From Elusimicrobia bacterium GWA2_62_23 (GTDB taxonomy: Bacteria; Elusimicrobiota; Elusimicrobia; Elusimicrobiales; UBA9959), in NCBI GenBank assembly GCA_001799635.1, contig MGTV01000039.1, forward strand, positions 1 through 64,000: a DNA stretch of 64,000 bases, in the 5' to 3' direction. This document shows, piece by piece, positions 1 through 64,000 of this stretch. Position 1 is the stretch's first letter. Every line of letters starts with the position of its first letter. The position numbers and the translations under genes are program-made. Below the pieces are notes generated by a model. That model saw nothing but the letters and a program-made list of their open reading frames with translations, made no database searches and was not told where the DNA came from.

Positions 1-1410
<1,410 letters not shown>

Positions 1411-1515
1411 TTATTCTCCTTAAGGATGTAACCGCAAATCTGGAACTTCTGAGTCCCTAAAGTATACCATTTTTGCCCCTTCCCCCTCCCCACCCACCGT
1501 GAACCCCGTTACGCA

Positions 1516-1756
1516 GGGGCGGCGGCATATTCCCCTCCTTCGCTGAGCGGGCGCGGCGGAAGAGGGCCTGCGTGCCTCCGCCGGCGTCGAACTCCTCGCG
1601 CACACAGTGCGCTCGTCAGACAGCGCCGCCGCGGCCATAATGATAGGCCGTCCGCTCCGGCACTTGGCCCTGCGCCCTAACGCTCACTCGGGGAACACGC
1701 CGCCGCCCTCTCACAGGTTATTGCTCTCCTCCCCAACTGGTTCCGGCAGAAACACC
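1516..1756. repeat. Palindromic intergenic element, related to the 42.3 kb element
   Basis: Arms 1516-1535 / 1690-1709 (17 of 20 bp match), hairpin GCGCAC-ACA-GTGCGC (1598-1612), and TCCCCAACTGG...CGG...ACACC (1730-1756) shared with 42345-42371. Confidence 0.65.
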
Positions 1757-1773
1757 GCGCCCGTCCCTTGCCC

Positions 1774-2787
1774 CTATAGTCCCTCAAGCAGCAATCTGGC
1801 CTGCTCGGGGGTGGGCAACTGGGCTTTTAGTTCTTTTGGTAGACTCTGCACTATCTTATAGGCCGCTACCCCTATGGGTTTCCGGGATTGGCGTAGTGCG
1901 TATTCCACGATCGTGCGGTTTTTGTCGCGGCAGAGTATTATGCCGACCGAGGGATTCTCGTTCGCGGTCCTTACTTTATCGTCCAGGAGGGACAGGTAGA
2001 ACTGCATCTTGCCGACGTGTTCCGGCAGGAACTTCCCGGTCTTTAGCTCTATGGCCACAAGGCATTTGAGGTGCCGGTGGTAGAGCAGGATGTCGATGAA
2101 GTATTCCTCTCCTTCCATTTCCAGGCGGTACTGCGAGCCGATGAACGCGAATACGCCTCCCATCTCGGCGAGGAAGCGATTCACGCGGCCTATCAGCGCC
2201 GTTTCCAGCTCCTTTTCGCTGTGTTCCTCCCCCAGGCCGAGAAAGTCGAAGTTGTATTCGTCCTTTACTGCCAATCGTGCTCGTGTCGCCTCTGGAACAG
2301 GCAGGCTGCGCTCGAAATTGGTTTGGTTTTGAAGATAGGTCAGGTGAAGCCGTGCGGCGATGTTGTTTGCCAGGGTCGCCTTGCTCCAACCGTGCTTTTG
2401 GGTCATGCGCAGGTAGAATTCCCGCTCAATATCACTTCCGCAGGACTCAAGGATACAGATGTTCTTTGTCCAACTGATTTCTTGCGCCAGTGGTGCAAGT
2501 TTTGAGTTCCCTGAATAGTGCAGGTAAAATTTCCGCATCCGCCAGATATTGTCCCTGGAAAATCCGCTTACTCCGGGGAACTCAGCCTGCAGGTCCATCG
2601 CCAGGCGTTCCACTACCGACTTGCCCCAAGTGTTTCCTGACTGCCGTTCCTCGATGATGCGGCCGATGTCCCAATACAGGGCTATCAGTTCTTTGTTCAC
2701 GGCCCGCAGGGCGGAATATTGCGCCGCCCTCACCCGGCCTTTTATCTCCGTCAGCATGGTTCCGTATTCCCGCATGGTTCCGGCCAT
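1774..2787 (-). CDS. DUF1016 / PDDEXK nuclease (YhcG-like) family protein
   Basis: ALYWDIGRIIEERQ...WGKSVVERLAMDLQAEFPGVSGFSRDNIWRMRKFYLHY and a C-terminal PDDEXK-like region (YFIDILLYHRHLKCLVAIELKTGKF); start placed at internal Met. Confidence 0.9.
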   Translation of the reverse strand: MAGTMREYGTMLTEIKGRVRAAQYSALRAVNKELIALYWDIGRIIEERQSGNTWGKSVVERLAMDLQAEFPGVSGFSRDNIWRMRKFYLHYSGNSKLAPLAQEISWTKNICILESCGSDIEREFYLRMTQKHGWSKATLANNIAARLHLTYLQNQTNFERSLPVPEATRARLAVKDEYNFDFLGLGEEHSEKELETALIGRVNRFLAEMGGVFAFIGSQYRLEMEGEEYFIDILLYHRHLKCLVAIELKTGKFLPEHVGKMQFYLSLLDDKVRTANENPSVGIILCRDKNRTIVEYALRQSRKPIGVAAYKIVQSLPKELKAQLPTPEQARLLLEGL

Positions 2788-2861
2788 AATCCACCTCCTG
2801 GGCTGGATATAGCCTAGCATGCGTCCCCGACAGCCTTCTGTCGGGTTCGTTGAACCCCAAA

Positions 2862-2895
2862 AACAAAACCGCCGGGCTTCCCCGGCGGTTTTGGC
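2862..2895 (-). terminator. Rho-independent terminator-like hairpin downstream of the XRE gene
   Basis: Minus strand AAAACCGCCGGG-GAAG-CCCGGCGGTTTTGTTTTTG. Confidence 0.7.
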
Positions 2896-2914
2896 GGTTA
2901 TGGTAGTTGTAATG

Positions 2915-3217
2915 CTAACCGTTGTGGGTTGGATGGAAGGCTATGCGGAGGTCGCTGTTGAGGGCGTGGGCGATCTTTTCCAGGGTGATCAGGGTGATAT
3001 TGGGGTGGCGCAGGGTCTCTATGTCGGAGATCACCTGCTGGGTGGTGTGGACTCTATGGGCCAGTTCCAGCTGGCTCAGGTGGAGCTTGCGACGGCGCCT
3101 GGCTATCATCAGCGCCATCCTCGCGCGGATATCCTCCGCGTCGAACTCTTTCTTGAACTTCTTGTCCCTGAGCTGGCCCTTAAGCCACCCGTTCAGCGTA
3201 ACTTTCTTATTCTTCAT
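2915..3217 (-). CDS. XRE-family helix-turn-helix protein (HigA-antitoxin-like)
   Basis: MKNKKVTLNGWLKGQ...IARRRRKLHLSQLELAHRVHTTQQVISDIETLRHPNITLITLEKIAHAL; start at internal Met behind AGGTGA. Confidence 0.85.
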   Translation of the reverse strand: MKNKKVTLNGWLKGQLRDKKFKKEFDAEDIRARMALMIARRRRKLHLSQLELAHRVHTTQQVISDIETLRHPNITLITLEKIAHALNSDLRIAFHPTHNG

Positions 3218-3353
3218 AAATTCACCTTGATTCCCTGCCAATAATATACATGATATATAATGTATAAACAAGGCCTATTCCCGGCACCCGATCCCTCTCC
3301 GCTTCCAATAGCATAGCACCCCACCGTTACACCTTATTCTCGTGGCCCCCCCA

Positions 3354-3383
3354 AATAAAACCGCCGGGTTTTCCCGGCGGTCA
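3354..3383 (-). terminator. Rho-independent terminator-like hairpin
   Basis: Minus strand ACCGCCGGG-AAAA-CCCGGCGGTTTTATTT. Confidence 0.6.
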
Positions 3384-3496
3384 GCTGTCCTAGTCCCCCC
3401 CCCAATCAATGATACTCGAACAGTTAGCTGCTGAATTTAAAGTCTGGCTATTAGACCCGTCCGGGGAAGCTGCAAAGAGCGAAATCCTGGCACTTG

Positions 3497-4078
3497 TTAG
3501 ATGACAATAGTTTCTCTTTTTAAGGCATTGCTGACAAAAACGCAACTACGAATCAGACTACATATTGCAAAAATGCCCACAACACTAAGGCATCCAATTC
3601 TCCATTTAATATTCAACAATTGCGAAAAAGGCAAGAACAAGAGAGAGAGAATTACAACTGAAATCATTTGCCAAAACACCCACTTAAACTCTGCCGTAAC
3701 ATGCTTCCTTTTCTTTCTTTGCCCTCTAATAACATCAATCGCTTTTTTAGCGGTTGCCGCTTCTTCTTTTCGGAAACCAGACTTAGCCCATTCTGACAAG
3801 TTGTTTTCAGTTGCCTCAATCTGCTTGTCTAAACTAAACGCCTCAATATTAGTCCCATTCATTGAAGCGACCAAATCTTTACGACTCCACTCAATTGAAT
3901 TTTGAATCCACTCTAAAGCATAAACGACAAAAATCCCAAGTATCCCACTTAGTGCCCCAAAAACTTGCGCAATTGCACTATAAGTCCAGAAGAAAGTATC
4001 TTCCATAACCTCCACCTCCGCAACAATCTCTACGAACTGATGGACGAAATACTGACACTTTGCGAAAACCGCTTCCAC
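3497..4078 (-). CDS. Small predicted membrane protein (about two TM regions near each end), unknown function
   Basis: AIAQVFGALSGILGIFVVYAL and FWQMISVVILSLLFLPFSQLL hydrophobic segments; AT-rich coding; annotated GTG start at 4078, possibly an internal ATG (MEDTFFW). Confidence 0.65.
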   Translation of the reverse strand: MEAVFAKCQYFVHQFVEIVAEVEVMEDTFFWTYSAIAQVFGALSGILGIFVVYALEWIQNSIEWSRKDLVASMNGTNIEAFSLDKQIEATENNLSEWAKSGFRKEEAATAKKAIDVIRGQRKKRKHVTAEFKWVFWQMISVVILSLLFLPFSQLLNIKWRIGCLSVVGIFAICSLIRSCVFVSNALKRETIVI

Positions 4079-4080
4079 TC

Positions 4081-4962
4081 CTAACTCGGGGTTTCTTCCG
4101 AAGAGGGCTTGTTCTCACCAACAGGGATCGCATCAGAAGGCGGCACAGGGGTAACTGCTGCCGCTTCATCAGAAGAAGGCTTATCCTCGCTAGTGGAGAG
4201 ACCGCTCTCTTGCTCTCCGACAGGAGACTCACCCTCGGCAGAACCTGCATCGCCGTTCCTTTTTGTCATCCGTCTTTTTCTGCTAATTTTTATTGTTTCC
4301 CCATACTGGGAAATAACAGCCGGATTCAAGAGCTTTCGTATCCCATCCACCAAATCATCTTCAGTAATCAAGATGCCTGATTTTCGGCGAATCTCTCTGC
4401 GAATGGATGAGAGCGTGTCCTCATGGAATAACGCTTTAATGATAGATATCGGCTGCAAAGAAAGGCACTTCTCCCAGTAGGATTCTAATTCATTGTTTTT
4501 TACTGCTTCGTAAGAAATATAGTAGAGCTTATCTGCATTCTGGCTCATGTCGCCATTGATTAAATCCAATTAGGAAATCAGAGTATGCTCTATCCCTGTT
4601 TTATCAAAAGTTAGATGATAAAACTGCCACTCGCTACCATTTGTTAATATCACCCAACTGACACCACTTTGTGAAGCATAACTTTCGGCCTGAAAGATTT
4701 GGGATTCTTTAAGGCTAGTGCCGGCGGACTTCACCTCTATGTAAAATTTAACTTTGGAGTCCACTCTAATTGCCAAATCAACAAAACGTTCCTTGACCTG
4801 GAATTCTTTTGTAATGTGAGAGAAAACATCATAGCCAAGAACGTCTTCAAGGAATTTCACAACTCGTGTAACGACATCGGCTTCATTAATATCCCTGTCT
4901 TTAGCATCCTGCCAAACAGAAGTAAATTTACGAAGTCCTTTGACAATGGAATTATTAGCCAT
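4081..4962 (-). pseudogene. HsdR-N-type (restriction-enzyme-type nuclease N-domain) protein interrupted by one in-frame TAA at 4570-4572
   Basis: ORFs 4570..4962 and 4081..4569 are in the same frame and read as one family-like protein: ...EWQFYHLTFDKTGIEHTLIS*LDLINGDMSQNADKLYYISYEAVKNNELESYWEKCLSLQPISIIKALFHEDTLSSIRREIRRKSGILI. Confidence 0.75.
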
Positions 4963-5140
4963 GTTGCCCCCTAGTTTTCAGATAAATGAATTCCATCCCC
5001 AATTTTTAACGCTCGCTCTAAGAGGCGAGCACATATTTTTCGATAGGAGCTCACTTCTTTCTGCTCCCTAAGCCTATCCCAAGGCGCATGCTAAAATCTT
5101 TAAATAACTCTGTGAAAGGCGTTATGCAAAACGAGGAGGG

Positions 5141-5170
5141 GCGGGTGACGAGGGGTGTGCCTTCGGAGGG
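5141..5170 (+). repeat. Solo fragment of the same repeat family
   Basis: GCGGGTGACGAGGGGTGTGCCTTCGGAGGG versus GCGGGTGGCGAGGGTGTGCCTTCCGAGGG at 42407-42435. Confidence 0.7.
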
Positions 5171-5234
5171 GTGTCGCGGAGGTCGAGGAGGTGTCGGCAA
5201 GCCGGCGCGTTTCGGGGTTTTGTATAATTGAGGG

Positions 5235-6650
5235 ATGGAGAACAAACCTAAGAAACCTACACCATCGATCAAGCAGAACCTGGGGCGCCATCAGGATGCC
5301 GTGGCGCGCCGCTCCAATTTCGACGAGGTCGCCATGGGCTTCGGGCTGGAGGAAGCGGTTACCGAGGCCGCCAGGTGCCTGGGCTGCAAGACCAAACCCT
5401 GCGAACTGGCCTGCCCCGTCAACGTGAAGATCCCCGAGTTCGTGGACCTGGTCCACAAAGAAGACCTGGGCGCCGCCGCCTCCAAGATCTTCGAGACCTC
5501 ACTTTTCCCCGCCATCTGCGGCCGCGTCTGCCCGCAGGAAACCTATTGCGAAGCCGCCTGCGTGCTCAAGGACAAGTTCGGCCCGGTTTCCATAGGCCGG
5601 CTGGAACGCTTTACCGCCGATTACGCCCGCAAAGGCGGTTTGATAAAGCCCCCGCCCTGCGCCCCCGACACCGGCAAGAAAGTGGCCTGCGTGGGTTCAG
5701 GGCCCACCTCCTTGGCCGTCGCGGCTGAGCTGCGCAAGCTCGGCCACGCGGTAACCGTGTTCGAGGCCCTGCACGAGTTCGGCGGGGTGCTCTGCTACGG
5801 CATCCCCACCTTCCGCCTGCCGCGCGAAGTGGTGCGCTTCGAAGTGGACATGCTGCGCAAGATGGGCGTGCGCTTCCTCAAGAACGTGATGGTAGGCAAG
5901 TCCATCACCATAGAGGAACTTAAAAAGGATTTCGACATAATATATATCGGCTCCGGCGCGGGCCTGCCCACGCCCATGAACGCCCCCGGCGAGGACCTGG
6001 TGGGCGTCTACAGCTCCAACGAGTTCCTGACCAGAGTGAACCTGATGGAGGCCTATAAGTTCCCCGTTTCCGACACCCCCTACTACGTGGGCAAAAGGAC
6101 CGTAGTGGTAGGCGGCGGCAATACCGCCATGGACTCCGCCCGCTGCGCCATGCGCCTGGGGCCGGAGAACGTCACCCTGCTCTACCGCCGCACGCGCGCC
6201 GAAATGCCCGCGCGCGCCGAGGAAGTAGAGAACGCAATGGAAGAAGGGATCAAGTTCGAGTTCCTCACCGCGCCGGTGGAACTGGAAGGCGATGAGAAAG
6301 GGCGGCTCAAGCGCGTGAAGTGCATCCGCATGGCGCTGGGCGAGCCCGACGCCTCCGGCCGCCGCAAGCCAGTGCCACAGAAAGGTTCCGAGTTCTATAT
6401 AGAGGCCGACAGCCTGGTGGTGGCCATAGGGTCCAGCCCCAACCCCGTCATACAGCAGACCACACCTGGCCTCTCCGCTAATAAATGGGGCGGCATCATA
6501 ATAGACGAGGCCACCGCGAAGACCTCGCTGGACGGCGTCTACGCCGGCGGCGACGTGGTGCGCGGCGGCGCCACCGTGCTGCTCGCCATGAAGGACGGCA
6601 AGGCCGCGGCCCGGGCCATTCACGAGAAACTTTCGGCCAAAGGCAACTAA
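5235..6650 (+). CDS. GltD-like / NfnB (NfnL)-like FAD- and NADPH-binding oxidoreductase
   Basis: Fe-S N-terminus CLGCKTKPCELACPVNVKIPEF...CGRVCPQETYCEAACV; dinucleotide motifs GSGPTSLAVAAEL and VVVGGGNTAMDSAR. Confidence 0.9.
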   Translation: MENKPKKPTPSIKQNLGRHQDAVARRSNFDEVAMGFGLEEAVTEAARCLGCKTKPCELACPVNVKIPEFVDLVHKEDLGAAASKIFETSLFPAICGRVCPQETYCEAACVLKDKFGPVSIGRLERFTADYARKGGLIKPPPCAPDTGKKVACVGSGPTSLAVAAELRKLGHAVTVFEALHEFGGVLCYGIPTFRLPREVVRFEVDMLRKMGVRFLKNVMVGKSITIEELKKDFDIIYIGSGAGLPTPMNAPGEDLVGVYSSNEFLTRVNLMEAYKFPVSDTPYYVGKRTVVVGGGNTAMDSARCAMRLGPENVTLLYRRTRAEMPARAEEVENAMEEGIKFEFLTAPVELEGDEKGRLKRVKCIRMALGEPDASGRRKPVPQKGSEFYIEADSLVVAIGSSPNPVIQQTTPGLSANKWGGIIIDEATAKTSLDGVYAGGDVVRGGATVLLAMKDGKAAARAIHEKLSAKGN

Positions 6651-6651
6651 C

Positions 6652-7527
6652 ATGGAACACGACATCTACTCCACCGAAGGGCTCTATAAGATAGTCGAGA
6701 AAGCGGACCTCTCCGCCACCATCTCGAAGCACGTCATCTACGCCCCCCTTATAGCCACCAAGGCCAAGGCCGGGCATTTCGTCATACTGCGCAGCCGCTC
6801 CGGCGGCGAGCGCATTCCCGTGACGCTGGTGGACTGGAGCCCCGAGAACGGCACCGTCACCGTCATCATCCAGGCCATAGGCAAGTCCACTTCCGAAATG
6901 AACGCCCTGAAGGCCGGAGATTCCTTCAGCGACGTGGCCGGCCCCCTGGGCACGCCGGTGGAGATAAAGAAGTACGGCACCGTGCTGGGCGTGGGCGGCG
7001 GCGTGGGCATAGCCGAGTTGTACCCCATAGCCCGCGCGTTCAAACAGGCCGGCAACGAGGTGGTGTCCATCCTCGGCGCCCGCTCCAAAGACCTTCTCAT
7101 CCTCGAGGCTGAAATGGCCTCGCTGGGCCGCGTGATAGTTACCACGGACGACGGCTCCGCCGGCAAAAAAGGCCTGGTTACCGACGCCATGAAAGAACTC
7201 TATGCCGCCGGTGAAAAGCTGGACGCCATCTTCACCATAGGGCCGATCATCATGATGAAGTTCGTGGCTGAGGCCTCCCGGCCGCACGCCACCCCCACCT
7301 TCGCCAGCCTCAACCCCGTCATGCTCGATGGCACCGGCATGTGCGGCGGCTGCCGCGTGGAGATAAGCGGCAAGCCCAAATTCGCCTGCGTGGACGGGCC
7401 CATGTTCGACGCCCACCAGACCAATTTCGACGCGCTCATGAAGCGCACCGCCGCCTACCGCGAGCAGGAGAAAGAATCGCTGGAGAAGTACGGCAAGGAC
7501 CACCAGTGCCGCATAGGCCTGCACTGA
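6652..7527 (+). CDS. NfnA (NfnS)-like FAD/NAD-binding oxidoreductase subunit (dihydroorotate dehydrogenase electron-transfer-like)
   Basis: VLGVGGGVGIAELYPIARAFKQAGNEVVSILGARSKDLLILE...GTGMCGGCRVEISGKPKFACVDGPMFDAHQ. Confidence 0.9.
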   Translation: MEHDIYSTEGLYKIVEKADLSATISKHVIYAPLIATKAKAGHFVILRSRSGGERIPVTLVDWSPENGTVTVIIQAIGKSTSEMNALKAGDSFSDVAGPLGTPVEIKKYGTVLGVGGGVGIAELYPIARAFKQAGNEVVSILGARSKDLLILEAEMASLGRVIVTTDDGSAGKKGLVTDAMKELYAAGEKLDAIFTIGPIIMMKFVAEASRPHATPTFASLNPVMLDGTGMCGGCRVEISGKPKFACVDGPMFDAHQTNFDALMKRTAAYREQEKESLEKYGKDHQCRIGLH

Positions 7528-7596
7528 TTGACACGCCGGCCTTTAAGTGGCAGAATTGGATTAAGAAGTAAACTTGGAACTAGGGGAGACAAACTA

Positions 7597-8043
7597 ATGA
7601 AAAAAGTACTGTTAAGCGCAGTCCTGCTGGCGTCCTTCGGCGCCGCGGCCATCGCCGCCGATTACGGCAGCGCCGGTTGCGGTCTCGGCAGCCTCGCCTT
7701 CAAGAACAACGACGGCACGCAGATCCTCGCCGCCACCACCAACGGCACCTTCGGCAGCCAGACCTTCGGCATCACGTTCGGCACCTCGAACTGCAACGCC
7801 AAGGGCATGATAAAGGTGTCCAAGGCCCGCGAGAGCTTCATCGAAGCCAACTACAAGGACCTGTCCCGCGACGTGGCCGCCGGCAAGGGCGAGTACGTGA
7901 CCAACCTGGCCCAGCTCTACGGCTACACGCCCGACACCGCCTGGAAGTTCACCCAGATCCTGCAGAAGAACCACAACAGGATCTTCGCCGCCAACAGCGC
8001 GCAGACCGCCGTCAACGAGATCAACACTCTCGTCGGCATCTAA
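7597..8043 (+). CDS. DUF3015 family exported protein
   Basis: Signal peptide MKKVLLSAVLLASFGAAAIA, then DYGSAGCGLGSLAFKNNDGTQILAATTNGTFGSQTFGITFGTSNC; start at internal ATG behind AGGGGAGA. Confidence 0.85.
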   Translation: MKKVLLSAVLLASFGAAAIAADYGSAGCGLGSLAFKNNDGTQILAATTNGTFGSQTFGITFGTSNCNAKGMIKVSKARESFIEANYKDLSRDVAAGKGEYVTNLAQLYGYTPDTAWKFTQILQKNHNRIFAANSAQTAVNEINTLVGI

Positions 8044-8053
8044 CAACGCGGTT

Positions 8054-9982
8054 ATGAAGCAACTACGGACCGGGTGGTTAAGACCTCCGGTCCGTTTTAT
8101 ATTTTCGGCCCTGCTGCTGCTGGCCGCGCCGTTGCTGGCCGTAACGCCGGAGCAGGAACTGCGCCGCCTCGCCCTGCGCCAGGAGGCGGCCAAGGCCGAA
8201 GCCTGGCGGGACAAGTACTGGCTGCGCCTGGTCTATTACGAAAAGAACCTTTTCGGCGGCTACAAGAGCCATTCCGTAAATCCCAACTTCTACCTTTCCA
8301 AGTGGGGCAGGATCAGCCCCAGGCTGGAACTGGAAGCGGCCGTGGACGGCTTTTTCTTCGACGGCAAGGACGACGATTCCCCCGAGTGCCGCTTCCCGGA
8401 GCGCTACCACTGGCTGCGTAAGAAGCTCGGGCTCGAGAGTTCGGAATTCAGCCGCCGCTGCGAGTCTTTCGAGGAGTGGAGAAACTCCCTCGACACGGAG
8501 TCGGTCAGCCTGCTGTTCGCGGCCGGCTACCTCAACAACCCCTCTACCCTATACGGCCATACCTTCCTGCGCCTGCACAAGCGCGGCGGGGCCGGCGCCG
8601 ACCTGCTGGACTACACCATAAACTACGCCGCCACCGCAGACGCCGACAGCGGCATGCTGTTCGCCCTGAAGGGCCTGGCCGGCCGCTATCCGGGACAGTT
8701 CTCCACCATTCCCTACTACCTCAAGATCCAGGAATACCACAACCTGGAGAACCGGGACCTCTGGGGTTTTCCCCTCTACCTGAAGCCCGACGAAATAGAC
8801 CGCCTGATGCGCCATTGCTGGGAACTGGGCAAGGCGGCCTTCCCTTACTATTTCTTCACCCGCAACTGCTCCTGGCAGCTCATGCCGCTGCTGGACATAG
8901 TAAAGCCGGAGCTCAAACTCTCCAGCCGCTTCCGCTACTGGGTAATTCCCTCTGATACCGCCAAGGCCGTACTGGAGGGGTCCCTTCCCGGCGTGCCGGA
9001 CTGGCGGCCCTCGCTCTGGAAGACGGTGGATTGGAAGCGCTCTCAGCTTACCCGGGACGAACAAGAACAGGTGCTTGAACTGACCCGCGGCGACCAACAG
9101 GCGGCCCTGAAAAAACTGGAAGCTTTCCCCCCTGGCATAAAGGCGGCCGTGCTCGAGACCGCCGCGGATTATCTCAGCTGGCGCTTTTACGCCGGGCGCA
9201 TAAATAAGGAAACCCTGGACGGCCGCACCGACCCGCTGTTGGCCGCCCGGGCCGCGCTGGGGCAGCAGGTCACCTTTACCGGCGGACCGCAACGCCCCGC
9301 CGACATCAGGGACGCCCACGAGAGCCTCAGGGCCGGCGTCGGGGTGGTGGCCCTCAGGAACGGAACGGCCTACGACCTGAACTGGCGCTACGCCGTTCAG
9401 GACCTGCTCGACGACCCGTCTGGTTACCTCCCCGACGCCGTACTGGAGATGGGCGCTTTCAAGGTCCGCTACGAGCAGCGCTATAACAGGTACTACTTCA
9501 AGGAAGCCCGGGTGGTAAAGGTGATGAGCTTGAATCCCTGGGACAACTGGGTGCAGCGCCCCTCCTGGGAAATAGGCGCCGGTTTCGAGCAGGCCGACGA
9601 GACGGGCCGGCAGGCCGGCGGTTCGGCCATCTGGACCATGAACGCCGGCTCCGGCGTAGCGGCCGAGTGGCGCGGGCCGGTGCGCCAGCTCTGGTACCTG
9701 CTCGCGCAGGCCGACGGCGGCCTGGGCGGGGCGCTGGACTCCCGCTGGCGCGCGGGCCCCGGAGTTAAGGGCGGCGTCCTGGCCGAGAAGGGCCCGGTGC
9801 GCGCCCTCTTCGAGGCTCGCTACATTGCCTACACTTTCGGCGACACCGACCCTCTCTGGGCCGGCACGGCCGCCGCCTCGCTCAAGTTGTCCAAGGATTC
9901 AGCCCTGCGCGCCGAGTATTCCTGGCGCGGCGAAGTGAAAGAGGCCGGCCTCTACTACAACACCTTCATCTTCCCGCCGTGA
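8054..9982 (+). CDS. DUF4105 (Lnb-type periplasmic) domain protein
   Basis: SLLFAAGYLNNPSTLYGHTFLRLH...DYTINYAA...GRYPGQFSTIPYYLKIQEYHNLENRDLWGFPLYL...YYFFTRNCSWQLMPLLDI. Confidence 0.88.
   Translation: MKQLRTGWLRPPVRFIFSALLLLAAPLLAVTPEQELRRLALRQEAAKAEAWRDKYWLRLVYYEKNLFGGYKSHSVNPNFYLSKWGRISPRLELEAAVDGFFFDGKDDDSPECRFPERYHWLRKKLGLESSEFSRRCESFEEWRNSLDTESVSLLFAAGYLNNPSTLYGHTFLRLHKRGGAGADLLDYTINYAATADADSGMLFALKGLAGRYPGQFSTIPYYLKIQEYHNLENRDLWGFPLYLKPDEIDRLMRHCWELGKAAFPYYFFTRNCSWQLMPLLDIVKPELKLSSRFRYWVIPSDTAKAVLEGSLPGVPDWRPSLWKTVDWKRSQLTRDEQEQVLELTRGDQQAALKKLEAFPPGIKAAVLETAADYLSWRFYAGRINKETLDGRTDPLLAARAALGQQVTFTGGPQRPADIRDAHESLRAGVGVVALRNGTAYDLNWRYAVQDLLDDPSGYLPDAVLEMGAFKVRYEQRYNRYYFKEARVVKVMSLNPWDNWVQRPSWEIGAGFEQADETGRQAGGSAIWTMNAGSGVAAEWRGPVRQLWYLLAQADGGLGGALDSRWRAGPGVKGGVLAEKGPVRALFEARYIAYTFGDTDPLWAGTAAASLKLSKDSALRAEYSWRGEVKEAGLYYNTFIFPP
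8065..8105 (+). terminator. Terminator-like hairpin overlapping the first codons of the DUF4105 gene
   Basis: ACGGACCGG (8065-8073) pairs perfectly with CCGGTCCGT (8087-8095), followed by TTTATATTTT. Confidence 0.55.
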
Positions 9983-10803
9983 AGCCTGCCCGCGCCCTGC
10001 TCCTCCTTCCGCTGGCCGCCCTGTGCGGCTGCACGCGCCTTTTCTTCCACCCCGAAACGCGCGTCTTCGCCGATCCCGCCGCCGCCGGCATGAAATACGA
10101 GGTTATCAAGTTCACTTCAGAAGACGGCACGGCGCTCACCGGCCTGTTCTTCCCCGCCGCCGGGGAAGCGCGCGCCACCGTGGTGGGCTTCCACGGCAAC
10201 GCGCAGAACATGACGGCGCATTTTGTCTACTCGGCCTGGCTGGCCGCCGAGGGCTACAATGTCTTTATAGTGGATTACCGCGGCTACGGGGCTTCGGGCG
10301 GCAAGGCTAGCCTGGACGGCGTGGTGATGGACGCGCGGGCGGCGCTCGCCCATTCGCTGAAACTCCCGGGCGCGCGGCCCGACAGAATAGTGGTTTTCGG
10401 ACAGAGCCTCGGCGGTGCGGTGGCCGTGGCTGCCGTGGCGCAATCCGGCTTCAAGCCTGCCGCGCTGGTGCTGGAAGGAACTTTTTATTCTTACCGGGGC
10501 GTGGCCTCGGCGTCGCTGCGCCGGCACTGGCTCACCTGGCCGCTGGCCTGGCTGCCTTGGCTGGCGGTGAGCGGCAGACATTCCCCTTCGGATTTTATCG
10601 CCGGAATTGCCTGCCCCAAACTGTTCCTGCATTCCGAGAACGACGGCACGGTGCCGTTCAGCCAGGGCAAAAAGCTCTACGACGCCGCGCCGCAGCCTAA
10701 AGAGTTCTGGACGGTGCCCGGCGGGCACATAGAGGCCTTCGGCCTCTACCGGGAGACCTTCGGGCCCCGGCTCCTGGCTTTCCTTGAAAAAATAACCGGT
10801 TAG
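9979..10803 (+). CDS. Alpha/beta hydrolase, predicted lipoprotein
   Basis: LLPLAALCGCTRLFFHP lipobox; FGQSLGGAVAVA nucleophile elbow; GGHIEAF His region. Confidence 0.85.
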   Translation: MKPARALLLLPLAALCGCTRLFFHPETRVFADPAAAGMKYEVIKFTSEDGTALTGLFFPAAGEARATVVGFHGNAQNMTAHFVYSAWLAAEGYNVFIVDYRGYGASGGKASLDGVVMDARAALAHSLKLPGARPDRIVVFGQSLGGAVAVAAVAQSGFKPAALVLEGTFYSYRGVASASLRRHWLTWPLAWLPWLAVSGRHSPSDFIAGIACPKLFLHSENDGTVPFSQGKKLYDAAPQPKEFWTVPGGHIEAFGLYRETFGPRLLAFLEKITG

Positions 10804-10808
10804 GCGGC

Positions 10809-13800
10809 TTACTTCTCCGGGGTTTCCCCGAGTTCCCTTAGGGCGGTCTTGAGCGCTTCCTCGTGGCGCCTGCTTTCCAGCGGGGCCATGAGGCTGTAGG
10901 CGCAGGGCACCACCAGCAGGGTCAGCAGCGTCGAGAGCAGCACGCCCCCGATGACCACCAGGGCCATGGGGATGCGCGTTTCGGCTCCGGGGCCGTAGCC
11001 CAGGGCCGGCGGTATGGCGGCGGCGATAGTGGCGAAAGAGGTCATGAGGATGGGGCGCAGGCGGACCGGGCAGGCTTCCAGCAGCGCCTCGTCCACGCCC
11101 AGCCCGCCCTCGCGGCGCCTGTTGTTGGTGAAATCCACCAGCAGGATGGAGTTCTTCTTCACTATGCCCATGAGCAGGATCAGGCCTATCATGCTGTAGA
11201 TGGAGAGCGAGTGCCCGCCGAGCTTCAGCGCTATGAAGGCGCCCGTTAGGCTGAAGGGGAGGGCCAGCAGCACCGTGAACGGGTGCAGGAAGCTGTTGAA
11301 CTGCGACGCCAGGATCATGTAGGCCACGAATACGCCCAGCACCAGGGCGAAATAGAGGCTGCCGAAGGATTCCTGGAAGGTCTTGGAGGTGCCCGAGAAC
11401 ACCACCCTGTAGCCGTCGGGCAGGATCTCCTTGGCCAGCCGTTCCACTTCCTTTATGGCCTGCTCCTGAGAAGAGCCCTGCGCCACGTTGGCGAACACGC
11501 CTATGGCGCGTTCGCGGTTCTTGCGCGAAATAGTCAGCAGCGTGGTCTTCTGCTCCACCTTCACCACTTCGGAGAGCCGTATAACTTCCCCCCGGTTATT
11601 GCGCACCCAGATCTTGTTTATGTCCTTGGGGTCGCTGCGGTCGCGCCCCAGCAACTGCACCCGGATGTCGTAGCGCTTGCCGCCGCGGGTGAACTTGCCC
11701 GCGCGCACCCCGCCTATCATGGAATTCACCGCGTCACCGATCGAAGCCACGCTCACGCCGCGGGCGGCCGCTTTCTCGCGGTCGGGCACCACCTGCACTT
11801 CGGGCATGCCCTCCTGGTAATCCGTGTCTATGTCCGCCATGCTGCCGGAGGCGGTCATCCCCTGCATCAGCAGGCGGCTGTACTCGCCCAGTTTCTCCCA
11901 GTTGGGGCCGCGCACGCTGAACTCCACCGGGAAGCCGCGCTGGGCCGTAAAGCCGCCGAGCGACGGGTCCTGGATGGCCGCGCGCCTCACGCCGGGGATG
12001 GAATTGAGGGGCTTGCGCGCATAGCGCATGAACTCCTGCTGGGTGGGCGGGCGTTTCTGGCCCGGCAGCGGCACGCGTTCGGCGGGCGGCTTCATGGCTA
12101 TCATCAGCATGCCCTGGTTCACCTGCCCGCCGCCGAAGCCGCCGCTATTCGCCATGAAGGTGCGGATGTTCGGCTGGGCCATGGCCCATTTCTCCGCCTC
12201 TTCCATGGCCTTGGCGGTGACCTCCAGCGGGGTCCCCACCGGCATCTGCACGCGCGCGAGGAACCGGCTCTGGTCCTGCGCCGGAGAGAATTCCTTGGGG
12301 ATGAACATTACCAGAGACATGGAGGCCGCGAAGATAATTACGGCTGCGGTTATGACCGCCCAGCGGTGCCGCAACAGGCGCGCCAGGAGCGCGGCGTAAG
12401 AGCGGCGGGCCCGTTCCATTAAAGCGTCCATGGCGCGGCCTATCCACAGCGAGCGTTCGGCGTCCACGAACTGCGAACAGCGCATGGGCGTGAGGGTGAG
12501 GGCCTCCAGCAGGGAAAGCATCACGGCGGCCGTCATGGTAACGCCGAACTGGAAGAAGAACTTGCCTATGATCCCCTGCATGAACACCACCGGCAGGAAG
12601 ATGGCGAGGATGGCCACCGAGGCCGCCATGGCGGGGAAGGTCATTTCCCGCGCGCCCAGGATGGCGGCTCGCACGCGCCCCTCCCCCTTCTCGTTATGGC
12701 GCACTATGTTCTCCAGCATCATGATGGCGTCGTCCACCACTATGCCTATGGCCAGCGTCAGGCCCAGCAGGGTGAAGGTGTTGAGCGTGAAGCCCATGAA
12801 GTAAAGGACCAGGAACGACCCGACGATGGAAGTGGGGATGGCCAGCAGCACGTTGAACGTGGAGGACCACGAGCCCAGGAACAGCCAGCAGACAGCCGAG
12901 GTCAGGATCACCGACAGCACCAGGGTGAAATTCAGCTCGCGGGTGGATTCTTCTATGAAACGGGTGGAATCGTTCACCACCTCCAGGCGCATGCCTTCGG
13001 GCAGGTTCTTCTTTATTTCCTCTATCTTGGCCCTGACGCGCTTGGCGGTGGCCACCGCGTTGGAGCCCCGCTGCTTATTGATGCCCAGGCCCACGGCCCT
13101 CTTGCCCCAGTTGCGGGTAATGCGCCGCACGTCGGCCAGCCCGTCCTCCACCTTCGCCACGTCGGAAATATGGTAGGTGCGCCAGATGGCCGAGCCGCCG
13201 CGGCCCGCTATCACTATGCGCGAGAAAGCCTCGGGGGTGGGCGCTTCGCCCAGCACGCGCACGTTCAGTTCCTTCTTGCCGGTGTCTATGTAGCCGGCCG
13301 GCTGTTCCGCGTGCTGGGAGGCTATGGCGTTGAGAACGTCCGTGACCGTGAGCTGCGCCGCGTCCATCTTGTCGGCGTCCAGCCAGACGCGCAGGGCCGG
13401 GTCCACGTAGCCGCCCATGTTGACCTCGCCCACGCCTTCGATGATGCTGAGCTGGTCGCGCAGCACGTCGTTGGTGTAGTTCATCAGGTCCGCCACGGGC
13501 CTGTCGCCGGAGAGGGCCATCCAGATTATGGGCTGGTCCTCGGGGTTGGTCTTGGTGACCACGGGCGGGTCTATCTCTTTGGGCAGGTTGCGGGCGGCCT
13601 GGGAAACCTTGGCCTGCACTTCCTGCATGGCGTCGTCTATGTCGTGCTCCAGCTCGAACTCCAGCGTTATGCGCGCGGAGCCGCGCCGGGAGGAGGAAGA
13701 GATGTCCTTGATGCCGGCTATGGTCATGACGGCGCTTTCCAGCACGTCCGTCACCTGCGTTTCCATCACCTCCGGGGCGGCGCCCTCCAGGGAGACGCTG

Positions 13801-13940
13801 ATGTTTACTACAGGGTAATCCACGTCGGGCAGCTGGCTGATGCCCATGCGCCCGAAGCCGATGGCGCCGAAAACTATGAGGCCCAGCATCAGCATCCAGG
13901 CGAAGACGGGCCGCTTTATGGAAAGGTCGGAAAGGGTCAT
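10809..13940 (-). CDS. RND-family efflux permease (AcrB/MdtB-like)
   Basis: MTLSDLSIKRPVFAWMLMLGLIVFGAIGFGRMGISQLPDVDYPVVNISVSLEGAAPEVME...; 1043 aa; GIVVDDAIMMLENI. Confidence 0.95.
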   Translation of the reverse strand: MTLSDLSIKRPVFAWMLMLGLIVFGAIGFGRMGISQLPDVDYPVVNISVSLEGAAPEVMETQVTDVLESAVMTIAGIKDISSSSRRGSARITLEFELEHDIDDAMQEVQAKVSQAARNLPKEIDPPVVTKTNPEDQPIIWMALSGDRPVADLMNYTNDVLRDQLSIIEGVGEVNMGGYVDPALRVWLDADKMDAAQLTVTDVLNAIASQHAEQPAGYIDTGKKELNVRVLGEAPTPEAFSRIVIAGRGGSAIWRTYHISDVAKVEDGLADVRRITRNWGKRAVGLGINKQRGSNAVATAKRVRAKIEEIKKNLPEGMRLEVVNDSTRFIEESTRELNFTLVLSVILTSAVCWLFLGSWSSTFNVLLAIPTSIVGSFLVLYFMGFTLNTFTLLGLTLAIGIVVDDAIMMLENIVRHNEKGEGRVRAAILGAREMTFPAMAASVAILAIFLPVVFMQGIIGKFFFQFGVTMTAAVMLSLLEALTLTPMRCSQFVDAERSLWIGRAMDALMERARRSYAALLARLLRHRWAVITAAVIIFAASMSLVMFIPKEFSPAQDQSRFLARVQMPVGTPLEVTAKAMEEAEKWAMAQPNIRTFMANSGGFGGGQVNQGMLMIAMKPPAERVPLPGQKRPPTQQEFMRYARKPLNSIPGVRRAAIQDPSLGGFTAQRGFPVEFSVRGPNWEKLGEYSRLLMQGMTASGSMADIDTDYQEGMPEVQVVPDREKAAARGVSVASIGDAVNSMIGGVRAGKFTRGGKRYDIRVQLLGRDRSDPKDINKIWVRNNRGEVIRLSEVVKVEQKTTLLTISRKNRERAIGVFANVAQGSSQEQAIKEVERLAKEILPDGYRVVFSGTSKTFQESFGSLYFALVLGVFVAYMILASQFNSFLHPFTVLLALPFSLTGAFIALKLGGHSLSIYSMIGLILLMGIVKKNSILLVDFTNNRRREGGLGVDEALLEACPVRLRPILMTSFATIAAAIPPALGYGPGAETRIPMALVVIGGVLLSTLLTLLVVPCAYSLMAPLESRRHEEALKTALRELGETPEK

Positions 13941-15169
13941 TTGGTCTCCGGAGCCAGGCCCGCGGCCGTTTCCAGCCGCGCCGCGGCCAGGGCCGCCGCC
14001 GCTGTGGCGGCCTCCAGGTTGAGCGCCGTCTGCAGCGCCGAGTTCTGGGCGTTCAGGACGTCCAGGTTGGTCACAAGACCGTAAGTGTAATCCTTAGCCT
14101 GCAGGCGCGCGTTCTCGCCGGCCAGGGCCAGGGCCGCCCGGAGCGAGGCCATGACCAGCAGGGAATGGCGCAGGGAGGAATGGGCCTGCCGCACCTCGGC
14201 GAGGGCGGAACGCTCCGCCAGGGCCAGGGTGAGGGCGGCGGCCGAGACCTGCGCGCCGTACTGCTCGGCGGAGGCCTGGTTATAGCCGCCGGTATAGAGC
14301 GGGACCCGGAGCGTCAGGCCGGCGTCCCAGCGGTCGTCCTCATTGGGGGCCGGGCGCTTGAGGTAGTAATTGGCCGAGAGGTCCAGGGAAGGCAGGCCCA
14401 GGCGGCGCGCGGCGGCCTCTCCCGCCTGCGCGGCGCGCAGGGTCTGCCGGGCGGCGGCCACGTCGGGCCGGGAACGGGCGGCCAGCAGGTAGGGTTCCAG
14501 CTCCGGCAGCGCCGGCACGGCAGCGGCGGCGGGGGCCAGCGGGCCCTCCAGGCCGGTCAGGAAGCCAAGCGCGATCTGGGCGGAATTCTCGCCGGCCAGC
14601 TCGGAAGCCAGGGAGGCCTCGTCCTGGGCCAGCTGCGCTTTGGCAGCCAGCACTTCGCTGGCCCGGCTGCGGCCTATGGCCGCGCGGGTTTCAAGTTCCT
14701 TTACCCTGCCGGCTGTAACTTCCAGCTGGGCGCGGCGCACGGCTATCTCCGCGCGCCTGGCGGCCAGGTCTATGCAGGCGGCGGCCACGTCCAGGTAGAG
14801 TCCCTGCCGCGCCCTGGCCAGTTCCAGGCGGGCGGCTTCGGTGCGCGCCCCGGCCGCTTTCGCGGCCAGGTAGTCGCGCAGGCCGGAGAAAAGGTTGTAG
14901 CTCAGGTTCACGGCCGCCTGGCCGCGGCCCGGCGCGCCCTGCGCCGCGGTCTCGGAGGCGACGGCCGAGAGCTCCGGCCTGAACGCCGCGTCCTGCGCCC
15001 GCCGGAAGGCCTCCAGCTGCCGCACCCCTTCCCCCCCGGCCGCCAGTGTTTCGCTGCGCCGCAGGGCCAGGTTGAAGGCCTCGTCCAGGGTCAGGGGCCG
15101 CGCCTCCTGGGCCGTCGCGGCGGAGCAGGCGCATAACAGGAGGATAAGCAGGGAGGAGGAGGTTTTCAT
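13937..15169 (-). CDS. TolC-family outer membrane efflux protein
   Basis: Signal peptide, heptad-rich alpha-barrel-like sequence; overlaps the RND start by 4 bp. Confidence 0.88.
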   Translation of the reverse strand: MKTSSSLLILLLCACSAATAQEARPLTLDEAFNLALRRSETLAAGGEGVRQLEAFRRAQDAAFRPELSAVASETAAQGAPGRGQAAVNLSYNLFSGLRDYLAAKAAGARTEAARLELARARQGLYLDVAAACIDLAARRAEIAVRRAQLEVTAGRVKELETRAAIGRSRASEVLAAKAQLAQDEASLASELAGENSAQIALGFLTGLEGPLAPAAAAVPALPELEPYLLAARSRPDVAAARQTLRAAQAGEAAARRLGLPSLDLSANYYLKRPAPNEDDRWDAGLTLRVPLYTGGYNQASAEQYGAQVSAAALTLALAERSALAEVRQAHSSLRHSLLVMASLRAALALAGENARLQAKDYTYGLVTNLDVLNAQNSALQTALNLEAATAAAALAAARLETAAGLAPETK

Positions 15170-15175
15170 TCTTTC

Positions 15176-16567
15176 TTATTGCCAATGGAAGATTACCGGC
15201 GGGATCAGCAGCAGCAGGGCCAGTACGAAGAAGAAGATCTGCGCCGGCAGCATCCACTTGAACCACTTGTCCCAGGGAATGCCGGCCAGGCCCAGCACGC
15301 CCATGGTGACGCCGGAGGTGGGCAGTACGGGGTTGATCCATCCCTCACCGAACTGGAAGGCCAGCACGGCTGTCTGCCGCGTCAGGCCCAGCACGTCGGT
15401 CAGCGGGGCCATCACGGGCATGGTGAGCGCTGCCTGGCCGGAGCCGGAATGCACAAAGAAGTTAATGGTCCCCTGCGCAACGAACATGGCCTGGGCCGCT
15501 ACCACCGGGTGCAGCTGCGAGATGAGGGCCGCCATGCCGTGCAGCATGGAGTCGAGGATCTTGCCGTCGGAAGCTATCACCAGCGTGGCCTTGGCGCAGG
15601 CTATGATGAGCGCCACGCCCACCATGTCCTTGGCCCCGGCCTTGAAGGCGTCGGTCAGTTCGTCCAGGCTCAGGTGGCCCACGAAGCCGGCGGCGAGGGC
15701 CAGCGTGAAGAACAGGGCCGCGATCTCAAGGATGAACCATTCGTACTTCATCACGCCGAAGACCAGGGCGAAGATGGAAAGCCCGAAGACCATCAGGACG
15801 AGTTTATGGCGCCAGAGGAAAGGCTCCAGTTTGTCGGCGTCCAGGTGGAACTCCTGCTTGCGCAGCTTGTCCAGTTCGAAGACCGGGCTTTTGGAAGGGT
15901 CCTTGCGGATGCGGGCGGCATAGAGCATTACGAAGGCGGTCATGCAGACGGTGCTTATCACCCAGATCAGCATGCGGTATTCCAGGCCGGAGCGGGGCGG
16001 CAGCTCCGCTATGCGCTGGGCTATACCCACTATGAAGGGATTAAGCGTGGAGCCCGCGAAGCCGGCCGCGGCGCCCAGGAAGGGAATGGCCGTGCCTACC
16101 AGCGAGTCGTAGCCGAGTGCTATCGCCAGCGGGATGAAGATGAGCACGAACGGCATGGTCTCCTCGCACATGCCGAACACCGAACCGGCCACGGAGAAGA
16201 CCACCATCGTCACCGGGATGAAAAATATCCTCAGGTGCGGGCGCTGCGCGAAAAAGGCCGCCAGGCGCTTGAGGCCGCTGGCGAGGGCCCCCGTGCGCTC
16301 TATCACCGAGAAGGCGCCGCCTATGACGAACAGGAAGACTATTATTTCCACGGATTTCACAAAGCCTTTTATGGGGGCCAGCAGCACCTTGGCGGGGCCC
16401 TGCGGCACGGTGGCGCCGGGAGTGAACGAATCCGCCACCACCAGGGTGCGGCCGTCCTTCTCTACCCGCTGATATTCCCCTCCGGGCAGCAGCCAGGTGC
16501 CGATGGCCACCAGCACCACCACCCCGTAGATCATCGCCAGCGTGTTTACCGAGAATTTGGTCTTCAT
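15176..16567 (-). CDS. YfcC-family (C4-dicarboxylate/amino-acid transporter-like) permease
   Basis: IYGVVVLVAIGTWLLPGGEYQRVEKDGRTLVVADSFTP...GSGQAALTMPVMAPLTDVLGLTRQTAVLAFQFGEG...NPVLPTSG. Confidence 0.85.
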   Translation of the reverse strand: MKTKFSVNTLAMIYGVVVLVAIGTWLLPGGEYQRVEKDGRTLVVADSFTPGATVPQGPAKVLLAPIKGFVKSVEIIVFLFVIGGAFSVIERTGALASGLKRLAAFFAQRPHLRIFFIPVTMVVFSVAGSVFGMCEETMPFVLIFIPLAIALGYDSLVGTAIPFLGAAAGFAGSTLNPFIVGIAQRIAELPPRSGLEYRMLIWVISTVCMTAFVMLYAARIRKDPSKSPVFELDKLRKQEFHLDADKLEPFLWRHKLVLMVFGLSIFALVFGVMKYEWFILEIAALFFTLALAAGFVGHLSLDELTDAFKAGAKDMVGVALIIACAKATLVIASDGKILDSMLHGMAALISQLHPVVAAQAMFVAQGTINFFVHSGSGQAALTMPVMAPLTDVLGLTRQTAVLAFQFGEGWINPVLPTSGVTMGVLGLAGIPWDKWFKWMLPAQIFFFVLALLLLIPPVIFHWQ

Positions 16568-16576
16568 GCGTCCTTG

Positions 16577-17449
16577 TTAAGGCTTGGGCAGCGTGTATTT
16601 GTCGCCGGCTTTCAGCAGGTGCAGCGTTATGCCGCGGGCGGCCAGGTGCCCCCTGCCGTCCTCGGAAACCTTCTCCCCTTTCGCTTTCTCGAACACGCTC
16701 ACCAGGCTGATGCCGGCCGCTTCACAGCTGCCGTCGGGGCTCATTATGAGGGCGGTGTTCTCGTCTATGCCTATGCCGGCGTTCAGGCCGGGATGCTCCA
16801 GGAGCACGCTGATCAGGCGGTTCTGGCGCTTGCGGGCCAGGAAATGCTGGTCCATCACTATGTTCTCCGGCACGAAGCCGAAGCCCTCGGCCGTGACCAC
16901 GGCGCTGGAGCGGATGGCGCTGAATGATTCTTCGTCCTTGCCGGCCAGGCGGTCGTCGCCGGTAAGCATTACCCGGCTCATGATGGCCGCCCCGGCGCTG
17001 GTGCCGGCCACTATGCCGCCTTCGCGGTGGATGCGGCGCATCTCTTCCAGCAGTTTAGTGCCGCCCACGAAGGAGAAAAGGGTTACCTGGTCGCCGCCGG
17101 TCATGTAGACAAGATTGGCCTTCCTGAATTTTTCCAGGATCTCCGGTTTGTCGGCCCCGCCCTTCGGGAACAAGACCCAATCTACGGAGCCGGCGCCCAG
17201 GCGCAGGAACTGTTCCGCCTGGTCCTTAGCCGCCCCGGCCGGGTCGCCGCTGGCCTGCGGGATTATGACGATGCGGGCGTTCTTGCCCCCGGCGAGTTCT
17301 ACCAGGCGGGCCGTGACCACGTCGTCGTTGCCGCCGCCGCCGATGATCACCACGCGTCCGCCACCGTTCGGCAGGTCTCCGGCCGCGGCCGGCACGGCTA
17401 ACAGGCTCAGGGCCAGGAACAGGGATTTTATTTTTTTATAAGCTGCCAT
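16577..17449 (-). CDS. Cyanophycinase-like peptidase S51 with signal peptide
   Basis: GGGRVVIIGGGGNDDVVT...VYMTGGDQ...GIVAGTSAGAAIMS serine motif...MDQHFLARKRQNRL. Confidence 0.88.
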   Translation of the reverse strand: MAAYKKIKSLFLALSLLAVPAAAGDLPNGGGRVVIIGGGGNDDVVTARLVELAGGKNARIVIIPQASGDPAGAAKDQAEQFLRLGAGSVDWVLFPKGGADKPEILEKFRKANLVYMTGGDQVTLFSFVGGTKLLEEMRRIHREGGIVAGTSAGAAIMSRVMLTGDDRLAGKDEESFSAIRSSAVVTAEGFGFVPENIVMDQHFLARKRQNRLISVLLEHPGLNAGIGIDENTALIMSPDGSCEAAGISLVSVFEKAKGEKVSEDGRGHLAARGITLHLLKAGDKYTLPKP

Positions 17450-18519
17450 ACGATCTCCGATGCCTTAGCGAGGTGTTCCAGGAGGATGTATTCGTCGTCG
17501 GCGTGCGGGTTCCTGGCCCCTATGCCGAAATTCACGGTGGCTATGCCTTTGGCGTTAAGCGAGTTGGCGTCGCTGCCGCCGTGGGAAGGCACCGGGGCCG
17601 GCGCCAGGCCCGCGCCCTTCACCGCTTCCGCGGCGGCCAGGCAGACCGGCGCGTCGGGCGCGTGGCGGTAGGGTTTGAAGTCCCAACTCCAGTCGAACTT
17701 TAGCGAGCCGCCGGCGGCGGCCGCGGCTTTTTCGAATTCCGCCTTCATGGCGGCCAGCACGGGCTCTACTTTGGCGCTGTCCAGGGAACGCACCTCGCCT
17801 TTCACTTTGGCCGAAGGCGGCACCACGTTGGTGGCTTCTCCCCCTGAGATGGTGCCGATATTGGAGGTGGTGTCCTCGTCATGGCGGCCGAACCGCAGGG
17901 CGGCGAGGGCCCTGGCGGCTATGGAGATGGCGCAGATGCCCTTTTCAGGGGCTATCCCGGCGTGGGAAGCCCGGCCGGTCACTTCCGCGTTCCAGACGGC
18001 GGCGCCGGGGGAGGCGGTGGCGTAGGCCCCCGGGTCCAGGGAGGAATCGAAAACGAAGCCGCGCTTTATGCCTGGGGCCAGCTGCAGGTTGAGCCCGCCG
18101 GCCATGGTGGTCTCCTCCTGGGTGGTGAAAGCGATAGTGAACGGCTTGAGGGGCGAAGAGGTGTTCACGGCCCTTTCCAGGGCGTAAAGAATGGCCGCCA
18201 TGCCGGCCCGGTTGTCCGCCCCGAGCTGGCCTTTGCCGTCGGAGGTTATCCTGTCCTCCAGGAGCACCTGGTTCGTGGCGGAGGTGTTGCGGGCCGTGTC
18301 CATGTGGGCCAGCAGCAGGAAATCCCCGCCGCCCCCCACCTGGCAGACCACGTTGCCGGTGTTGGAGCCGGAAACCGCGGCCGCGTTGTCTATCTGCGCG
18401 GGCAGCCCCAGCTTCTTGAGGAAGGCCGCCGCGTACTTCGCAACTGGGGCCTCCTTGCCGGACTGCCCGTCCAGGCGCGCCAGCTCCATAAAAAGTTCCG
18501 CCAGTCTTCTGCTAGCCAT
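17428..18519 (-). CDS. M20-family peptidase (PepT-like)
   Basis: LLLAHMDTARNT...LGADNRAGMAAILYAL...FTTQEETTMAGG; start set at internal ATG 18519. Confidence 0.88.
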   Translation of the reverse strand: MASRRLAELFMELARLDGQSGKEAPVAKYAAAFLKKLGLPAQIDNAAAVSGSNTGNVVCQVGGGGDFLLLAHMDTARNTSATNQVLLEDRITSDGKGQLGADNRAGMAAILYALERAVNTSSPLKPFTIAFTTQEETTMAGGLNLQLAPGIKRGFVFDSSLDPGAYATASPGAAVWNAEVTGRASHAGIAPEKGICAISIAARALAALRFGRHDEDTTSNIGTISGGEATNVVPPSAKVKGEVRSLDSAKVEPVLAAMKAEFEKAAAAAGGSLKFDWSWDFKPYRHAPDAPVCLAAAEAVKGAGLAPAPVPSHGGSDANSLNAKGIATVNFGIGARNPHADDEYILLEHLAKASEIVWQLIKK

Positions 18520-18527
18520 GGTGTCTC

Positions 18528-19760
18528 CTATTGGGCCCAGTTGCGCGCCAGGTTTATCAGGACCTGCGCGGACTTGTTCATGCCGTCGAGCGAAACCCAT
18601 TCGTAGCGGCCGTGGTAATTGTAGCCGCCGGTGAAGACGTTGGGGGTGGGCAGGCCCATGAAGGACAGGCGCGCCCCGTCGGTACCGCCGCGCACCGGCT
18701 TGATCCTCGGCTCCAGCCCGGCGGCCCGCACGGCGGCCTTCAGGGCCTCCATCACCCGGGGGTGTTTGCGGATGACCTGCTTCATGTTGCGGTAGCTTTC
18801 CTTGAAGGTCAACTCGATCTTCGCGAGAGGGTACTTGCGGCGCTTGGCGGCGACGATGGCTTCCAGGCGCTTTTCCATGGCCTTGAGTTTCTTAAGGTCG
18901 TGCTCGCGCGCTATGCCGCTGACCGAGGCCTTCTCGGTCTCACCGACTATGTCCGTGAACATGATGAAGCCCTGGTGCCCTTCCGTGGTCTCGGGCAGCA
19001 GGCTCTCGGGCCAGGAGGAGACTATGTCCGCGGCGATCCGCGCGGCGTTGGCCATGGCGTTCTTGGCGGAGCCGGGGTGCACGCTCTTGCCGGTTATCCG
19101 GATCTCTACCGAGTCGGCGTTGAAGGTCTCTTCCTCTATGGACCCGGCGATATCCCCGTCGAAGGTGTAGGCGTAATCGGCCCCGAACCCCTTCACGTCG
19201 AAATACTTGACGCCCTGCCCCACTTCCTCGTCGGGGGTGAAGCCTATCTTCAGGGTGCCGTGCGGTATTTCCGGGCGCTTGAGCAGGTGCTCGGCCGCGG
19301 TCATGATGATGGCCAGGCCGGCCTTGTCGTCCGCGCCCAGCAGGGTGTCCCCGGAAGCCGTCACGATGTCGTCGCCCTTGCACTTGGCCAGGACGGGGCA
19401 GTTGCGGGTGTTCAGGACTATCCCGAGCTTGCGGTTGATGACTATGTCCCCGCCTTTCCAGTTCCTGTGTACCTGCGGCTTAACGCCTTTGCCCGGCGCG
19501 TCGGGGGCGGTGTCCACGTGGGCCAGCAGGCCTATCACCGGCTTTTTCCCCTTCACGGTGGCGGGGATTTCGGCGGTGACGTAACCGTGTTTGTCCAGTC
19601 TGACGCGCCTGGCCCCTATAGCCTTGAGCTCCGCGGCCAGCATCCGGGAGAGCGTCAGCTGCTTGGCCGTGGAAGGGAAGGTGGCCGACTTGTCGTCGCT
19701 CTGGGTGTCCACCCTGGCGTACCGGTCCAGTCTCTTATAAAGCTGTGTTTTCAGGTCCAT
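18528..19760 (-). CDS. pepT: Peptidase T (tripeptidase, M20B)
   Basis: MDLKTQLYKRLDRYARVDTQSD...GLLAHVDTAPD...LLGADDKAGLAIIMTAAEHL...GFTPDEEVGQG...IKPVRGGTDGARLSFMGLPTPNVFTGG; start at internal Met 19760. Confidence 0.93.
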   Translation of the reverse strand: MDLKTQLYKRLDRYARVDTQSDDKSATFPSTAKQLTLSRMLAAELKAIGARRVRLDKHGYVTAEIPATVKGKKPVIGLLAHVDTAPDAPGKGVKPQVHRNWKGGDIVINRKLGIVLNTRNCPVLAKCKGDDIVTASGDTLLGADDKAGLAIIMTAAEHLLKRPEIPHGTLKIGFTPDEEVGQGVKYFDVKGFGADYAYTFDGDIAGSIEEETFNADSVEIRITGKSVHPGSAKNAMANAARIAADIVSSWPESLLPETTEGHQGFIMFTDIVGETEKASVSGIAREHDLKKLKAMEKRLEAIVAAKRRKYPLAKIELTFKESYRNMKQVIRKHPRVMEALKAAVRAAGLEPRIKPVRGGTDGARLSFMGLPTPNVFTGGYNYHGRYEWVSLDGMNKSAQVLINLARNWAQ

Positions 19761-19801
19761 GACGTTCTCCTCCGTCGCAGTGGCGTGTGTCCAAGCAAAA
19801 A

Positions 19802-19820
19802 GGATATAATTAATATATCC
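19802..19820. promoter_or_regulatory. Perfect 7-bp dyad overlapping a putative -10 box between pepT and the DUF47 gene
   Basis: GGATATA-ATTAA-TATATCC; contains TATAAT at 19805-19810. Confidence 0.5.
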
Positions 19821-19839
19821 CACGGTTCAAGGAGCTAAA

Positions 19840-20466
19840 ATGGCCATCAACTTCATGCCCAAAGAAGTTAAATTCTTCGACTACCTCAACCTGCAGGCCG
19901 AGAACATCGTAAAGACGGCCGACTGCTTCAAGACCGCCGTGAAGAAGGGCAGTTTCGACGAGGAGACCGTAAAGAAGATCAAGAACCTGGAGCATGAAGG
20001 CGACACCCTCTCCCACGAGATCGTGGACATGCTCAACCGCACGTTCATCACCCCCATAGACCGCGAGGACATCTACGCGCTGGCCAATACCCTCGACGAC
20101 ATCGTGGATATGATCAACTCGATGGCCAACCGCATAAAGCTCTACAAGCTCGACACCAACGACGAGCACATGATCCAGTTCGCCGACACCATAGACCAGT
20201 CGGCCCAGGCCCTCACCAACGCCGTCAAGCACATGCACGACACCAAACGCGCCCGCCGCGTGCTGGACTACTGCATAGAGGTCAACCGCCTGGAGAACAT
20301 GGGCGACCAGATCCGCGAGAAGGCCATCAGCCATCTCTTCGAGACCGAGAAGGACCCGATCATGGTCATCAAGTGGAAGGAGATCTACGAAGTGGCCGAA
20401 GGCACCCTGGACACCTGCGAGCACGTGGCCAAGGTCATCGAGGCCATCCTGGTAAAACATGGATAG
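19840..20466 (+). CDS. DUF47 family protein (phosphate transport accessory, PhoU-like)
   Basis: FFDYLNLQAENIVKTADCF...IKNLEHEGDTLSHEIVDMLNRTFITPIDREDIYALANTLDDIVD. Confidence 0.93.
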   Translation: MAINFMPKEVKFFDYLNLQAENIVKTADCFKTAVKKGSFDEETVKKIKNLEHEGDTLSHEIVDMLNRTFITPIDREDIYALANTLDDIVDMINSMANRIKLYKLDTNDEHMIQFADTIDQSAQALTNAVKHMHDTKRARRVLDYCIEVNRLENMGDQIREKAISHLFETEKDPIMVIKWKEIYEVAEGTLDTCEHVAKVIEAILVKHG

Positions 20467-21478
20467 CACGCTCCTCGCGGTCATAGGGCTCATCGCCCTG
20501 GCGCTGGTCTTCGACTTCCTCAACGGCTTCCACGACGCCGCCAACTCCATCGCCACCATCGTCTCCACGAGGGTGCTGTCCCCCCGCCAGGCCGTCATCT
20601 GGGCGGCCTTTTTCAACGTGGTCGCCTTCTTCATCTTCGACCATTCCGTGGCCAAGACGATGGGCAGGGGGATAGTGGATATCTCCGTCATAGATACCCA
20701 CGTTATTTTCGGCACCCTGGTGGGCGCCTGCGCGTGGAATATCCTTACCTGGTATTTCGGCCTGCCGTCCAGCTCTTCCCACGCCCTGATCGGGGCGCTG
20801 GCCGGGGCCGCGGTGGTAAAGGCCGGCTCCACCAAGGTGCTGGTCATGTCCGGCATCATGAAGGTGGTGGCCTTTATCGTCATCTCCCCGCTGCTGGGCA
20901 TGCTGCTCGGCCTTTTCTTCGGGGTGGTGGTCTACCGCCTGTTCGCCAGGGCGGTGCCCAGCAAGGTGGACCATCTTTTCCGCAAGGGCCAGCTGCTCTC
21001 GGCCGCGGCGTACAGCCTGGGCCACGGCGGCAACGACGCCCAGAAGACGATGGGTATCATAGCCGGCCTGCTGGTGAGCGCCGGCTATCTCAGCGGCGGG
21101 CCCACCGGCACGGAATTCGACATCCCCAAGTGGGTGGCCGTGCTCTGCTACATCGCCATGGGTCTTGGCACCATGTTCGGCGGCTGGCGCATCGTAAAGA
21201 CCCTGGGCCACAAGATCTCCAAGCTCAAGCCGGTGGACGGTTTCTGCGCCGAGTCCGGCGCCGCCGCCACGCTTTATCTCGCGAGCGGGATGGGCATTCC
21301 GGTCAGCACCACTCATACCATCACCGGCGCCATCATGGGCGTGGGCACCATGAAGCGCTTCAGCGCGGTGCGCTGGGGCGTGGCCGGCCAGATCATCTGG
21401 GCCTGGGTGCTTACCATTCCCGGCTCGGCGGCCATCTCGGCCCTGGTCTACGTGCTTTCCAACAGCCTCTTCAGCTAG
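20459..21478 (+). CDS. Inorganic phosphate transporter, Pit family
   Basis: FDFLNGFHDAANSIATIVSTRVLSP...GLPSSSSHALIGALAGAAV...SLGHGGNDAQKTMGII...GIPVSTTHTITGAIMGVG; overlaps DUF47 ORF. Confidence 0.95.
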   Translation: MDSTLLAVIGLIALALVFDFLNGFHDAANSIATIVSTRVLSPRQAVIWAAFFNVVAFFIFDHSVAKTMGRGIVDISVIDTHVIFGTLVGACAWNILTWYFGLPSSSSHALIGALAGAAVVKAGSTKVLVMSGIMKVVAFIVISPLLGMLLGLFFGVVVYRLFARAVPSKVDHLFRKGQLLSAAAYSLGHGGNDAQKTMGIIAGLLVSAGYLSGGPTGTEFDIPKWVAVLCYIAMGLGTMFGGWRIVKTLGHKISKLKPVDGFCAESGAAATLYLASGMGIPVSTTHTITGAIMGVGTMKRFSAVRWGVAGQIIWAWVLTIPGSAAISALVYVLSNSLFS

Positions 21479-21497
21479 CCGTTCCCCCCCGGAACGC

Positions 21498-21532
21498 AAA
21501 AAGCCGCGCTTTCGCGCGGCTTTTTTGTTTTT
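21498..21532 (+). terminator. Rho-independent terminator
   Basis: AAAAAGCCGCGC-TTTC-GCGCGGCTTTTTTGTTTTT. Confidence 0.9.
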
Positions 21533-21541
21533 GTGCGGCGC

Positions 21542-22813
21542 CTATTTTTGCGCCGCGGCGCGGCCGGCCAGGATGCCGGAAGTCCAGGCCAGGTGCAGGT
21601 TGAAGCCGCCGGAATTCCCGTCGAGGTCCAGCAGTTCGCCGGTGACGTGCAGGCCGGGAACTTTTTTGGACCCGAAAGTGACCGGGTCTATTTCGCCGAG
21701 GTCGCAGCCGCCAGCCGTCACCATGGCGTCCTCAAAACCGAGCGTGCCGGTTATCTCTACGCGCAGACCTTTGAGGACTTCCGCGAAAGCGCGCAGGGCC
21801 CGGGCCGGAACTATGCCCGCGGACATGGCCTCGTTGATGCCAGCCAGCCGCGCCGCCGCCCTGCAGACCTTTTCGTTGGTCAGGCCGCAGGTGAAATGCG
21901 TGAAAGGCCTGGCGGCGAAAGTTTTGGTCCTGCATTCCAGGAGGGCGAAGAACTCCGCCGGGCCGTACTCGGGGAAGAGGTCCGCCGTCAGGTGTACCGG
22001 CCCTTTGCGCAGCGCCTCGGCAGCGGCCCGGCTGAGGTCGAGCGGGCCTGGGCCCGAGACCCCGTAGGCGGTGAACAGCAGCTCTCCCTTGGTCTCGCCC
22101 AGCGTGCGCCCCCCGCCGGTGAGGAACAGGGCGGCCTGGACGCGCACTCCGTCCAGGTCCTTTACGAAAGTTTCGCGCGTCTTGAGCGGGACTATGGCCG
22201 GTGAAAGCGGGGAGACGCTGTGCCCGAGGCCTCGCAGGAGGCCGTAACCGGCCGAAGTTCCGCCGATCTGCGGGTAACAGGGGCCGCCGCAGGCCAGGAT
22301 CACCCTTGAGGCCCGGAAAGAAAGTTTTTCGCTCTTCGGGGCGGCCTTCTGCCACTTGGGCCTGGCCTGGCTGGCTTCCAGCAGGAACCCGGCGGCGTCG
22401 CGCCGCACGGCGGTCACTTCGGTCAGGGCGCGCACCTGCACTCCGCGCGCACCCAGTTCATTGTCCAGCGCACTTACCACGTCCTGCGCCTTCATGGACC
22501 TGGGGAACAAGCGTCCGTCCTCCCCTTCGACCGAAAGCAGGCCCAGGCCGCCGAAGAAACGGGCGACCTCGCCCGGAGGCAGGGCGGCGAAAGTACGCTT
22601 GAGGAAGGAAGCGCTGGGCGGATGGTACGCGGCTGGGGTCACCCGGACGTTGGAGAAATTGCATTTGCCGGCGCCGGTGGAGAGGATCTTGCGGCCCGCG
22701 ACGTGGTTCTTCTCCAGTACGAGCACGGAGGCCCCCCCGCGGGAGGCCTCTATGGCGGCGGCCAGGCCCGAAGCCCCGCCCCCAACCACTATCACGTCGA
22801 ACTTCTGTTCCAT
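21542..22813 (-). CDS. NAD(P)/FAD-dependent oxidoreductase, HI0933/BaiN-like
   Basis: FDVIVVGGGASGLAAAIEASRGGASVLVLEKNHVAGRKILSTGAGKCNFSN...VTAGGCDLGEIDPVTFGSKKVPGLHVTGELLDLDGNSGGFNLHLAWTSG. Confidence 0.92.
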   Translation of the reverse strand: MEQKFDVIVVGGGASGLAAAIEASRGGASVLVLEKNHVAGRKILSTGAGKCNFSNVRVTPAAYHPPSASFLKRTFAALPPGEVARFFGGLGLLSVEGEDGRLFPRSMKAQDVVSALDNELGARGVQVRALTEVTAVRRDAAGFLLEASQARPKWQKAAPKSEKLSFRASRVILACGGPCYPQIGGTSAGYGLLRGLGHSVSPLSPAIVPLKTRETFVKDLDGVRVQAALFLTGGGRTLGETKGELLFTAYGVSGPGPLDLSRAAAEALRKGPVHLTADLFPEYGPAEFFALLECRTKTFAARPFTHFTCGLTNEKVCRAAARLAGINEAMSAGIVPARALRAFAEVLKGLRVEITGTLGFEDAMVTAGGCDLGEIDPVTFGSKKVPGLHVTGELLDLDGNSGGFNLHLAWTSGILAGRAAAQK

Positions 22814-22835
22814 AAGTATCTGAGACGGCAGGTGA

Positions 22836-22947
22836 GGACCGGCGATGCCGGTCCGCAAGGGCGGAGGTGATTTTTCAGCGAAAATCTCCGAGCCGGGGTC
22901 GCGGAAAGACGCTATGCGGCTTATCCGTGACAGGCCACGGTGTGGCC
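22836..22947. repeat. Cluster of short strong hairpins between two minus-strand genes
   Basis: GGACCGGC-GAT-GCCGGTCC (22836-22854), CGGAggtGATTTT...AAAATCTCCG (22862-22890), GGCCAC-GGT-GTGGCC (22933-22947). Confidence 0.6.
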
Positions 22948-22981
22948 GACGCCGGTTTTGCGTTCCTGTACCCTTTGAGCG

Positions 22982-23977
22982 TTACACCCTGCCGGCGGAG
23001 CCGAGCACGTTGGTGTTCTTGTCTATGTACATCTTCACCAGCTCCTCGCGGGCCGGACCCAGGTACTTGCGCGGGTCGAACTCGGTGGGCTTTTCGGCGA
23101 AGACCTTGCGGATCACCGCGGTCATCACCAGGCGGCCGTCGGAGTCGATGTTGATCTTGCAGACGGCGGACTTCGCGGCGCGGCGCAGCTGCTCGGCGGA
23201 AACGCCCACGGCGTTCTCCATCTTGCCGCCGTACTTGTTGATCATGTCAATGTACTCGTTGAGCACCGAGGAAGCGCCGTGCAGCACGATCGGGAAGCCG
23301 GGGATGCGCTTCTCGCATTCCTCGAGGATGTCGAAGCGCAGCGGCGGGGCGCTCTCGCCGGGCTTCACCTTGAACTTGAAGGCGCCGTGGCTGGTGCCGA
23401 TGGAGATGGCCAGCGAGTCCACGCCGGTCTTCTTCACGAAATCCTCCACCTGCGCGGGGTCCGTGTAGTTAGAGTGTTCGTGCGAGACCTCGTCCTCTAT
23501 GCCGGCCAGCACGCCCAACTCGCCTTCCACGGTCACGTCGTATTTGTGGGCGTACTCCACCACCTGTTTGGTGATCTCCACGTTCTTCTCGTAGGGGTGG
23601 TGGGAGGCGTCTATCATGACGGAAGAGAAGCCGTTGTCTATGCAGCTCTTGCACAGCTCCACGGTGTCGCCGTGGTCCAGGTGCAGGGCCACCGGCACCG
23701 GGCCTTCCTTGAACTCCTTGATCATTTCCATGGCGCCGCGGCCCATCCAGCGCAGCAGCGTGGCGTTGGCGTAGTCGCGCGCGCCCTTGGAGAGCTGCAG
23801 GATCACCGGCGAGCGGGAGCGGCAGCAGGCGGTGAGTATCGCCTGGAGCTGCTCCATGTTGTTGAAATTATAAGCGGGCACGGCGTAGCCGCCCTTCATG
23901 GCGTCCTTGAACATCTGGCGGGTGTTCACAAAGCCGAGTTCCTTGTATGAGACGGTTTTCGAAGCTGTCGCGGGCAT
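22982..23977 (-). CDS. fba: Class II fructose-bisphosphate aldolase
   Basis: AYNFNNMEQLQAILTACCRSRSPVILQLSKGARDYAN...VALHLDHGDTVELCKSCIDNGFSSVMIDASHHPYEKNVEITKQVVEYAH; start at internal Met behind GGAGGT. Confidence 0.95.
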   Translation of the reverse strand: MPATASKTVSYKELGFVNTRQMFKDAMKGGYAVPAYNFNNMEQLQAILTACCRSRSPVILQLSKGARDYANATLLRWMGRGAMEMIKEFKEGPVPVALHLDHGDTVELCKSCIDNGFSSVMIDASHHPYEKNVEITKQVVEYAHKYDVTVEGELGVLAGIEDEVSHEHSNYTDPAQVEDFVKKTGVDSLAISIGTSHGAFKFKVKPGESAPPLRFDILEECEKRIPGFPIVLHGASSVLNEYIDMINKYGGKMENAVGVSAEQLRRAAKSAVCKINIDSDGRLVMTAVIRKVFAEKPTEFDPRKYLGPAREELVKMYIDKNTNVLGSAGRV

Positions 23978-24005
23978 AAGTACCTCCGTAGTGGCTGCTA
24001 GTTCC

Positions 24006-24033
24006 ATTATATTAATTAATTCCGGCCTGTCAA
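24006..24033 (-). promoter_or_regulatory. Consensus sigma70-type promoter for fba
   Basis: Minus strand TTGACA-16 bp-TATAAT upstream of the fba start. Confidence 0.8.
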
Positions 24034-24118
24034 AACTACCGCGCCCCGTCGCAATTTGCTAAAATATAAACGTAGCGGTCCGAGGGGAGCGCGAAACGGG
24101 GACAACGGAGGGAACCAG

Positions 24119-24568
24119 ATGCAACAACAGGAAAAGCCTTATCTTACCGGCAGGGCGTTCTTATTCAGCATTCATAAGGGCGAGGACCTGCACGAGGCCA
24201 TTCAGTATTTCTGCCACCACCACCAGGTGCGCTGCGGCCTGATCAACGCGATCGGCGCCGTGGAAAAAGCCGTTTTCAGCGTGTACGACCAGAAAGCCAA
24301 AAAGTACAACAAGATCACCCTGGAAAAAGAGCTGGAGATCCTTTCCCTCTGCGGCAACATCAGCCTCTTCGACGACAAGCCGATGGTGCACGCCCACGCC
24401 ATGTTCTCGGACTCCGAGGGCAAGGCTTTCGGCGGCCACCTCGTGATGGGCACCAAGGTGTTCAGCGCCGAGGTCTTTATCCAGGAGCTCACCGGCGACA
24501 TCAAGGTGCGCAAGCTGGAAAAAGCCACCCAGCTGCCCCTCTGGGCCAACCCGGTCTGCCTGAAATAA
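24119..24568 (+). CDS. DUF296 / PPC-domain protein
   Basis: RAFLFSIHKGEDLHEAIQYFCHHHQVRCGLINAIGAVEKAVFSVYDQ...LSLCGNISLFDDKPMVHAHAMFSDSEGKAFGGHLVMGTKVFSAEVFIQEL. Confidence 0.85.
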   Translation: MQQQEKPYLTGRAFLFSIHKGEDLHEAIQYFCHHHQVRCGLINAIGAVEKAVFSVYDQKAKKYNKITLEKELEILSLCGNISLFDDKPMVHAHAMFSDSEGKAFGGHLVMGTKVFSAEVFIQELTGDIKVRKLEKATQLPLWANPVCLK

Positions 24569-24627
24569 ATCCGGCGGACGCAGGACGGGGCTCGGCGACG
24601 GGCCCCGTCCCTTTTTAAGGAGACAAA

Positions 24628-25542
24628 GTGACAGAAGAGACCAAGCCCGGGTTCAAGGCCGGGTTCGTGCCGATAACCGGCCTGCCCAACGCGGGCAAGT
24701 CCACCCTGATGAATTCCCTCTGCGGCACCCGCCTGTCCATAATTTCCGACAAGCCGCAGACCACCCGCAACAATGTCCTGGGCATCCTCAACGGGCCGGA
24801 CTTCCAGGCCGTCTTCGTGGACACTCCCGGTTTCCTGAAAGCGCGCAATATGTTCGAGCGCAGCATGGAAGGCGCCATAAAGCGCGCCGCCGCCGAGGAG
24901 GGCGACCTCTGCATCCTCATCGCCGAACCCGGTCTCCCGCCGCAGGACAAGGTCCACCTGTTCGAGCCGCTCAAACAGGTCCGCTGCCCCCTTTACCTGG
25001 TCATCAACAAGCTCGACAAGGAAAAGACCGAGGACCGCGCCAAAGCGGCCGCCGAGTTCTATTCCAGGATGCTGACCGTGGCGCAGGTCTTCCATGTTTC
25101 CGCCCTGACCGGCGGCGGGCTTAAAGAACTCCGGGCGGGCATCAAGGCCGCCCTGCCGGAGCATCCCGCCTATTACCCGCAGGACCAGCTGACCGACCGC
25201 TGGGAGAAATTCTACGCCGCCGAGATCATCCGCGAACAGATCTTCAAACTCTACAGCCAGGAAGTGCCTTACTCCTGCGCCGTGGAGATAGAGGTGTTCC
25301 GGGAGATGCCCGGCGAAGACGACCAGATCCTGGCGGCCGTGCACGTGGCGCGGGCGGGGCAGAAGCCCATCATCATAGGGAAGGGCGGCGCCGGCATAAA
25401 ACGCCTGCGCGAGACCTCGCAGAAAGCCATAGAAGCCTTCCTGCGGCGCCGCGTGGAGCTGCACCTGACGGTAAAGATCACCCCCAACTGGCAGGACAAC
25501 CCCGTTTTCCTCAGGGAGATCGGTTTTTATGACAAGAAGTGA
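24628..25542 (+). CDS. era: GTPase Era
   Basis: GLPNAGKSTLMNSLCGTRLSIISDKPQTTRNNVLGILNG...FVDTPGF...NKLD; C-terminal KH domain IGKGGAGIKRLRETSQKAIEAFLRRRVELHLTVKI; GTG start. Confidence 0.96.
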   Translation: MTEETKPGFKAGFVPITGLPNAGKSTLMNSLCGTRLSIISDKPQTTRNNVLGILNGPDFQAVFVDTPGFLKARNMFERSMEGAIKRAAAEEGDLCILIAEPGLPPQDKVHLFEPLKQVRCPLYLVINKLDKEKTEDRAKAAAEFYSRMLTVAQVFHVSALTGGGLKELRAGIKAALPEHPAYYPQDQLTDRWEKFYAAEIIREQIFKLYSQEVPYSCAVEIEVFREMPGEDDQILAAVHVARAGQKPIIIGKGGAGIKRLRETSQKAIEAFLRRRVELHLTVKITPNWQDNPVFLREIGFYDKK

Positions 25543-26002
25543 CCAGGAGACGGTCTTCTTCTATTCTTTCGCGGGTTACATGCTGGTGTCCATGTTGGGC
25601 ACCGTGCTGCTGCTGCTCGGGGCCCTGGCCGGCATGAAGCTGCTCTTCGCGGCCGCCCGGCTGGCGTTCGGCGCCGAAGCGGCCTACTCTTCCAAAACCT
25701 TGTTCTATGATTCCGCGGGGTTCGCGCTGGCCTCGGCCGGGACGGCGGTGCTGCATTATTACCTGGGCAGCCTGCTGCTCTATTCCGGCCTCCACCGCCG
25801 CCTGCTGGGCGCCTGTGTGGCGGTGGCAGCGGTATTCTGCGGGCTCTTCTTCTGGCGGGGCGCCCTCCACTCCAGCCTGGGCGCGTACGCTTTTTCGGGC
25901 CTCTGCGTTACGCTTTCCGCCCTGATCGGCGGCCTGGCCGCCCTGACCCAGCGGCCGGCGGAAAATCCCTGGCCGTTCACCGCCGCCTCGCTCTTCCGCT
26001 AG
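25529..26002 (+). CDS. Predicted multi-pass membrane protein, unknown
   Basis: 157 aa with several hydrophobic segments; overlaps the era 3' end. Confidence 0.6.
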   Translation: MTRSDQETVFFYSFAGYMLVSMLGTVLLLLGALAGMKLLFAAARLAFGAEAAYSSKTLFYDSAGFALASAGTAVLHYYLGSLLLYSGLHRRLLGACVAVAAVFCGLFFWRGALHSSLGAYAFSGLCVTLSALIGGLAALTQRPAENPWPFTAASLFR

Positions 26003-26003
26003 C

Positions 26004-27029
26004 TCAGCTCCAGACTCCGGGTATCTTCCCGCCGCAGGAACAGGTCCCCTCCGCCCCCAGAAGGTTCTCCTTCACGCTGAAACCCTCCCGCTTCACCGCC
26101 GTCCGCCCGCAGGCCGGGCAGACCGTGTCCTGGCCCGCCGCGCCGGGAACGTTCCCGCAATAGACGTAGCGCAGCCCCTTCGCCAGGGCGATCTCCCTGG
26201 CGCGGTAGAGCGTGGCGGCGGGAGTGGGGCCGCGGTCCGTCATCAGGTGGTCCGGGTGAAAGGCGGTGAGGTGCCAGGGGATGTCGCGGGAGAGGCCGGC
26301 TATGAAGGCCGCCATGGCCCCTGTCTCTGCGTCGGAATCGTTGAAGCCGGGGATTAACAGCGTGACCACTTCCAGCCAGAACCCCGCGGCCTTTATGAGG
26401 GCTATTCCTTCCAGCACTTTGTCCAGGCTGGCGCCGCAGACCTTGGCGTAATTCTCCCGGTTGAAGCCCTTGAGGTCCACTTTCCAGATATCCATCACCG
26501 GGCGCAGCAGCGCCGCCGTTTCCGGCGTGGCGTACCCGTTGGAGACGAACCCCGCCCGGAGCCCCTTCTTTTTCCCCTCCGCGAACACCGCCGCGGACCA
26601 TTCGGCTGTTATGAGCGGTTCGTTATAGGTGGAGACCAGCAGTTTGGCGCCGCTCTCCGCCGCCGCGGCCGCCAGCTCGCCGGGGGAAGTCTCCTGCGGG
26701 GCGAGGTGGGCCGCCGTTTTCACCCCCGAGATCTCCCAGTTCTGGCAGAAGCCGCAGCGGAAATTGCAGCCGAACATCCCGAACGACAGCGTGCGGGCGC
26801 CGGGCAGGACGTGGAAGAAAGGTTTCTTCTCTATGGGGTCGGGGGCGGCGCCGGAAACGTAGCCCCAGGGGGCCAGCAGGCGGCCTTTGCGGTTGAAGCG
26901 CACCCCGCAGAGCCCGTCGGCCCCTTCGGGGACGAGGCAGCGGTGCGCGCAGGCCAGGCAGCGGGCCCGGCCGCCGGGGAGGCGTTCGCAGAGGAGCGCT
27001 TCGCGCGAGAGCTCCGGAAGGAAGGTCAT
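26004..27029 (-). CDS. amrS: AmmeMemoRadiSam-system radical SAM enzyme
   Basis: FGCNFRCGFCQNWEIS (CxxxCxxC); ARCLACAHRCLVPEGADGLCGVRFN; DIWKVDLKGF; IPWHLTAFHPDH. Confidence 0.88.
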   Translation of the reverse strand: MTFLPELSREALLCERLPGGRARCLACAHRCLVPEGADGLCGVRFNRKGRLLAPWGYVSGAAPDPIEKKPFFHVLPGARTLSFGMFGCNFRCGFCQNWEISGVKTAAHLAPQETSPGELAAAAAESGAKLLVSTYNEPLITAEWSAAVFAEGKKKGLRAGFVSNGYATPETAALLRPVMDIWKVDLKGFNRENYAKVCGASLDKVLEGIALIKAAGFWLEVVTLLIPGFNDSDAETGAMAAFIAGLSRDIPWHLTAFHPDHLMTDRGPTPAATLYRAREIALAKGLRYVYCGNVPGAAGQDTVCPACGRTAVKREGFSVKENLLGAEGTCSCGGKIPGVWS

Positions 27030-27033
27030 ACGG

Positions 27034-27927
27034 TCAGGGATTAAGGCTCGGCTTCGGGGCCCTCACCTTAAGGGCGGAAGGGAGCACGCTGAAACGGATT
27101 TTGCCGCTGTCGGAGTAGAAATCTTCGCCGTCGAGGTGGTACCAGGCGGCCCGGCCGCAATCCAGCTCTATCATGCGGCCTTTCCAGGCGGAATAGATGT
27201 CCTTGTTGCGGTCGAGGGTGCCCGAGAAAAGGGAGGGCACCGCCAGGAGCATGCGGGGCAGGGAAGCTTTCCGGACGGAGACCAGGTCGAGCAGGCCGTC
27301 GTCGATGTAGGCGCCGGGCGCCACCCTGGCCCCCCCGCCGTACTGCACGCCGTTGAGCACGGCGTTGAGCATGCCCGTAAGTTCCAGCCTGCGGCCGTCC
27401 ACCACGGCGGTCACCCGGGAAGGCTTATAGGTCAGCACGCGCCTGGCGGCGTGCCAGACATAAGGCAGGATGCCGCGCCTGGAACTCATCGAATTGAAAT
27501 CATGCGCCACTTCGGCGTCCAGGCCCACCCCGGCCGCCACGAAGAAGGGCTTGCCGTCGGCCAGGCCGGCGTCCACGGCGCGCGGCTCCCACTTCAGGAG
27601 CCCCTCGAGGGCTTCGTCGAAGGCGAGCGGGATATAGAGGTTTCGGGCGAGGCCGTTGCCGGAGCCGCATGGCAGGATGCCGAGGGCCGCGGCGCGGCCC
27701 ACCAGCGGGCCGGCGGTCTCGCGGATAGTGCCGTCGCCGCCGACGGCCACCACGGTGGAGAAGCCGGCGAGCAAAGCTTTCGCTGCCAGCTCGGAGGCGT
27801 GCCCCCGGGCCTGCGTGAACTCGATCTCCACCTTGAGGCGGCGCCCCGAAAAAAAACTCTCCAGGCGGCCGCGGATGTCCGGGGTTTTCCGCCCGGCGTT
27901 AGGGTTGACTATGAAAAAATAGGACAT
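27034..27927 (-). CDS. Diacylglycerol kinase / YegS-like lipid kinase
   Basis: YFFIVNPNAGRKT...VVAVGGDGTIRETAGPLVGRAAALGILPCGSGNGLARNL. Confidence 0.9.
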   Translation of the reverse strand: MSYFFIVNPNAGRKTPDIRGRLESFFSGRRLKVEIEFTQARGHASELAAKALLAGFSTVVAVGGDGTIRETAGPLVGRAAALGILPCGSGNGLARNLYIPLAFDEALEGLLKWEPRAVDAGLADGKPFFVAAGVGLDAEVAHDFNSMSSRRGILPYVWHAARRVLTYKPSRVTAVVDGRRLELTGMLNAVLNGVQYGGGARVAPGAYIDDGLLDLVSVRKASLPRMLLAVPSLFSGTLDRNKDIYSAWKGRMIELDCGRAAWYHLDGEDFYSDSGKIRFSVLPSALKVRAPKPSLNP

Positions 27928-27939
27928 GGCGGGCCGGGG

Positions 27940-28623
27940 CTATTCTACGGCGCTCAGGCCGGTGGCCCAGGCGGCCTTCTCCCCGGTGGGCGTCAGGAGC
28001 GTGAGGGTGTTGCCGGAATCGGCCGCGCCTTTGGAGCAATGGAAGCGGACGCGATAGACGTAGCCTATCCTCAGGTCGGGTTTCTCGCCCAGGACGTCGT
28101 AGTCGTCGGCGTAGAGATAGTCGATCTTCTTGTCCGGGCCGGTGTAGACGAAATTAAGGCGCCAGCCTTTGGTAACGCGGCGGGCGGTGATCATCTGCAG
28201 CTCCATCTCCAGGTCCTTCCCGATATAGTCGGCCGGGGAGGCGAAGAAATCGTCCTGTGACCCTTTTATAACGCCGGGTCCGGCCGTCTCCGGGGCGCTT
28301 TCCGCCGGCAGCACCGAGGTCTCTATCACCACGGGCTCGCTCTTCTCCGGGGCCTGGTCTGGTTCGGGGGTGTACTCCCGGGGCTTCGGAGCGGGCTGCG
28401 GCGGCGCCGGGGTTTCCGGCTCCTCCTGCTCCGTCTCGGCCTCCTGGGGCGCCTCTTCCTGCGCCGGGGCGGGGTCCTGGCCAGCGGAGTATTCCGGCTG
28501 GTAGCGCTGCTGCGGCTGCTCGCCGCGATGAGGGAAGAAACGGTCCTTGAAAATGAACCCCACAAGCCCCCCGATCAGGAAGAAGAGCAGGGTATTTATC
28601 AGCCGGAGCCGGAAAAAATTCAT
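27940..28623 (-). CDS. Membrane-anchored Pro/Glu-rich protein with C-terminal globular domain, unknown
   Basis: N-terminal TM (LINTLLFFLIGGLVGFIF), long P/E-rich linker, conserved-looking C-terminus. Confidence 0.55.
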   Translation of the reverse strand: MNFFRLRLINTLLFFLIGGLVGFIFKDRFFPHRGEQPQQRYQPEYSAGQDPAPAQEEAPQEAETEQEEPETPAPPQPAPKPREYTPEPDQAPEKSEPVVIETSVLPAESAPETAGPGVIKGSQDDFFASPADYIGKDLEMELQMITARRVTKGWRLNFVYTGPDKKIDYLYADDYDVLGEKPDLRIGYVYRVRFHCSKGAADSGNTLTLLTPTGEKAAWATGLSAVE

Positions 28624-28677
28624 AACCTGATTTTATAATATTTCAGTTATATTGTATATTTGAGTTGGAGGGTAACT

Positions 28678-29427
28678 ATGAAAACGATCCTGCTGTCTTT
28701 TCTTTTAACGGTTCAGGCCGCTCCGGCCGCGGCAGCCGCGCCAACGGCGGCCGGCTGCGTTTACGACCTGAACGGCCCGGTCACGGTCCGCAAGGCCGGC
28801 GCGCAGGATTGGGGCCCCGCCTCCAAGGGCCTGCCGCTGGCCGAGGGCGACCGGCTCCGGACCGGCGCTAACTCCTGGTGCGAACTCCTCTTCAAGGACG
28901 GGACTTACGTGAAGCTGGAGGCCGACTCCGAGACCGCCGCGGAGGAATTGAAGTCGGACGCGGCCGGCCGCTCCTTCTCATTCTCTTTCCTCAAGGGCAA
29001 GGCCCTCTGGATGGCCGCCCGGCTGAAGTGGAAAGCCGCCTCCAGGTTTTCCGTGCGCACCCCCTCCGCGGTCTGCGCCGTGCGCGGCACCGACTTTACC
29101 GTTATCGTTTCAACTTCGGGAGAGACGTCCGTGGGCCTTTTCGAGGGCAAGGTGGCCGTTTCCTCGGGCACCGCGGATACGGGCGGGAAGGAACTGCTGG
29201 CCGGCGGGGAAGCCTCTGTGGGCGGCGGTCAGGTCGCCGTTCAGCGCCGCCTCTCGGCTCTCATGAAGGCCGAGCAGCGGCGCTATGAACGCGTGAAAGG
29301 CCGCGTGGAGCAGCTCAGGCGCCGGCTGGCCGAAAGGGAGACTTTTATAGACGAGTACGTGAGCCGCCAGCAGAAGACGCTTTCCGATTTTGAGAAACGG
29401 CGCAAGGAAAAGCTGGGCAAACACTGA
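28678..29427 (+). CDS. FecR-domain protein with signal peptide
   Basis: GPVTVRKAGAQDWGPASKGLPLAEGDRLRTGANSWCELLFKDGTYVKLEADSE...FSVRTPSAVCAVRGTDFTV; start at internal ATG. Confidence 0.88.
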   Translation: MKTILLSFLLTVQAAPAAAAAPTAAGCVYDLNGPVTVRKAGAQDWGPASKGLPLAEGDRLRTGANSWCELLFKDGTYVKLEADSETAAEELKSDAAGRSFSFSFLKGKALWMAARLKWKAASRFSVRTPSAVCAVRGTDFTVIVSTSGETSVGLFEGKVAVSSGTADTGGKELLAGGEASVGGGQVAVQRRLSALMKAEQRRYERVKGRVEQLRRRLAERETFIDEYVSRQQKTLSDFEKRRKEKLGKH

Positions 29428-29440
29428 TCCGCGCCTAAAC

Positions 29441-29480
29441 AAAAAAAGGCCGGCTCGAAAGCCGGCCTTTTTCTTTTTTC
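29441..29480 (+). terminator. Strong hairpin with A- and T-runs, likely bidirectional terminator between convergent genes
   Basis: AAAAAAAGGCCGGC-TCGAAA-GCCGGCCTTTTTCTTTTTT. Confidence 0.9.
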
Positions 29481-29488
29481 TCCCCCGC

Positions 29489-30544
29489 CTATTGCAGTTC
29501 CGCGTCCAGGTCGTAGGAGGAGGTGCGGTTGATCTTTACCGGCAGCTTGGCGTTCTTCATCAGCAGCTGTGAAAGGTCCGCGGCCCCGCCCTTGTGCATG
29601 GCCACGTCTATCACGGCGACCGAGTTGTTGTAGCCGCGCACCCACGAGGCCCTGACGGCCGGGATATTTCGCAGCAGTTTGGTGAACTCGCTCAGGTCAT
29701 TCATGGTCTTGACCTTGGCGAGGTTGAGCCGCACTATGGACTTCTCGCGCAGCGCCTTCAGGACCTTTTCCTTGAGCGGCTCTGCGGCCTTCTTGGCGGC
29801 GTTGATTATGGAGGCCCTGGCCGCGGCCGGGTCGTTAAGGTCTATGCCGCCCGCGGACTCCTGCACGGAGGCCAGGGTTTCGCCCGAGCCCTGCTTCACG
29901 GCCGAGACCGAGACGCCGGCCCGGTAGGAGACGAAGCCGCCCAGCCCTTCCCGGGTATTGAAAGCGGTCTGGGCTTCCCCTGAGATGAGTATGTCCGCCT
30001 TCTCCTTCTCGCCCGTGAGGAAGCCGGCTTCCGCGAAGCGGTTCTTGAGCTCCAGCGCGGCATAGTCGGAGCCCTGCGCCTTGCCGTCGGCCGACTCTTT
30101 GATGTCGAAGCCGATGACCGGGTTGCCGAGCTTCTGCGGCTCGCTCTCCAGGTTCCTTAATTTGGCGGCGAGGTCTTCCTTGCGCACGTGCGCCCGGATG
30201 CGGGTCTTGTAGAAATCGCCGTCGCGCCATTCTTTCAGCGTTTCGTATTTCTCTATGTAGCCTTCGCTCTGGGAGGTTATGTTCTCGTCTATCAGGATGG
30301 ACTTGGACACCATCGCGTCCTGGGAGACGTAGACGCCTACCACGAGACCGAGGGCCGCCTTCATGGCCTCGTGCAGGGAGGTCTTTTTGGCGCCTTCGGC
30401 GTCCCCCTCCACTATCGGGGCCATTCCTTCGGCTTCCACCACTTCGGTCTCGTAGGCGGGGTTAAGGGAGCTCTTCCGGGTCCCGGAACAGCCGACGGCG
30501 GCGAAGATCGCCGCCGCCATGAGCAGTCGCGTGAAGCGTGTCAT
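29489..30544 (-). CDS. Predicted lipoprotein, unknown (LPP20/FlgT-like neighbourhood)
   Basis: MAAAIFAAVGCSGTRKSS lipobox; 351 aa. Confidence 0.6.
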   Translation of the reverse strand: MTRFTRLLMAAAIFAAVGCSGTRKSSLNPAYETEVVEAEGMAPIVEGDAEGAKKTSLHEAMKAALGLVVGVYVSQDAMVSKSILIDENITSQSEGYIEKYETLKEWRDGDFYKTRIRAHVRKEDLAAKLRNLESEPQKLGNPVIGFDIKESADGKAQGSDYAALELKNRFAEAGFLTGEKEKADILISGEAQTAFNTREGLGGFVSYRAGVSVSAVKQGSGETLASVQESAGGIDLNDPAAARASIINAAKKAAEPLKEKVLKALREKSIVRLNLAKVKTMNDLSEFTKLLRNIPAVRASWVRGYNNSVAVIDVAMHKGGAADLSQLLMKNAKLPVKINRTSSYDLDAELQ

Positions 30545-30556
30545 CCTGTTGTGGGA

Positions 30557-31006
30557 CTACTCGGCTATCTTTATGCCGGCTTCTTTGAGGGCCTTCTTGG
30601 GCAGGCGCAGGACTATGACGCAGCCGTCGTCGGAGGTCCATTCGGTGCGGACCACCTGGGCGCCCTTGATGACGGCGTCTATCTTGGTGGCCAGGACGGA
30701 GTCGGTCTCTATGGCCTTCTCCACGGTGATGCCGCCTTCCAGGTTCACACCCTTAAGGAAGGAAAGCATGTTGTACTGCGCGTTGACTATGGAGGCGTTG
30801 CGGGAAGTGGCCATGCGCTGGGTCTTGTTCTCCAGCGTCTGGTCGGCCGCGCCTATGCCGCGGGCGAAGACGTAGTTCTTGGTTATGCCTTCTTCCACCC
30901 ACTCGCGCTCTATCTCTCCGGTGTTGGCGACGGTGCCTTTGTCCGGGGAAGAACCGCAGCCGGCGGCGATCACGGCCACCACGGCCACAAATATAAGTTT
31001 TTTCAT
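30557..31006 (-). CDS. LPP20-family lipoprotein
   Basis: VAVVAVIAAGCGSSPD lipobox; FARGIGAADQTLENKTQRMATSRNASIVNAQYNMLSFLKGV. Confidence 0.75.
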   Translation of the reverse strand: MKKLIFVAVVAVIAAGCGSSPDKGTVANTGEIEREWVEEGITKNYVFARGIGAADQTLENKTQRMATSRNASIVNAQYNMLSFLKGVNLEGGITVEKAIETDSVLATKIDAVIKGAQVVRTEWTSDDGCVIVLRLPKKALKEAGIKIAE

Positions 31007-31078
31007 ATTAATTTCCTCCTAAAGAAACCCTATGCTTCATTCTATAAACAAAACCCCACGGTGTCAATTTGGCTAAAA

Positions 31079-31108
31079 GGAAGGCCCGCGGCGGCTGCCG
31101 CGGGCCCG
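31079..31108 (-). terminator. Terminator-like 10-bp GC-rich hairpin downstream of the PorV-like gene
   Basis: Minus strand GGCCCGCGGC-AGCC-GCCGCGGGCC followed by TTCCTTTT. Confidence 0.7.
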
Positions 31109-31129
31109 GTCCCTTTCACCAGCGGAGGG

Positions 31130-32290
31130 CTAGTAGATCCAGAAGAAGTCCGTGTCCTTCTTTTTTTCCTGGGCGGGCCGGGAGGGCCGGCGCTCCTGCT
31201 TCGCGGGCTGCCGGGCTTTGGAAGGCCGCTCGCCCTCGGGCTCCGGGTCCCTGTAATTGGTCTTGCGGCGGCTTTCCTTGACGGTGATGCCGCTGAACTT
31301 GTAGGAGAAGGCGACCTGAGAGGCGTTAAAAACCTCGTTGCCGAGCCCCATGGAGAAGTCCAGGGCCATGTCCTCGTAATGCACGCCGATGCCGGTGGTG
31401 ACGCCCTTATTGTCCTCCGCGCCGCGGTATCCCAGGCGGAAGTTGAAGATCTTCTCGAAATGATACTCCAGGCCGAAGCGCAGGCTTTTGAGGTCCTCGC
31501 TGGTATAGAAGTCGGCTTCCGTCGCCAGCAGCAGGGACTGGTCCATGATGGTGGGGCGCTGGTAGGCCAGGCCCAGGCGCAGGATGGTAGGCAGGCGGGT
31601 GATCTCGCTGCCGTACTTCAGCCCGCCGCCGAAGTTCGCCACCGAGGCGCCGGCGGAGAGGCCCAGGCGGGGTTCCGTGACCAGCCAGCCGGCGTCGAAA
31701 GCGAAAGTGGACGGGGGCTGGTCGTCCTCCAGGAGCACGGAGCGGATGTACTTCATGTTGAGCCCCAGGTACTGCTCGATCTTGGCGTTATAGCCCTCTA
31801 TGTTCACTTCGTCGGAATAGACCTTCTCGCCGTAGCCGAAGCTCACCGCCAGGTCCTTCTGGGCGTCGTAGGACTTGGCGAGGATGGAGCCGTCGGGCAT
31901 GATGTACTTGTAATCGAAAGTGCCAGCGCTCGCCATCATGACGGAGAGGCCGGCCCCGGGCTTGGCCAGGCCCGCCAGGCCGATGAAGGGCAGGGGCGTG
32001 CCGAAAGCCGCGTACTGCAGGGAGGAATCGTCGAAGCCGGAGAGATGCATGGCCGAAGCTTCCGGCACGTACAGCTGGCCCAGGCCGGCGGGGTTGTAGT
32101 TCAGCGAGTAAACGTCGTCGGCCACCGCCACGAAGGCGCCGCCCATGGCAGCCGCCCGCGGGCTCATGTCCGTCTTGAGCACCTGCATGCCTACGGAGCC
32201 GGGGCCGCCGGCACCGGCGGGCGCGGCGAGGAGCAGCCAGGCGAAGGCCGCCAGGGCCGGGTTCGGGAATTTGGTCTTTAGCGTGATCAT
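31130..32290 (-). CDS. PorV/PorQ-like outer-membrane beta-barrel protein
   Basis: GMQVLKTDMSPRAAAMGGAFVAVADDVYSLNYNPAGLGQLYVPEASAMHLSGF... Confidence 0.8.
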   Translation of the reverse strand: MITLKTKFPNPALAAFAWLLLAAPAGAGGPGSVGMQVLKTDMSPRAAAMGGAFVAVADDVYSLNYNPAGLGQLYVPEASAMHLSGFDDSSLQYAAFGTPLPFIGLAGLAKPGAGLSVMMASAGTFDYKYIMPDGSILAKSYDAQKDLAVSFGYGEKVYSDEVNIEGYNAKIEQYLGLNMKYIRSVLLEDDQPPSTFAFDAGWLVTEPRLGLSAGASVANFGGGLKYGSEITRLPTILRLGLAYQRPTIMDQSLLLATEADFYTSEDLKSLRFGLEYHFEKIFNFRLGYRGAEDNKGVTTGIGVHYEDMALDFSMGLGNEVFNASQVAFSYKFSGITVKESRRKTNYRDPEPEGERPSKARQPAKQERRPSRPAQEKKKDTDFFWIY

Positions 32291-32300
32291 ATGGCGTCCG

Positions 32301-35300
32301 CTACCTGACTATGGCGACCTTTACCACCTTGTTGAGTCCCGGCCCCTTCGTTTTTATGAAGTAGATGCCGCTGGCCGCTTTCCCCCCTGAAGAATTGGTG
32401 CCGTCCCAGTCCACGGTGCCCTTGCCGGCCGTTACGGGGCCGCTGAAGATGGTCTTAACGAGCGAGCCGCTCTGGGTATAGGCCTTGATGGTGAGGGTGC
32501 CCGTGCCGGTAACCGCATATTTAATGATGGCCGAGCCGCCAGCCCCGGTGATGATGTTGTTGTAGGCCGTGGCCTCGGGGCCGTTCGCGGAGAGGTTCAC
32601 GGCGTTGGAAACGCCCAGCGAGACGAGGTGCCCCAGGTGGTTGCGCGCGAAGATCTCCACGTAGACCGTGCCCACCCCGGGGTAGCGGGCGGAGAAGCCG
32701 GGCTGCAGCTGTACGCGCCCGGAGAGGAACCGGACGCCGAAGGCGTCGCTGGTGAAGTTCCGGGCCGACGGGATGTCCTTCATGTAGGTCCAGGTCAGGT
32801 TGGTGCGCGTAAGGTCTATGGGGTCGTAATTGTGGTCCCGGAGCTGGGCGTACTCGAAGGCCTGCTCGGCCCCCGTCAGCGTGGAGGAGGATGGGACGCT
32901 CACCGCGGGGAACAGGTTGTAAGGCACGTCGAAACTGATCTCGTCGCCGTCGAAAACGGCGGCGTAGATGCGGGCCGAGGCGCTGCCGGCCGGGCTGCGC
33001 GTCAGGGTGAGGGTATAGGGCAGTTGGGAATTGGCCTCGGAGTTGCCGTAATACTCGTTGGGAGCTCCGGCCACCACCAGGTAGTAGCGCCCGGCACGCG
33101 GCACCGAGTAGGCGAAAGTGAGCGTCTGGGAGAGGGTGAGGCAGTCCCCGCTATCGGGACAGTAACCGTTGGGCGTGTTGTAGATGTCCGGCACGGCTTC
33201 CGCCACGTAATTGCGGTCCGAGTCGAAGAGGAAGATGGAATAGGCGTTGTAGGTCTCGGGCTGGCTGCCCGCGGGCAGGGTCAGGCGGGCGGTGAAGTTG
33301 CCGGCCGCCAGCGGTATGGAATAATAGTCGACGTCGCCCAGCGGGTACACGGTGGCAGAGATCGACGCCTCGTTGGCCAGCTCGGCCGCGCACTCTGGGC
33401 CGTTGTTGCTGTCGCACATCAGGGAAGTGTCGCTGATCTCATAGGCGTCGCCGCCCGCGGCCGTGCCTATCCCGTGCGCGGCGAAGGCGCTGGCGATCTT
33501 GGCCTGGACGCTGGCGTCGCAGCTGCCGGTCATGGCCGGGCTGGCGTTGAACTGCTTGCAGGCGTCTATCATGGCCTCGTAATAGTTGGCGAAACTGTCG
33601 GGGAAGTAGAAGAGAGCGGCGAAAGCCAGCACGTCGGACTTGCGCTGCCCGCCGTAGGTGCCGCCGGAGAAGGTGCCTATATTGTTGACCCCGGCCGGTT
33701 TCTGCAGCTCATAGAGGGCCTGGGACAGCGGCAGGCTGTCCTCGTGCACCTCGCCCCACCAGTCGGTGGGCATCACGCGCACCCCGGTAGGAGCCGCCCC
33801 GGAGATGTCGCGGGCGCTGCCCTCTCCCGCGCCGATGAAATTGCCGAGTTTGGTCAGGGTCCTCCCCTCGCTCCAGAACGAGGCGAGCGAAAAATAGTCG
33901 GCCATGGCTTCGCTGATGGCGCCGAATTCGCCGTAGTTGACGATGGGGTAGATGCGGTTTATCACCAGGTGGATGTACTCGTGACGCACGATGGTGCCGT
34001 CCAGGGCGAAGGACCGGTAGTTGCCGTAACCGTCCAGGGGCCCGTCGCCGAGGAGGATGTTGTCGTTCTCCAGATCGTAATAGGCGTTGAGCATGCCGCC
34101 GCAGCCGGTGCCGCAGGTGCCGCCGAGCAGGTCCGCGTCGCCGTGGGCGTGGACCATGGCGGCCACTCGCCGGGAGAGGTCCGCCGGGGGCTGGCCGGTA
34201 TTGGGATCCAGGTTCACCGCGTCGAAGTAGCGGCGGGCCCTGTTCAGGTGGTAAAACGCGTTGGCCTCGGAATAGATGTTCTTCGCTCCGGGGATGGTGG
34301 CGTCCATCGTCACGCCGGACTGGCCCGTGTCCCAGACTACGGAGCCGGTGGGGTTGTCGGTGGTGGCGTGGCCGACGGGCAGCAGCAGAACCTTTGAGTT
34401 GTCCATGATGAAGCCGTCATAGGTGCCGGCCTCGTCGGTCTTGAGCGTGACGCTGTAGGCGGGGCTCTCCACTGAAGCGCCGTAGAAGGGGCTGGTGCGG
34501 CGGCCGGTATAGGCGGCCACCGTGCCGGCTCCCGGCAGCCCGCCGCTGGCCACGTACATCTGGTCCCCGTCGTTCATGGAACCCCAGATGTCAAGCTCGC
34601 CGGCCTGGAAGGAAGTGAAGTGGGGCAGGGCCATGGCAAAACTCTTGTTCTGGCCGCTCCAGGTGTCCGGGATAGTTACGTTGTAGGTATAGGTCTGGGA
34701 ATTCTCATAGGGGTGCGGGCTCTGCAGCGGGGTTGAGGCGGAAGTGGTTTCCAGGGCCGCGTTGCTCCATCGGGCGCTTTCCCCCCTGTAGTTCGTGACG
34801 GCGAAATAGGGGCCCTTGAAGGAAGAGAAGACCTTGCCGTTGGTGTTGGTGCAATACTCGCCGTACTGGTCGGTGATAGTGTAGCTGGAATAGCTGTTCA
34901 CCCAGACGTACTGGTCGCGAAGCGGGAGCTTCTCGGGAGCGGTCCAGGAATTATCGTCCATGGTGTTGCTCGCCGGGTCGGTGGGAATGGGCGAAATGGC
35001 GTAAACTGTGCCGGTGGAATAACCGTGCGTGGCCAGGGCGCAGGCCCGGCGGAGATCGTCGTATTTCAGCAGCACCTGGCCGCTGGAAGCGTCTATGTAA
35101 TAGACCCAGAGGCCGGCCCCGCGGCCGCGCACTTTCCAGGCCAGTCGGCGCCCCCCGGTCTCTTCGTCGGGGAAGATCACCAGTTCGGTCCGGGAAAGGG
35201 CCAGGCCGCGCCCCAGGTCCGCCAGCGCGGTGCGCACCGCCGCCTCGGCGGGGATGGCAGGCGCCAGGTTGGTGGGCAGGTCCGGTTCGAACTTGCCCTG

Positions 35301-35762
35301 GTAGCCGGAGACGGCGCCGGTATTGTCCACGTGTACCCTGGCGTAGGAGAACTCCACCGGAATACCGTCCCTGTACTGCTGGTACTGCAGGTGGGTGACG
35401 CCCATGAATTCGCGCTTGTTGACCAGCCGGAGGGCCCGCGGGTCCACTTTCAGGAGTTCCTTATTATCCTGGAAGAAGGCTTCCGCCGCCTGCTCCGGGG
35501 TGCCGCCGTAGCGTATGGTGCGGCCGCCGGTAATGGACTCCGGCAGGGCGGTCCTGGGGCTGTAGCGTACCTTCCAGCCTTTGCCGTGCTTCAGGGAAAA
35601 TTTGCGGAACGATTCCCTGGCCGTGAACGAAGGGGTCTTGCGGACCTTGCGCATGGAGTCGGACAGCGGCGAGATCTTTCTGTCGGCCGCGAACAGCTGG
35701 GCGCCGCCCGCCAGGAGCAGGAGCGCGAGCATCAGGGAAACTTTCCTCATTATATAGTTCAT
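32301..35762 (-). CDS. Secreted M4/M36-like metalloprotease with FTP-like propeptide and C-terminal FlgD-Ig/T9SS-CTD-like domain
   Basis: Zinc motif HEYIH and GAISEAMADYFS; C-terminus ...LTIKAYTQSGSLVKTIFSGPVTAGKGTVDWDGTNSSGGKAASGIYFIKTKGPGLNKVVKVAIVR. Confidence 0.85.
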   Translation of the reverse strand: MNYIMRKVSLMLALLLLAGGAQLFAADRKISPLSDSMRKVRKTPSFTARESFRKFSLKHGKGWKVRYSPRTALPESITGGRTIRYGGTPEQAAEAFFQDNKELLKVDPRALRLVNKREFMGVTHLQYQQYRDGIPVEFSYARVHVDNTGAVSGYQGKFEPDLPTNLAPAIPAEAAVRTALADLGRGLALSRTELVIFPDEETGGRRLAWKVRGRGAGLWVYYIDASSGQVLLKYDDLRRACALATHGYSTGTVYAISPIPTDPASNTMDDNSWTAPEKLPLRDQYVWVNSYSSYTITDQYGEYCTNTNGKVFSSFKGPYFAVTNYRGESARWSNAALETTSASTPLQSPHPYENSQTYTYNVTIPDTWSGQNKSFAMALPHFTSFQAGELDIWGSMNDGDQMYVASGGLPGAGTVAAYTGRRTSPFYGASVESPAYSVTLKTDEAGTYDGFIMDNSKVLLLPVGHATTDNPTGSVVWDTGQSGVTMDATIPGAKNIYSEANAFYHLNRARRYFDAVNLDPNTGQPPADLSRRVAAMVHAHGDADLLGGTCGTGCGGMLNAYYDLENDNILLGDGPLDGYGNYRSFALDGTIVRHEYIHLVINRIYPIVNYGEFGAISEAMADYFSLASFWSEGRTLTKLGNFIGAGEGSARDISGAAPTGVRVMPTDWWGEVHEDSLPLSQALYELQKPAGVNNIGTFSGGTYGGQRKSDVLAFAALFYFPDSFANYYEAMIDACKQFNASPAMTGSCDASVQAKIASAFAAHGIGTAAGGDAYEISDTSLMCDSNNGPECAAELANEASISATVYPLGDVDYYSIPLAAGNFTARLTLPAGSQPETYNAYSIFLFDSDRNYVAEAVPDIYNTPNGYCPDSGDCLTLSQTLTFAYSVPRAGRYYLVVAGAPNEYYGNSEANSQLPYTLTLTRSPAGSASARIYAAVFDGDEISFDVPYNLFPAVSVPSSSTLTGAEQAFEYAQLRDHNYDPIDLTRTNLTWTYMKDIPSARNFTSDAFGVRFLSGRVQLQPGFSARYPGVGTVYVEIFARNHLGHLVSLGVSNAVNLSANGPEATAYNNIITGAGGSAIIKYAVTGTGTLTIKAYTQSGSLVKTIFSGPVTAGKGTVDWDGTNSSGGKAASGIYFIKTKGPGLNKVVKVAIVR

Positions 35763-36850
35763 TTCTTTGAAAACCTTTTAATGATCTGCAGCGCCGCCGC
35801 CATTTTCACCTGCGCGCTGGGGTCTTCCAGCGCCGCCGCCAGCAGGGGCTCGGCCTCGTCCTCGGTAATGTAGTTCACGGCCTCCAGGGCTTCGAGTTTT
35901 ACCTCGGGGCTGACCGCGCTCATCGCGGAACGGACCACACCGGCGTCGACCGGGGCGCCGTTGACGGCCAGGCTCCTCTGGGCTGCGATCTTAAGGCGGA
36001 TGTCCGGAGTCCCGGCGGAGATGCCGGACAGTTTGGCCTGCGCCTTCGGGTCTTTTATCAGGCTGAGCACGGAGGCGGCTTTATACTTTATGGTGGGGTT
36101 GGTGTCGTCCGCCAGCTTCAGGAGTTCTTCCAGCGCCTCTTTGCGGGAAGGGTTGCACTTGAGCGCGTCCAGGGCGGCCATGCGCACCCTGACCGATCTC
36201 TCGCTCTGCAGCAGGGCCTTGACGGGCGCGGCGGCCGCGGGAGAACAAACTTTGGCCATCGTGGCCGCGCCCTGGTAGCGCAGCGCCTCGTCCTCGGAGG
36301 TGAGGGCGTCCGTGAACTGGGCGAGTTCTTCGTCGTAGCCTGCCCGGGCGAGTTCGCGGGCCGCGGCGTCGCGGATGGTGCCGTAATTGTCGTTCTTCAG
36401 GGTAAAGAGCACGTCCGCGGCTTTTTTCCCCTTCATCGCCGCAAGAGCCTCCACGGCGTGCTCGCGGACCTTGTTCTGCGAGATCACCTTGAGTTCCACC
36501 AGCGGGGCGTTGGTGACCGGGATGGGGCCCTGGGGCGGGACGTCGTTGATGATGGCGTAAAGCGTTTTTACCCCGGCGGGGCTGCCGAGTTGCCAGAGCG
36601 CCCTGGCGGCGGCTATGCGCACATGCTTGTCTTTGTCCGCCAGCAGGTTCTTCAGCAAGCCGACGGCGGACGGGTTGCCGGCCGCGCCGAGTATGTCGGC
36701 GGCCTGGGCGCGCACTTCGGAGTCGCCGCTCTTGAGCTGCGTCACCACCAGCCGGAGGGCCTTGCGGCCGAGTTCGGCGCGCGAGAGTTCCTGCGCCGGG
36801 CAGGACCCGGGCAGGAGCAGCAACAGGAGTAGGACTGACTTGACCGCCAT
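35759..36850 (-). CDS. Exported HEAT-repeat protein
   Basis: Signal peptide MAVKSVLLLLLLLPGSCPAQ followed by repeated ~31-aa HEAT units (e.g. DKDKHVRIAAARALWQLG). Confidence 0.85.
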   Translation of the reverse strand: MAVKSVLLLLLLLPGSCPAQELSRAELGRKALRLVVTQLKSGDSEVRAQAADILGAAGNPSAVGLLKNLLADKDKHVRIAAARALWQLGSPAGVKTLYAIINDVPPQGPIPVTNAPLVELKVISQNKVREHAVEALAAMKGKKAADVLFTLKNDNYGTIRDAAARELARAGYDEELAQFTDALTSEDEALRYQGAATMAKVCSPAAAAPVKALLQSERSVRVRMAALDALKCNPSRKEALEELLKLADDTNPTIKYKAASVLSLIKDPKAQAKLSGISAGTPDIRLKIAAQRSLAVNGAPVDAGVVRSAMSAVSPEVKLEALEAVNYITEDEAEPLLAAALEDPSAQVKMAAALQIIKRFSKK

Positions 36851-36932
36851 ATATTAGATTGTAACGTTTCGCTGTTTACGGGATGGTTAAGTTTTGGTTA
36901 CAAAATGATTACAGGAATCCCGGTCCGAAAAC

Positions 36933-37009
36933 TGGTGCCCCCTGCAGGACTCGAACCTGCAACCTACTGCTTCGAAGGCAGGCGCTCTATCCAGTTGAGC
37001 TAAGGGGGC
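36933..37009 (-). tRNA. tRNA-Arg (anticodon TCG), CCA encoded
   Basis: Minus strand GCCCCCTTAGCTCAACTGGATAGAGCGCCTGCCTTCGAAGCAGGTAGGTTGCAGGTTCGAGTCCTGCAGGGGGCACCA; anticodon loop CTTCGAA. Confidence 0.96.
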
Positions 37010-37142
37010 CTTCCTGCCGCGGCCGGCGGCTCCTTTGGGCCGCCGGGTTGTGGAACGGCGACAATTATTATAGAATTTATTTAATCGCGGTCATAACGGC
37101 GGTTAAATTTTACCGAAAGCAAAGCTGCTAAGGAGTCTCACT

Positions 37143-37898
37143 ATGGGCGGACATTCTCATTGGGCGGGCATCAAACACAAGAAGGCCATAACCGACGCCA
37201 AACGCGGCAAGGTCTGGACCAAGATCATCAAGGAAATAACCATCGCCGCGAAGGTCGGCGGCGGCAAGCCCGAGGATAATCCCCGCCTGCGCAAGTCCAT
37301 AGAGGACGCCAAGGCCGCCAACATGCCGCTCGATAACGTCAAGCGCGCCATAAGGCGCGGCACGGGCCAGGAGCCCGGCGTGGTCTACGAGGAAATAACC
37401 TACGAAGGCTACGGCCCCGGCGGCATCGCCGTTATCATCAACGTCACCACCGACAGCAAGAACCGCGCCGCCAGCGAGATCCGCAAGATCCTCGACCAGC
37501 ACGGCGGCAACATGGGCTCGGCCGGCTGCGTGGGCTGGATGTTCGAGCAGAAAGGCTACATTTCCGTCAAGAAGGCCGACGCCAAGGAAGACGAGCTGAT
37601 GAGCCTCTCCCTCGAGGTCGGCGCGGAGGACTTCCGCTCGCCCGAGGGTTCCGATGAATACGAGGTCATCACCGCCCCGCAGGATTTCGATTCCGTGAAG
37701 GCCAAGCTCGAGGAGAAGAAGGTCCCCCTCGTCACCTCCGAGATCACGATGCTGCCCAAGAACGAGGTCAACGTGGGCGAGGACAACGCCCAGCGCGTGC
37801 TCGACCTGATGGAGTCCCTGGAAGACCACGACGACGTGCAGAAGGTCTATTCCAACTTCAACATTCCCGACGCGGTCATCGCCAAGCTGGAGAAGTAA
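37143..37898 (+). CDS. YebC/PmpR-family protein
   Basis: MGGHSHWAGIKHKKAITDAKRGKVWTKIIKEITIAAKVGGGKPEDNPRLR. Confidence 0.97.
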   Translation: MGGHSHWAGIKHKKAITDAKRGKVWTKIIKEITIAAKVGGGKPEDNPRLRKSIEDAKAANMPLDNVKRAIRRGTGQEPGVVYEEITYEGYGPGGIAVIINVTTDSKNRAASEIRKILDQHGGNMGSAGCVGWMFEQKGYISVKKADAKEDELMSLSLEVGAEDFRSPEGSDEYEVITAPQDFDSVKAKLEEKKVPLVTSEITMLPKNEVNVGEDNAQRVLDLMESLEDHDDVQKVYSNFNIPDAVIAKLEK

Positions 37899-37908
37899 CC
37901 CTCACACG

Positions 37909-38427
37909 ATGAGGATACTTGGCATAGATCCGGGGCTGGACCGAACAGGCTGGGCCGTGCTCGAGAAAGACGGCCCCGCCCCCCCCGCCCTGGCCGCGGC
38001 CGGCCTCATCCACACTCCCAAGAACACCCCGCTCGAAAAGCGCCTGGCGTCCATCTACGACGCTTTCTGCGCGCTCATCCTGGAACACCGCCCGGCCGAG
38101 GCGGCCATAGAGGAAGTCTTTTTTTCCAAGCGCGCCGATACCCAGGCCAACACCACCCACGCCCGCGGCGTGATCCTGCTGGCCTGCGAGAAGAACGCCC
38201 TGCCCATCAGCGCCTACAACCCCAAGGTCATAAAGAAGACCGTGGCCGGCAGCGGCACCGCCGAGAAGCGCCAGATCCAGCGCGTGGTGCAGATAACCCT
38301 CAACCTGCCTTCCATGCCCGAGCCGGACGACGTGGCCGACGCGATGGCCGCCGGGCTCTGCCACCTGCGCCTGGCGCCTTTCGCCAGGGCCGTCGCCGCC
38401 GCCAGGGCCAAGGCGGGCGTGAGATGA
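37909..38427 (+). CDS. ruvC: Holliday junction resolvase RuvC
   Basis: MRILGIDPGLDRTGWAVLE...AAIEEVFFSKRADTQANTTHARGVILLA...DDVADAMAAGLCH. Confidence 0.96.
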   Translation: MRILGIDPGLDRTGWAVLEKDGPAPPALAAAGLIHTPKNTPLEKRLASIYDAFCALILEHRPAEAAIEEVFFSKRADTQANTTHARGVILLACEKNALPISAYNPKVIKKTVAGSGTAEKRQIQRVVQITLNLPSMPEPDDVADAMAAGLCHLRLAPFARAVAAARAKAGVR

Positions 38428-39035
38428 TAGCCTACCTGCGCGGCACCGTGGCGTTCAGGAATCCCGAGAGCGCCGTCATAGAGACCGGCGGCGTCGGTTA
38501 CGAGGTTTTTTTCTGCGAGCCCTCCCTGGAGGCGCTCGGCCCGGCCGGCTCCCCCGCCGAGGTCTTCATCGCGGAATCCATCAGCATGTACGGCGGCACC
38601 GCCCTGTACGGGTTCCTGAGCCGCGACGAGAAGCTGCTCTTCGACCTGCTGCGCGACGCCGTACCGAATACAGGCGCCAAGAAGGCCCTGGACTACCTGG
38701 GCAAGGCCGTGAAGTCGCTGCCTGATTTTACCCGCGCCGTGGCCGACAAGGATCCCAAGCCGCTTACCGCCATTTTCGGTTTCACCGCCAAGACCGCCGA
38801 AAAGCTCATAGCGGCCCTCAAGGACAAGCTGCCGGCCTCCGGCCTGGCCGTGCCGCCCGGCCCCCTGGGCGCTTCCGCCGCGGTGTACCTGCAGGCCATG
38901 AGCGCCCTGACGGGCCTAGGCTTCCGGGCCGCCGACGCCCGCGCCGCCCTGGAAGAGGCCGCCGCCGAAGCCGGGCCCAAGGCCGGCGCCGAAGCCCTCA
39001 TCCGCCTGGCCCTCAAGCGCCTCTCGCCGAAATAA
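38424..39035 (+). CDS. ruvA: RuvA, Holliday junction branch migration subunit (divergent helix-hairpin-helix loops)
   Basis: MIAYLRGTVAFRNPESAVIETGGVGYEVFF...LYGFLSRDEKLLFDLL; position between ruvC and ruvB. Confidence 0.92.
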   Translation: MIAYLRGTVAFRNPESAVIETGGVGYEVFFCEPSLEALGPAGSPAEVFIAESISMYGGTALYGFLSRDEKLLFDLLRDAVPNTGAKKALDYLGKAVKSLPDFTRAVADKDPKPLTAIFGFTAKTAEKLIAALKDKLPASGLAVPPGPLGASAAVYLQAMSALTGLGFRAADARAALEEAAAEAGPKAGAEALIRLALKRLSPK

Positions 39036-39036
39036 A

Positions 39037-40059
39037 ATGAAAAAAGACGATATCCTCACCCCGCGCCCCGCGCCCGACGAGACCGGCCGCCTGGAATCCG
39101 CCCTCCGCCCGACCTCCCTCGACGAATTCGTCGGCCAGGCCCGGCTGAAGGAGAATCTCAAGGTCTTCATCCAGGCCGCCCGCGGCCGCAAGGAGCCGCT
39201 GGACCACTGCCTTTTCTACTCTCCCCCCGGCCTCGGCAAGACCACCCTTTCCCATATCCTGGCCCGGGAGATGGGCGTGAACATTAAGGTCACGTCCGGG
39301 CCCGTGCTCTCCAAGCCCGGCGACCTCGCCGCCATGCTCACTACCGAACTGGCCGAGGGCGACATCCTTTTTATCGACGAGATCCACCGCCTCAACGCCG
39401 CCGTCGAGGAGGCGCTCTACCCGGTGATGGAGGACTTCCTGTTCTTCATCAGCACCGGCCAGGGCCCCGGCGCCACCACCCTCAAGCTCGCCGTGCCCCG
39501 CTTCACGCTGGTAGGCGCCACCACGCGCAGCGGCCTGCTTACCGGCCCGCTGCGGGACCGCTTCGGCATAGTTTTCAACCTCGGCTTCTACGAAGAGGCC
39601 GAGATCACCAGCATCCTGGTCCGCTCCGCCGGCATCCTGGGCAGCAAGGCCGAAAAGCCGGCGCTGCAGCTCATCGCCCGCCGCTCGCGCGGTACGCCGC
39701 GCATAGCCAACCGCCTGCTCAAGCGCGTGCGGGACTTCGCCGACGTCAAAGGCGGCGGCGTGATCACCGGCCCCGTCACCGAGGCGGCCATGGCCTCCCT
39801 GGAGATAGACGCCGAGGGACTAGACGACCTGGACCGCCGGATCCTCCTTACCATCGCCGAAAAGTTCGCCGGCGGCCCGGTGGGCATAGACACGCTTTCC
39901 GTGGCGGTTTCCGAAGAGCCGGATACCCTTACCGACGTCATAGAGCCTTTCCTTATACAGGGCGGCTTCCTCAAGCGCACCACCCGCGGCCGCGTGATCA
40001 CGGCCAAGGCCGCCGCGCACCTGGGCCTGAAGCTGCCCCGACAGCAAGAGCTCATCTGA
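39037..40059 (+). CDS. ruvB: RuvB, Holliday junction helicase
   Basis: LRPTSLDEFVGQARLKENLKVFIQAARGRKEPLDHCLFYSPPGLGKTTLSHILAREMG...FIDEIHRL...GATTRSGLLTGPLRDRFGI. Confidence 0.97.
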   Translation: MKKDDILTPRPAPDETGRLESALRPTSLDEFVGQARLKENLKVFIQAARGRKEPLDHCLFYSPPGLGKTTLSHILAREMGVNIKVTSGPVLSKPGDLAAMLTTELAEGDILFIDEIHRLNAAVEEALYPVMEDFLFFISTGQGPGATTLKLAVPRFTLVGATTRSGLLTGPLRDRFGIVFNLGFYEEAEITSILVRSAGILGSKAEKPALQLIARRSRGTPRIANRLLKRVRDFADVKGGGVITGPVTEAAMASLEIDAEGLDDLDRRILLTIAEKFAGGPVGIDTLSVAVSEEPDTLTDVIEPFLIQGGFLKRTTRGRVITAKAAAHLGLKLPRQQELI

Positions 40060-40068
40060 ACTACCGCA

Positions 40069-41205
40069 ATGAAACGCATCCTGGCCCTGCTGCTAGCCGT
40101 CCTGCCCTGCCCCGCCCTCCTGGCGGCCGACGGGCGCGCGGCCGAGGGGCCCCGCATCAGGGTGGCGATCGCCCGCAATTCCCCGTCCATCAAACTTAAG
40201 ACCTCGGCCAAGATCTTCGTCACCGAGGGAGCCAGCGGCAAGAAGTTCCTGCTCCTGGAGAACGCCGCCTACGACATAAAGCCCTCCGCGGGCGGCATCG
40301 CCGTGGCCGGCCAGCAGCTGGCCTCGCCCATAAAGCTCTCCCCTCCCGACGGCGAGGAGCGCATCCGCCTGGGCGGCAAGCTCTACAAGGGCGACATTCT
40401 CATCCATACCGTGGCCGGCGACCGCCTGGACATCATAGAACATCTTTCCATCGAGGACTACCTGTACGGCGTGCTCCCGGTGGAGATGAGCCCGGACTGG
40501 CCGCTTGAGGCGCTCAAGGCGCAGGCCGTGGCGTCGCGCACCTACGCCATGAAGTACATAAACACCTCCCGGGATTACGACGTTACCGACGGGGTGGAGA
40601 AGCAGGTCTATACCGGCGCGGGCAGGGCCAACGGCCGCATCATGGAAGCCGTCAACAGTACGCGCGGCGAAGTCCTGAAATACAAGGGGAAGCTGCTTAC
40701 CGCTTTCTTCCACGCCTGCTGCGGCGGCCATACGGCCAGCGCGAAGTCCGCCTGGGGCGAAGACGTGCTGAAGCCGCTTTACGGGGTGCAGGACCCCTTC
40801 TGCGCGCCCTCCAGGCATTCCAGGTGGAAGTTCTACGTGCCCACCCAGGACCTCCTCAAGTTCATACAGACACGGGGCTCGACGGCCCTTAAGATAAAAG
40901 GAGTGCGGGTCTATAAGAAGGATCGCTCCGGCAGGGCGGTCTCGCTGCGCTTTACCACGGACCGCGGCGCCCGGGACGTCTCCGTCAACGAATTCCGCAA
41001 ACATATCGGCAATTCCGAGTTCAGGAGCTCCCTGGTGACCCGCGTGGTCCCGGTAAAGGGCGGTTACGAGTTCGCCGGCCGCGGCTGGGGCCACGGCGTG
41101 GGCATGTGCCAGGAGGGCGCCAAGTACATGGCCCTCAAGGGCAGGCCCTACAAGAAGATCCTCCGCCACTATTATCCCGGAGTGACGATAACCGATTATG
41201 AGTGA
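40069..41205 (+). CDS. SpoIID/LytB-domain protein
   Basis: LSIEDYLYGVLPVEMSPDWPLEALKAQAVASRTYAMKY...GRGWGHGVGMCQEGAKYMALKG. Confidence 0.92.
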   Translation: MKRILALLLAVLPCPALLAADGRAAEGPRIRVAIARNSPSIKLKTSAKIFVTEGASGKKFLLLENAAYDIKPSAGGIAVAGQQLASPIKLSPPDGEERIRLGGKLYKGDILIHTVAGDRLDIIEHLSIEDYLYGVLPVEMSPDWPLEALKAQAVASRTYAMKYINTSRDYDVTDGVEKQVYTGAGRANGRIMEAVNSTRGEVLKYKGKLLTAFFHACCGGHTASAKSAWGEDVLKPLYGVQDPFCAPSRHSRWKFYVPTQDLLKFIQTRGSTALKIKGVRVYKKDRSGRAVSLRFTTDRGARDVSVNEFRKHIGNSEFRSSLVTRVVPVKGGYEFAGRGWGHGVGMCQEGAKYMALKGRPYKKILRHYYPGVTITDYE

Positions 41206-42241
41206 AGCGCTTACCGAATTCGAAGCCCTTGAAATAGAGCCGCTCATCGCCGACCGGCCGGCCGAGCCGCGGGATTCCTCGCGGCTGCTGGCCGTGAACC
41301 GCTCCGACGGCAGCCTCACCCACTTGCGCTTCAGGGACCTTCCCTCCCGGCTGGGCCCCTCGGACCTGCTGGTGCTCAACCGCAGCAAGGTCTGGAAAGC
41401 CCGCCTGGCCGCGGCCAAGCCCACCGGCGGCAAGTCCGAGATCCTGCTGATGGCCCCTTCCACAGCCGACGGCCTCACCTGGACGGGCCTCTGCCGCAAG
41501 GTGCTGCCCGGGCAGTTCCTGGAGTGCGCGGGCGGCGCGAAGGCGGAATGCCTGGCCCGCAACGCCGACGGCAGCTATTCTTTCCGTTTCTCTACCCCGG
41601 TGGACGAGGCCTATCTCCTGGCCAACGGTGCCGTGCCGCTGCCGCAGTACATCCTCAACGCCCGCAAGCGCCGCGGCGCCGAAGCGCCCGCCGACGAGGA
41701 GAAGTACCAGACGGTTTACGCCGCCGAGGCGGGTTCCATCGCCGCCCACACCGCGGGCTTTCATTTTACGCCGGACCTTTTCGAGCGCCTGGCCGCGGCC
41801 GGCGTGAAGAAAACCTTCGTGACCCTGCATATCGGCTGGGGCACGTTCAAGCCGGTGCGCGCCGAGGACCCGGCCGCCCACGTGATGATGGAAGAGACCT
41901 GTTTCGTTCCCGAGGAGACCGCGGCCCTGGTCAACGCCCACCGGGCGGCCGGCGGCCGCGTGATCGCCGTGGGGACCTCCTCCATGCGTACCCTGGAGAC
42001 TTTTACCGGCGAGGACGGGACGCTGAAGGCGGGCTCGGGCAAGGCCGGCCTGTTCATCCGGCCGGGCTACAGGTTCAAGTCGGCGGGGGCCTTCATTACG
42101 AACCTGCACGTGCCGGATTCGGCCCCCCTCTACATGACCGCCGCCTTCGCCGGCCGCGACCTGCTTTTTAAAGCGTATTCGGAAGCCGTTAAGGAAAAGT
42201 ACCGCTTCTACTCCTACGGCGACTCGATGATAGTTCTGTAG
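41198..42241 (+). CDS. queA: S-adenosylmethionine:tRNA ribosyltransferase-isomerase
   Basis: PAEPRDSSRLLAVNRSDGSLTHLRFRDLPSRLGPSDLLVLNRSKVWKARL...FTPDLFERLAAAGVKKTFVTLHIGWGTFKPV. Confidence 0.96.
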   Translation: MSEALTEFEALEIEPLIADRPAEPRDSSRLLAVNRSDGSLTHLRFRDLPSRLGPSDLLVLNRSKVWKARLAAAKPTGGKSEILLMAPSTADGLTWTGLCRKVLPGQFLECAGGAKAECLARNADGSYSFRFSTPVDEAYLLANGAVPLPQYILNARKRRGAEAPADEEKYQTVYAAEAGSIAAHTAGFHFTPDLFERLAAAGVKKTFVTLHIGWGTFKPVRAEDPAAHVMMEETCFVPEETAALVNAHRAAGGRVIAVGTSSMRTLETFTGEDGTLKAGSGKAGLFIRPGYRFKSAGAFITNLHVPDSAPLYMTAAFAGRDLLFKAYSEAVKEKYRFYSYGDSMIVL

Positions 42242-42264
42242 TTGGCGCTGTGGTGAGTCGGTCC

Positions 42265-42543
42265 GGCCGAGGTGTTATTCCGCTCGCCAGGACTGCAGGG
42301 AACCGTTGCGCGGTTCCCCTCCAACCTGCGGTTGGAGCCTCCCTTCCCCAACTGGCGCTCGGAACAACACCTCGGCCGTCCCTCTGCGGCAGGCCGAATA
42401 ACAGGAGCGGGTGGCGAGGGTGTGCCTTCCGAGGGATTTCCCGGAAGCCCGAGCTTGCGTAAGCGCGAGGGCTGAGGGATAAACGGCGCGCACGGTGTGC
42501 GCGACCGTGTGCCCGAGGAAGGCATACCCTCGACAGGACCCGC
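42265..42543. repeat. Large double-palindromic intergenic element (two adjacent cloverleaf-like folds)
   Basis: Outer arms 42265-42290/42352-42377 (23 of 26 bp match) enclosing two perfect 8-bp hairpins; second outer arms 42407-42430/42517-42543 enclosing further hairpins. Confidence 0.85.
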
Positions 42544-42579
42544 GCACTTGCAGGCCGGCCGAAGCGAAGTTGGACTTAA

Positions 42580-43731
<1,152 letters not shown>

Positions 43732-43802
43732 CCCCGCTATATTATTAATAAGATTAAAAATTTGTTAGAATATTTCCGCACTAAGTCGACGACGGAGGAA
43801 CA

Positions 43803-44078
43803 ATGAACCAGAACGGCGCTCTCATGCAGCTTATCCCTTTCGTGGCCGTGGCCGCGATATTTTATTTCCTGCTTATCCGCCCCCAGCAGAAACAGATGAA
43901 AGAGACCAAGAAGATGCTGGAGGCCCTCAAGCCCGGCGATAGGGTCATCACCCGCGGCGGCCTGATAGGCGTGATCACCTCCCTGAAGGAAGACGAAGTG
44001 GAAGTGGAGATCGCCAAGGGCGTGAAGGCGGTTTTCACCCGCAGCGCGGTCGGCGCGGTCATGAACGCGGTGAAATGA
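43803..44078 (+). CDS. yajC: Preprotein translocase subunit YajC
   Basis: AIFYFLLIRPQQKQMKETKKMLEALKPGDRVITRGGLIGVI. Confidence 0.96.
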   Translation: MNQNGALMQLIPFVAVAAIFYFLLIRPQQKQMKETKKMLEALKPGDRVITRGGLIGVITSLKEDEVEVEIAKGVKAVFTRSAVGAVMNAVK

Positions 44079-44100
44079 ACCTGACAAGGAGCCATAGCAA

Positions 44101-45534
44101 ATGAACAAATTACACTGGAAGATAGGCACCGTCCTGGGACTGCTCATCCTCTCGTTCTGGCTGCTGTACCCCTCCGTGGAGTGGTATACCAAGACCAACG
44201 ACGAGAGGGCCAAGACCGAGGCCATGCGCATGCGCCCCAAGCGCATCCTGAACCTGGGCCTGGACCTGCGCGGCGGCACCCACCTGCTGCTCGAGCTGGA
44301 CGTTGAAAAGCTCGAGAAGAAGGAAAAACTCAACGACGCCATGACCCGCGCCATCGAGATCATCCGCAACCGCGTGGACCAGTACGGCGTGGGCGAAACC
44401 CCCATCTCCCGCCAGGGCGAGCGCTGGATCTCCGTGGACCTGCCCGGCATCTCCAACACCGAGGAAGCCGAGAACCTCATCGGCAAGACCGCCCTGCTGG
44501 AATTCCGTCTGGTCAACACTTCCTCCGAGGCGCAGGCGGTGCTGTCCAAAGTGGACGGCATGGACGAGCCCCCCTTCGACAAGAAAGGCGCGCTCCTCCC
44601 CGAGATCGCCAAACTGATGCCCAAGAACTCCATCCTGCGCAAGGCCGCCCCCGGACCCGAAGGCGAGAAGGCCCGCTACTACGTGCTTGAGGCCGTAGTG
44701 CCCGTGACGGGCGCCTACCTGGAGAGCGCCCGCGTGGAGACCGACCAGCAGTTCGGCACCCCGAGCATCGGCTTCACCTTCAACAAGGAAGGCGGCAAGC
44801 TGTTCGAGGAGTTCACCGGCGCCAACGTCAACAAATACCTGGCCATCGTCCTCGACGACGTGGTGCACTCCGCGCCCGTCATCAAAAGCCGCATAGGCGG
44901 CGGCTCGGGCGTCATCGAAGGCAGCTTCACCATGGAAGAGGCCCGCAACCTGGCCATCATCCTGCGCGCCGGCGCCCTGCCGGCCCCGGTCAATATCATC
45001 GAGAAGCGCGTGGTCGGCCCCGGCCTCGGCGAAGACTCCATCAAGAAGGGCGTCTCGGCCGCGATGATAGGCTTCATCCTGGTCATAGCCTTCATGCTGG
45101 TGTACTACCGCGCCGGCGGCTTCGTGGCCGACATAGCGCTGGCCCTGAACTTCGTGTTCCTGGCCGCCGCGATGAGTTACTTCGGCGCCACCCTGACGCT
45201 GCCCGGCATAGCCGGCATCATCCTGTCGCTCGCCATGGCCATAGACGCGAACGTCCTCATCCTTGAGCGCATGCGCGAGGAACTGGCGCTGGCCAAGCCG
45301 GTGGCGATGATCATCCCCGTCTCCTACGACAAGGCCTGGAGCGCCATCCTGGACTCGAACGTGACCACCTGGATAGCGGCCATCTTCCTGTTCCAGTTCG
45401 GCTCCGGCCCCGTGAAGGGTTTCGCCGTAACGCTGACCATCGGCCTCTTGGTCGGTATGTTCACCTCGGTCTTCGTGACCAGGGCGATCTATGAATTCTG
45501 GCTCACGTCCAATCCCAAGGAGCTCAGCATATGA
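44101..45534 (+). CDS. secD: Protein translocase subunit SecD
   Basis: LNLGLDLRGGTHLLLELDVEKLEKKE...AMAIDANVLILERMREEL. Confidence 0.97.
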   Translation: MNKLHWKIGTVLGLLILSFWLLYPSVEWYTKTNDERAKTEAMRMRPKRILNLGLDLRGGTHLLLELDVEKLEKKEKLNDAMTRAIEIIRNRVDQYGVGETPISRQGERWISVDLPGISNTEEAENLIGKTALLEFRLVNTSSEAQAVLSKVDGMDEPPFDKKGALLPEIAKLMPKNSILRKAAPGPEGEKARYYVLEAVVPVTGAYLESARVETDQQFGTPSIGFTFNKEGGKLFEEFTGANVNKYLAIVLDDVVHSAPVIKSRIGGGSGVIEGSFTMEEARNLAIILRAGALPAPVNIIEKRVVGPGLGEDSIKKGVSAAMIGFILVIAFMLVYYRAGGFVADIALALNFVFLAAAMSYFGATLTLPGIAGIILSLAMAIDANVLILERMREELALAKPVAMIIPVSYDKAWSAILDSNVTTWIAAIFLFQFGSGPVKGFAVTLTIGLLVGMFTSVFVTRAIYEFWLTSNPKELSI

Positions 45535-46430
45535 TGGTACTCATCAGGAAAACGAATATAGACTTCATCGCCAAGCGCTTCGTGTTCTTCGCGATCTCCG
45601 GCGTAATGCTGGCCGCCGGCGCGGCCTCCATGGCCGCCAAGGGCCTGAACCTCGGCCTCGACTTCACCGGCGGGACGCTCCTGCAGGTGCGTTTCGAGGC
45701 GCCGGTGACCACCGCGCAGGTGCGCGAAGCCATGGTCAAGGCGGGCCTCGAGACCTCCATCCAGAGCTTCACCGGCCGCAACGCCTACCAGATCAAGGTG
45801 AAGGGCTCGCAGGAGAAGGTCAACGAGATCTCCGACAAGATCATGGCCGGCTTCACCGCCGCCTTCCCCGGCAATAAGTTCGCCGAGGAAAAGCGCGACT
45901 ACGTGGGCCCCGTGGTGGGCCGCGACCTCGCCAAGAAGGCCCTGTTCGCCATGATCCTGTCGCTGTTCGGCATCATCGTGTACGTGGCTTTCCGCTTCGC
46001 CAACCCCGTCTGGGGCGCGGCCGGCGTGCTGGCCCTGCTGCACGACGTGTTCGTGGCCGCGGGCGCTCTCTCCATCACCAACCGCGAGATCGACCTGGTG
46101 ATAGTGGCGGCCCTGCTGACCATAGCCGGTTATTCCATCAACGACACCATCGTCATCTTCGACCGCATGCGCGAGAACCTGCGCATGTTCCCCAAGATGG
46201 CCCTGGGCCAGCTGGTGAACACCAGCATCAACGAGACGCTCTCGCGCACGCTGCTGACCAACCTTACCGTGCTCGCGGTGGTGGCCATCCTGTTTGTATT
46301 CGGCGGCGAGGTCATAAACAACTTCGCTTTCACCATGCTCATAGGCAGCGTCTGCGGCACCTATTCCACCATCGCCATAGCCACCCCGCTGGTGTACCAG
46401 TGGGAGAGGAAGACCCCGCACCACAAGTGA
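45531..46430 (+). CDS. secF: Protein translocase subunit SecF
   Basis: IDFIAKRFVFFAISGVML...GLDFTGGTLLQVRF...GYSINDTIVIFDRMRENLR. Confidence 0.97.
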   Translation: MMVLIRKTNIDFIAKRFVFFAISGVMLAAGAASMAAKGLNLGLDFTGGTLLQVRFEAPVTTAQVREAMVKAGLETSIQSFTGRNAYQIKVKGSQEKVNEISDKIMAGFTAAFPGNKFAEEKRDYVGPVVGRDLAKKALFAMILSLFGIIVYVAFRFANPVWGAAGVLALLHDVFVAAGALSITNREIDLVIVAALLTIAGYSINDTIVIFDRMRENLRMFPKMALGQLVNTSINETLSRTLLTNLTVLAVVAILFVFGGEVINNFAFTMLIGSVCGTYSTIAIATPLVYQWERKTPHHK

Positions 46431-46454
46431 CCTGCTTCAGGCGAGGATAATTCA

Positions 46455-47081
46455 GTGAGGAAGATAAAGAAGTTCCGCATCCCGGTCTACTCCTACGAAG
46501 TGCTGCGCAAGGCGCGCAAGCATAAGCTGGACCTCGCCGCGGCGGGCCTCGCCGACGAAACCGCCGTGCGCGAGCACGCTTCGGCCCTGGCCGCGGCCCT
46601 CGAGCCGGCGGTGGTCTTCGAATACCTGCCCGCCGAGGACGAGGCCGCCGTTAAGATCAACGGCGCCGCGGGCTTGCCTCTTACCGCCGCCATCCTCACC
46701 CTCGGCAAGAGCTTCGAGGCCAAGCTGGAGAACCCCCCCGACGAAACGCACAAGCGCCTCGGGCGCATCGCGGCCCAGGTCTTCATGCAGACGGCCGTGG
46801 GCGTGACCTCGGAGCTGGCCGTGCGCGAGGCCGAGCCGGAGGGCTTCGAACTCGGCCCCGCCGTCTACATCTCCTCCTGTCCCGAACCGGAACTGCCCGC
46901 GAAGGAATCCACGGCGGTCCCGCTCTTCGAGAACGAACTTATAAAGAGCCTTTTCGTCCGGCTGGAGGCCTCGAAGATAGGCGTCTCCTTCGACACGGGC
47001 GCCTTCGATCCCAAGTATTCCGCGGTGTTCGCCTTCCCCTGGCTTTCCAAGAAAAAGAAAAAGGCCGCGGCTAAAAAGTAA
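46455..47081 (+). CDS. Conserved-looking protein of unknown function
   Basis: 208 aa ORF with GTG start in a tight same-strand run; no family recognised. Confidence 0.6.
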   Translation: MRKIKKFRIPVYSYEVLRKARKHKLDLAAAGLADETAVREHASALAAALEPAVVFEYLPAEDEAAVKINGAAGLPLTAAILTLGKSFEAKLENPPDETHKRLGRIAAQVFMQTAVGVTSELAVREAEPEGFELGPAVYISSCPEPELPAKESTAVPLFENELIKSLFVRLEASKIGVSFDTGAFDPKYSAVFAFPWLSKKKKKAAAKK

Positions 47082-47088
47082 CCCCACG

Positions 47089-48354
47089 ATGGGCTACCTG
47101 CTCCTCCTTACCTACAGCCTGCTGGCGCCGGCCATAGCCGCGCTCTACGCGGTCTTCTTCCTGCTTTCCCCCCGCCGTTCGCTCATGAAGGCGCTGGCCG
47201 GGGAGCTGGGCGAGCGCCTGGGCCTCGGTGCCGAAAGCTGTCCGCGGGGCGCGGTCTGGATACACGCGGCCTCCATGGGCGAGGTAAAGGCCGTGGCCCG
47301 CCTGGCCCCGGAACTGGCCGCCGCCCTGAAGGCCCCGCTCCTCATAACCTCCTCCACCGCCTCCGGCCGGGCCGAGGGCGCCAAGCTGGGCGTGGCGCGC
47401 CTGGCCCCGCTGGATTTCTATCCCGCCGCCGCTAATTTCATAAATACGGTAAAGCCGCGCGCGCTGGTGCTGGTGGAGACCGAGATCTGGCCCGCCACGC
47501 TGTTCGCAGCGGCGCGAGCCGGCGTGCCTGTCTTCATGGTGAACGCCCGCCTCTCCGGCGGCACCCTGGGGCTCTACAAAACCATTTCCCCGCTCACGCG
47601 CCTGGCCTTCTCTGGCGTCAGGCGGGTCCTTGCCCAGACCGCGGCGGACGCCGGGCGCTTCCGCCAATTGGCGGGCCTCGCGGACAAGGTGGAAGAGACC
47701 GGCAACCTCAAGCACGACATGCTGGGCGTTTGCGCCTCCGGCCAGGACAAGGTGCGCGAATTCCTGGACGCCTCCGACTGGAGCGGCTGCCCGGTCTTCA
47801 CCGCGGGCAGCACCCATCCCGGGGAAGAGCCGGTGATCATAGACGCCTGGCTGGAAGCCAGGAAAAAGGTCCCGGTGCTTAAACTGGTAATGGTACCGCG
47901 CCATCCCGAGCGCCTGGCGGAAACCGAGCGCGTCTTAAAGGCCAGGAGCGCCCCCTTCATGCGCTGGTCGGACCATCTGGTCCCGGAGGCCACGGACTGC
48001 CTGCTGGTGGACGCCATGGGGCTGTTGCAGGGCTTCTACGCGGTCTCCTCGGTCTGTTTCGTGGGCGGCACGCTGGACGCTACCGGCGGCCACAACCTGC
48101 TGGAGCCGGCGCTGTTCTCCAAGCCGGCCCTGTTCGGCCCCAATTACCGCAATGCCCGCCACGCCGGGGACACCCTTATAAAAGCAGAAGGCGGTTTCGT
48201 CGTCGAAACCGCCCCCGCGCTGGCCGAAAAGCTTTCCACACTCCTCACCGACACCGCCGCTATGGCGGCGGCGAAGAAAAACGCCGCGCAAGCCCTTACG
48301 AGCCTGCGCGGCGCTACCGCCAAAACAATTTCAACTATAACTTCGCTTCTATAG
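47089..48354 (+). CDS. waaA: 3-deoxy-D-manno-octulosonic acid (Kdo) transferase
   Basis: AVWIHAASMGEVKAVARLAPEL...VLVETEIWPATLFAAARAGVPVFMVNARLSG. Confidence 0.95.
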   Translation: MGYLLLLTYSLLAPAIAALYAVFFLLSPRRSLMKALAGELGERLGLGAESCPRGAVWIHAASMGEVKAVARLAPELAAALKAPLLITSSTASGRAEGAKLGVARLAPLDFYPAAANFINTVKPRALVLVETEIWPATLFAAARAGVPVFMVNARLSGGTLGLYKTISPLTRLAFSGVRRVLAQTAADAGRFRQLAGLADKVEETGNLKHDMLGVCASGQDKVREFLDASDWSGCPVFTAGSTHPGEEPVIIDAWLEARKKVPVLKLVMVPRHPERLAETERVLKARSAPFMRWSDHLVPEATDCLLVDAMGLLQGFYAVSSVCFVGGTLDATGGHNLLEPALFSKPALFGPNYRNARHAGDTLIKAEGGFVVETAPALAEKLSTLLTDTAAMAAAKKNAAQALTSLRGATAKTISTITSLL

Positions 48355-48359
48355 CTCCT

Positions 48360-51300
48360 CTACGGCGTCGCCACGCAGGTGCAGCCGGAGGCCGTAGGCG
48401 CGTCCGAGCACTGCCCCAGCACCCCGCTGCTCTGCCAGCAGACCACTTTGCCGGAAGTGCCATTATTGGCCATCGCGCTGGCGGTATCTGCGTTGCCGGT
48501 CAGGTTGGCGCTGATGGTTCCGGCGGAGAAATTGCCGGAGGCGTCGCGCAGCACTATGGTGCCGTTGCTGGTGGTGCTGGCGCCGTGGGCCGAAGTGGAG
48601 CCGGTGTGGGTGTTAAGTTCAGCCTGGGTCGCCACGTCATAGCAGGACTCCGCGGTGCCGTCGGCGGCGATGCCCAGGGGCGCGTTGCCGGCGCCGCAGT
48701 TGCCAGGGTTAAGGGTGAGCGCCCCGGCCGACCCCGCCGTGGTGGCCGAGTTGGCGTTGCCGTTGAGGTCCGCGGTAATGGTGCCCGCCACGAAGTTGCC
48801 GGAACCGTCGCGCATGACGATGCGGCTGGCGGTGTTGAGGTTGGTAGCGCTGTGTGCCGAGGTGGCGCCGGTGTGGGTATCCAGTTCTCCCTGGGTGGCC
48901 ACGTCAAAACAGCTCTGGGCGGTGCCGTCGGCCGTAACGCCCAGAGGAGCCTGGCCCGAGGAACAGTTGTTCGGGTCCGCGGCCAGGGTGGTGGCGGTGC
49001 CCGCCGTGGTTGCGTTGCCGCTCAGGTCCGCGGTGATGGTGCCCGCCACGAAGTTGCCGGAACCGTCGCGCATGACGATGCGGCTGGCGGTGTTGAGGTT
49101 GGTAGCGCTGTGCACCGAGGTGGCGCCGGTGTGGGTGTCCAGTTCGCTCTGCGTTCCCACGTCGAAGCAGGACTCCGAGGCTCCGGCGGCGTCCACGCCC
49201 AGCGGCGCCTGGCCGGAAGAACAGTTGCTGCCGTTGGCCGCCAGGGCCGAGGCCGTGGGGGCGTTGCCGGTGGCGCTGCCGGTGCCGCCGTAAGCGGTGC
49301 CCAGGGGGCTCGCCAGCTGCAGCACGCCGGCCGTGGTAAAGGTGGATCTGGTGACGCCCTGGCCGAACTGGGCGTTGCCGTTCACGTCGAAGGTGGTGTA
49401 CGGGGAATTGGTGGCTACGCCGGTCTTCTTGGCGGTGCCGGTGGAGAGGAATACGTCCCCGGAAACTATCAGGCCCGAGAACTGGGCGGCCGAGGCCGAG
49501 CGCTGTATCAGGGAGCCGTCGAAGATGATGGACCCGGCCACCAGCAGGTCGTCCACGCCGTTCGAGCCGTAGGTGCTGTACGGCGTGCCTACCAGCAGGT
49601 CGCCGCCGCGTACGTTCAGCTTTGAGACCGGGGTCAGCGTGCCGATGCCGATATTGCCGCCAGAGTCCACCACGAGGCCGTCCACCGAGCCGGAGCGCAG
49701 CACCACGCTGCCTCCCCCGCCCAGGGTGTTGGCCGCCACTATGGCGTCTCCGGCGTTGGAGATGCCGGTGGCGGAACCGATCACAGCGGCGGTGTTCATG
49801 GTGGTGCCGTCCGCGAAAACTATGCCGTTGGAGGTCGCCCCGGCTATGCGCAGGGAGCCGTTGACCGTCATCTTGTAGGTGGAATCCGAAACCGCGGCGC
49901 CTATGCCCACGTTGCCCACCCCCGAACTGACGTAGATGGCCGGCGTGCTGTTGTAGCCGGTGGAGATCCAGACCACGCTGTTCTGGATCCGGTAATAGGT
50001 TGCGTCCGCCAGCGTCTTGGTGGAACCGGCTATCACCATACCCAGGTTAACGCCGCCGTGGCTGCCTATGTTCCCGGCTTCCGCCGCTCCGCGGTAGAAG
50101 GCCAGGCGGGAATTCGCGGAATCTCCTCCTACCAGGTAGGCGTAGGTGTTCTGAGTAGAGTATTCGGGCTTGTTGTCTCCGACCTGCAGGTAACGCAGTC
50201 CGGGGAAGTCGAAGTCCCTCATGGCCACGCCCAGGCGGGCGGGTGTCAGCACGTCGCTGGACACCGAGACCTGGTTGTTGAAAGTGTTCTGGCCGGTAAA
50301 AGTCTGGGTGGAGGCCAGGTAGGCCGGGAAACCGGCCGTTGAACCTATGCCGCCGGTCACGGTCAGGGTGCCGTAGACCGTGGTGCTGGTCAGGTAGACG
50401 TTCCTGTTGTACCCGTTGGCTGTAAAATCCCCGCTGACCCCCACGTTGGATGAGAACGCGGCCGTGGCGGCGATGATGCCGTAGTCCGATCTGACGCTGC
50501 CGCGCACGTGCAGCTTCTCGCGCGGGGTGTCGGTGCCTACGCCTACGAAATAAGGGTTATTCTGCTGCAGCAGCAGGTGGGTGGCGTTGGCGGCCCGGAG
50601 CTCGTTGGCGGCCGCGGGCCAGCCGGAGTAGGCGCCGGCCGAGACGGCGCTGGCGAGCAGGCCGGTATTGGTGTGCATATCGCCCGCCACGTCCAGGCGG
50701 TAAGCGGGGGCGGCGGTGTTGATGCCTATGTTGCCGTCCGTATGCACGTGCAGGCGCTCCGCGCCGTTTGAATAGAGGCCGAGGATGTTGTCCACCTCGC
50801 CAAGGGCGATATATTCGCCGTTCGCGCCGGTCACTCGGCCGCCTTCCACTATCAGGTTCTCCTTTATGTTCACCTCGCCGTCAGCGCGGTCATAAATACC
50901 CTCGTTGCCTACGAAGATGGAGCCGTTCACGTCCAGCTTGCCGTTGGGCGAGGCGGTGCCTATGCCCATGCGGCCGTTGTTCAGGATGCGGGCGCGCTCG
51001 CCGGAAGGGTTGGAGAAGATCAGGTCGCCGGTGAAATTGTTGTCCGAGTCGTAGACTATGGTGGCGTCGTCGAAAGCCGAGACGTTGCTGGCGGAACCTA
51101 CGCCTGCCGCCGTCATTACGCTGCCGTTGGGGAAGATGATGGAGCCGCCGGTCAGCAGCTGCAACGAGCCGTTCACGGTGAGCTTGTTCGTGGGGTTGAG
51201 CGTCCCGATGCCCACGTTGGACTCCGCGACGGTGGCTAGCAGGACCTGGTAGGCGGCGGTGAAGGTTGAGACGGACACGGAGGCCCCGTCCTCCAGCTTC

Positions 51301-51683
51301 TTGGCCACTATGGCGTAAACCACGCTGTTGAGCGGCTCGCGGGGGGTCAGGGTCTCGCCTTCCACCTCCACCTCGAGGTAAAGGGTCTCCCCGCGGGAGA
51401 AGACGTCCCAGCCGGGGGTGATGTTCGCGCTGAAGATGCCCTGCGCGGCGTCCGAGATGATCTCGACGGGGTTCACCCAGCGCAGCGTCCCCCCGGAGGC
51501 CGCGTTGTAGATGCGGAAGAAAAGGTGGACGCGGCCGGTAACGGGGGCGTTGTCCCTTTCCAGGCGGCCCTGGTAGTTGATGGAGCCGGGCACGGCCCCG
51601 GGATTTATGTCCCCGGCCGCGGCCGCGGCCGCCAGCCAGAAAATCGAAACGGCGCCTAAGATCAGTTTTTTCATATGCGTCAC
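48360..51683 (-). CDS. Large exported surface/fibre-like protein with tail-fibre-type '[VI]GIGTxxPxxKLxVNG' repeats and C-terminal tandem repeats
   Basis: 1107 aa; signal peptide; many VGIGTLNPTNKLTVNGSL-type units; C-terminal units SRIVMRDGSGNFVAGTITADL...CSSGQAPLGVTADGTAQSCFDVATQGELDTHTGATSAHSATNLNTA. Confidence 0.85.
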   Translation of the reverse strand: MTHMKKLILGAVSIFWLAAAAAAGDINPGAVPGSINYQGRLERDNAPVTGRVHLFFRIYNAASGGTLRWVNPVEIISDAAQGIFSANITPGWDVFSRGETLYLEVEVEGETLTPREPLNSVVYAIVAKKLEDGASVSVSTFTAAYQVLLATVAESNVGIGTLNPTNKLTVNGSLQLLTGGSIIFPNGSVMTAAGVGSASNVSAFDDATIVYDSDNNFTGDLIFSNPSGERARILNNGRMGIGTASPNGKLDVNGSIFVGNEGIYDRADGEVNIKENLIVEGGRVTGANGEYIALGEVDNILGLYSNGAERLHVHTDGNIGINTAAPAYRLDVAGDMHTNTGLLASAVSAGAYSGWPAAANELRAANATHLLLQQNNPYFVGVGTDTPREKLHVRGSVRSDYGIIAATAAFSSNVGVSGDFTANGYNRNVYLTSTTVYGTLTVTGGIGSTAGFPAYLASTQTFTGQNTFNNQVSVSSDVLTPARLGVAMRDFDFPGLRYLQVGDNKPEYSTQNTYAYLVGGDSANSRLAFYRGAAEAGNIGSHGGVNLGMVIAGSTKTLADATYYRIQNSVVWISTGYNSTPAIYVSSGVGNVGIGAAVSDSTYKMTVNGSLRIAGATSNGIVFADGTTMNTAAVIGSATGISNAGDAIVAANTLGGGGSVVLRSGSVDGLVVDSGGNIGIGTLTPVSKLNVRGGDLLVGTPYSTYGSNGVDDLLVAGSIIFDGSLIQRSASAAQFSGLIVSGDVFLSTGTAKKTGVATNSPYTTFDVNGNAQFGQGVTRSTFTTAGVLQLASPLGTAYGGTGSATGNAPTASALAANGSNCSSGQAPLGVDAAGASESCFDVGTQSELDTHTGATSVHSATNLNTASRIVMRDGSGNFVAGTITADLSGNATTAGTATTLAADPNNCSSGQAPLGVTADGTAQSCFDVATQGELDTHTGATSAHSATNLNTASRIVMRDGSGNFVAGTITADLNGNANSATTAGSAGALTLNPGNCGAGNAPLGIAADGTAESCYDVATQAELNTHTGSTSAHGASTTSNGTIVLRDASGNFSAGTISANLTGNADTASAMANNGTSGKVVCWQSSGVLGQCSDAPTASGCTCVATP
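48510..49150. repeat. In-gene tandem repeats of ~258-264 bp
   Basis: 74-bp block identical at 48781-48854 and 49039-49112 (258-bp spacing); more diverged copy ~264 bp upstream. Confidence 0.85.
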
Positions 51684-51707
51684 CCGTTAACGCCGGCCAG
51701 GGGCCGG

Positions 51708-52241
51708 TTACCTTGTCACTATTATCTTGCCTTTTTTTGTGCTGCCTTCGCCTTTTACGAAGTAGAGGTAAAGCCCGCTGGCCACCTGTTCCCCCGCCTC
51801 GTTGCGGAGGTCCCAGCCTATGCTGTCTATGTTGCTGTACTTCTGGATGGTCCGTACTTTCTCTCCGGAAATGGTGTAGATCTGGATTACCGCGGTCAGC
51901 GTGAGGCGGGTAAAGGTGACGCCGTTGCAGCCGTCCCGCACCGAACAGGGATTAGGATACACGTGGGCCGTGGAGACCGTGGCCTGCGGCGGCGGCCAGG
52001 AATTGACTATCCCCCAGTTGACCTTGTAGCGCCCGCCGGAGATAGAGCCGAAGCCCAGCTGCCCGGTGCTGCCCAGCAGCGAGTAAGGCCCCCCGGTCTT
52101 GGGCGAAGTGTTGCCGAGGGTGGTCTGCTCGCTGACCAGGATGCGGAAAGAGCGCGAGGCGATGATGGCGGAGGCGTAGCCGTAAAAGGCCGTAGCCGCC
52201 AGGAAGGCGGCCAGGCAGGCTAACGCTCTCTTTGTTCGCAT
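51708..52241 (-). CDS. Exported protein with C-terminal sorting-domain-like sequence
   Basis: Signal peptide; VYPNPCSVRDGCNGVTFTRLTLTAVIQIYTISGEKVRTI...WDLRNEAGEQVASGLYLYFVKGEGSTKKGKIIVTR. Confidence 0.75.
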   Translation of the reverse strand: MRTKRALACLAAFLAATAFYGYASAIIASRSFRILVSEQTTLGNTSPKTGGPYSLLGSTGQLGFGSISGGRYKVNWGIVNSWPPPQATVSTAHVYPNPCSVRDGCNGVTFTRLTLTAVIQIYTISGEKVRTIQKYSNIDSIGWDLRNEAGEQVASGLYLYFVKGEGSTKKGKIIVTR

Positions 52242-52264
52242 AATATAGTTATATCAGAAACTAG

Positions 52265-53683
52265 TTACTGTTTTGTTACGGGCCGCCTGTCCGACAGCCA
52301 GCCGCGCGTCAGGATCAGGGTCACCGGGGTGACGCAGGCTATGGCCGCGTAGATGAGCCAGAGCGTGCCGGAGTCCTGCGGTCCCGTCTGCGGCACGTAG
52401 ACGGAAAGCATGTGGCCGGAGTAGAGGCCGGTGGTGAACTTGGCCAGGAACCAGGGGATACCTGCCAGGCCCATGTAGGCCCCCACCCGCCCGGGCGGGG
52501 CGATGTGGGCCACGTATTCCAGGAAGCGGGAAGACCACACGGCTTCACCCAGCGAGAAGAGCAGCACGTAGGCCAGCAGCGAGGCCAGGTCCGGGCCGGG
52601 CACCAGCAGGAACGTGGTGAGCGCCGAAATGGCCGTGCCGATTATCATCATGGTGATGATGTTGGCCCGCCGGGTGGCGGCGGCTATCAGCGGCACAAAG
52701 ATCACGATGATGAGCGGGTTCAGGGCGCTGATCCACTCGTACTTGGCCCCCACCTCGGCGGGGAAGCAGCGCATGATGTACTGCGGGATGGTGAGCCACT
52801 GGTGGGCGAAAAGCGTGCGCACCGGCAGGAGGATGAAGATGAAGAACATGAACCGGGCGTCGAGGAAGGGCAGGTCGCGCAGCTTCTCCCCAAGCGTCTT
52901 GTGAGCGTCGGCGGCCGCGGCGGGAACGTCCTTCACGGTGCGGTCCGTCTCTTCCACTTTCCTGGTGAAGAAGGTTACATGCACCAGCAGCATCAGGCCG
53001 GTTATGGCAATGCAGAACCAGAACACCCCGGAGATCCCCCAGCCGAGGCCCATCACGTCGCGCCCGCCCACCGACACGAACTTGGCCGGTGTGCGCAGGT
53101 AAGGCGAAGCGAAGCTTTCCATCATGATGCCCAGGTTCATGATGGCGTAGAGCAGGCTGTAGCTGACGGTCGCGGTGCGCTCGTCGGTATATTCCTTTAC
53201 GCCGGCGTAGAGGGCCGGCTGGATCACGCCTTCGCCGAAGGACATCACCAGCAGGCCTATCCAGGCCAGGATGAAGGCCGGGGCCAGTTGGAAATCCGTG
53301 CCGAACATGGTGAAGGAGGCCAGCGGCACCGCGGACAGGGCCGGGGCCAGCGTCAGCATGACGCGGCCGCCGAGGAGGAAGACCAGGCACAGGGTAAGGG
53401 CCCGGCGTACGCCCAGTTTGTCGGAGATGAAGCCGCCGCCGAACATGAAGAGGGTGACCAGGCCGGTGAACAGGGAGACGCTCCAGCCGGTCAGCTGGTC
53501 GCTCATGCCCATGCCCATGCCGTTGGCGACGGGGCCCAGGAAAAGCGTCATGAGGTTCAGCATGCCGAAGTAGGCGATGCCGTCGCCGAAGTTCACGGCG
53601 TTGACCAGCCAGAATCCCTTCGACGCGGTGAACAGCAGTTTAAGTATATCTTTAAGAGAGGTCTTGTCCTCGTTAACGTACAT
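52265..53683 (-). CDS. MFS transporter
   Basis: 12-TM-type hydrophobic pattern; GGGFISDKLGVRRAL motif-A-like; 472 aa. Confidence 0.85.
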   Translation of the reverse strand: MYVNEDKTSLKDILKLLFTASKGFWLVNAVNFGDGIAYFGMLNLMTLFLGPVANGMGMGMSDQLTGWSVSLFTGLVTLFMFGGGFISDKLGVRRALTLCLVFLLGGRVMLTLAPALSAVPLASFTMFGTDFQLAPAFILAWIGLLVMSFGEGVIQPALYAGVKEYTDERTATVSYSLLYAIMNLGIMMESFASPYLRTPAKFVSVGGRDVMGLGWGISGVFWFCIAITGLMLLVHVTFFTRKVEETDRTVKDVPAAAADAHKTLGEKLRDLPFLDARFMFFIFILLPVRTLFAHQWLTIPQYIMRCFPAEVGAKYEWISALNPLIIVIFVPLIAAATRRANIITMMIIGTAISALTTFLLVPGPDLASLLAYVLLFSLGEAVWSSRFLEYVAHIAPPGRVGAYMGLAGIPWFLAKFTTGLYSGHMLSVYVPQTGPQDSGTLWLIYAAIACVTPVTLILTRGWLSDRRPVTKQ

Positions 53684-53721
53684 TGGCGCTCCTGCCCTTG
53701 GGCCCTATATTTAACAAATGA

Positions 53722-53727
53722 TATAAT
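53722..53727 (+). promoter_or_regulatory. -10 box (TGA-TATAAT, extended type) 9 bp from the GT9 start
   Basis: TGATATAATTTTTTATCAATG. Confidence 0.6.
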
Positions 53728-53736
53728 TTTTTATCA

Positions 53737-55242
53737 ATGGTTGAAATAAACAAGGCGGATCCCAGGATCCTTGTCATCCGCATGTCCTCTCTCGGGGACA
53801 TCATCCTCACCGCCCCGGTTTTCCGGAGCCTGCGGGCGCGCTGGCCCAAGGCCCGCCTCGAGATCCTGGTAAAGCCCCAGTTCCTGGAAGCCGTCTCCAA
53901 GAGCGCGTTCATCGACGCGGCCATCCCCTTCACCGGCCTGTTCTCCGTGCTGCGCGCGTTGAATTCCGGCGGCTACGACGCCGTGGTGGACCTGCACGAT
54001 ACCCCCCGCAGCCGGCTGCTGGCCCTGTTCTCCCGGGCCCCGGTGCTGCGCTACCGCAAGGATTCCCTCGCCCGCCGGCTTTTCGTCAATTTCCGTATTC
54101 CCAGCCCCTCGCTCGAGCGCCACACGCTGGACCGCTACCTTGACGCCATCCGCCCCCTCGGCGTGGAGCCGGCACTTTCCGGGCCGGAGCTTGGCGACTG
54201 GACCAGGGGGGCCGGAGCCCCGGCGCTGAAGCCGGGGCCGCTGAAGATCTGCCTGCTGCAGACCGCTTTCCTCGGCGACTGCGTGCTCACCCTTCCGCTG
54301 CTGAAGGAACTCAAAGAACGGCTCCCCGGTTCCGCCGTTACCGTGGTGACCAGGCCGGAAACGGCCGGGATCTTCGCCGCGTCGGGCCTCGCGGACCGCA
54401 TCATAGAGGACAGGAAGAAGACCGCCCCGTCCCGCCTGGCCGAATTCTCTCGCCTGACTTCGGAGCTGAGGGCCGGCGGCTTTGACGCCGCCATTATCCC
54501 CCACCGCTCGCTGCGCAGCGCCCTGCTGGCCTGGAGGGCCGGCATCCCGGTGCGTGTGGGCTTCGCCTCCAGCGCGGGCAGGTTCCTCCTGACCCACAAG
54601 GTGCCTTTCTCCTGGCTGCTGCACGACGTGGAGCGCAACCTGGCGCTGCTTTCGCCGCTGGCCGAAAACCTCAAGTCTGTTTTTCCCGGCCTGCGCCAGG
54701 ACGACGCGGCGGCCCCTCCTTTTACCTCCAGGGACAAGGTGCTGGCCGGCGTCAACGCCGGCTCGGCCTGGCCTACCAAGCGCTGGCCGGCCGCCAGCTG
54801 GGCGCGGCTTATCCGGCGCCTGGCCGCGCATTACGGCGGCAAGGTGCTCCTGGTGGGCGGCCCCGGCGAGACCGCCTGGAACGCCGAGATAGAGCGCCTC
54901 GCCGGGCCGGAGAACTGCCTGAACCTTACCGGCAAGACAACCATGTCCGGCCTGATGGAGGCCATACGCCCGCTCAAGGTCTTCGTCTCCAACGATTCCG
55001 GGCCGATGCATATCGCCGCCGCGCTGGGCGTGCCGGCGGTGGGCGTGTTCGGCCCTACCACGCGGGAACTGGGGTTCTTCCCCTACGGTCCGGATAACCG
55101 CGTCGTGGAGACGCAGCTGGCCTGCCGCCCCTGCGCCCTGCACGGTTCCCGCACCTGCCCCCGCGGCCACTTCCTCTGCATGCGCCTGCTGACGGTCGGC
55201 GAGGTTTTTGAGGCCGCGGCCGCGAGGCTGCCGGTAAATTAA
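53737..55242 (+). CDS. GT9-family heptosyltransferase with duplicated N-terminal (acceptor-side) domain
   Basis: ILVIRMSSLGDIILTAPVFRSLRARWPKARLEIL (first N-domain), ICLLQTAFLGDCVLTLPLLKELKERLPGSAVTVVTRPE (second N-domain), one C-domain with VNAGSAWPTKRWP and SNDSGPMHIAAALGVPAVGVFGPT. Confidence 0.9.
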   Translation: MVEINKADPRILVIRMSSLGDIILTAPVFRSLRARWPKARLEILVKPQFLEAVSKSAFIDAAIPFTGLFSVLRALNSGGYDAVVDLHDTPRSRLLALFSRAPVLRYRKDSLARRLFVNFRIPSPSLERHTLDRYLDAIRPLGVEPALSGPELGDWTRGAGAPALKPGPLKICLLQTAFLGDCVLTLPLLKELKERLPGSAVTVVTRPETAGIFAASGLADRIIEDRKKTAPSRLAEFSRLTSELRAGGFDAAIIPHRSLRSALLAWRAGIPVRVGFASSAGRFLLTHKVPFSWLLHDVERNLALLSPLAENLKSVFPGLRQDDAAAPPFTSRDKVLAGVNAGSAWPTKRWPAASWARLIRRLAAHYGGKVLLVGGPGETAWNAEIERLAGPENCLNLTGKTTMSGLMEAIRPLKVFVSNDSGPMHIAAALGVPAVGVFGPTTRELGFFPYGPDNRVVETQLACRPCALHGSRTCPRGHFLCMRLLTVGEVFEAAAARLPVN

Positions 55243-55250
55243 GGAGTTCT

Positions 55251-56060
55251 ATGCCAGGTATCATAGCCGCAGTGGTCCTTATCCTGCTCGCCGCCAGCGC
55301 CCGCTGGACTTGGTGGCGTTCCAAAGCTCCGGGGCTGAAAGTGCTGTGTTATCACAAGGTGGGGGTCCCTCCGGCCGGCTCCAAATTAAAGGACCTCTGG
55401 GTGAGCCCTGAGCGCTTCCGGGCCCAGGTGAAATACCTGCTGGACCACGGCTACACCACCATCCTCTTCTCCGACCTGAAGAAAGCCTATGACGGGAAAA
55501 AGCAGCTGCCCGAGAAAGCGGTGCTCATCACCTTCGACGACGGCTACGAGAACAATTACTCCGTGGCCTGGCCCATACTCAGGGAACTGGGCGCCAAGGG
55601 GAACATCTTCGTGGTGTACAACACCATGGGTAAGGCGAACCTCTGGCACAACCCGGCTTCCGAGCCCTGGGTAAAGATGGCCACCCTGGCCCAGTTGAAG
55701 GAGATGCAGGACAGCGGCGTGATGGAATACGGCTCCCACACCATGAACCATGTCCACCTGCCGGCGCTGAAACTGGAAGACGCCGCCTGGGAGATGGCGG
55801 AATCCAAGCGCCAGCTGGAAGCCGCCTTCGGCCGCGAGATGTGCGCCTTCGCCTATCCGTACGGGGAAGGCGCGTACGTTCCCGCCGTGCGCGAAAAAGC
55901 CCTTGAGGCCGGCTACCTCTTCGATTTCAGTTTTCAGCAGGGCAAGACGCCGTGGCCCTGGGACCGCGCCGCCGGGCCTATCGACCGGCTTTTCATCCGC
56001 GGGGGCGACACGCTCTGGGACCTGGCCCTCCAGCTGGGCCGCGGGGCCTCCCGCCTTTGA
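55251..56060 (+). CDS. Polysaccharide deacetylase family protein
   Basis: AVLITFDDGYENNYSVAWPILRELGAKGNIFVVYNTMG...YGSHTMNHVHLP. Confidence 0.93.
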   Translation: MPGIIAAVVLILLAASARWTWWRSKAPGLKVLCYHKVGVPPAGSKLKDLWVSPERFRAQVKYLLDHGYTTILFSDLKKAYDGKKQLPEKAVLITFDDGYENNYSVAWPILRELGAKGNIFVVYNTMGKANLWHNPASEPWVKMATLAQLKEMQDSGVMEYGSHTMNHVHLPALKLEDAAWEMAESKRQLEAAFGREMCAFAYPYGEGAYVPAVREKALEAGYLFDFSFQQGKTPWPWDRAAGPIDRLFIRGGDTLWDLALQLGRGASRL

Positions 56061-56111
56061 CGGCGGGCCGGCCCGCGCTATTGCTATAATATCTTCTCGA
56101 GGAGAACGAAA

Positions 56112-56312
56112 ATGAACGACCTTGGAATCGGAAAACTTGTGAGCGAACTGGCCATGACCAATACCGAGCTGTGGCACGAGGAGGACAAGGCCCGGGTCGG
56201 CGACGTCCCCGCTATCGCCGCCGCCAAGAAGAACATAGATAAACTCAACCAGAAGCGCAACGACCTGATAGAGCGCATAGACGAAAAAGTGCTGGAGGCC
56301 ATCAATGGCTGA
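56112..56312 (+). CDS. DUF4254 protein, N-terminal half (split gene)
   Basis: [50 protein letters not shown]. Confidence 0.8.
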
Positions 56313-56586
56313 GACAGTAGGCAGCCTGGCCGATAAGATCAGCATCATCCAGCTCAAGATCTTCCACATGCGCGAGCAGCTCGCCCGCGCCGACGCCACC
56401 GAAGAGCACAAGGCCGCCTGCGCGGCGAAACTCGACGTGATGGGCGTCCAGCTCAGGGACCTCGGCGACGAAATGACCCAGCTCGTCTCCGACGTGGCCG
56501 CGGGCCGCGTGAAGCTCAAGATCTACCGGCAGTTCAAGATGTACAACGACCCGCGGTACCGCTCCAAAGCGGCGCCCGCCAACTAG
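56305..56586 (+). CDS. DUF4254 protein, C-terminal half (split gene)
   Basis: [83 protein letters not shown]; own GGAGG site. Confidence 0.8.
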
Positions 56587-56589
56587 GCC

Positions 56590-57537
56590 ATGGGCCCCGG
56601 CATACTGGTCATAGTTTACAAGGGCATCGGCGACGTGCTGCTGACCACGCCGCTGCTGCGCGCCCTGAAGAAAGGCATGCCGGATTCCCGCCTCTATTTC
56701 CTCACGCGCCGCCCCTCCCGCGCCATCCTGGCCGGCAACCCCCGCCTCGACGGGGTGTTTATCAGGGAAGACCGCCCCCTCGCCGCTATCAGGCGGGCCG
56801 GCATAGACATTTCACTGGACTTCATGCGTTCCAGTTCTTCCGGGTTCTACGCGCTCTTCTCCGGGGCGAAAAAGCGCCTGGCCTTCAGCTTCCCCGCCGG
56901 CCGCCTCTTCCACAATATCCTGCCGGCCAAAAAGAATACGCGGCACTACACGGTGCTCGACAGGCTGGAGCTCCTCGAACCCCTGGGCGTAGCGCCCGAC
57001 GGCACACAGCCGGAGCTTTCTTTCCTGCCCGCCAACGCGGCCAGGGCCGGGAATTTCCTGGCCGGGGCCGGCGTCCGGCCGGAAGACAAGATCATAACTT
57101 TCGACATAACCAGCCCCCGCGAGCACCGGCGCTGGGCCCCTGAGCGCTTCGCCGCGCTGGCCGACCGCCTCAGCGCCGCCTACGGCGCGAAGGTCGTTTT
57201 TTTGTGGGGGCCCGGCGAGCTCGACTACGTGAAGGCGGCGCTGGCCCTGGCGCGCGAAAAGCATTTGCTGTGCCCCGATTTCGACCTGCTGGACCTGGCG
57301 GCGCTCATTGGCCGCGCCTTCCTCCACGTCGGCACCAGTTCCGCCCCCATGCACATCGCCGTGAGCCAGCGCGTGCCCACTTTCATCATCTACGCCCCGC
57401 AGAACGCGCCGTGGAGCTGGACGCCGCCCGGCCCGGGCCATTCCTGGGCCCAGGGCGAACTGGACGCGCTCCCGCTCGACGAGGTCTGGGCCCGCCTTTC
57501 CGCCCACGTCGAGGCGCTCAAGGGGGTGCCGGTCTGA
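56590..57537 (+). CDS. GT9-family glycosyltransferase (heptosyltransferase-like)
   Basis: ILVIVYKGIGDVLLTTPLLRALKKGMPDSRLYFLTRRPS...HVGTSSAPMHIAVSQRVPTFIIYAP. Confidence 0.88.
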   Translation: MGPGILVIVYKGIGDVLLTTPLLRALKKGMPDSRLYFLTRRPSRAILAGNPRLDGVFIREDRPLAAIRRAGIDISLDFMRSSSSGFYALFSGAKKRLAFSFPAGRLFHNILPAKKNTRHYTVLDRLELLEPLGVAPDGTQPELSFLPANAARAGNFLAGAGVRPEDKIITFDITSPREHRRWAPERFAALADRLSAAYGAKVVFLWGPGELDYVKAALALAREKHLLCPDFDLLDLAALIGRAFLHVGTSSAPMHIAVSQRVPTFIIYAPQNAPWSWTPPGPGHSWAQGELDALPLDEVWARLSAHVEALKGVPV

Positions 57538-58643
57538 GCGCCGCTTCTTCCTCCCCCAAGGCGGTCCGCGACGGGCTGCGCGCCTCCCTCACCGGGCGCC
57601 TTGCGCTCAGGACCCTTTCCCTGGCCTACGGCGGCGCCGTGGCGGCGCGCCGCGGCCTCTATTCCTCCGGGGTGCTTAAATCCAGGGCCCTCCCCGTTCC
57701 CGTAGTCTGTTTCGGCAATATTTCCGCCGGCGGCACCGGCAAGACCTCCACCGTGATAGCGGCGGCGCAGGAGCTGGCCCGGTCCGGCCGCCATCCGGCC
57801 GTGCTGCTGCGCGGCTACAAGCGCAGCTCCTCCGCCCCGAAGCTCGTGATCCTGGCCCGCGGCCGGTCTTTCTCCCTCGCCGACACCGGCGACGAGGCGC
57901 TGATGATCTACCGCACCCTGGAAAAAGAAGGCGTGCCGGTGCTGGTTTCCCCGGACCGTTACGCTTCCGGCACCGCCGCCGTAAAACAGCTCGGCGCGGA
58001 TATCATCCTCATGGACGACGGCTTTCAGCATTTTTCCCTCAAGCGCGACGCCGACATCGTCCTGGTCAACGCCACCGCCCCTTTCTACGCGGACCACATG
58101 CTCCCCTACGGGGACCTGCGCGAATCCCCCCGCGGCCTCGCCCGGGCGCGCGCGGTGGTCATCTCCCATTGCGAACACGCCTCCCAGGAACAGATAGACG
58201 CGCTCGCGGCCGAGATCAAAAAAATAAACCCGGCGGCGGAGATCATCGAGAGCATGCACGCCCCCGAGTTCTTCCTGGACCCGGCCACCGCGCACCCGGT
58301 GGACCTCAACCTCCTGAAGGGGCGTCCCGCCGCGGCTATTTCCGCCATCGGCGACCCCGAATCTTTCGAAGGCGCCCTGCGCAAGATGAAAATAGACCTC
58401 AAGCAGATCTGGCGCTACCCCGACCACCACGCTTTTACCCCCGCCGAGCTCGCGACGGCCCAGGAGGCGCGCGGCGGTCTGCCGCTCATAACTACGTACA
58501 AGGACTTCGCGCGTTTTCCCTCCGGCTGGCAGGGCATCCTCAAGGGCGGGGTACTGATCCTTTCGGTGAAGATAGTCTTTCTCTGCGACGGCTGGCGCAA
58601 GCTGTCCGCCGTCATGGCCGAAGCCGCCGGGAGGCGCGCCTGA
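57534..58643 (+). CDS. lpxK: Tetraacyldisaccharide 4'-kinase LpxK; start uncertain (CTG at 57534 is the best fit)
   Basis: LPVPVVCFGNISAGGTGKTSTVIAAAQELARSGRHPAVLLRGYKR...DADIVLVNATAPFYADHMLPYGDLRESPRGLARARAVVISH; ORF-track start 57204 would overlap most of the GT9 3' end. Confidence 0.9.
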   Translation: MSAASSSPKAVRDGLRASLTGRLALRTLSLAYGGAVAARRGLYSSGVLKSRALPVPVVCFGNISAGGTGKTSTVIAAAQELARSGRHPAVLLRGYKRSSSAPKLVILARGRSFSLADTGDEALMIYRTLEKEGVPVLVSPDRYASGTAAVKQLGADIILMDDGFQHFSLKRDADIVLVNATAPFYADHMLPYGDLRESPRGLARARAVVISHCEHASQEQIDALAAEIKKINPAAEIIESMHAPEFFLDPATAHPVDLNLLKGRPAAAISAIGDPESFEGALRKMKIDLKQIWRYPDHHAFTPAELATAQEARGGLPLITTYKDFARFPSGWQGILKGGVLILSVKIVFLCDGWRKLSAVMAEAAGRRA

Positions 58644-59218
58644 TGCGCGCCTGGCCCGCCCGCCTGGTCCGCCGCGCCCCCCGCCCCACGGCTTTCCTGG
58701 ACCGGGACGGAGTCCTTAACCACAACCGCGCCGGCTCCTACGTGACCGAGCCGGGGCAGCTCAAGATCTATGCGGCCGTTCCCGCGGCCCTGCGCCTGCT
58801 GGCGCGAAAAGGCTACCGGCTGGTGGTCGTCACCAACCAGTCGGCCGTCGCCCGCGGCTATATGCCCCTGGCCCGGGCCAAGGCCATAAACAGGCGCCTG
58901 GCCGCCCTGCTGAAGGCCGCCGGCGCCGGAGTGGACGCCGTCTATTTCTGTCCCCACGGCCCGGCCGGCGGCTGCCGCTGCCGCAAGCCCGAGCCCGGGC
59001 TTATAGAGGAAGCCAACCGGGATTGCCCTGCTGACATGGCCGGGTCTTTCGTCGCCGGGGACAAGCGCAGCGACCTGGAACTCGGCCGTAAGGCAGGCTT
59101 AAAGGCTTTCCTTGTCCGCACCGGACAATGGCGTTCCGCCGGGAAAGCCCACGGCGCCCGCGAGTTTTCGAACCTGCTGGCCCTGGCCCGGGCCGTACCG
59201 GACTTAAAAGGAAAATAA
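58643..59218 (+). CDS. gmhB: D-glycero-D-manno-heptose 1,7-bisphosphate 7-phosphatase (HAD-IIIA)
   Basis: TAFLDRDGVLNHNRAGSYVTEPGQLKIYAAVPAALRLLARKGYRLVVVTNQSAVARGYM...CPHGPAGGCRCRKPEPGLI; start at internal ATG. Confidence 0.9.
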   Translation: MRAWPARLVRRAPRPTAFLDRDGVLNHNRAGSYVTEPGQLKIYAAVPAALRLLARKGYRLVVVTNQSAVARGYMPLARAKAINRRLAALLKAAGAGVDAVYFCPHGPAGGCRCRKPEPGLIEEANRDCPADMAGSFVAGDKRSDLELGRKAGLKAFLVRTGQWRSAGKAHGAREFSNLLALARAVPDLKGK

Positions 59219-59219
59219 A

Positions 59220-59771
59220 ATGAAAAAACGCATACTCGTCTCCCAGATAGCCACCCTCCTGCTGTTCCTCGCGGCCAGGCCCGAGAACTGGCGGCTGTTC
59301 TTCGCCGGACTCGGAGTGATGGCGCTGGGCCAGCTGGTCCGGCTGGCGGCGAGCGCGGCCATAGTGAAGTCCAAGACCCTTACGGTCACCGGCCCCTACG
59401 CCGTAGTGCGCAACCCCCTCTACCTGGGCACCATGCTCATGACGGCCGGCCTGCTGCTCATGCTCTCCGCCCCCACCCGGCCGCTGCTGACCGCGGGGAT
59501 CTGGGCCTTTGCGGCCGCCTCTTTCGGCTGGATCTATTACGTGACCATCAAGGCGGAAGAGGTCTTCCTGCTCGGCGTTTACGGCAAGGACTTCGAGGCC
59601 TATATGAAGGACGTGCCCGCCATCCTCCCCTGCGTCTTCGGCCTCGGCGGGTTCTTCGACTGGTCCGCCTACTCCCGGGAAGTTTTCCTCAAGAACAAGG
59701 AATGGCGCGGCATGACCGCGGCGTTCCTGCTGGCCGCCCTGACGGCCGCCAGGATCAAGTATGGTTTTTAA
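59220..59771 (+). CDS. Isoprenylcysteine carboxyl methyltransferase-like / PEMT-type membrane methyltransferase
   Basis: VTGPYAVVRNPLYLGTMLMTAGLLLML...EEVFLLGVYGKDFEAYMKDVPAILP. Confidence 0.85.
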   Translation: MKKRILVSQIATLLLFLAARPENWRLFFAGLGVMALGQLVRLAASAAIVKSKTLTVTGPYAVVRNPLYLGTMLMTAGLLLMLSAPTRPLLTAGIWAFAAASFGWIYYVTIKAEEVFLLGVYGKDFEAYMKDVPAILPCVFGLGGFFDWSAYSREVFLKNKEWRGMTAAFLLAALTAARIKYGF

Positions 59772-60582
59772 GGGGCTGCTGCTCGCCCTCCTGCTGCCGG
59801 CCGCGGGCCTGGCCGGCAGCAATAAGGACCTGTTGATCCATCCTTTCTGGGGCCTGCCGGCCTCCACGGCCGCGGTCACTTCGCAACTCCCCGGGCTTGT
59901 AGTCGGGGAGACCCTGGAATACGACATTCATTGGGGCGTCATCCAGGTGGGCAAGGCCTACCTGCGCATCTACGAGGCCGTAGAGATCTCCTCCCGCCCC
60001 GCCTGGCATATAGTTTCCGACGCGAAGTCGGGCGCCTTTATAGCCAATTTCTACAAGGTGGACGACCGCAACGAGGCCTGGATGGACGCGCAGGACCTGC
60101 ACTCCTACGGCTATTACAAGAAGATCTCCGAAGGCAAGCATTTCTTCAACGAGTGGGTGGTCTTCGATAATCCGGCCGGCAAGTACTACGGTACCAAGAT
60201 GAACCGCAAGCGCCAGGTCTCGAATTTCGAAGGCGTCCTGGACAAGCCCGTCAACGACGTGCTCTCCGCCGTCTACCGCCTGCGCGCCATGACGCTGGAA
60301 CCCGGCAAGGCCATAGAGATGGACGTGAACACCAAGAGGAACTGGCGCCTGAGCGTCAAGGCCGGTAAGCGCGAGAAGATGAAGACGGATTTCGGCAAAA
60401 AGAAATGCATCCTGTTCGAGCCCATGGTGGGCGACGAAGGGCTTTTTGTGGCCAAAGCCGGGCGCCGCATGCTGGTCTGGATAACCGACGACGAGCTCAA
60501 ACTGCCCATGGTGCTGAAAGCCGAGATCTTCATAGGGTCGATCACGGCCCGCCTGGTCCGCCGCACCATAGAGGCCCGCTGA
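59761..60582 (+). CDS. DUF3108 family exported protein
   Basis: VGETLEYDIHWGVIQVGKAYLRIYEAV...WHIVSDAKSGAFIANFYKVDDRNEAWMD...GRRMLVWITDDELKLPMVLKAEIFIGSITARL. Confidence 0.88.
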   Translation: MVFKGLLLALLLPAAGLAGSNKDLLIHPFWGLPASTAAVTSQLPGLVVGETLEYDIHWGVIQVGKAYLRIYEAVEISSRPAWHIVSDAKSGAFIANFYKVDDRNEAWMDAQDLHSYGYYKKISEGKHFFNEWVVFDNPAGKYYGTKMNRKRQVSNFEGVLDKPVNDVLSAVYRLRAMTLEPGKAIEMDVNTKRNWRLSVKAGKREKMKTDFGKKKCILFEPMVGDEGLFVAKAGRRMLVWITDDELKLPMVLKAEIFIGSITARLVRRTIEAR

Positions 60583-60637
60583 CGGGGGCCCCTCCCCCTT
60601 CCACCGATACCTTATACCCCGCCGCCTCCGGCTTTGT

Positions 60638-60643
60638 TATAAT
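60638..60643 (+). promoter_or_regulatory. -10 box (TGT-TATAAT, extended type) 9 bp from the hldA-like start
   Basis: TTGTTATAATATCTATATTATG. Confidence 0.6.
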
Positions 60644-60652
60644 ATCTATATT

Positions 60653-61669
60653 ATGACCAAGTCCGGATTCCAGAGACTTTCCAGGATAGTGGCCGGTTTC
60701 TCCGGCCGGCGTATAGCGGTCTTCGGCGACATGATGCTGGACCGCTACGTTAAAGGTTCAGTTAAACGCATTTCCCCCGAAGCTCCCGTGCCCGTGGTGC
60801 GGGTGCATTCCGAATCCGCCGTGTGCGGCGGCTCGGCCAACGTGGCGGTGAACCTGGCCACCCTCGGCGCCGAGCCGGTACTGGTCTCCGTGGCCGGCAC
60901 GGACACGGCGGCCGACGAACTGGCCGGCCTGCTGGCCACTGCCGGCGTGTCCTCCGACTCCCTGGTCCGTTCCCCCGAATTCCCCACCATAGAGAAGACC
61001 CGCGTCATAGCCGAGCACCAGCAGGTGGTCCGCTTCGACCGGGAAGCCGCCGGCCGCCTCGCTCCCGCCGTCAAGAAAGCCGCGCTGGCCTCGCTGGCCT
61101 CGGCCCTGAAGGAAGGCTGCGAAGCGCTCATCCTCTCCGATTACGGCAAAGGCCTGCTCGAGCCCGACACCATCAAGGCGGCCGTCCGCCTGGCCGCGGC
61201 GCGCCAGGTGCCGGTCTTCGTGGACCCCAAGGTGGAACACTTCCAGCTTTACCGCGGCGTGGCCTGCATCACGCCAAATACCATGGAAGCTTTCGGCGGG
61301 ATGCGCCTGCCGCAGAAGGACGGCCAGCCGGCCGCCGAAGAACTTGGCCGCCGGATCCTGGCCAAACTGGGCTGCCGTTCGCTGCTGATCACCCAGGGCG
61401 AGCACGGCATGACGCTGTTCACCCGCCGCGGCTCCTCCGTGGTGCCCGTGCATATCCCCACCCGCGCCCGCGAGGTCTTCGACGTGACCGGCGCCGGCGA
61501 CACCGTTATTTCCACGCTGGCCCTTACCTGGGCCGCGGGGGCTTCCCCGGAGGAAGCCGCCCTGGCCGCCAACTTCGCGGCCGGCATAGTAGTGGCCAAG
61601 CTGGGCACCGCGTCTGTAACGCGGGAAGAACTTATCGAAAGCGCGAGGTCATGGATAAAAGCTGCCTGA
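60653..61669 (+). CDS. D-glycero-beta-D-manno-heptose-7-phosphate kinase (RfaE domain I / HldA-like)
   Basis: IAVFGDMMLDRYVKGSVKRISPEAPVPVVRVHSESAVCGGSANVAVNLATLGAEPVLVSVAGTD...DVTGAGDTVISTLALTWAAGAS. Confidence 0.94.
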   Translation: MTKSGFQRLSRIVAGFSGRRIAVFGDMMLDRYVKGSVKRISPEAPVPVVRVHSESAVCGGSANVAVNLATLGAEPVLVSVAGTDTAADELAGLLATAGVSSDSLVRSPEFPTIEKTRVIAEHQQVVRFDREAAGRLAPAVKKAALASLASALKEGCEALILSDYGKGLLEPDTIKAAVRLAAARQVPVFVDPKVEHFQLYRGVACITPNTMEAFGGMRLPQKDGQPAAEELGRRILAKLGCRSLLITQGEHGMTLFTRRGSSVVPVHIPTRAREVFDVTGAGDTVISTLALTWAAGASPEEAALAANFAAGIVVAKLGTASVTREELIESARSWIKAA

Positions 61670-62394
61670 TAGTCATTCCGGCCCGCTACGGGTCGCAGAG
61701 GTTCCCGGGCAAGGTCCTGGCGAAGCTCGCGGGTAAACCCGTTATCCAGTGGTGCTGGGAAGCGGCCGTTAAGGCCGGCCTTGGTGAGGTCATCGTCGCT
61801 ACCGAGCACAAGGCGGTGCTGGAGGCCGTCTGCGCCTTCGGCGCGCGCGCCGTAATGACCAGCCCCCGCTGCCAGTCCGGCACCGACCGCGTTTATGAAG
61901 CCGCCCGCGGCAGCAGGGAGAAATTCGTCATCAATATACAGGGCGACGAGCCCTTCATGAAGGCCGCCGTCCTGAAAAAAGCTTTTCTCAAGCTCAAGAA
62001 CTCCCCGGACTGCCAGATAGGCACGGCCTGCACCCGCATCACGGAGAAGGCCGACGTGGAGAATCCCAACTGCGTAAAGGTCGCCATGAGCGGGGAAGGC
62101 CGGGCCCTCTATTTCTCGCGCTGCCCGGTCCCTTTCCATCACCCCCTCTCGGACCTCAAGGGTTATCCTTATTACAGACATTACGGCTTCTATATCTATC
62201 GCCGGGAAGCCCTGAAAAGATTCGTGAGTCTCAAACCCAGCCCGCTGGAGCGGCTGGAACGGCTGGAGCAGCTGCGCGCGCTGGAGAACGGCCTGCGCAT
62301 AGCCGTGGCCCAAGTGCCGGCCCTGGGGCCGGCCATAGACGTGCCGGCGGACCTCAAGGCCGCCGAAAGATTTTTAAAGAAAGCCTGGCGCTAG
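61651..62394 (+). CDS. kdsB: 3-deoxy-manno-octulosonate cytidylyltransferase
   Basis: [83 protein letters not shown] track extends it too far upstream. Confidence 0.95.
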
Positions 62395-62468
62395 GAGGAC
62401 GCCGGGCCGGGCCGCCCCCCCGCGGGAGCGGCTCTCTCGGTACTCATGCGCTCAAGCGCGGGGACAAA

Positions 62469-64000
62469 ATGACCAGATATATATTCGTGACCGGCGGCGT
62501 AGTCAGCTCACTCGGCAAAGGCATCACCGCGGCCTCCATCGGCCGCCTGCTCAAGGCCCACGGGCTTTCCGTCACCATTATGAAGTGCGACCCGTACATC
62601 AACGTGGACGCCGGCACCATGGCGCCGTTCCAGCACGGCGAGGTCTTCGTCACCGACGACGGCGCCGAGACCGACCTGGACCTGGGCTATTACGAACGCT
62701 TCCTGGGCATAGACACCGGCCGCGTCAACATCATGACCGCCGGGCAGGTGTACCAGACCGTCATCGCCAAGGAGCGCGAGGGCGGCTACCTGGGCCAGAC
62801 GGTGCAGGTCATTCCCCATATCACCGACGAGATCAAGCGCCGCTTCGTGAAGGCCGGCGAAGGCTTCGATATCGCCATCATAGAGATAGGCGGCACGGTG
62901 GGAGACATCGAGAGCCTGCCGTTCCTCGAGGCCGCGCGCCAGATGCGCCCCGACCGCATGCGCAACGACGTGCTCTACCTGCACGTGACGCTGGTCCCCT
63001 ACCTCTCCGCTTCCGACGAGCTCAAGACCAAGCCCACCCAGCATTCGGTCAACAAACTGCGCGAGATCGGCATAGACCCGGACATCATAGTCTGCCGCGC
63101 GGAAAAACCCCTCGCCCGCGACATCAAGAACAAGATCGCCCTGTTCACCAGCGTGCCGAAAGAGGCCGTGATAGACGCCCCCGACGCCCCCTCCATCTAC
63201 GACGTGCCCCTGGTGCTCAAGAAGCAGGGCCTCGACGAGCAGATCATGATGCTCCTGCGCCTGCGCAGCGGCAAGTGGGACTTCGAGGAATGGACGGACT
63301 TCACCACCCGCCTCAAGCACTCCTGCGCGGCCGCGCCGGTGCGCATAGCCATAGCCGGCAAGTACACCAAGCTCAAAGACTCCTACAAATCCCTCACCGA
63401 GGCCGTGCTGCACGGCGCCATTGCCAACGGTGTCAAGGCCGACTTCGACTACGTGGACGTGGAGGCCGAGGATTTCAAGGCGCGCCTGGCCAAGGCCGAC
63501 GGCCTGATAGTGCCCGGCGGCTTCGGGGACCGCGGCATAGAGGGCAAGATCGAGGCGGTGCGCTACGCCCGGGAGCATAACCTGCCTTTCCTGGGCATCT
63601 GCCTCGGCATGCAGTGCGCCACCATAGAGTTCGCCCGCAACGCGCTGGGCCTCAAGCGGGCGCATTCCGCGGAATTCGACGCAAAGACGCCCCACCCCGT
63701 GGTGGACCTGATGGCCGAGCAGAAGGGCGTGAAGGACAAGGGCGGCACCATGCGCCTGGGCGCCTGGCCCTGCGACATAAAGAAAGGCTCGCTCGCCGCC
63801 AAGATCTACGGCGCGTTGTCCATCTCGGAGCGCCACCGCCACCGCTACGAATTCAACGGCAAATACGCCGCCCAGTACGCCAGGAAGGGCATGGAGATAA
63901 GCGGCTTCAACAAGAAGACGGGCCTGCCCGAGATAGTGGAAATAAAGAAGCACCCCTGGTTCGTCGGGGTGCAGTTCCACCCGGAGTTCAAGTCCAAGCC
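62469..64000 (+). CDS. pyrG: CTP synthase; runs off the right edge
   Basis: [79 protein letters not shown]; absent from ORF track because open at the edge. Confidence 0.97.

Follow-up and report, generated by a model that had tools for sequence, protein, structure and literature searches.

Palindromic repeats in bacteria are usually short and have been studied in a few cultured genera. REP/REPIN elements are palindromes carrying a GTAG tag (PMC3116915, PMC3733652, PMC8266576). REPs are intergenic, they are seldom found between divergent genes, and their tags can be degenerate (PMC3733652). They are recognised strand-specifically by TnpA-REP, which uses GTAG plus the hairpin (PMC8266576). The enterobacterial intergenic repeats ERIC/RU measure 127, 168 and 103 bp (PMC2759123).

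In the window, i.e. the whole 64,000-nt stretch of Elusimicrobia bacterium GWA2_62_23 DNA that was analysed, the gap between queA (41198-42241) and tgt (42592-43731) is palindromic and contains two units, which we name A and B. With a probability of roughly 0.6, we read them as non-autonomous, REP/REPIN-like mobile palindromes of 120-180 nt, branched and moving as a folded single strand, A and B being two interior types of one superfamily. The units are spread in many copies, are present or absent at the same site in different genomes, have sharp-ended recent copies, fold on one strand, have common ends and form facing pairs.

Two palindromic units and their families

Codon-usage scoring of the queA-tgt gap finds no coding ORF, in agreement with the preliminary description, which had noted the absence of a good ORF and proposed one double cloverleaf. 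The folded structure is real, but it consists of two separable elements lying back to back (Table 1). In A, the outer arms are identical at 23 of 26 positions upon reverse complementation, as claimed, and both perfect hairpins, GGGAACCG-TTGCG-CGGTTCCC and CTCCAACC-TGC-GGTTGGAG, are exact. No inverted repeat like this (23/26) was found within 120 nt in mononucleotide-shuffled window sequence, a small control of 6 kb. The second long palindrome, in B, is present, with CGAGGGTGTGCCTTCC and GGAAGGCATACCCTCG pairing at 15 of 16 positions and GCGGG/CCCGC pairing further out, and it encloses two additional hairpins. It is imperfect, however, and the end previously given (42543) falls short, as the element extends to ∼42562. 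Folded as RNA, 42255-42395 reaches -76.9 kcal/mol (z -6.06) and 42395-42562 reaches -93.5 kcal/mol (z -5.63), with 0/200 dinucleotide shuffles as good in either case. Both halves of the gap are therefore far more stable than shuffled sequences. Rfam covariance models gave no match of A or B to a known RNA family. Elsewhere in the window, the 5' half of a B unit persists in decayed form (GGAGGGGCGGGTGACGAGGGGTGTGCCTTCGGAGGGG...) at 5133-5190, shortly before an ATG near 5232.

Table 1. Parts of units A and B in the window. Unit A is stated on the minus strand, its putative folding strand; the plus strand served to build covariance model R1.
Feature	Coordinates	Strand	Basis
Unit A, long outer stem around two hairpins	42255-42388	-	R1 match, 143.8 bits; G.T/A.C asymmetry
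A stem, left arm	42265-42290		23/26 complementary to 42352-42377; columns covary among copies
A hairpin with loop TTGCG, conserved, near-invariant across copies	42298-42318		Alignment, covariation, direct check
A variable hairpin; sequence changes between copies, pairing kept	42319-42337		Alignment, covariation, direct check
A conserved unpaired strand CCTCCCTTCCCCAA	42338-42351		Alignment A1
A stem, right arm	42352-42377		Direct check against left arm
Unit B, long stem and two hairpins	42385-42566	+	R2 match, 197.2 bits; G.T/A.C asymmetry
B 5' terminal GGCAGGCC	42388-42395	+	Similarity of recent B copies ends at boundary
GGAG tag, 5' foot of B stem	42404-42407	+	Foot-motif count
B hairpin 1 with conserved CTTGCGTAAG	42447-42472	+	Fold, alignment, covariation
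B hairpin 2 with conserved CACGGTGTG	42484-42507	+	Fold, alignment, covariation
B 3' tail module Z (CCGCGCACTTGCAGGCCGGCC)	42540-42560	+	One mismatch to pattern searched

A BLAST search of the gap against its own assembly identified 47 places in 2.98 Mb, most of which match only the left half or only the right half, and alignment resolved them into two families. Family A (∼130 nt) combines the near-invariant TTGCG hairpin with a second hairpin and outer arms that vary, whereas family B (∼175 nt) begins with GGCAGGC and ends with GCCTGCC. Covariance models place A at 34 distinct sites in the genome (R1, E<1e-6) and B at ∼32 (R2). Within the genus, A was detected by R1 in 18/19 genomes, with 0 to 62 copies per genome, and B by R2 in 32/32, with varying copy number; all these genomes are drafts, mostly metagenome assemblies, the copies are related, and the counts are not of independent events. 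R1 found A in 0/12 genomes of the sister family, where B was not found either. In a phylum-wide sample, R2 detected B in some genera of the same family and not in others, with a few weak matches in other families. Phage and plasmid collections contained no match to A or B. Dozens of copies thus exist in this genome and its relatives, and the possibility entertained at the outset, that there are no similar sequences elsewhere, fails.

Several copies have unusual structures. Runs of N occur within elements L037 (G000 C3:40211-40363), L166 and L019, which suggests that assemblies break there and that copy numbers are undercounted. A ∼45-nt module, GGCCGTCTGATGAGCATAGCTCTTGATACGGCACGGGCATAGCCCA, sits in the TTGCG loop of A and inside B variants, forming nested palindromes; its carriers are L038, L140, L248, L249, L245 and L269, and the queA-tgt gaps of G001 and G007. 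Finally, L033 (G000 C19:17088-17290) is an A/B hybrid in which a B interior and an A half are joined at the common word CTGCAGG, which suggests recombination between A and B.

Covariation and the folding strand

Compensatory substitutions among homologues, the absence of which, together with that of similar sequences elsewhere and of a transcript, would have reduced the gap to a chance palindrome according to the preliminary description, are abundant. For A, 81 matches in other species show pairing in 94.6% of cells; two-sided changes number 506 (123 upon shuffling), and covariation is 0.452 (0.123 upon shuffling). For B, 66 matches display 97.0% pairing, 500 two-sided changes (127 upon shuffling) and a covariation of 0.531 (0.157 upon shuffling). 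Both alignments were fitted to their covariance models, and sliding the partners by 1-3 columns abolished the signal, with a covariation score of at most 0.10.

To determine which strand folds, we took advantage of stem mismatches. In a palindrome acting as double-stranded DNA, G.T and A.C mismatches would be equally common. Because two A columns with a fixed A.C mismatch confound a plain wobble count, mismatches were counted with a strand-symmetric helix finder, scoring Watson-Crick pairs only and penalising every mismatch equally. On the minus strand of A, the G.T:A.C ratio is 30:3 in this genome and 91:21 in relatives; the corresponding ratios for B, taken on its plus strand, are 24:4 and 23:3. 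When only distinct local contexts are counted, the ratios in genome and relatives are 22:3 and 57:19 for A, and 18:4 and 18:3 for B. The strand of A was picked from a model-based count in relatives, which makes the A count in this genome the more independent check. Such an excess of G.T over A.C on one strand only means that a single strand, either RNA or ssDNA, must fold. The constraint thus acts on the folding of one strand, minus in A and plus in B. This strand is ssDNA in our best reading, and could also be RNA. Mismatch strand polarity represents a simple test, requiring nothing but sequences, by which ordinary DNA palindromes can be told from those under a single-strand constraint; the test is applicable to other MITE-like repeats (ERIC, BOX and RUP). 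By itself, compensatory change is no proof of a functional RNA.

Probable mobility, common ends and genomic context

The B of the window shares 94-99% identity over ∼171 nt with five other B copies, which have sharp ends and unrelated flanks. No consistent target duplication was found among 15 copies with Z-type ends. The queA-tgt gap is empty (7-33 nt) in six genomes/species, and in many other species it harbors varied A, B or other palindromic combinations. Similarly, the conserved gap that precedes a microcompartment-type gene (a label given by eye from the protein) contains A in 8 of 30 genomes, in both orientations, and is empty (15-28 nt) in 16. In a tree of four concatenated proteins, species with A at this site are interspersed among empty ones, and this patchy occupancy means repeated gain or loss. 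At the same site, G036, G040 and G012 (L346, L347 and L362) have another, AT-richer long palindrome (GAAATCGAAAATCGAGAATC...). A candidate clustering of copies at the same genes across species was discarded, as it corresponded partly to opposite sides of one gene; we therefore used only the two sites above, compared gap by gap. Mobility of A and B, as we read it from copies and empty sites, is probable. The REP/BIME-like mobile nature, offered originally as one of three options beside a structured RNA and a non-autonomous transposable element, is well supported by the many copies, empty sites, inverted pairs and intergenic position.

A and B have end modules in common. On the folding strand, GGAG is found at the 5' foot of 59/107 A and 33/58 B units, compared with 17 and 8 in a mirrored control; in the window's own A copy, this tag is degenerate. 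Two 3' tails, X (GACTGGGCATCTCGCGG) and Z (GAACTTGCAGGCCTGCC), are common to A and B and occur almost exclusively on the 3' side, and Z indeed also adjoins A units (L020 and L021). All 15 adjacent pairs (A-B, A-A or B-B) are inverted, with active strands -,+ and 5' feet facing each other. The A and B units in the window form one such facing pair, and many copies elsewhere are single. Gene calls based on codon usage show that the units are separated from genes by a few tens of nt and sit mainly between co-directional or convergent ones; the neighbours of A are co-directional in 64 cases, convergent in 15 and divergent in 2. There is no bias in lagging-strand orientation in this genome (18/37), where GC skew is weak and power low.

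The search for a RAYT/TnpA-REP-like transposase that had been recommended did reveal RAYT-like genes, but 0/34 Y1_Tnp loci in the genus have an A or B unit within ∼1.5 kb. This genome has five Y1_Tnp genes. Three of their products were scanned and resemble REP-associated tyrosine transposases, with scores under the NCBI cut-off, and at least three of the five genes are flanked by their own inverted ends, which bear no relation to A or B. L009, L010 and L011 are RAYT-like genes between their own inverted ends (e.g. GGGGACGCTCATTCCTAATTCC), a TIRtron layout as defined in PMC3733652. Five genus genomes, all draft assemblies, carry B without a detected Y1_Tnp gene. A recurrent flanking gene was also considered as a candidate transposase and rejected, since the flanking-protein clusters looked by eye like common neighbours or broad families.

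In the mechanism that we favour, one defined strand would form a long stem that leads to a two-hairpin junction, the 5' foot bearing a GGAG-type tag and the 3' side a characteristic tail. In this folded, single-stranded DNA form the unit would be recognised in trans and moved by a nuclease or transposase specific for that strand, most plausibly of the HUH (Y1) type, as suggested by the geometry of the tags, the polarity of the folding strand and the lack of target duplications. The model for this is the strand-specific recognition of GTAG and hairpin by TnpA-REP (PMC8266576). Units would persist just behind genes, where they may be tolerated. A bolder version, which we regard as tentative and rather doubtful, is that A and B can stand in for each other as the interior flanked by common end modules, that the mover is neither a RAYT nor a reverse transcriptase, and that the branched fold is its substrate, with arms diversifying under that constraint over the age of the genus.

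Alternative explanations and known systems

The strong covariation, the G.T wobble polarity and the near-invariant hairpin of A would also be expected of a functional structured RNA, i.e. transcribed non-coding or 3'-untranslated units selected for RNA folding, which spread because they are useful (e.g. for mRNA stability or as protein-binding sites). In the same vein, A at the microcompartment site of G007, G033, G035 and G017 resembles by eye a single inherited insertion with compensatory changes. We nevertheless consider this explanation unlikely. Relative to co-directional neighbours, sense and antisense orientations of the folding strand are about equally frequent (sense:antisense 38:26 for A and 15:18 for B), so that the fixed orientation expected of a cis-regulatory RNA is absent in both families, and this use of either orientation argues against a strand-specific mRNA element. 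In addition, the conserved microcompartment site is occupied in either orientation and lacks the element in 16/30 genomes, and the copy number of A within one genus varies from none to several dozen. Strand-polar folding and insertion in either orientation are also compatible with a SINE-like structured RNA, retrotransposed by a reverse transcriptase acting in trans. However, no reverse transcriptase (RVT_1) was found in this genome, despite its recent B copies, and only 8/32 genus genomes have one, which makes this scenario highly improbable.

Classical MITEs, internally deleted derivatives of a DDE transposon that move as double-stranded DNA via their terminal inverted repeats, would account for the short inverted ends (GGCAGGC...GCCTGCC) and for dozens of intergenic copies, and ERIC/RU repeats of similar size exist (PMC2759123). 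This is improbable, because no consistent target duplication was found, and recognition of double-stranded ends leaves both the strand-polar mismatches and the conserved branched interior unexplained. Of 15 Z-end matches in this genome, 13 are good, and these coincide with known units or with an N-filled pair; no longer element was seen in this draft assembly. As for chance GC-rich palindromes or ordinary terminators, the sequence is indeed GC-rich, intergenic and downstream of a stop codon, but dozens of copies, covariation and empty sites refute this explanation, to which we assign practically no weight; the original remark that the gap is not a simple terminator was correct.

A lineage known mainly from metagenome assemblies thus harbors large, branched, covarying elements, at tens per genome, and its relatives provide naturally empty sites. 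Among the closest counterparts of A and B are REP/REPIN, with which they share many intergenic copies, few of them between divergent genes, an arrangement in inverted pairs, stems in which compensatory changes and GT pairs occur, and a strand-specific folded form. The tetranucleotide enriched at the 5' foot is GGAG in A/B, a possible counterpart of the GTAG of REPs, whose tags can be degenerate (PMC3733652). On the other hand, A and B are ∼130 and ∼175 nt long and branched, with two inner hairpins, whereas a REP is a 20-40-nt hairpin. Their tags always face inwards (15/15), which corresponds to the TT arrangement of PMC3733652, they have several alternative 3' tails and two interchangeable interiors, and they have no linked RAYT gene. 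As two defining features, size and a linked RAYT, differ, we have not filed A and B as members of REP/REPIN. ERIC/RU repeats are similar in length, palindromic and intergenic, with dozens of copies; A and B belong to another lineage, however, and show no sequence relation to them in the collections searched. Of the five Y1_Tnp genes in this genome, at least three have the layout of TIRtrons (PMC3733652), but the ends of these genes (e.g. GGGGACGCT...) bear no sequence relationship to A and B. Non-autonomous derivatives of IS200/IS605 similarly involve a folded single strand and no target duplication, whereas A and B copies do not adjoin a transposase gene of that kind and occur in inverted pairs.
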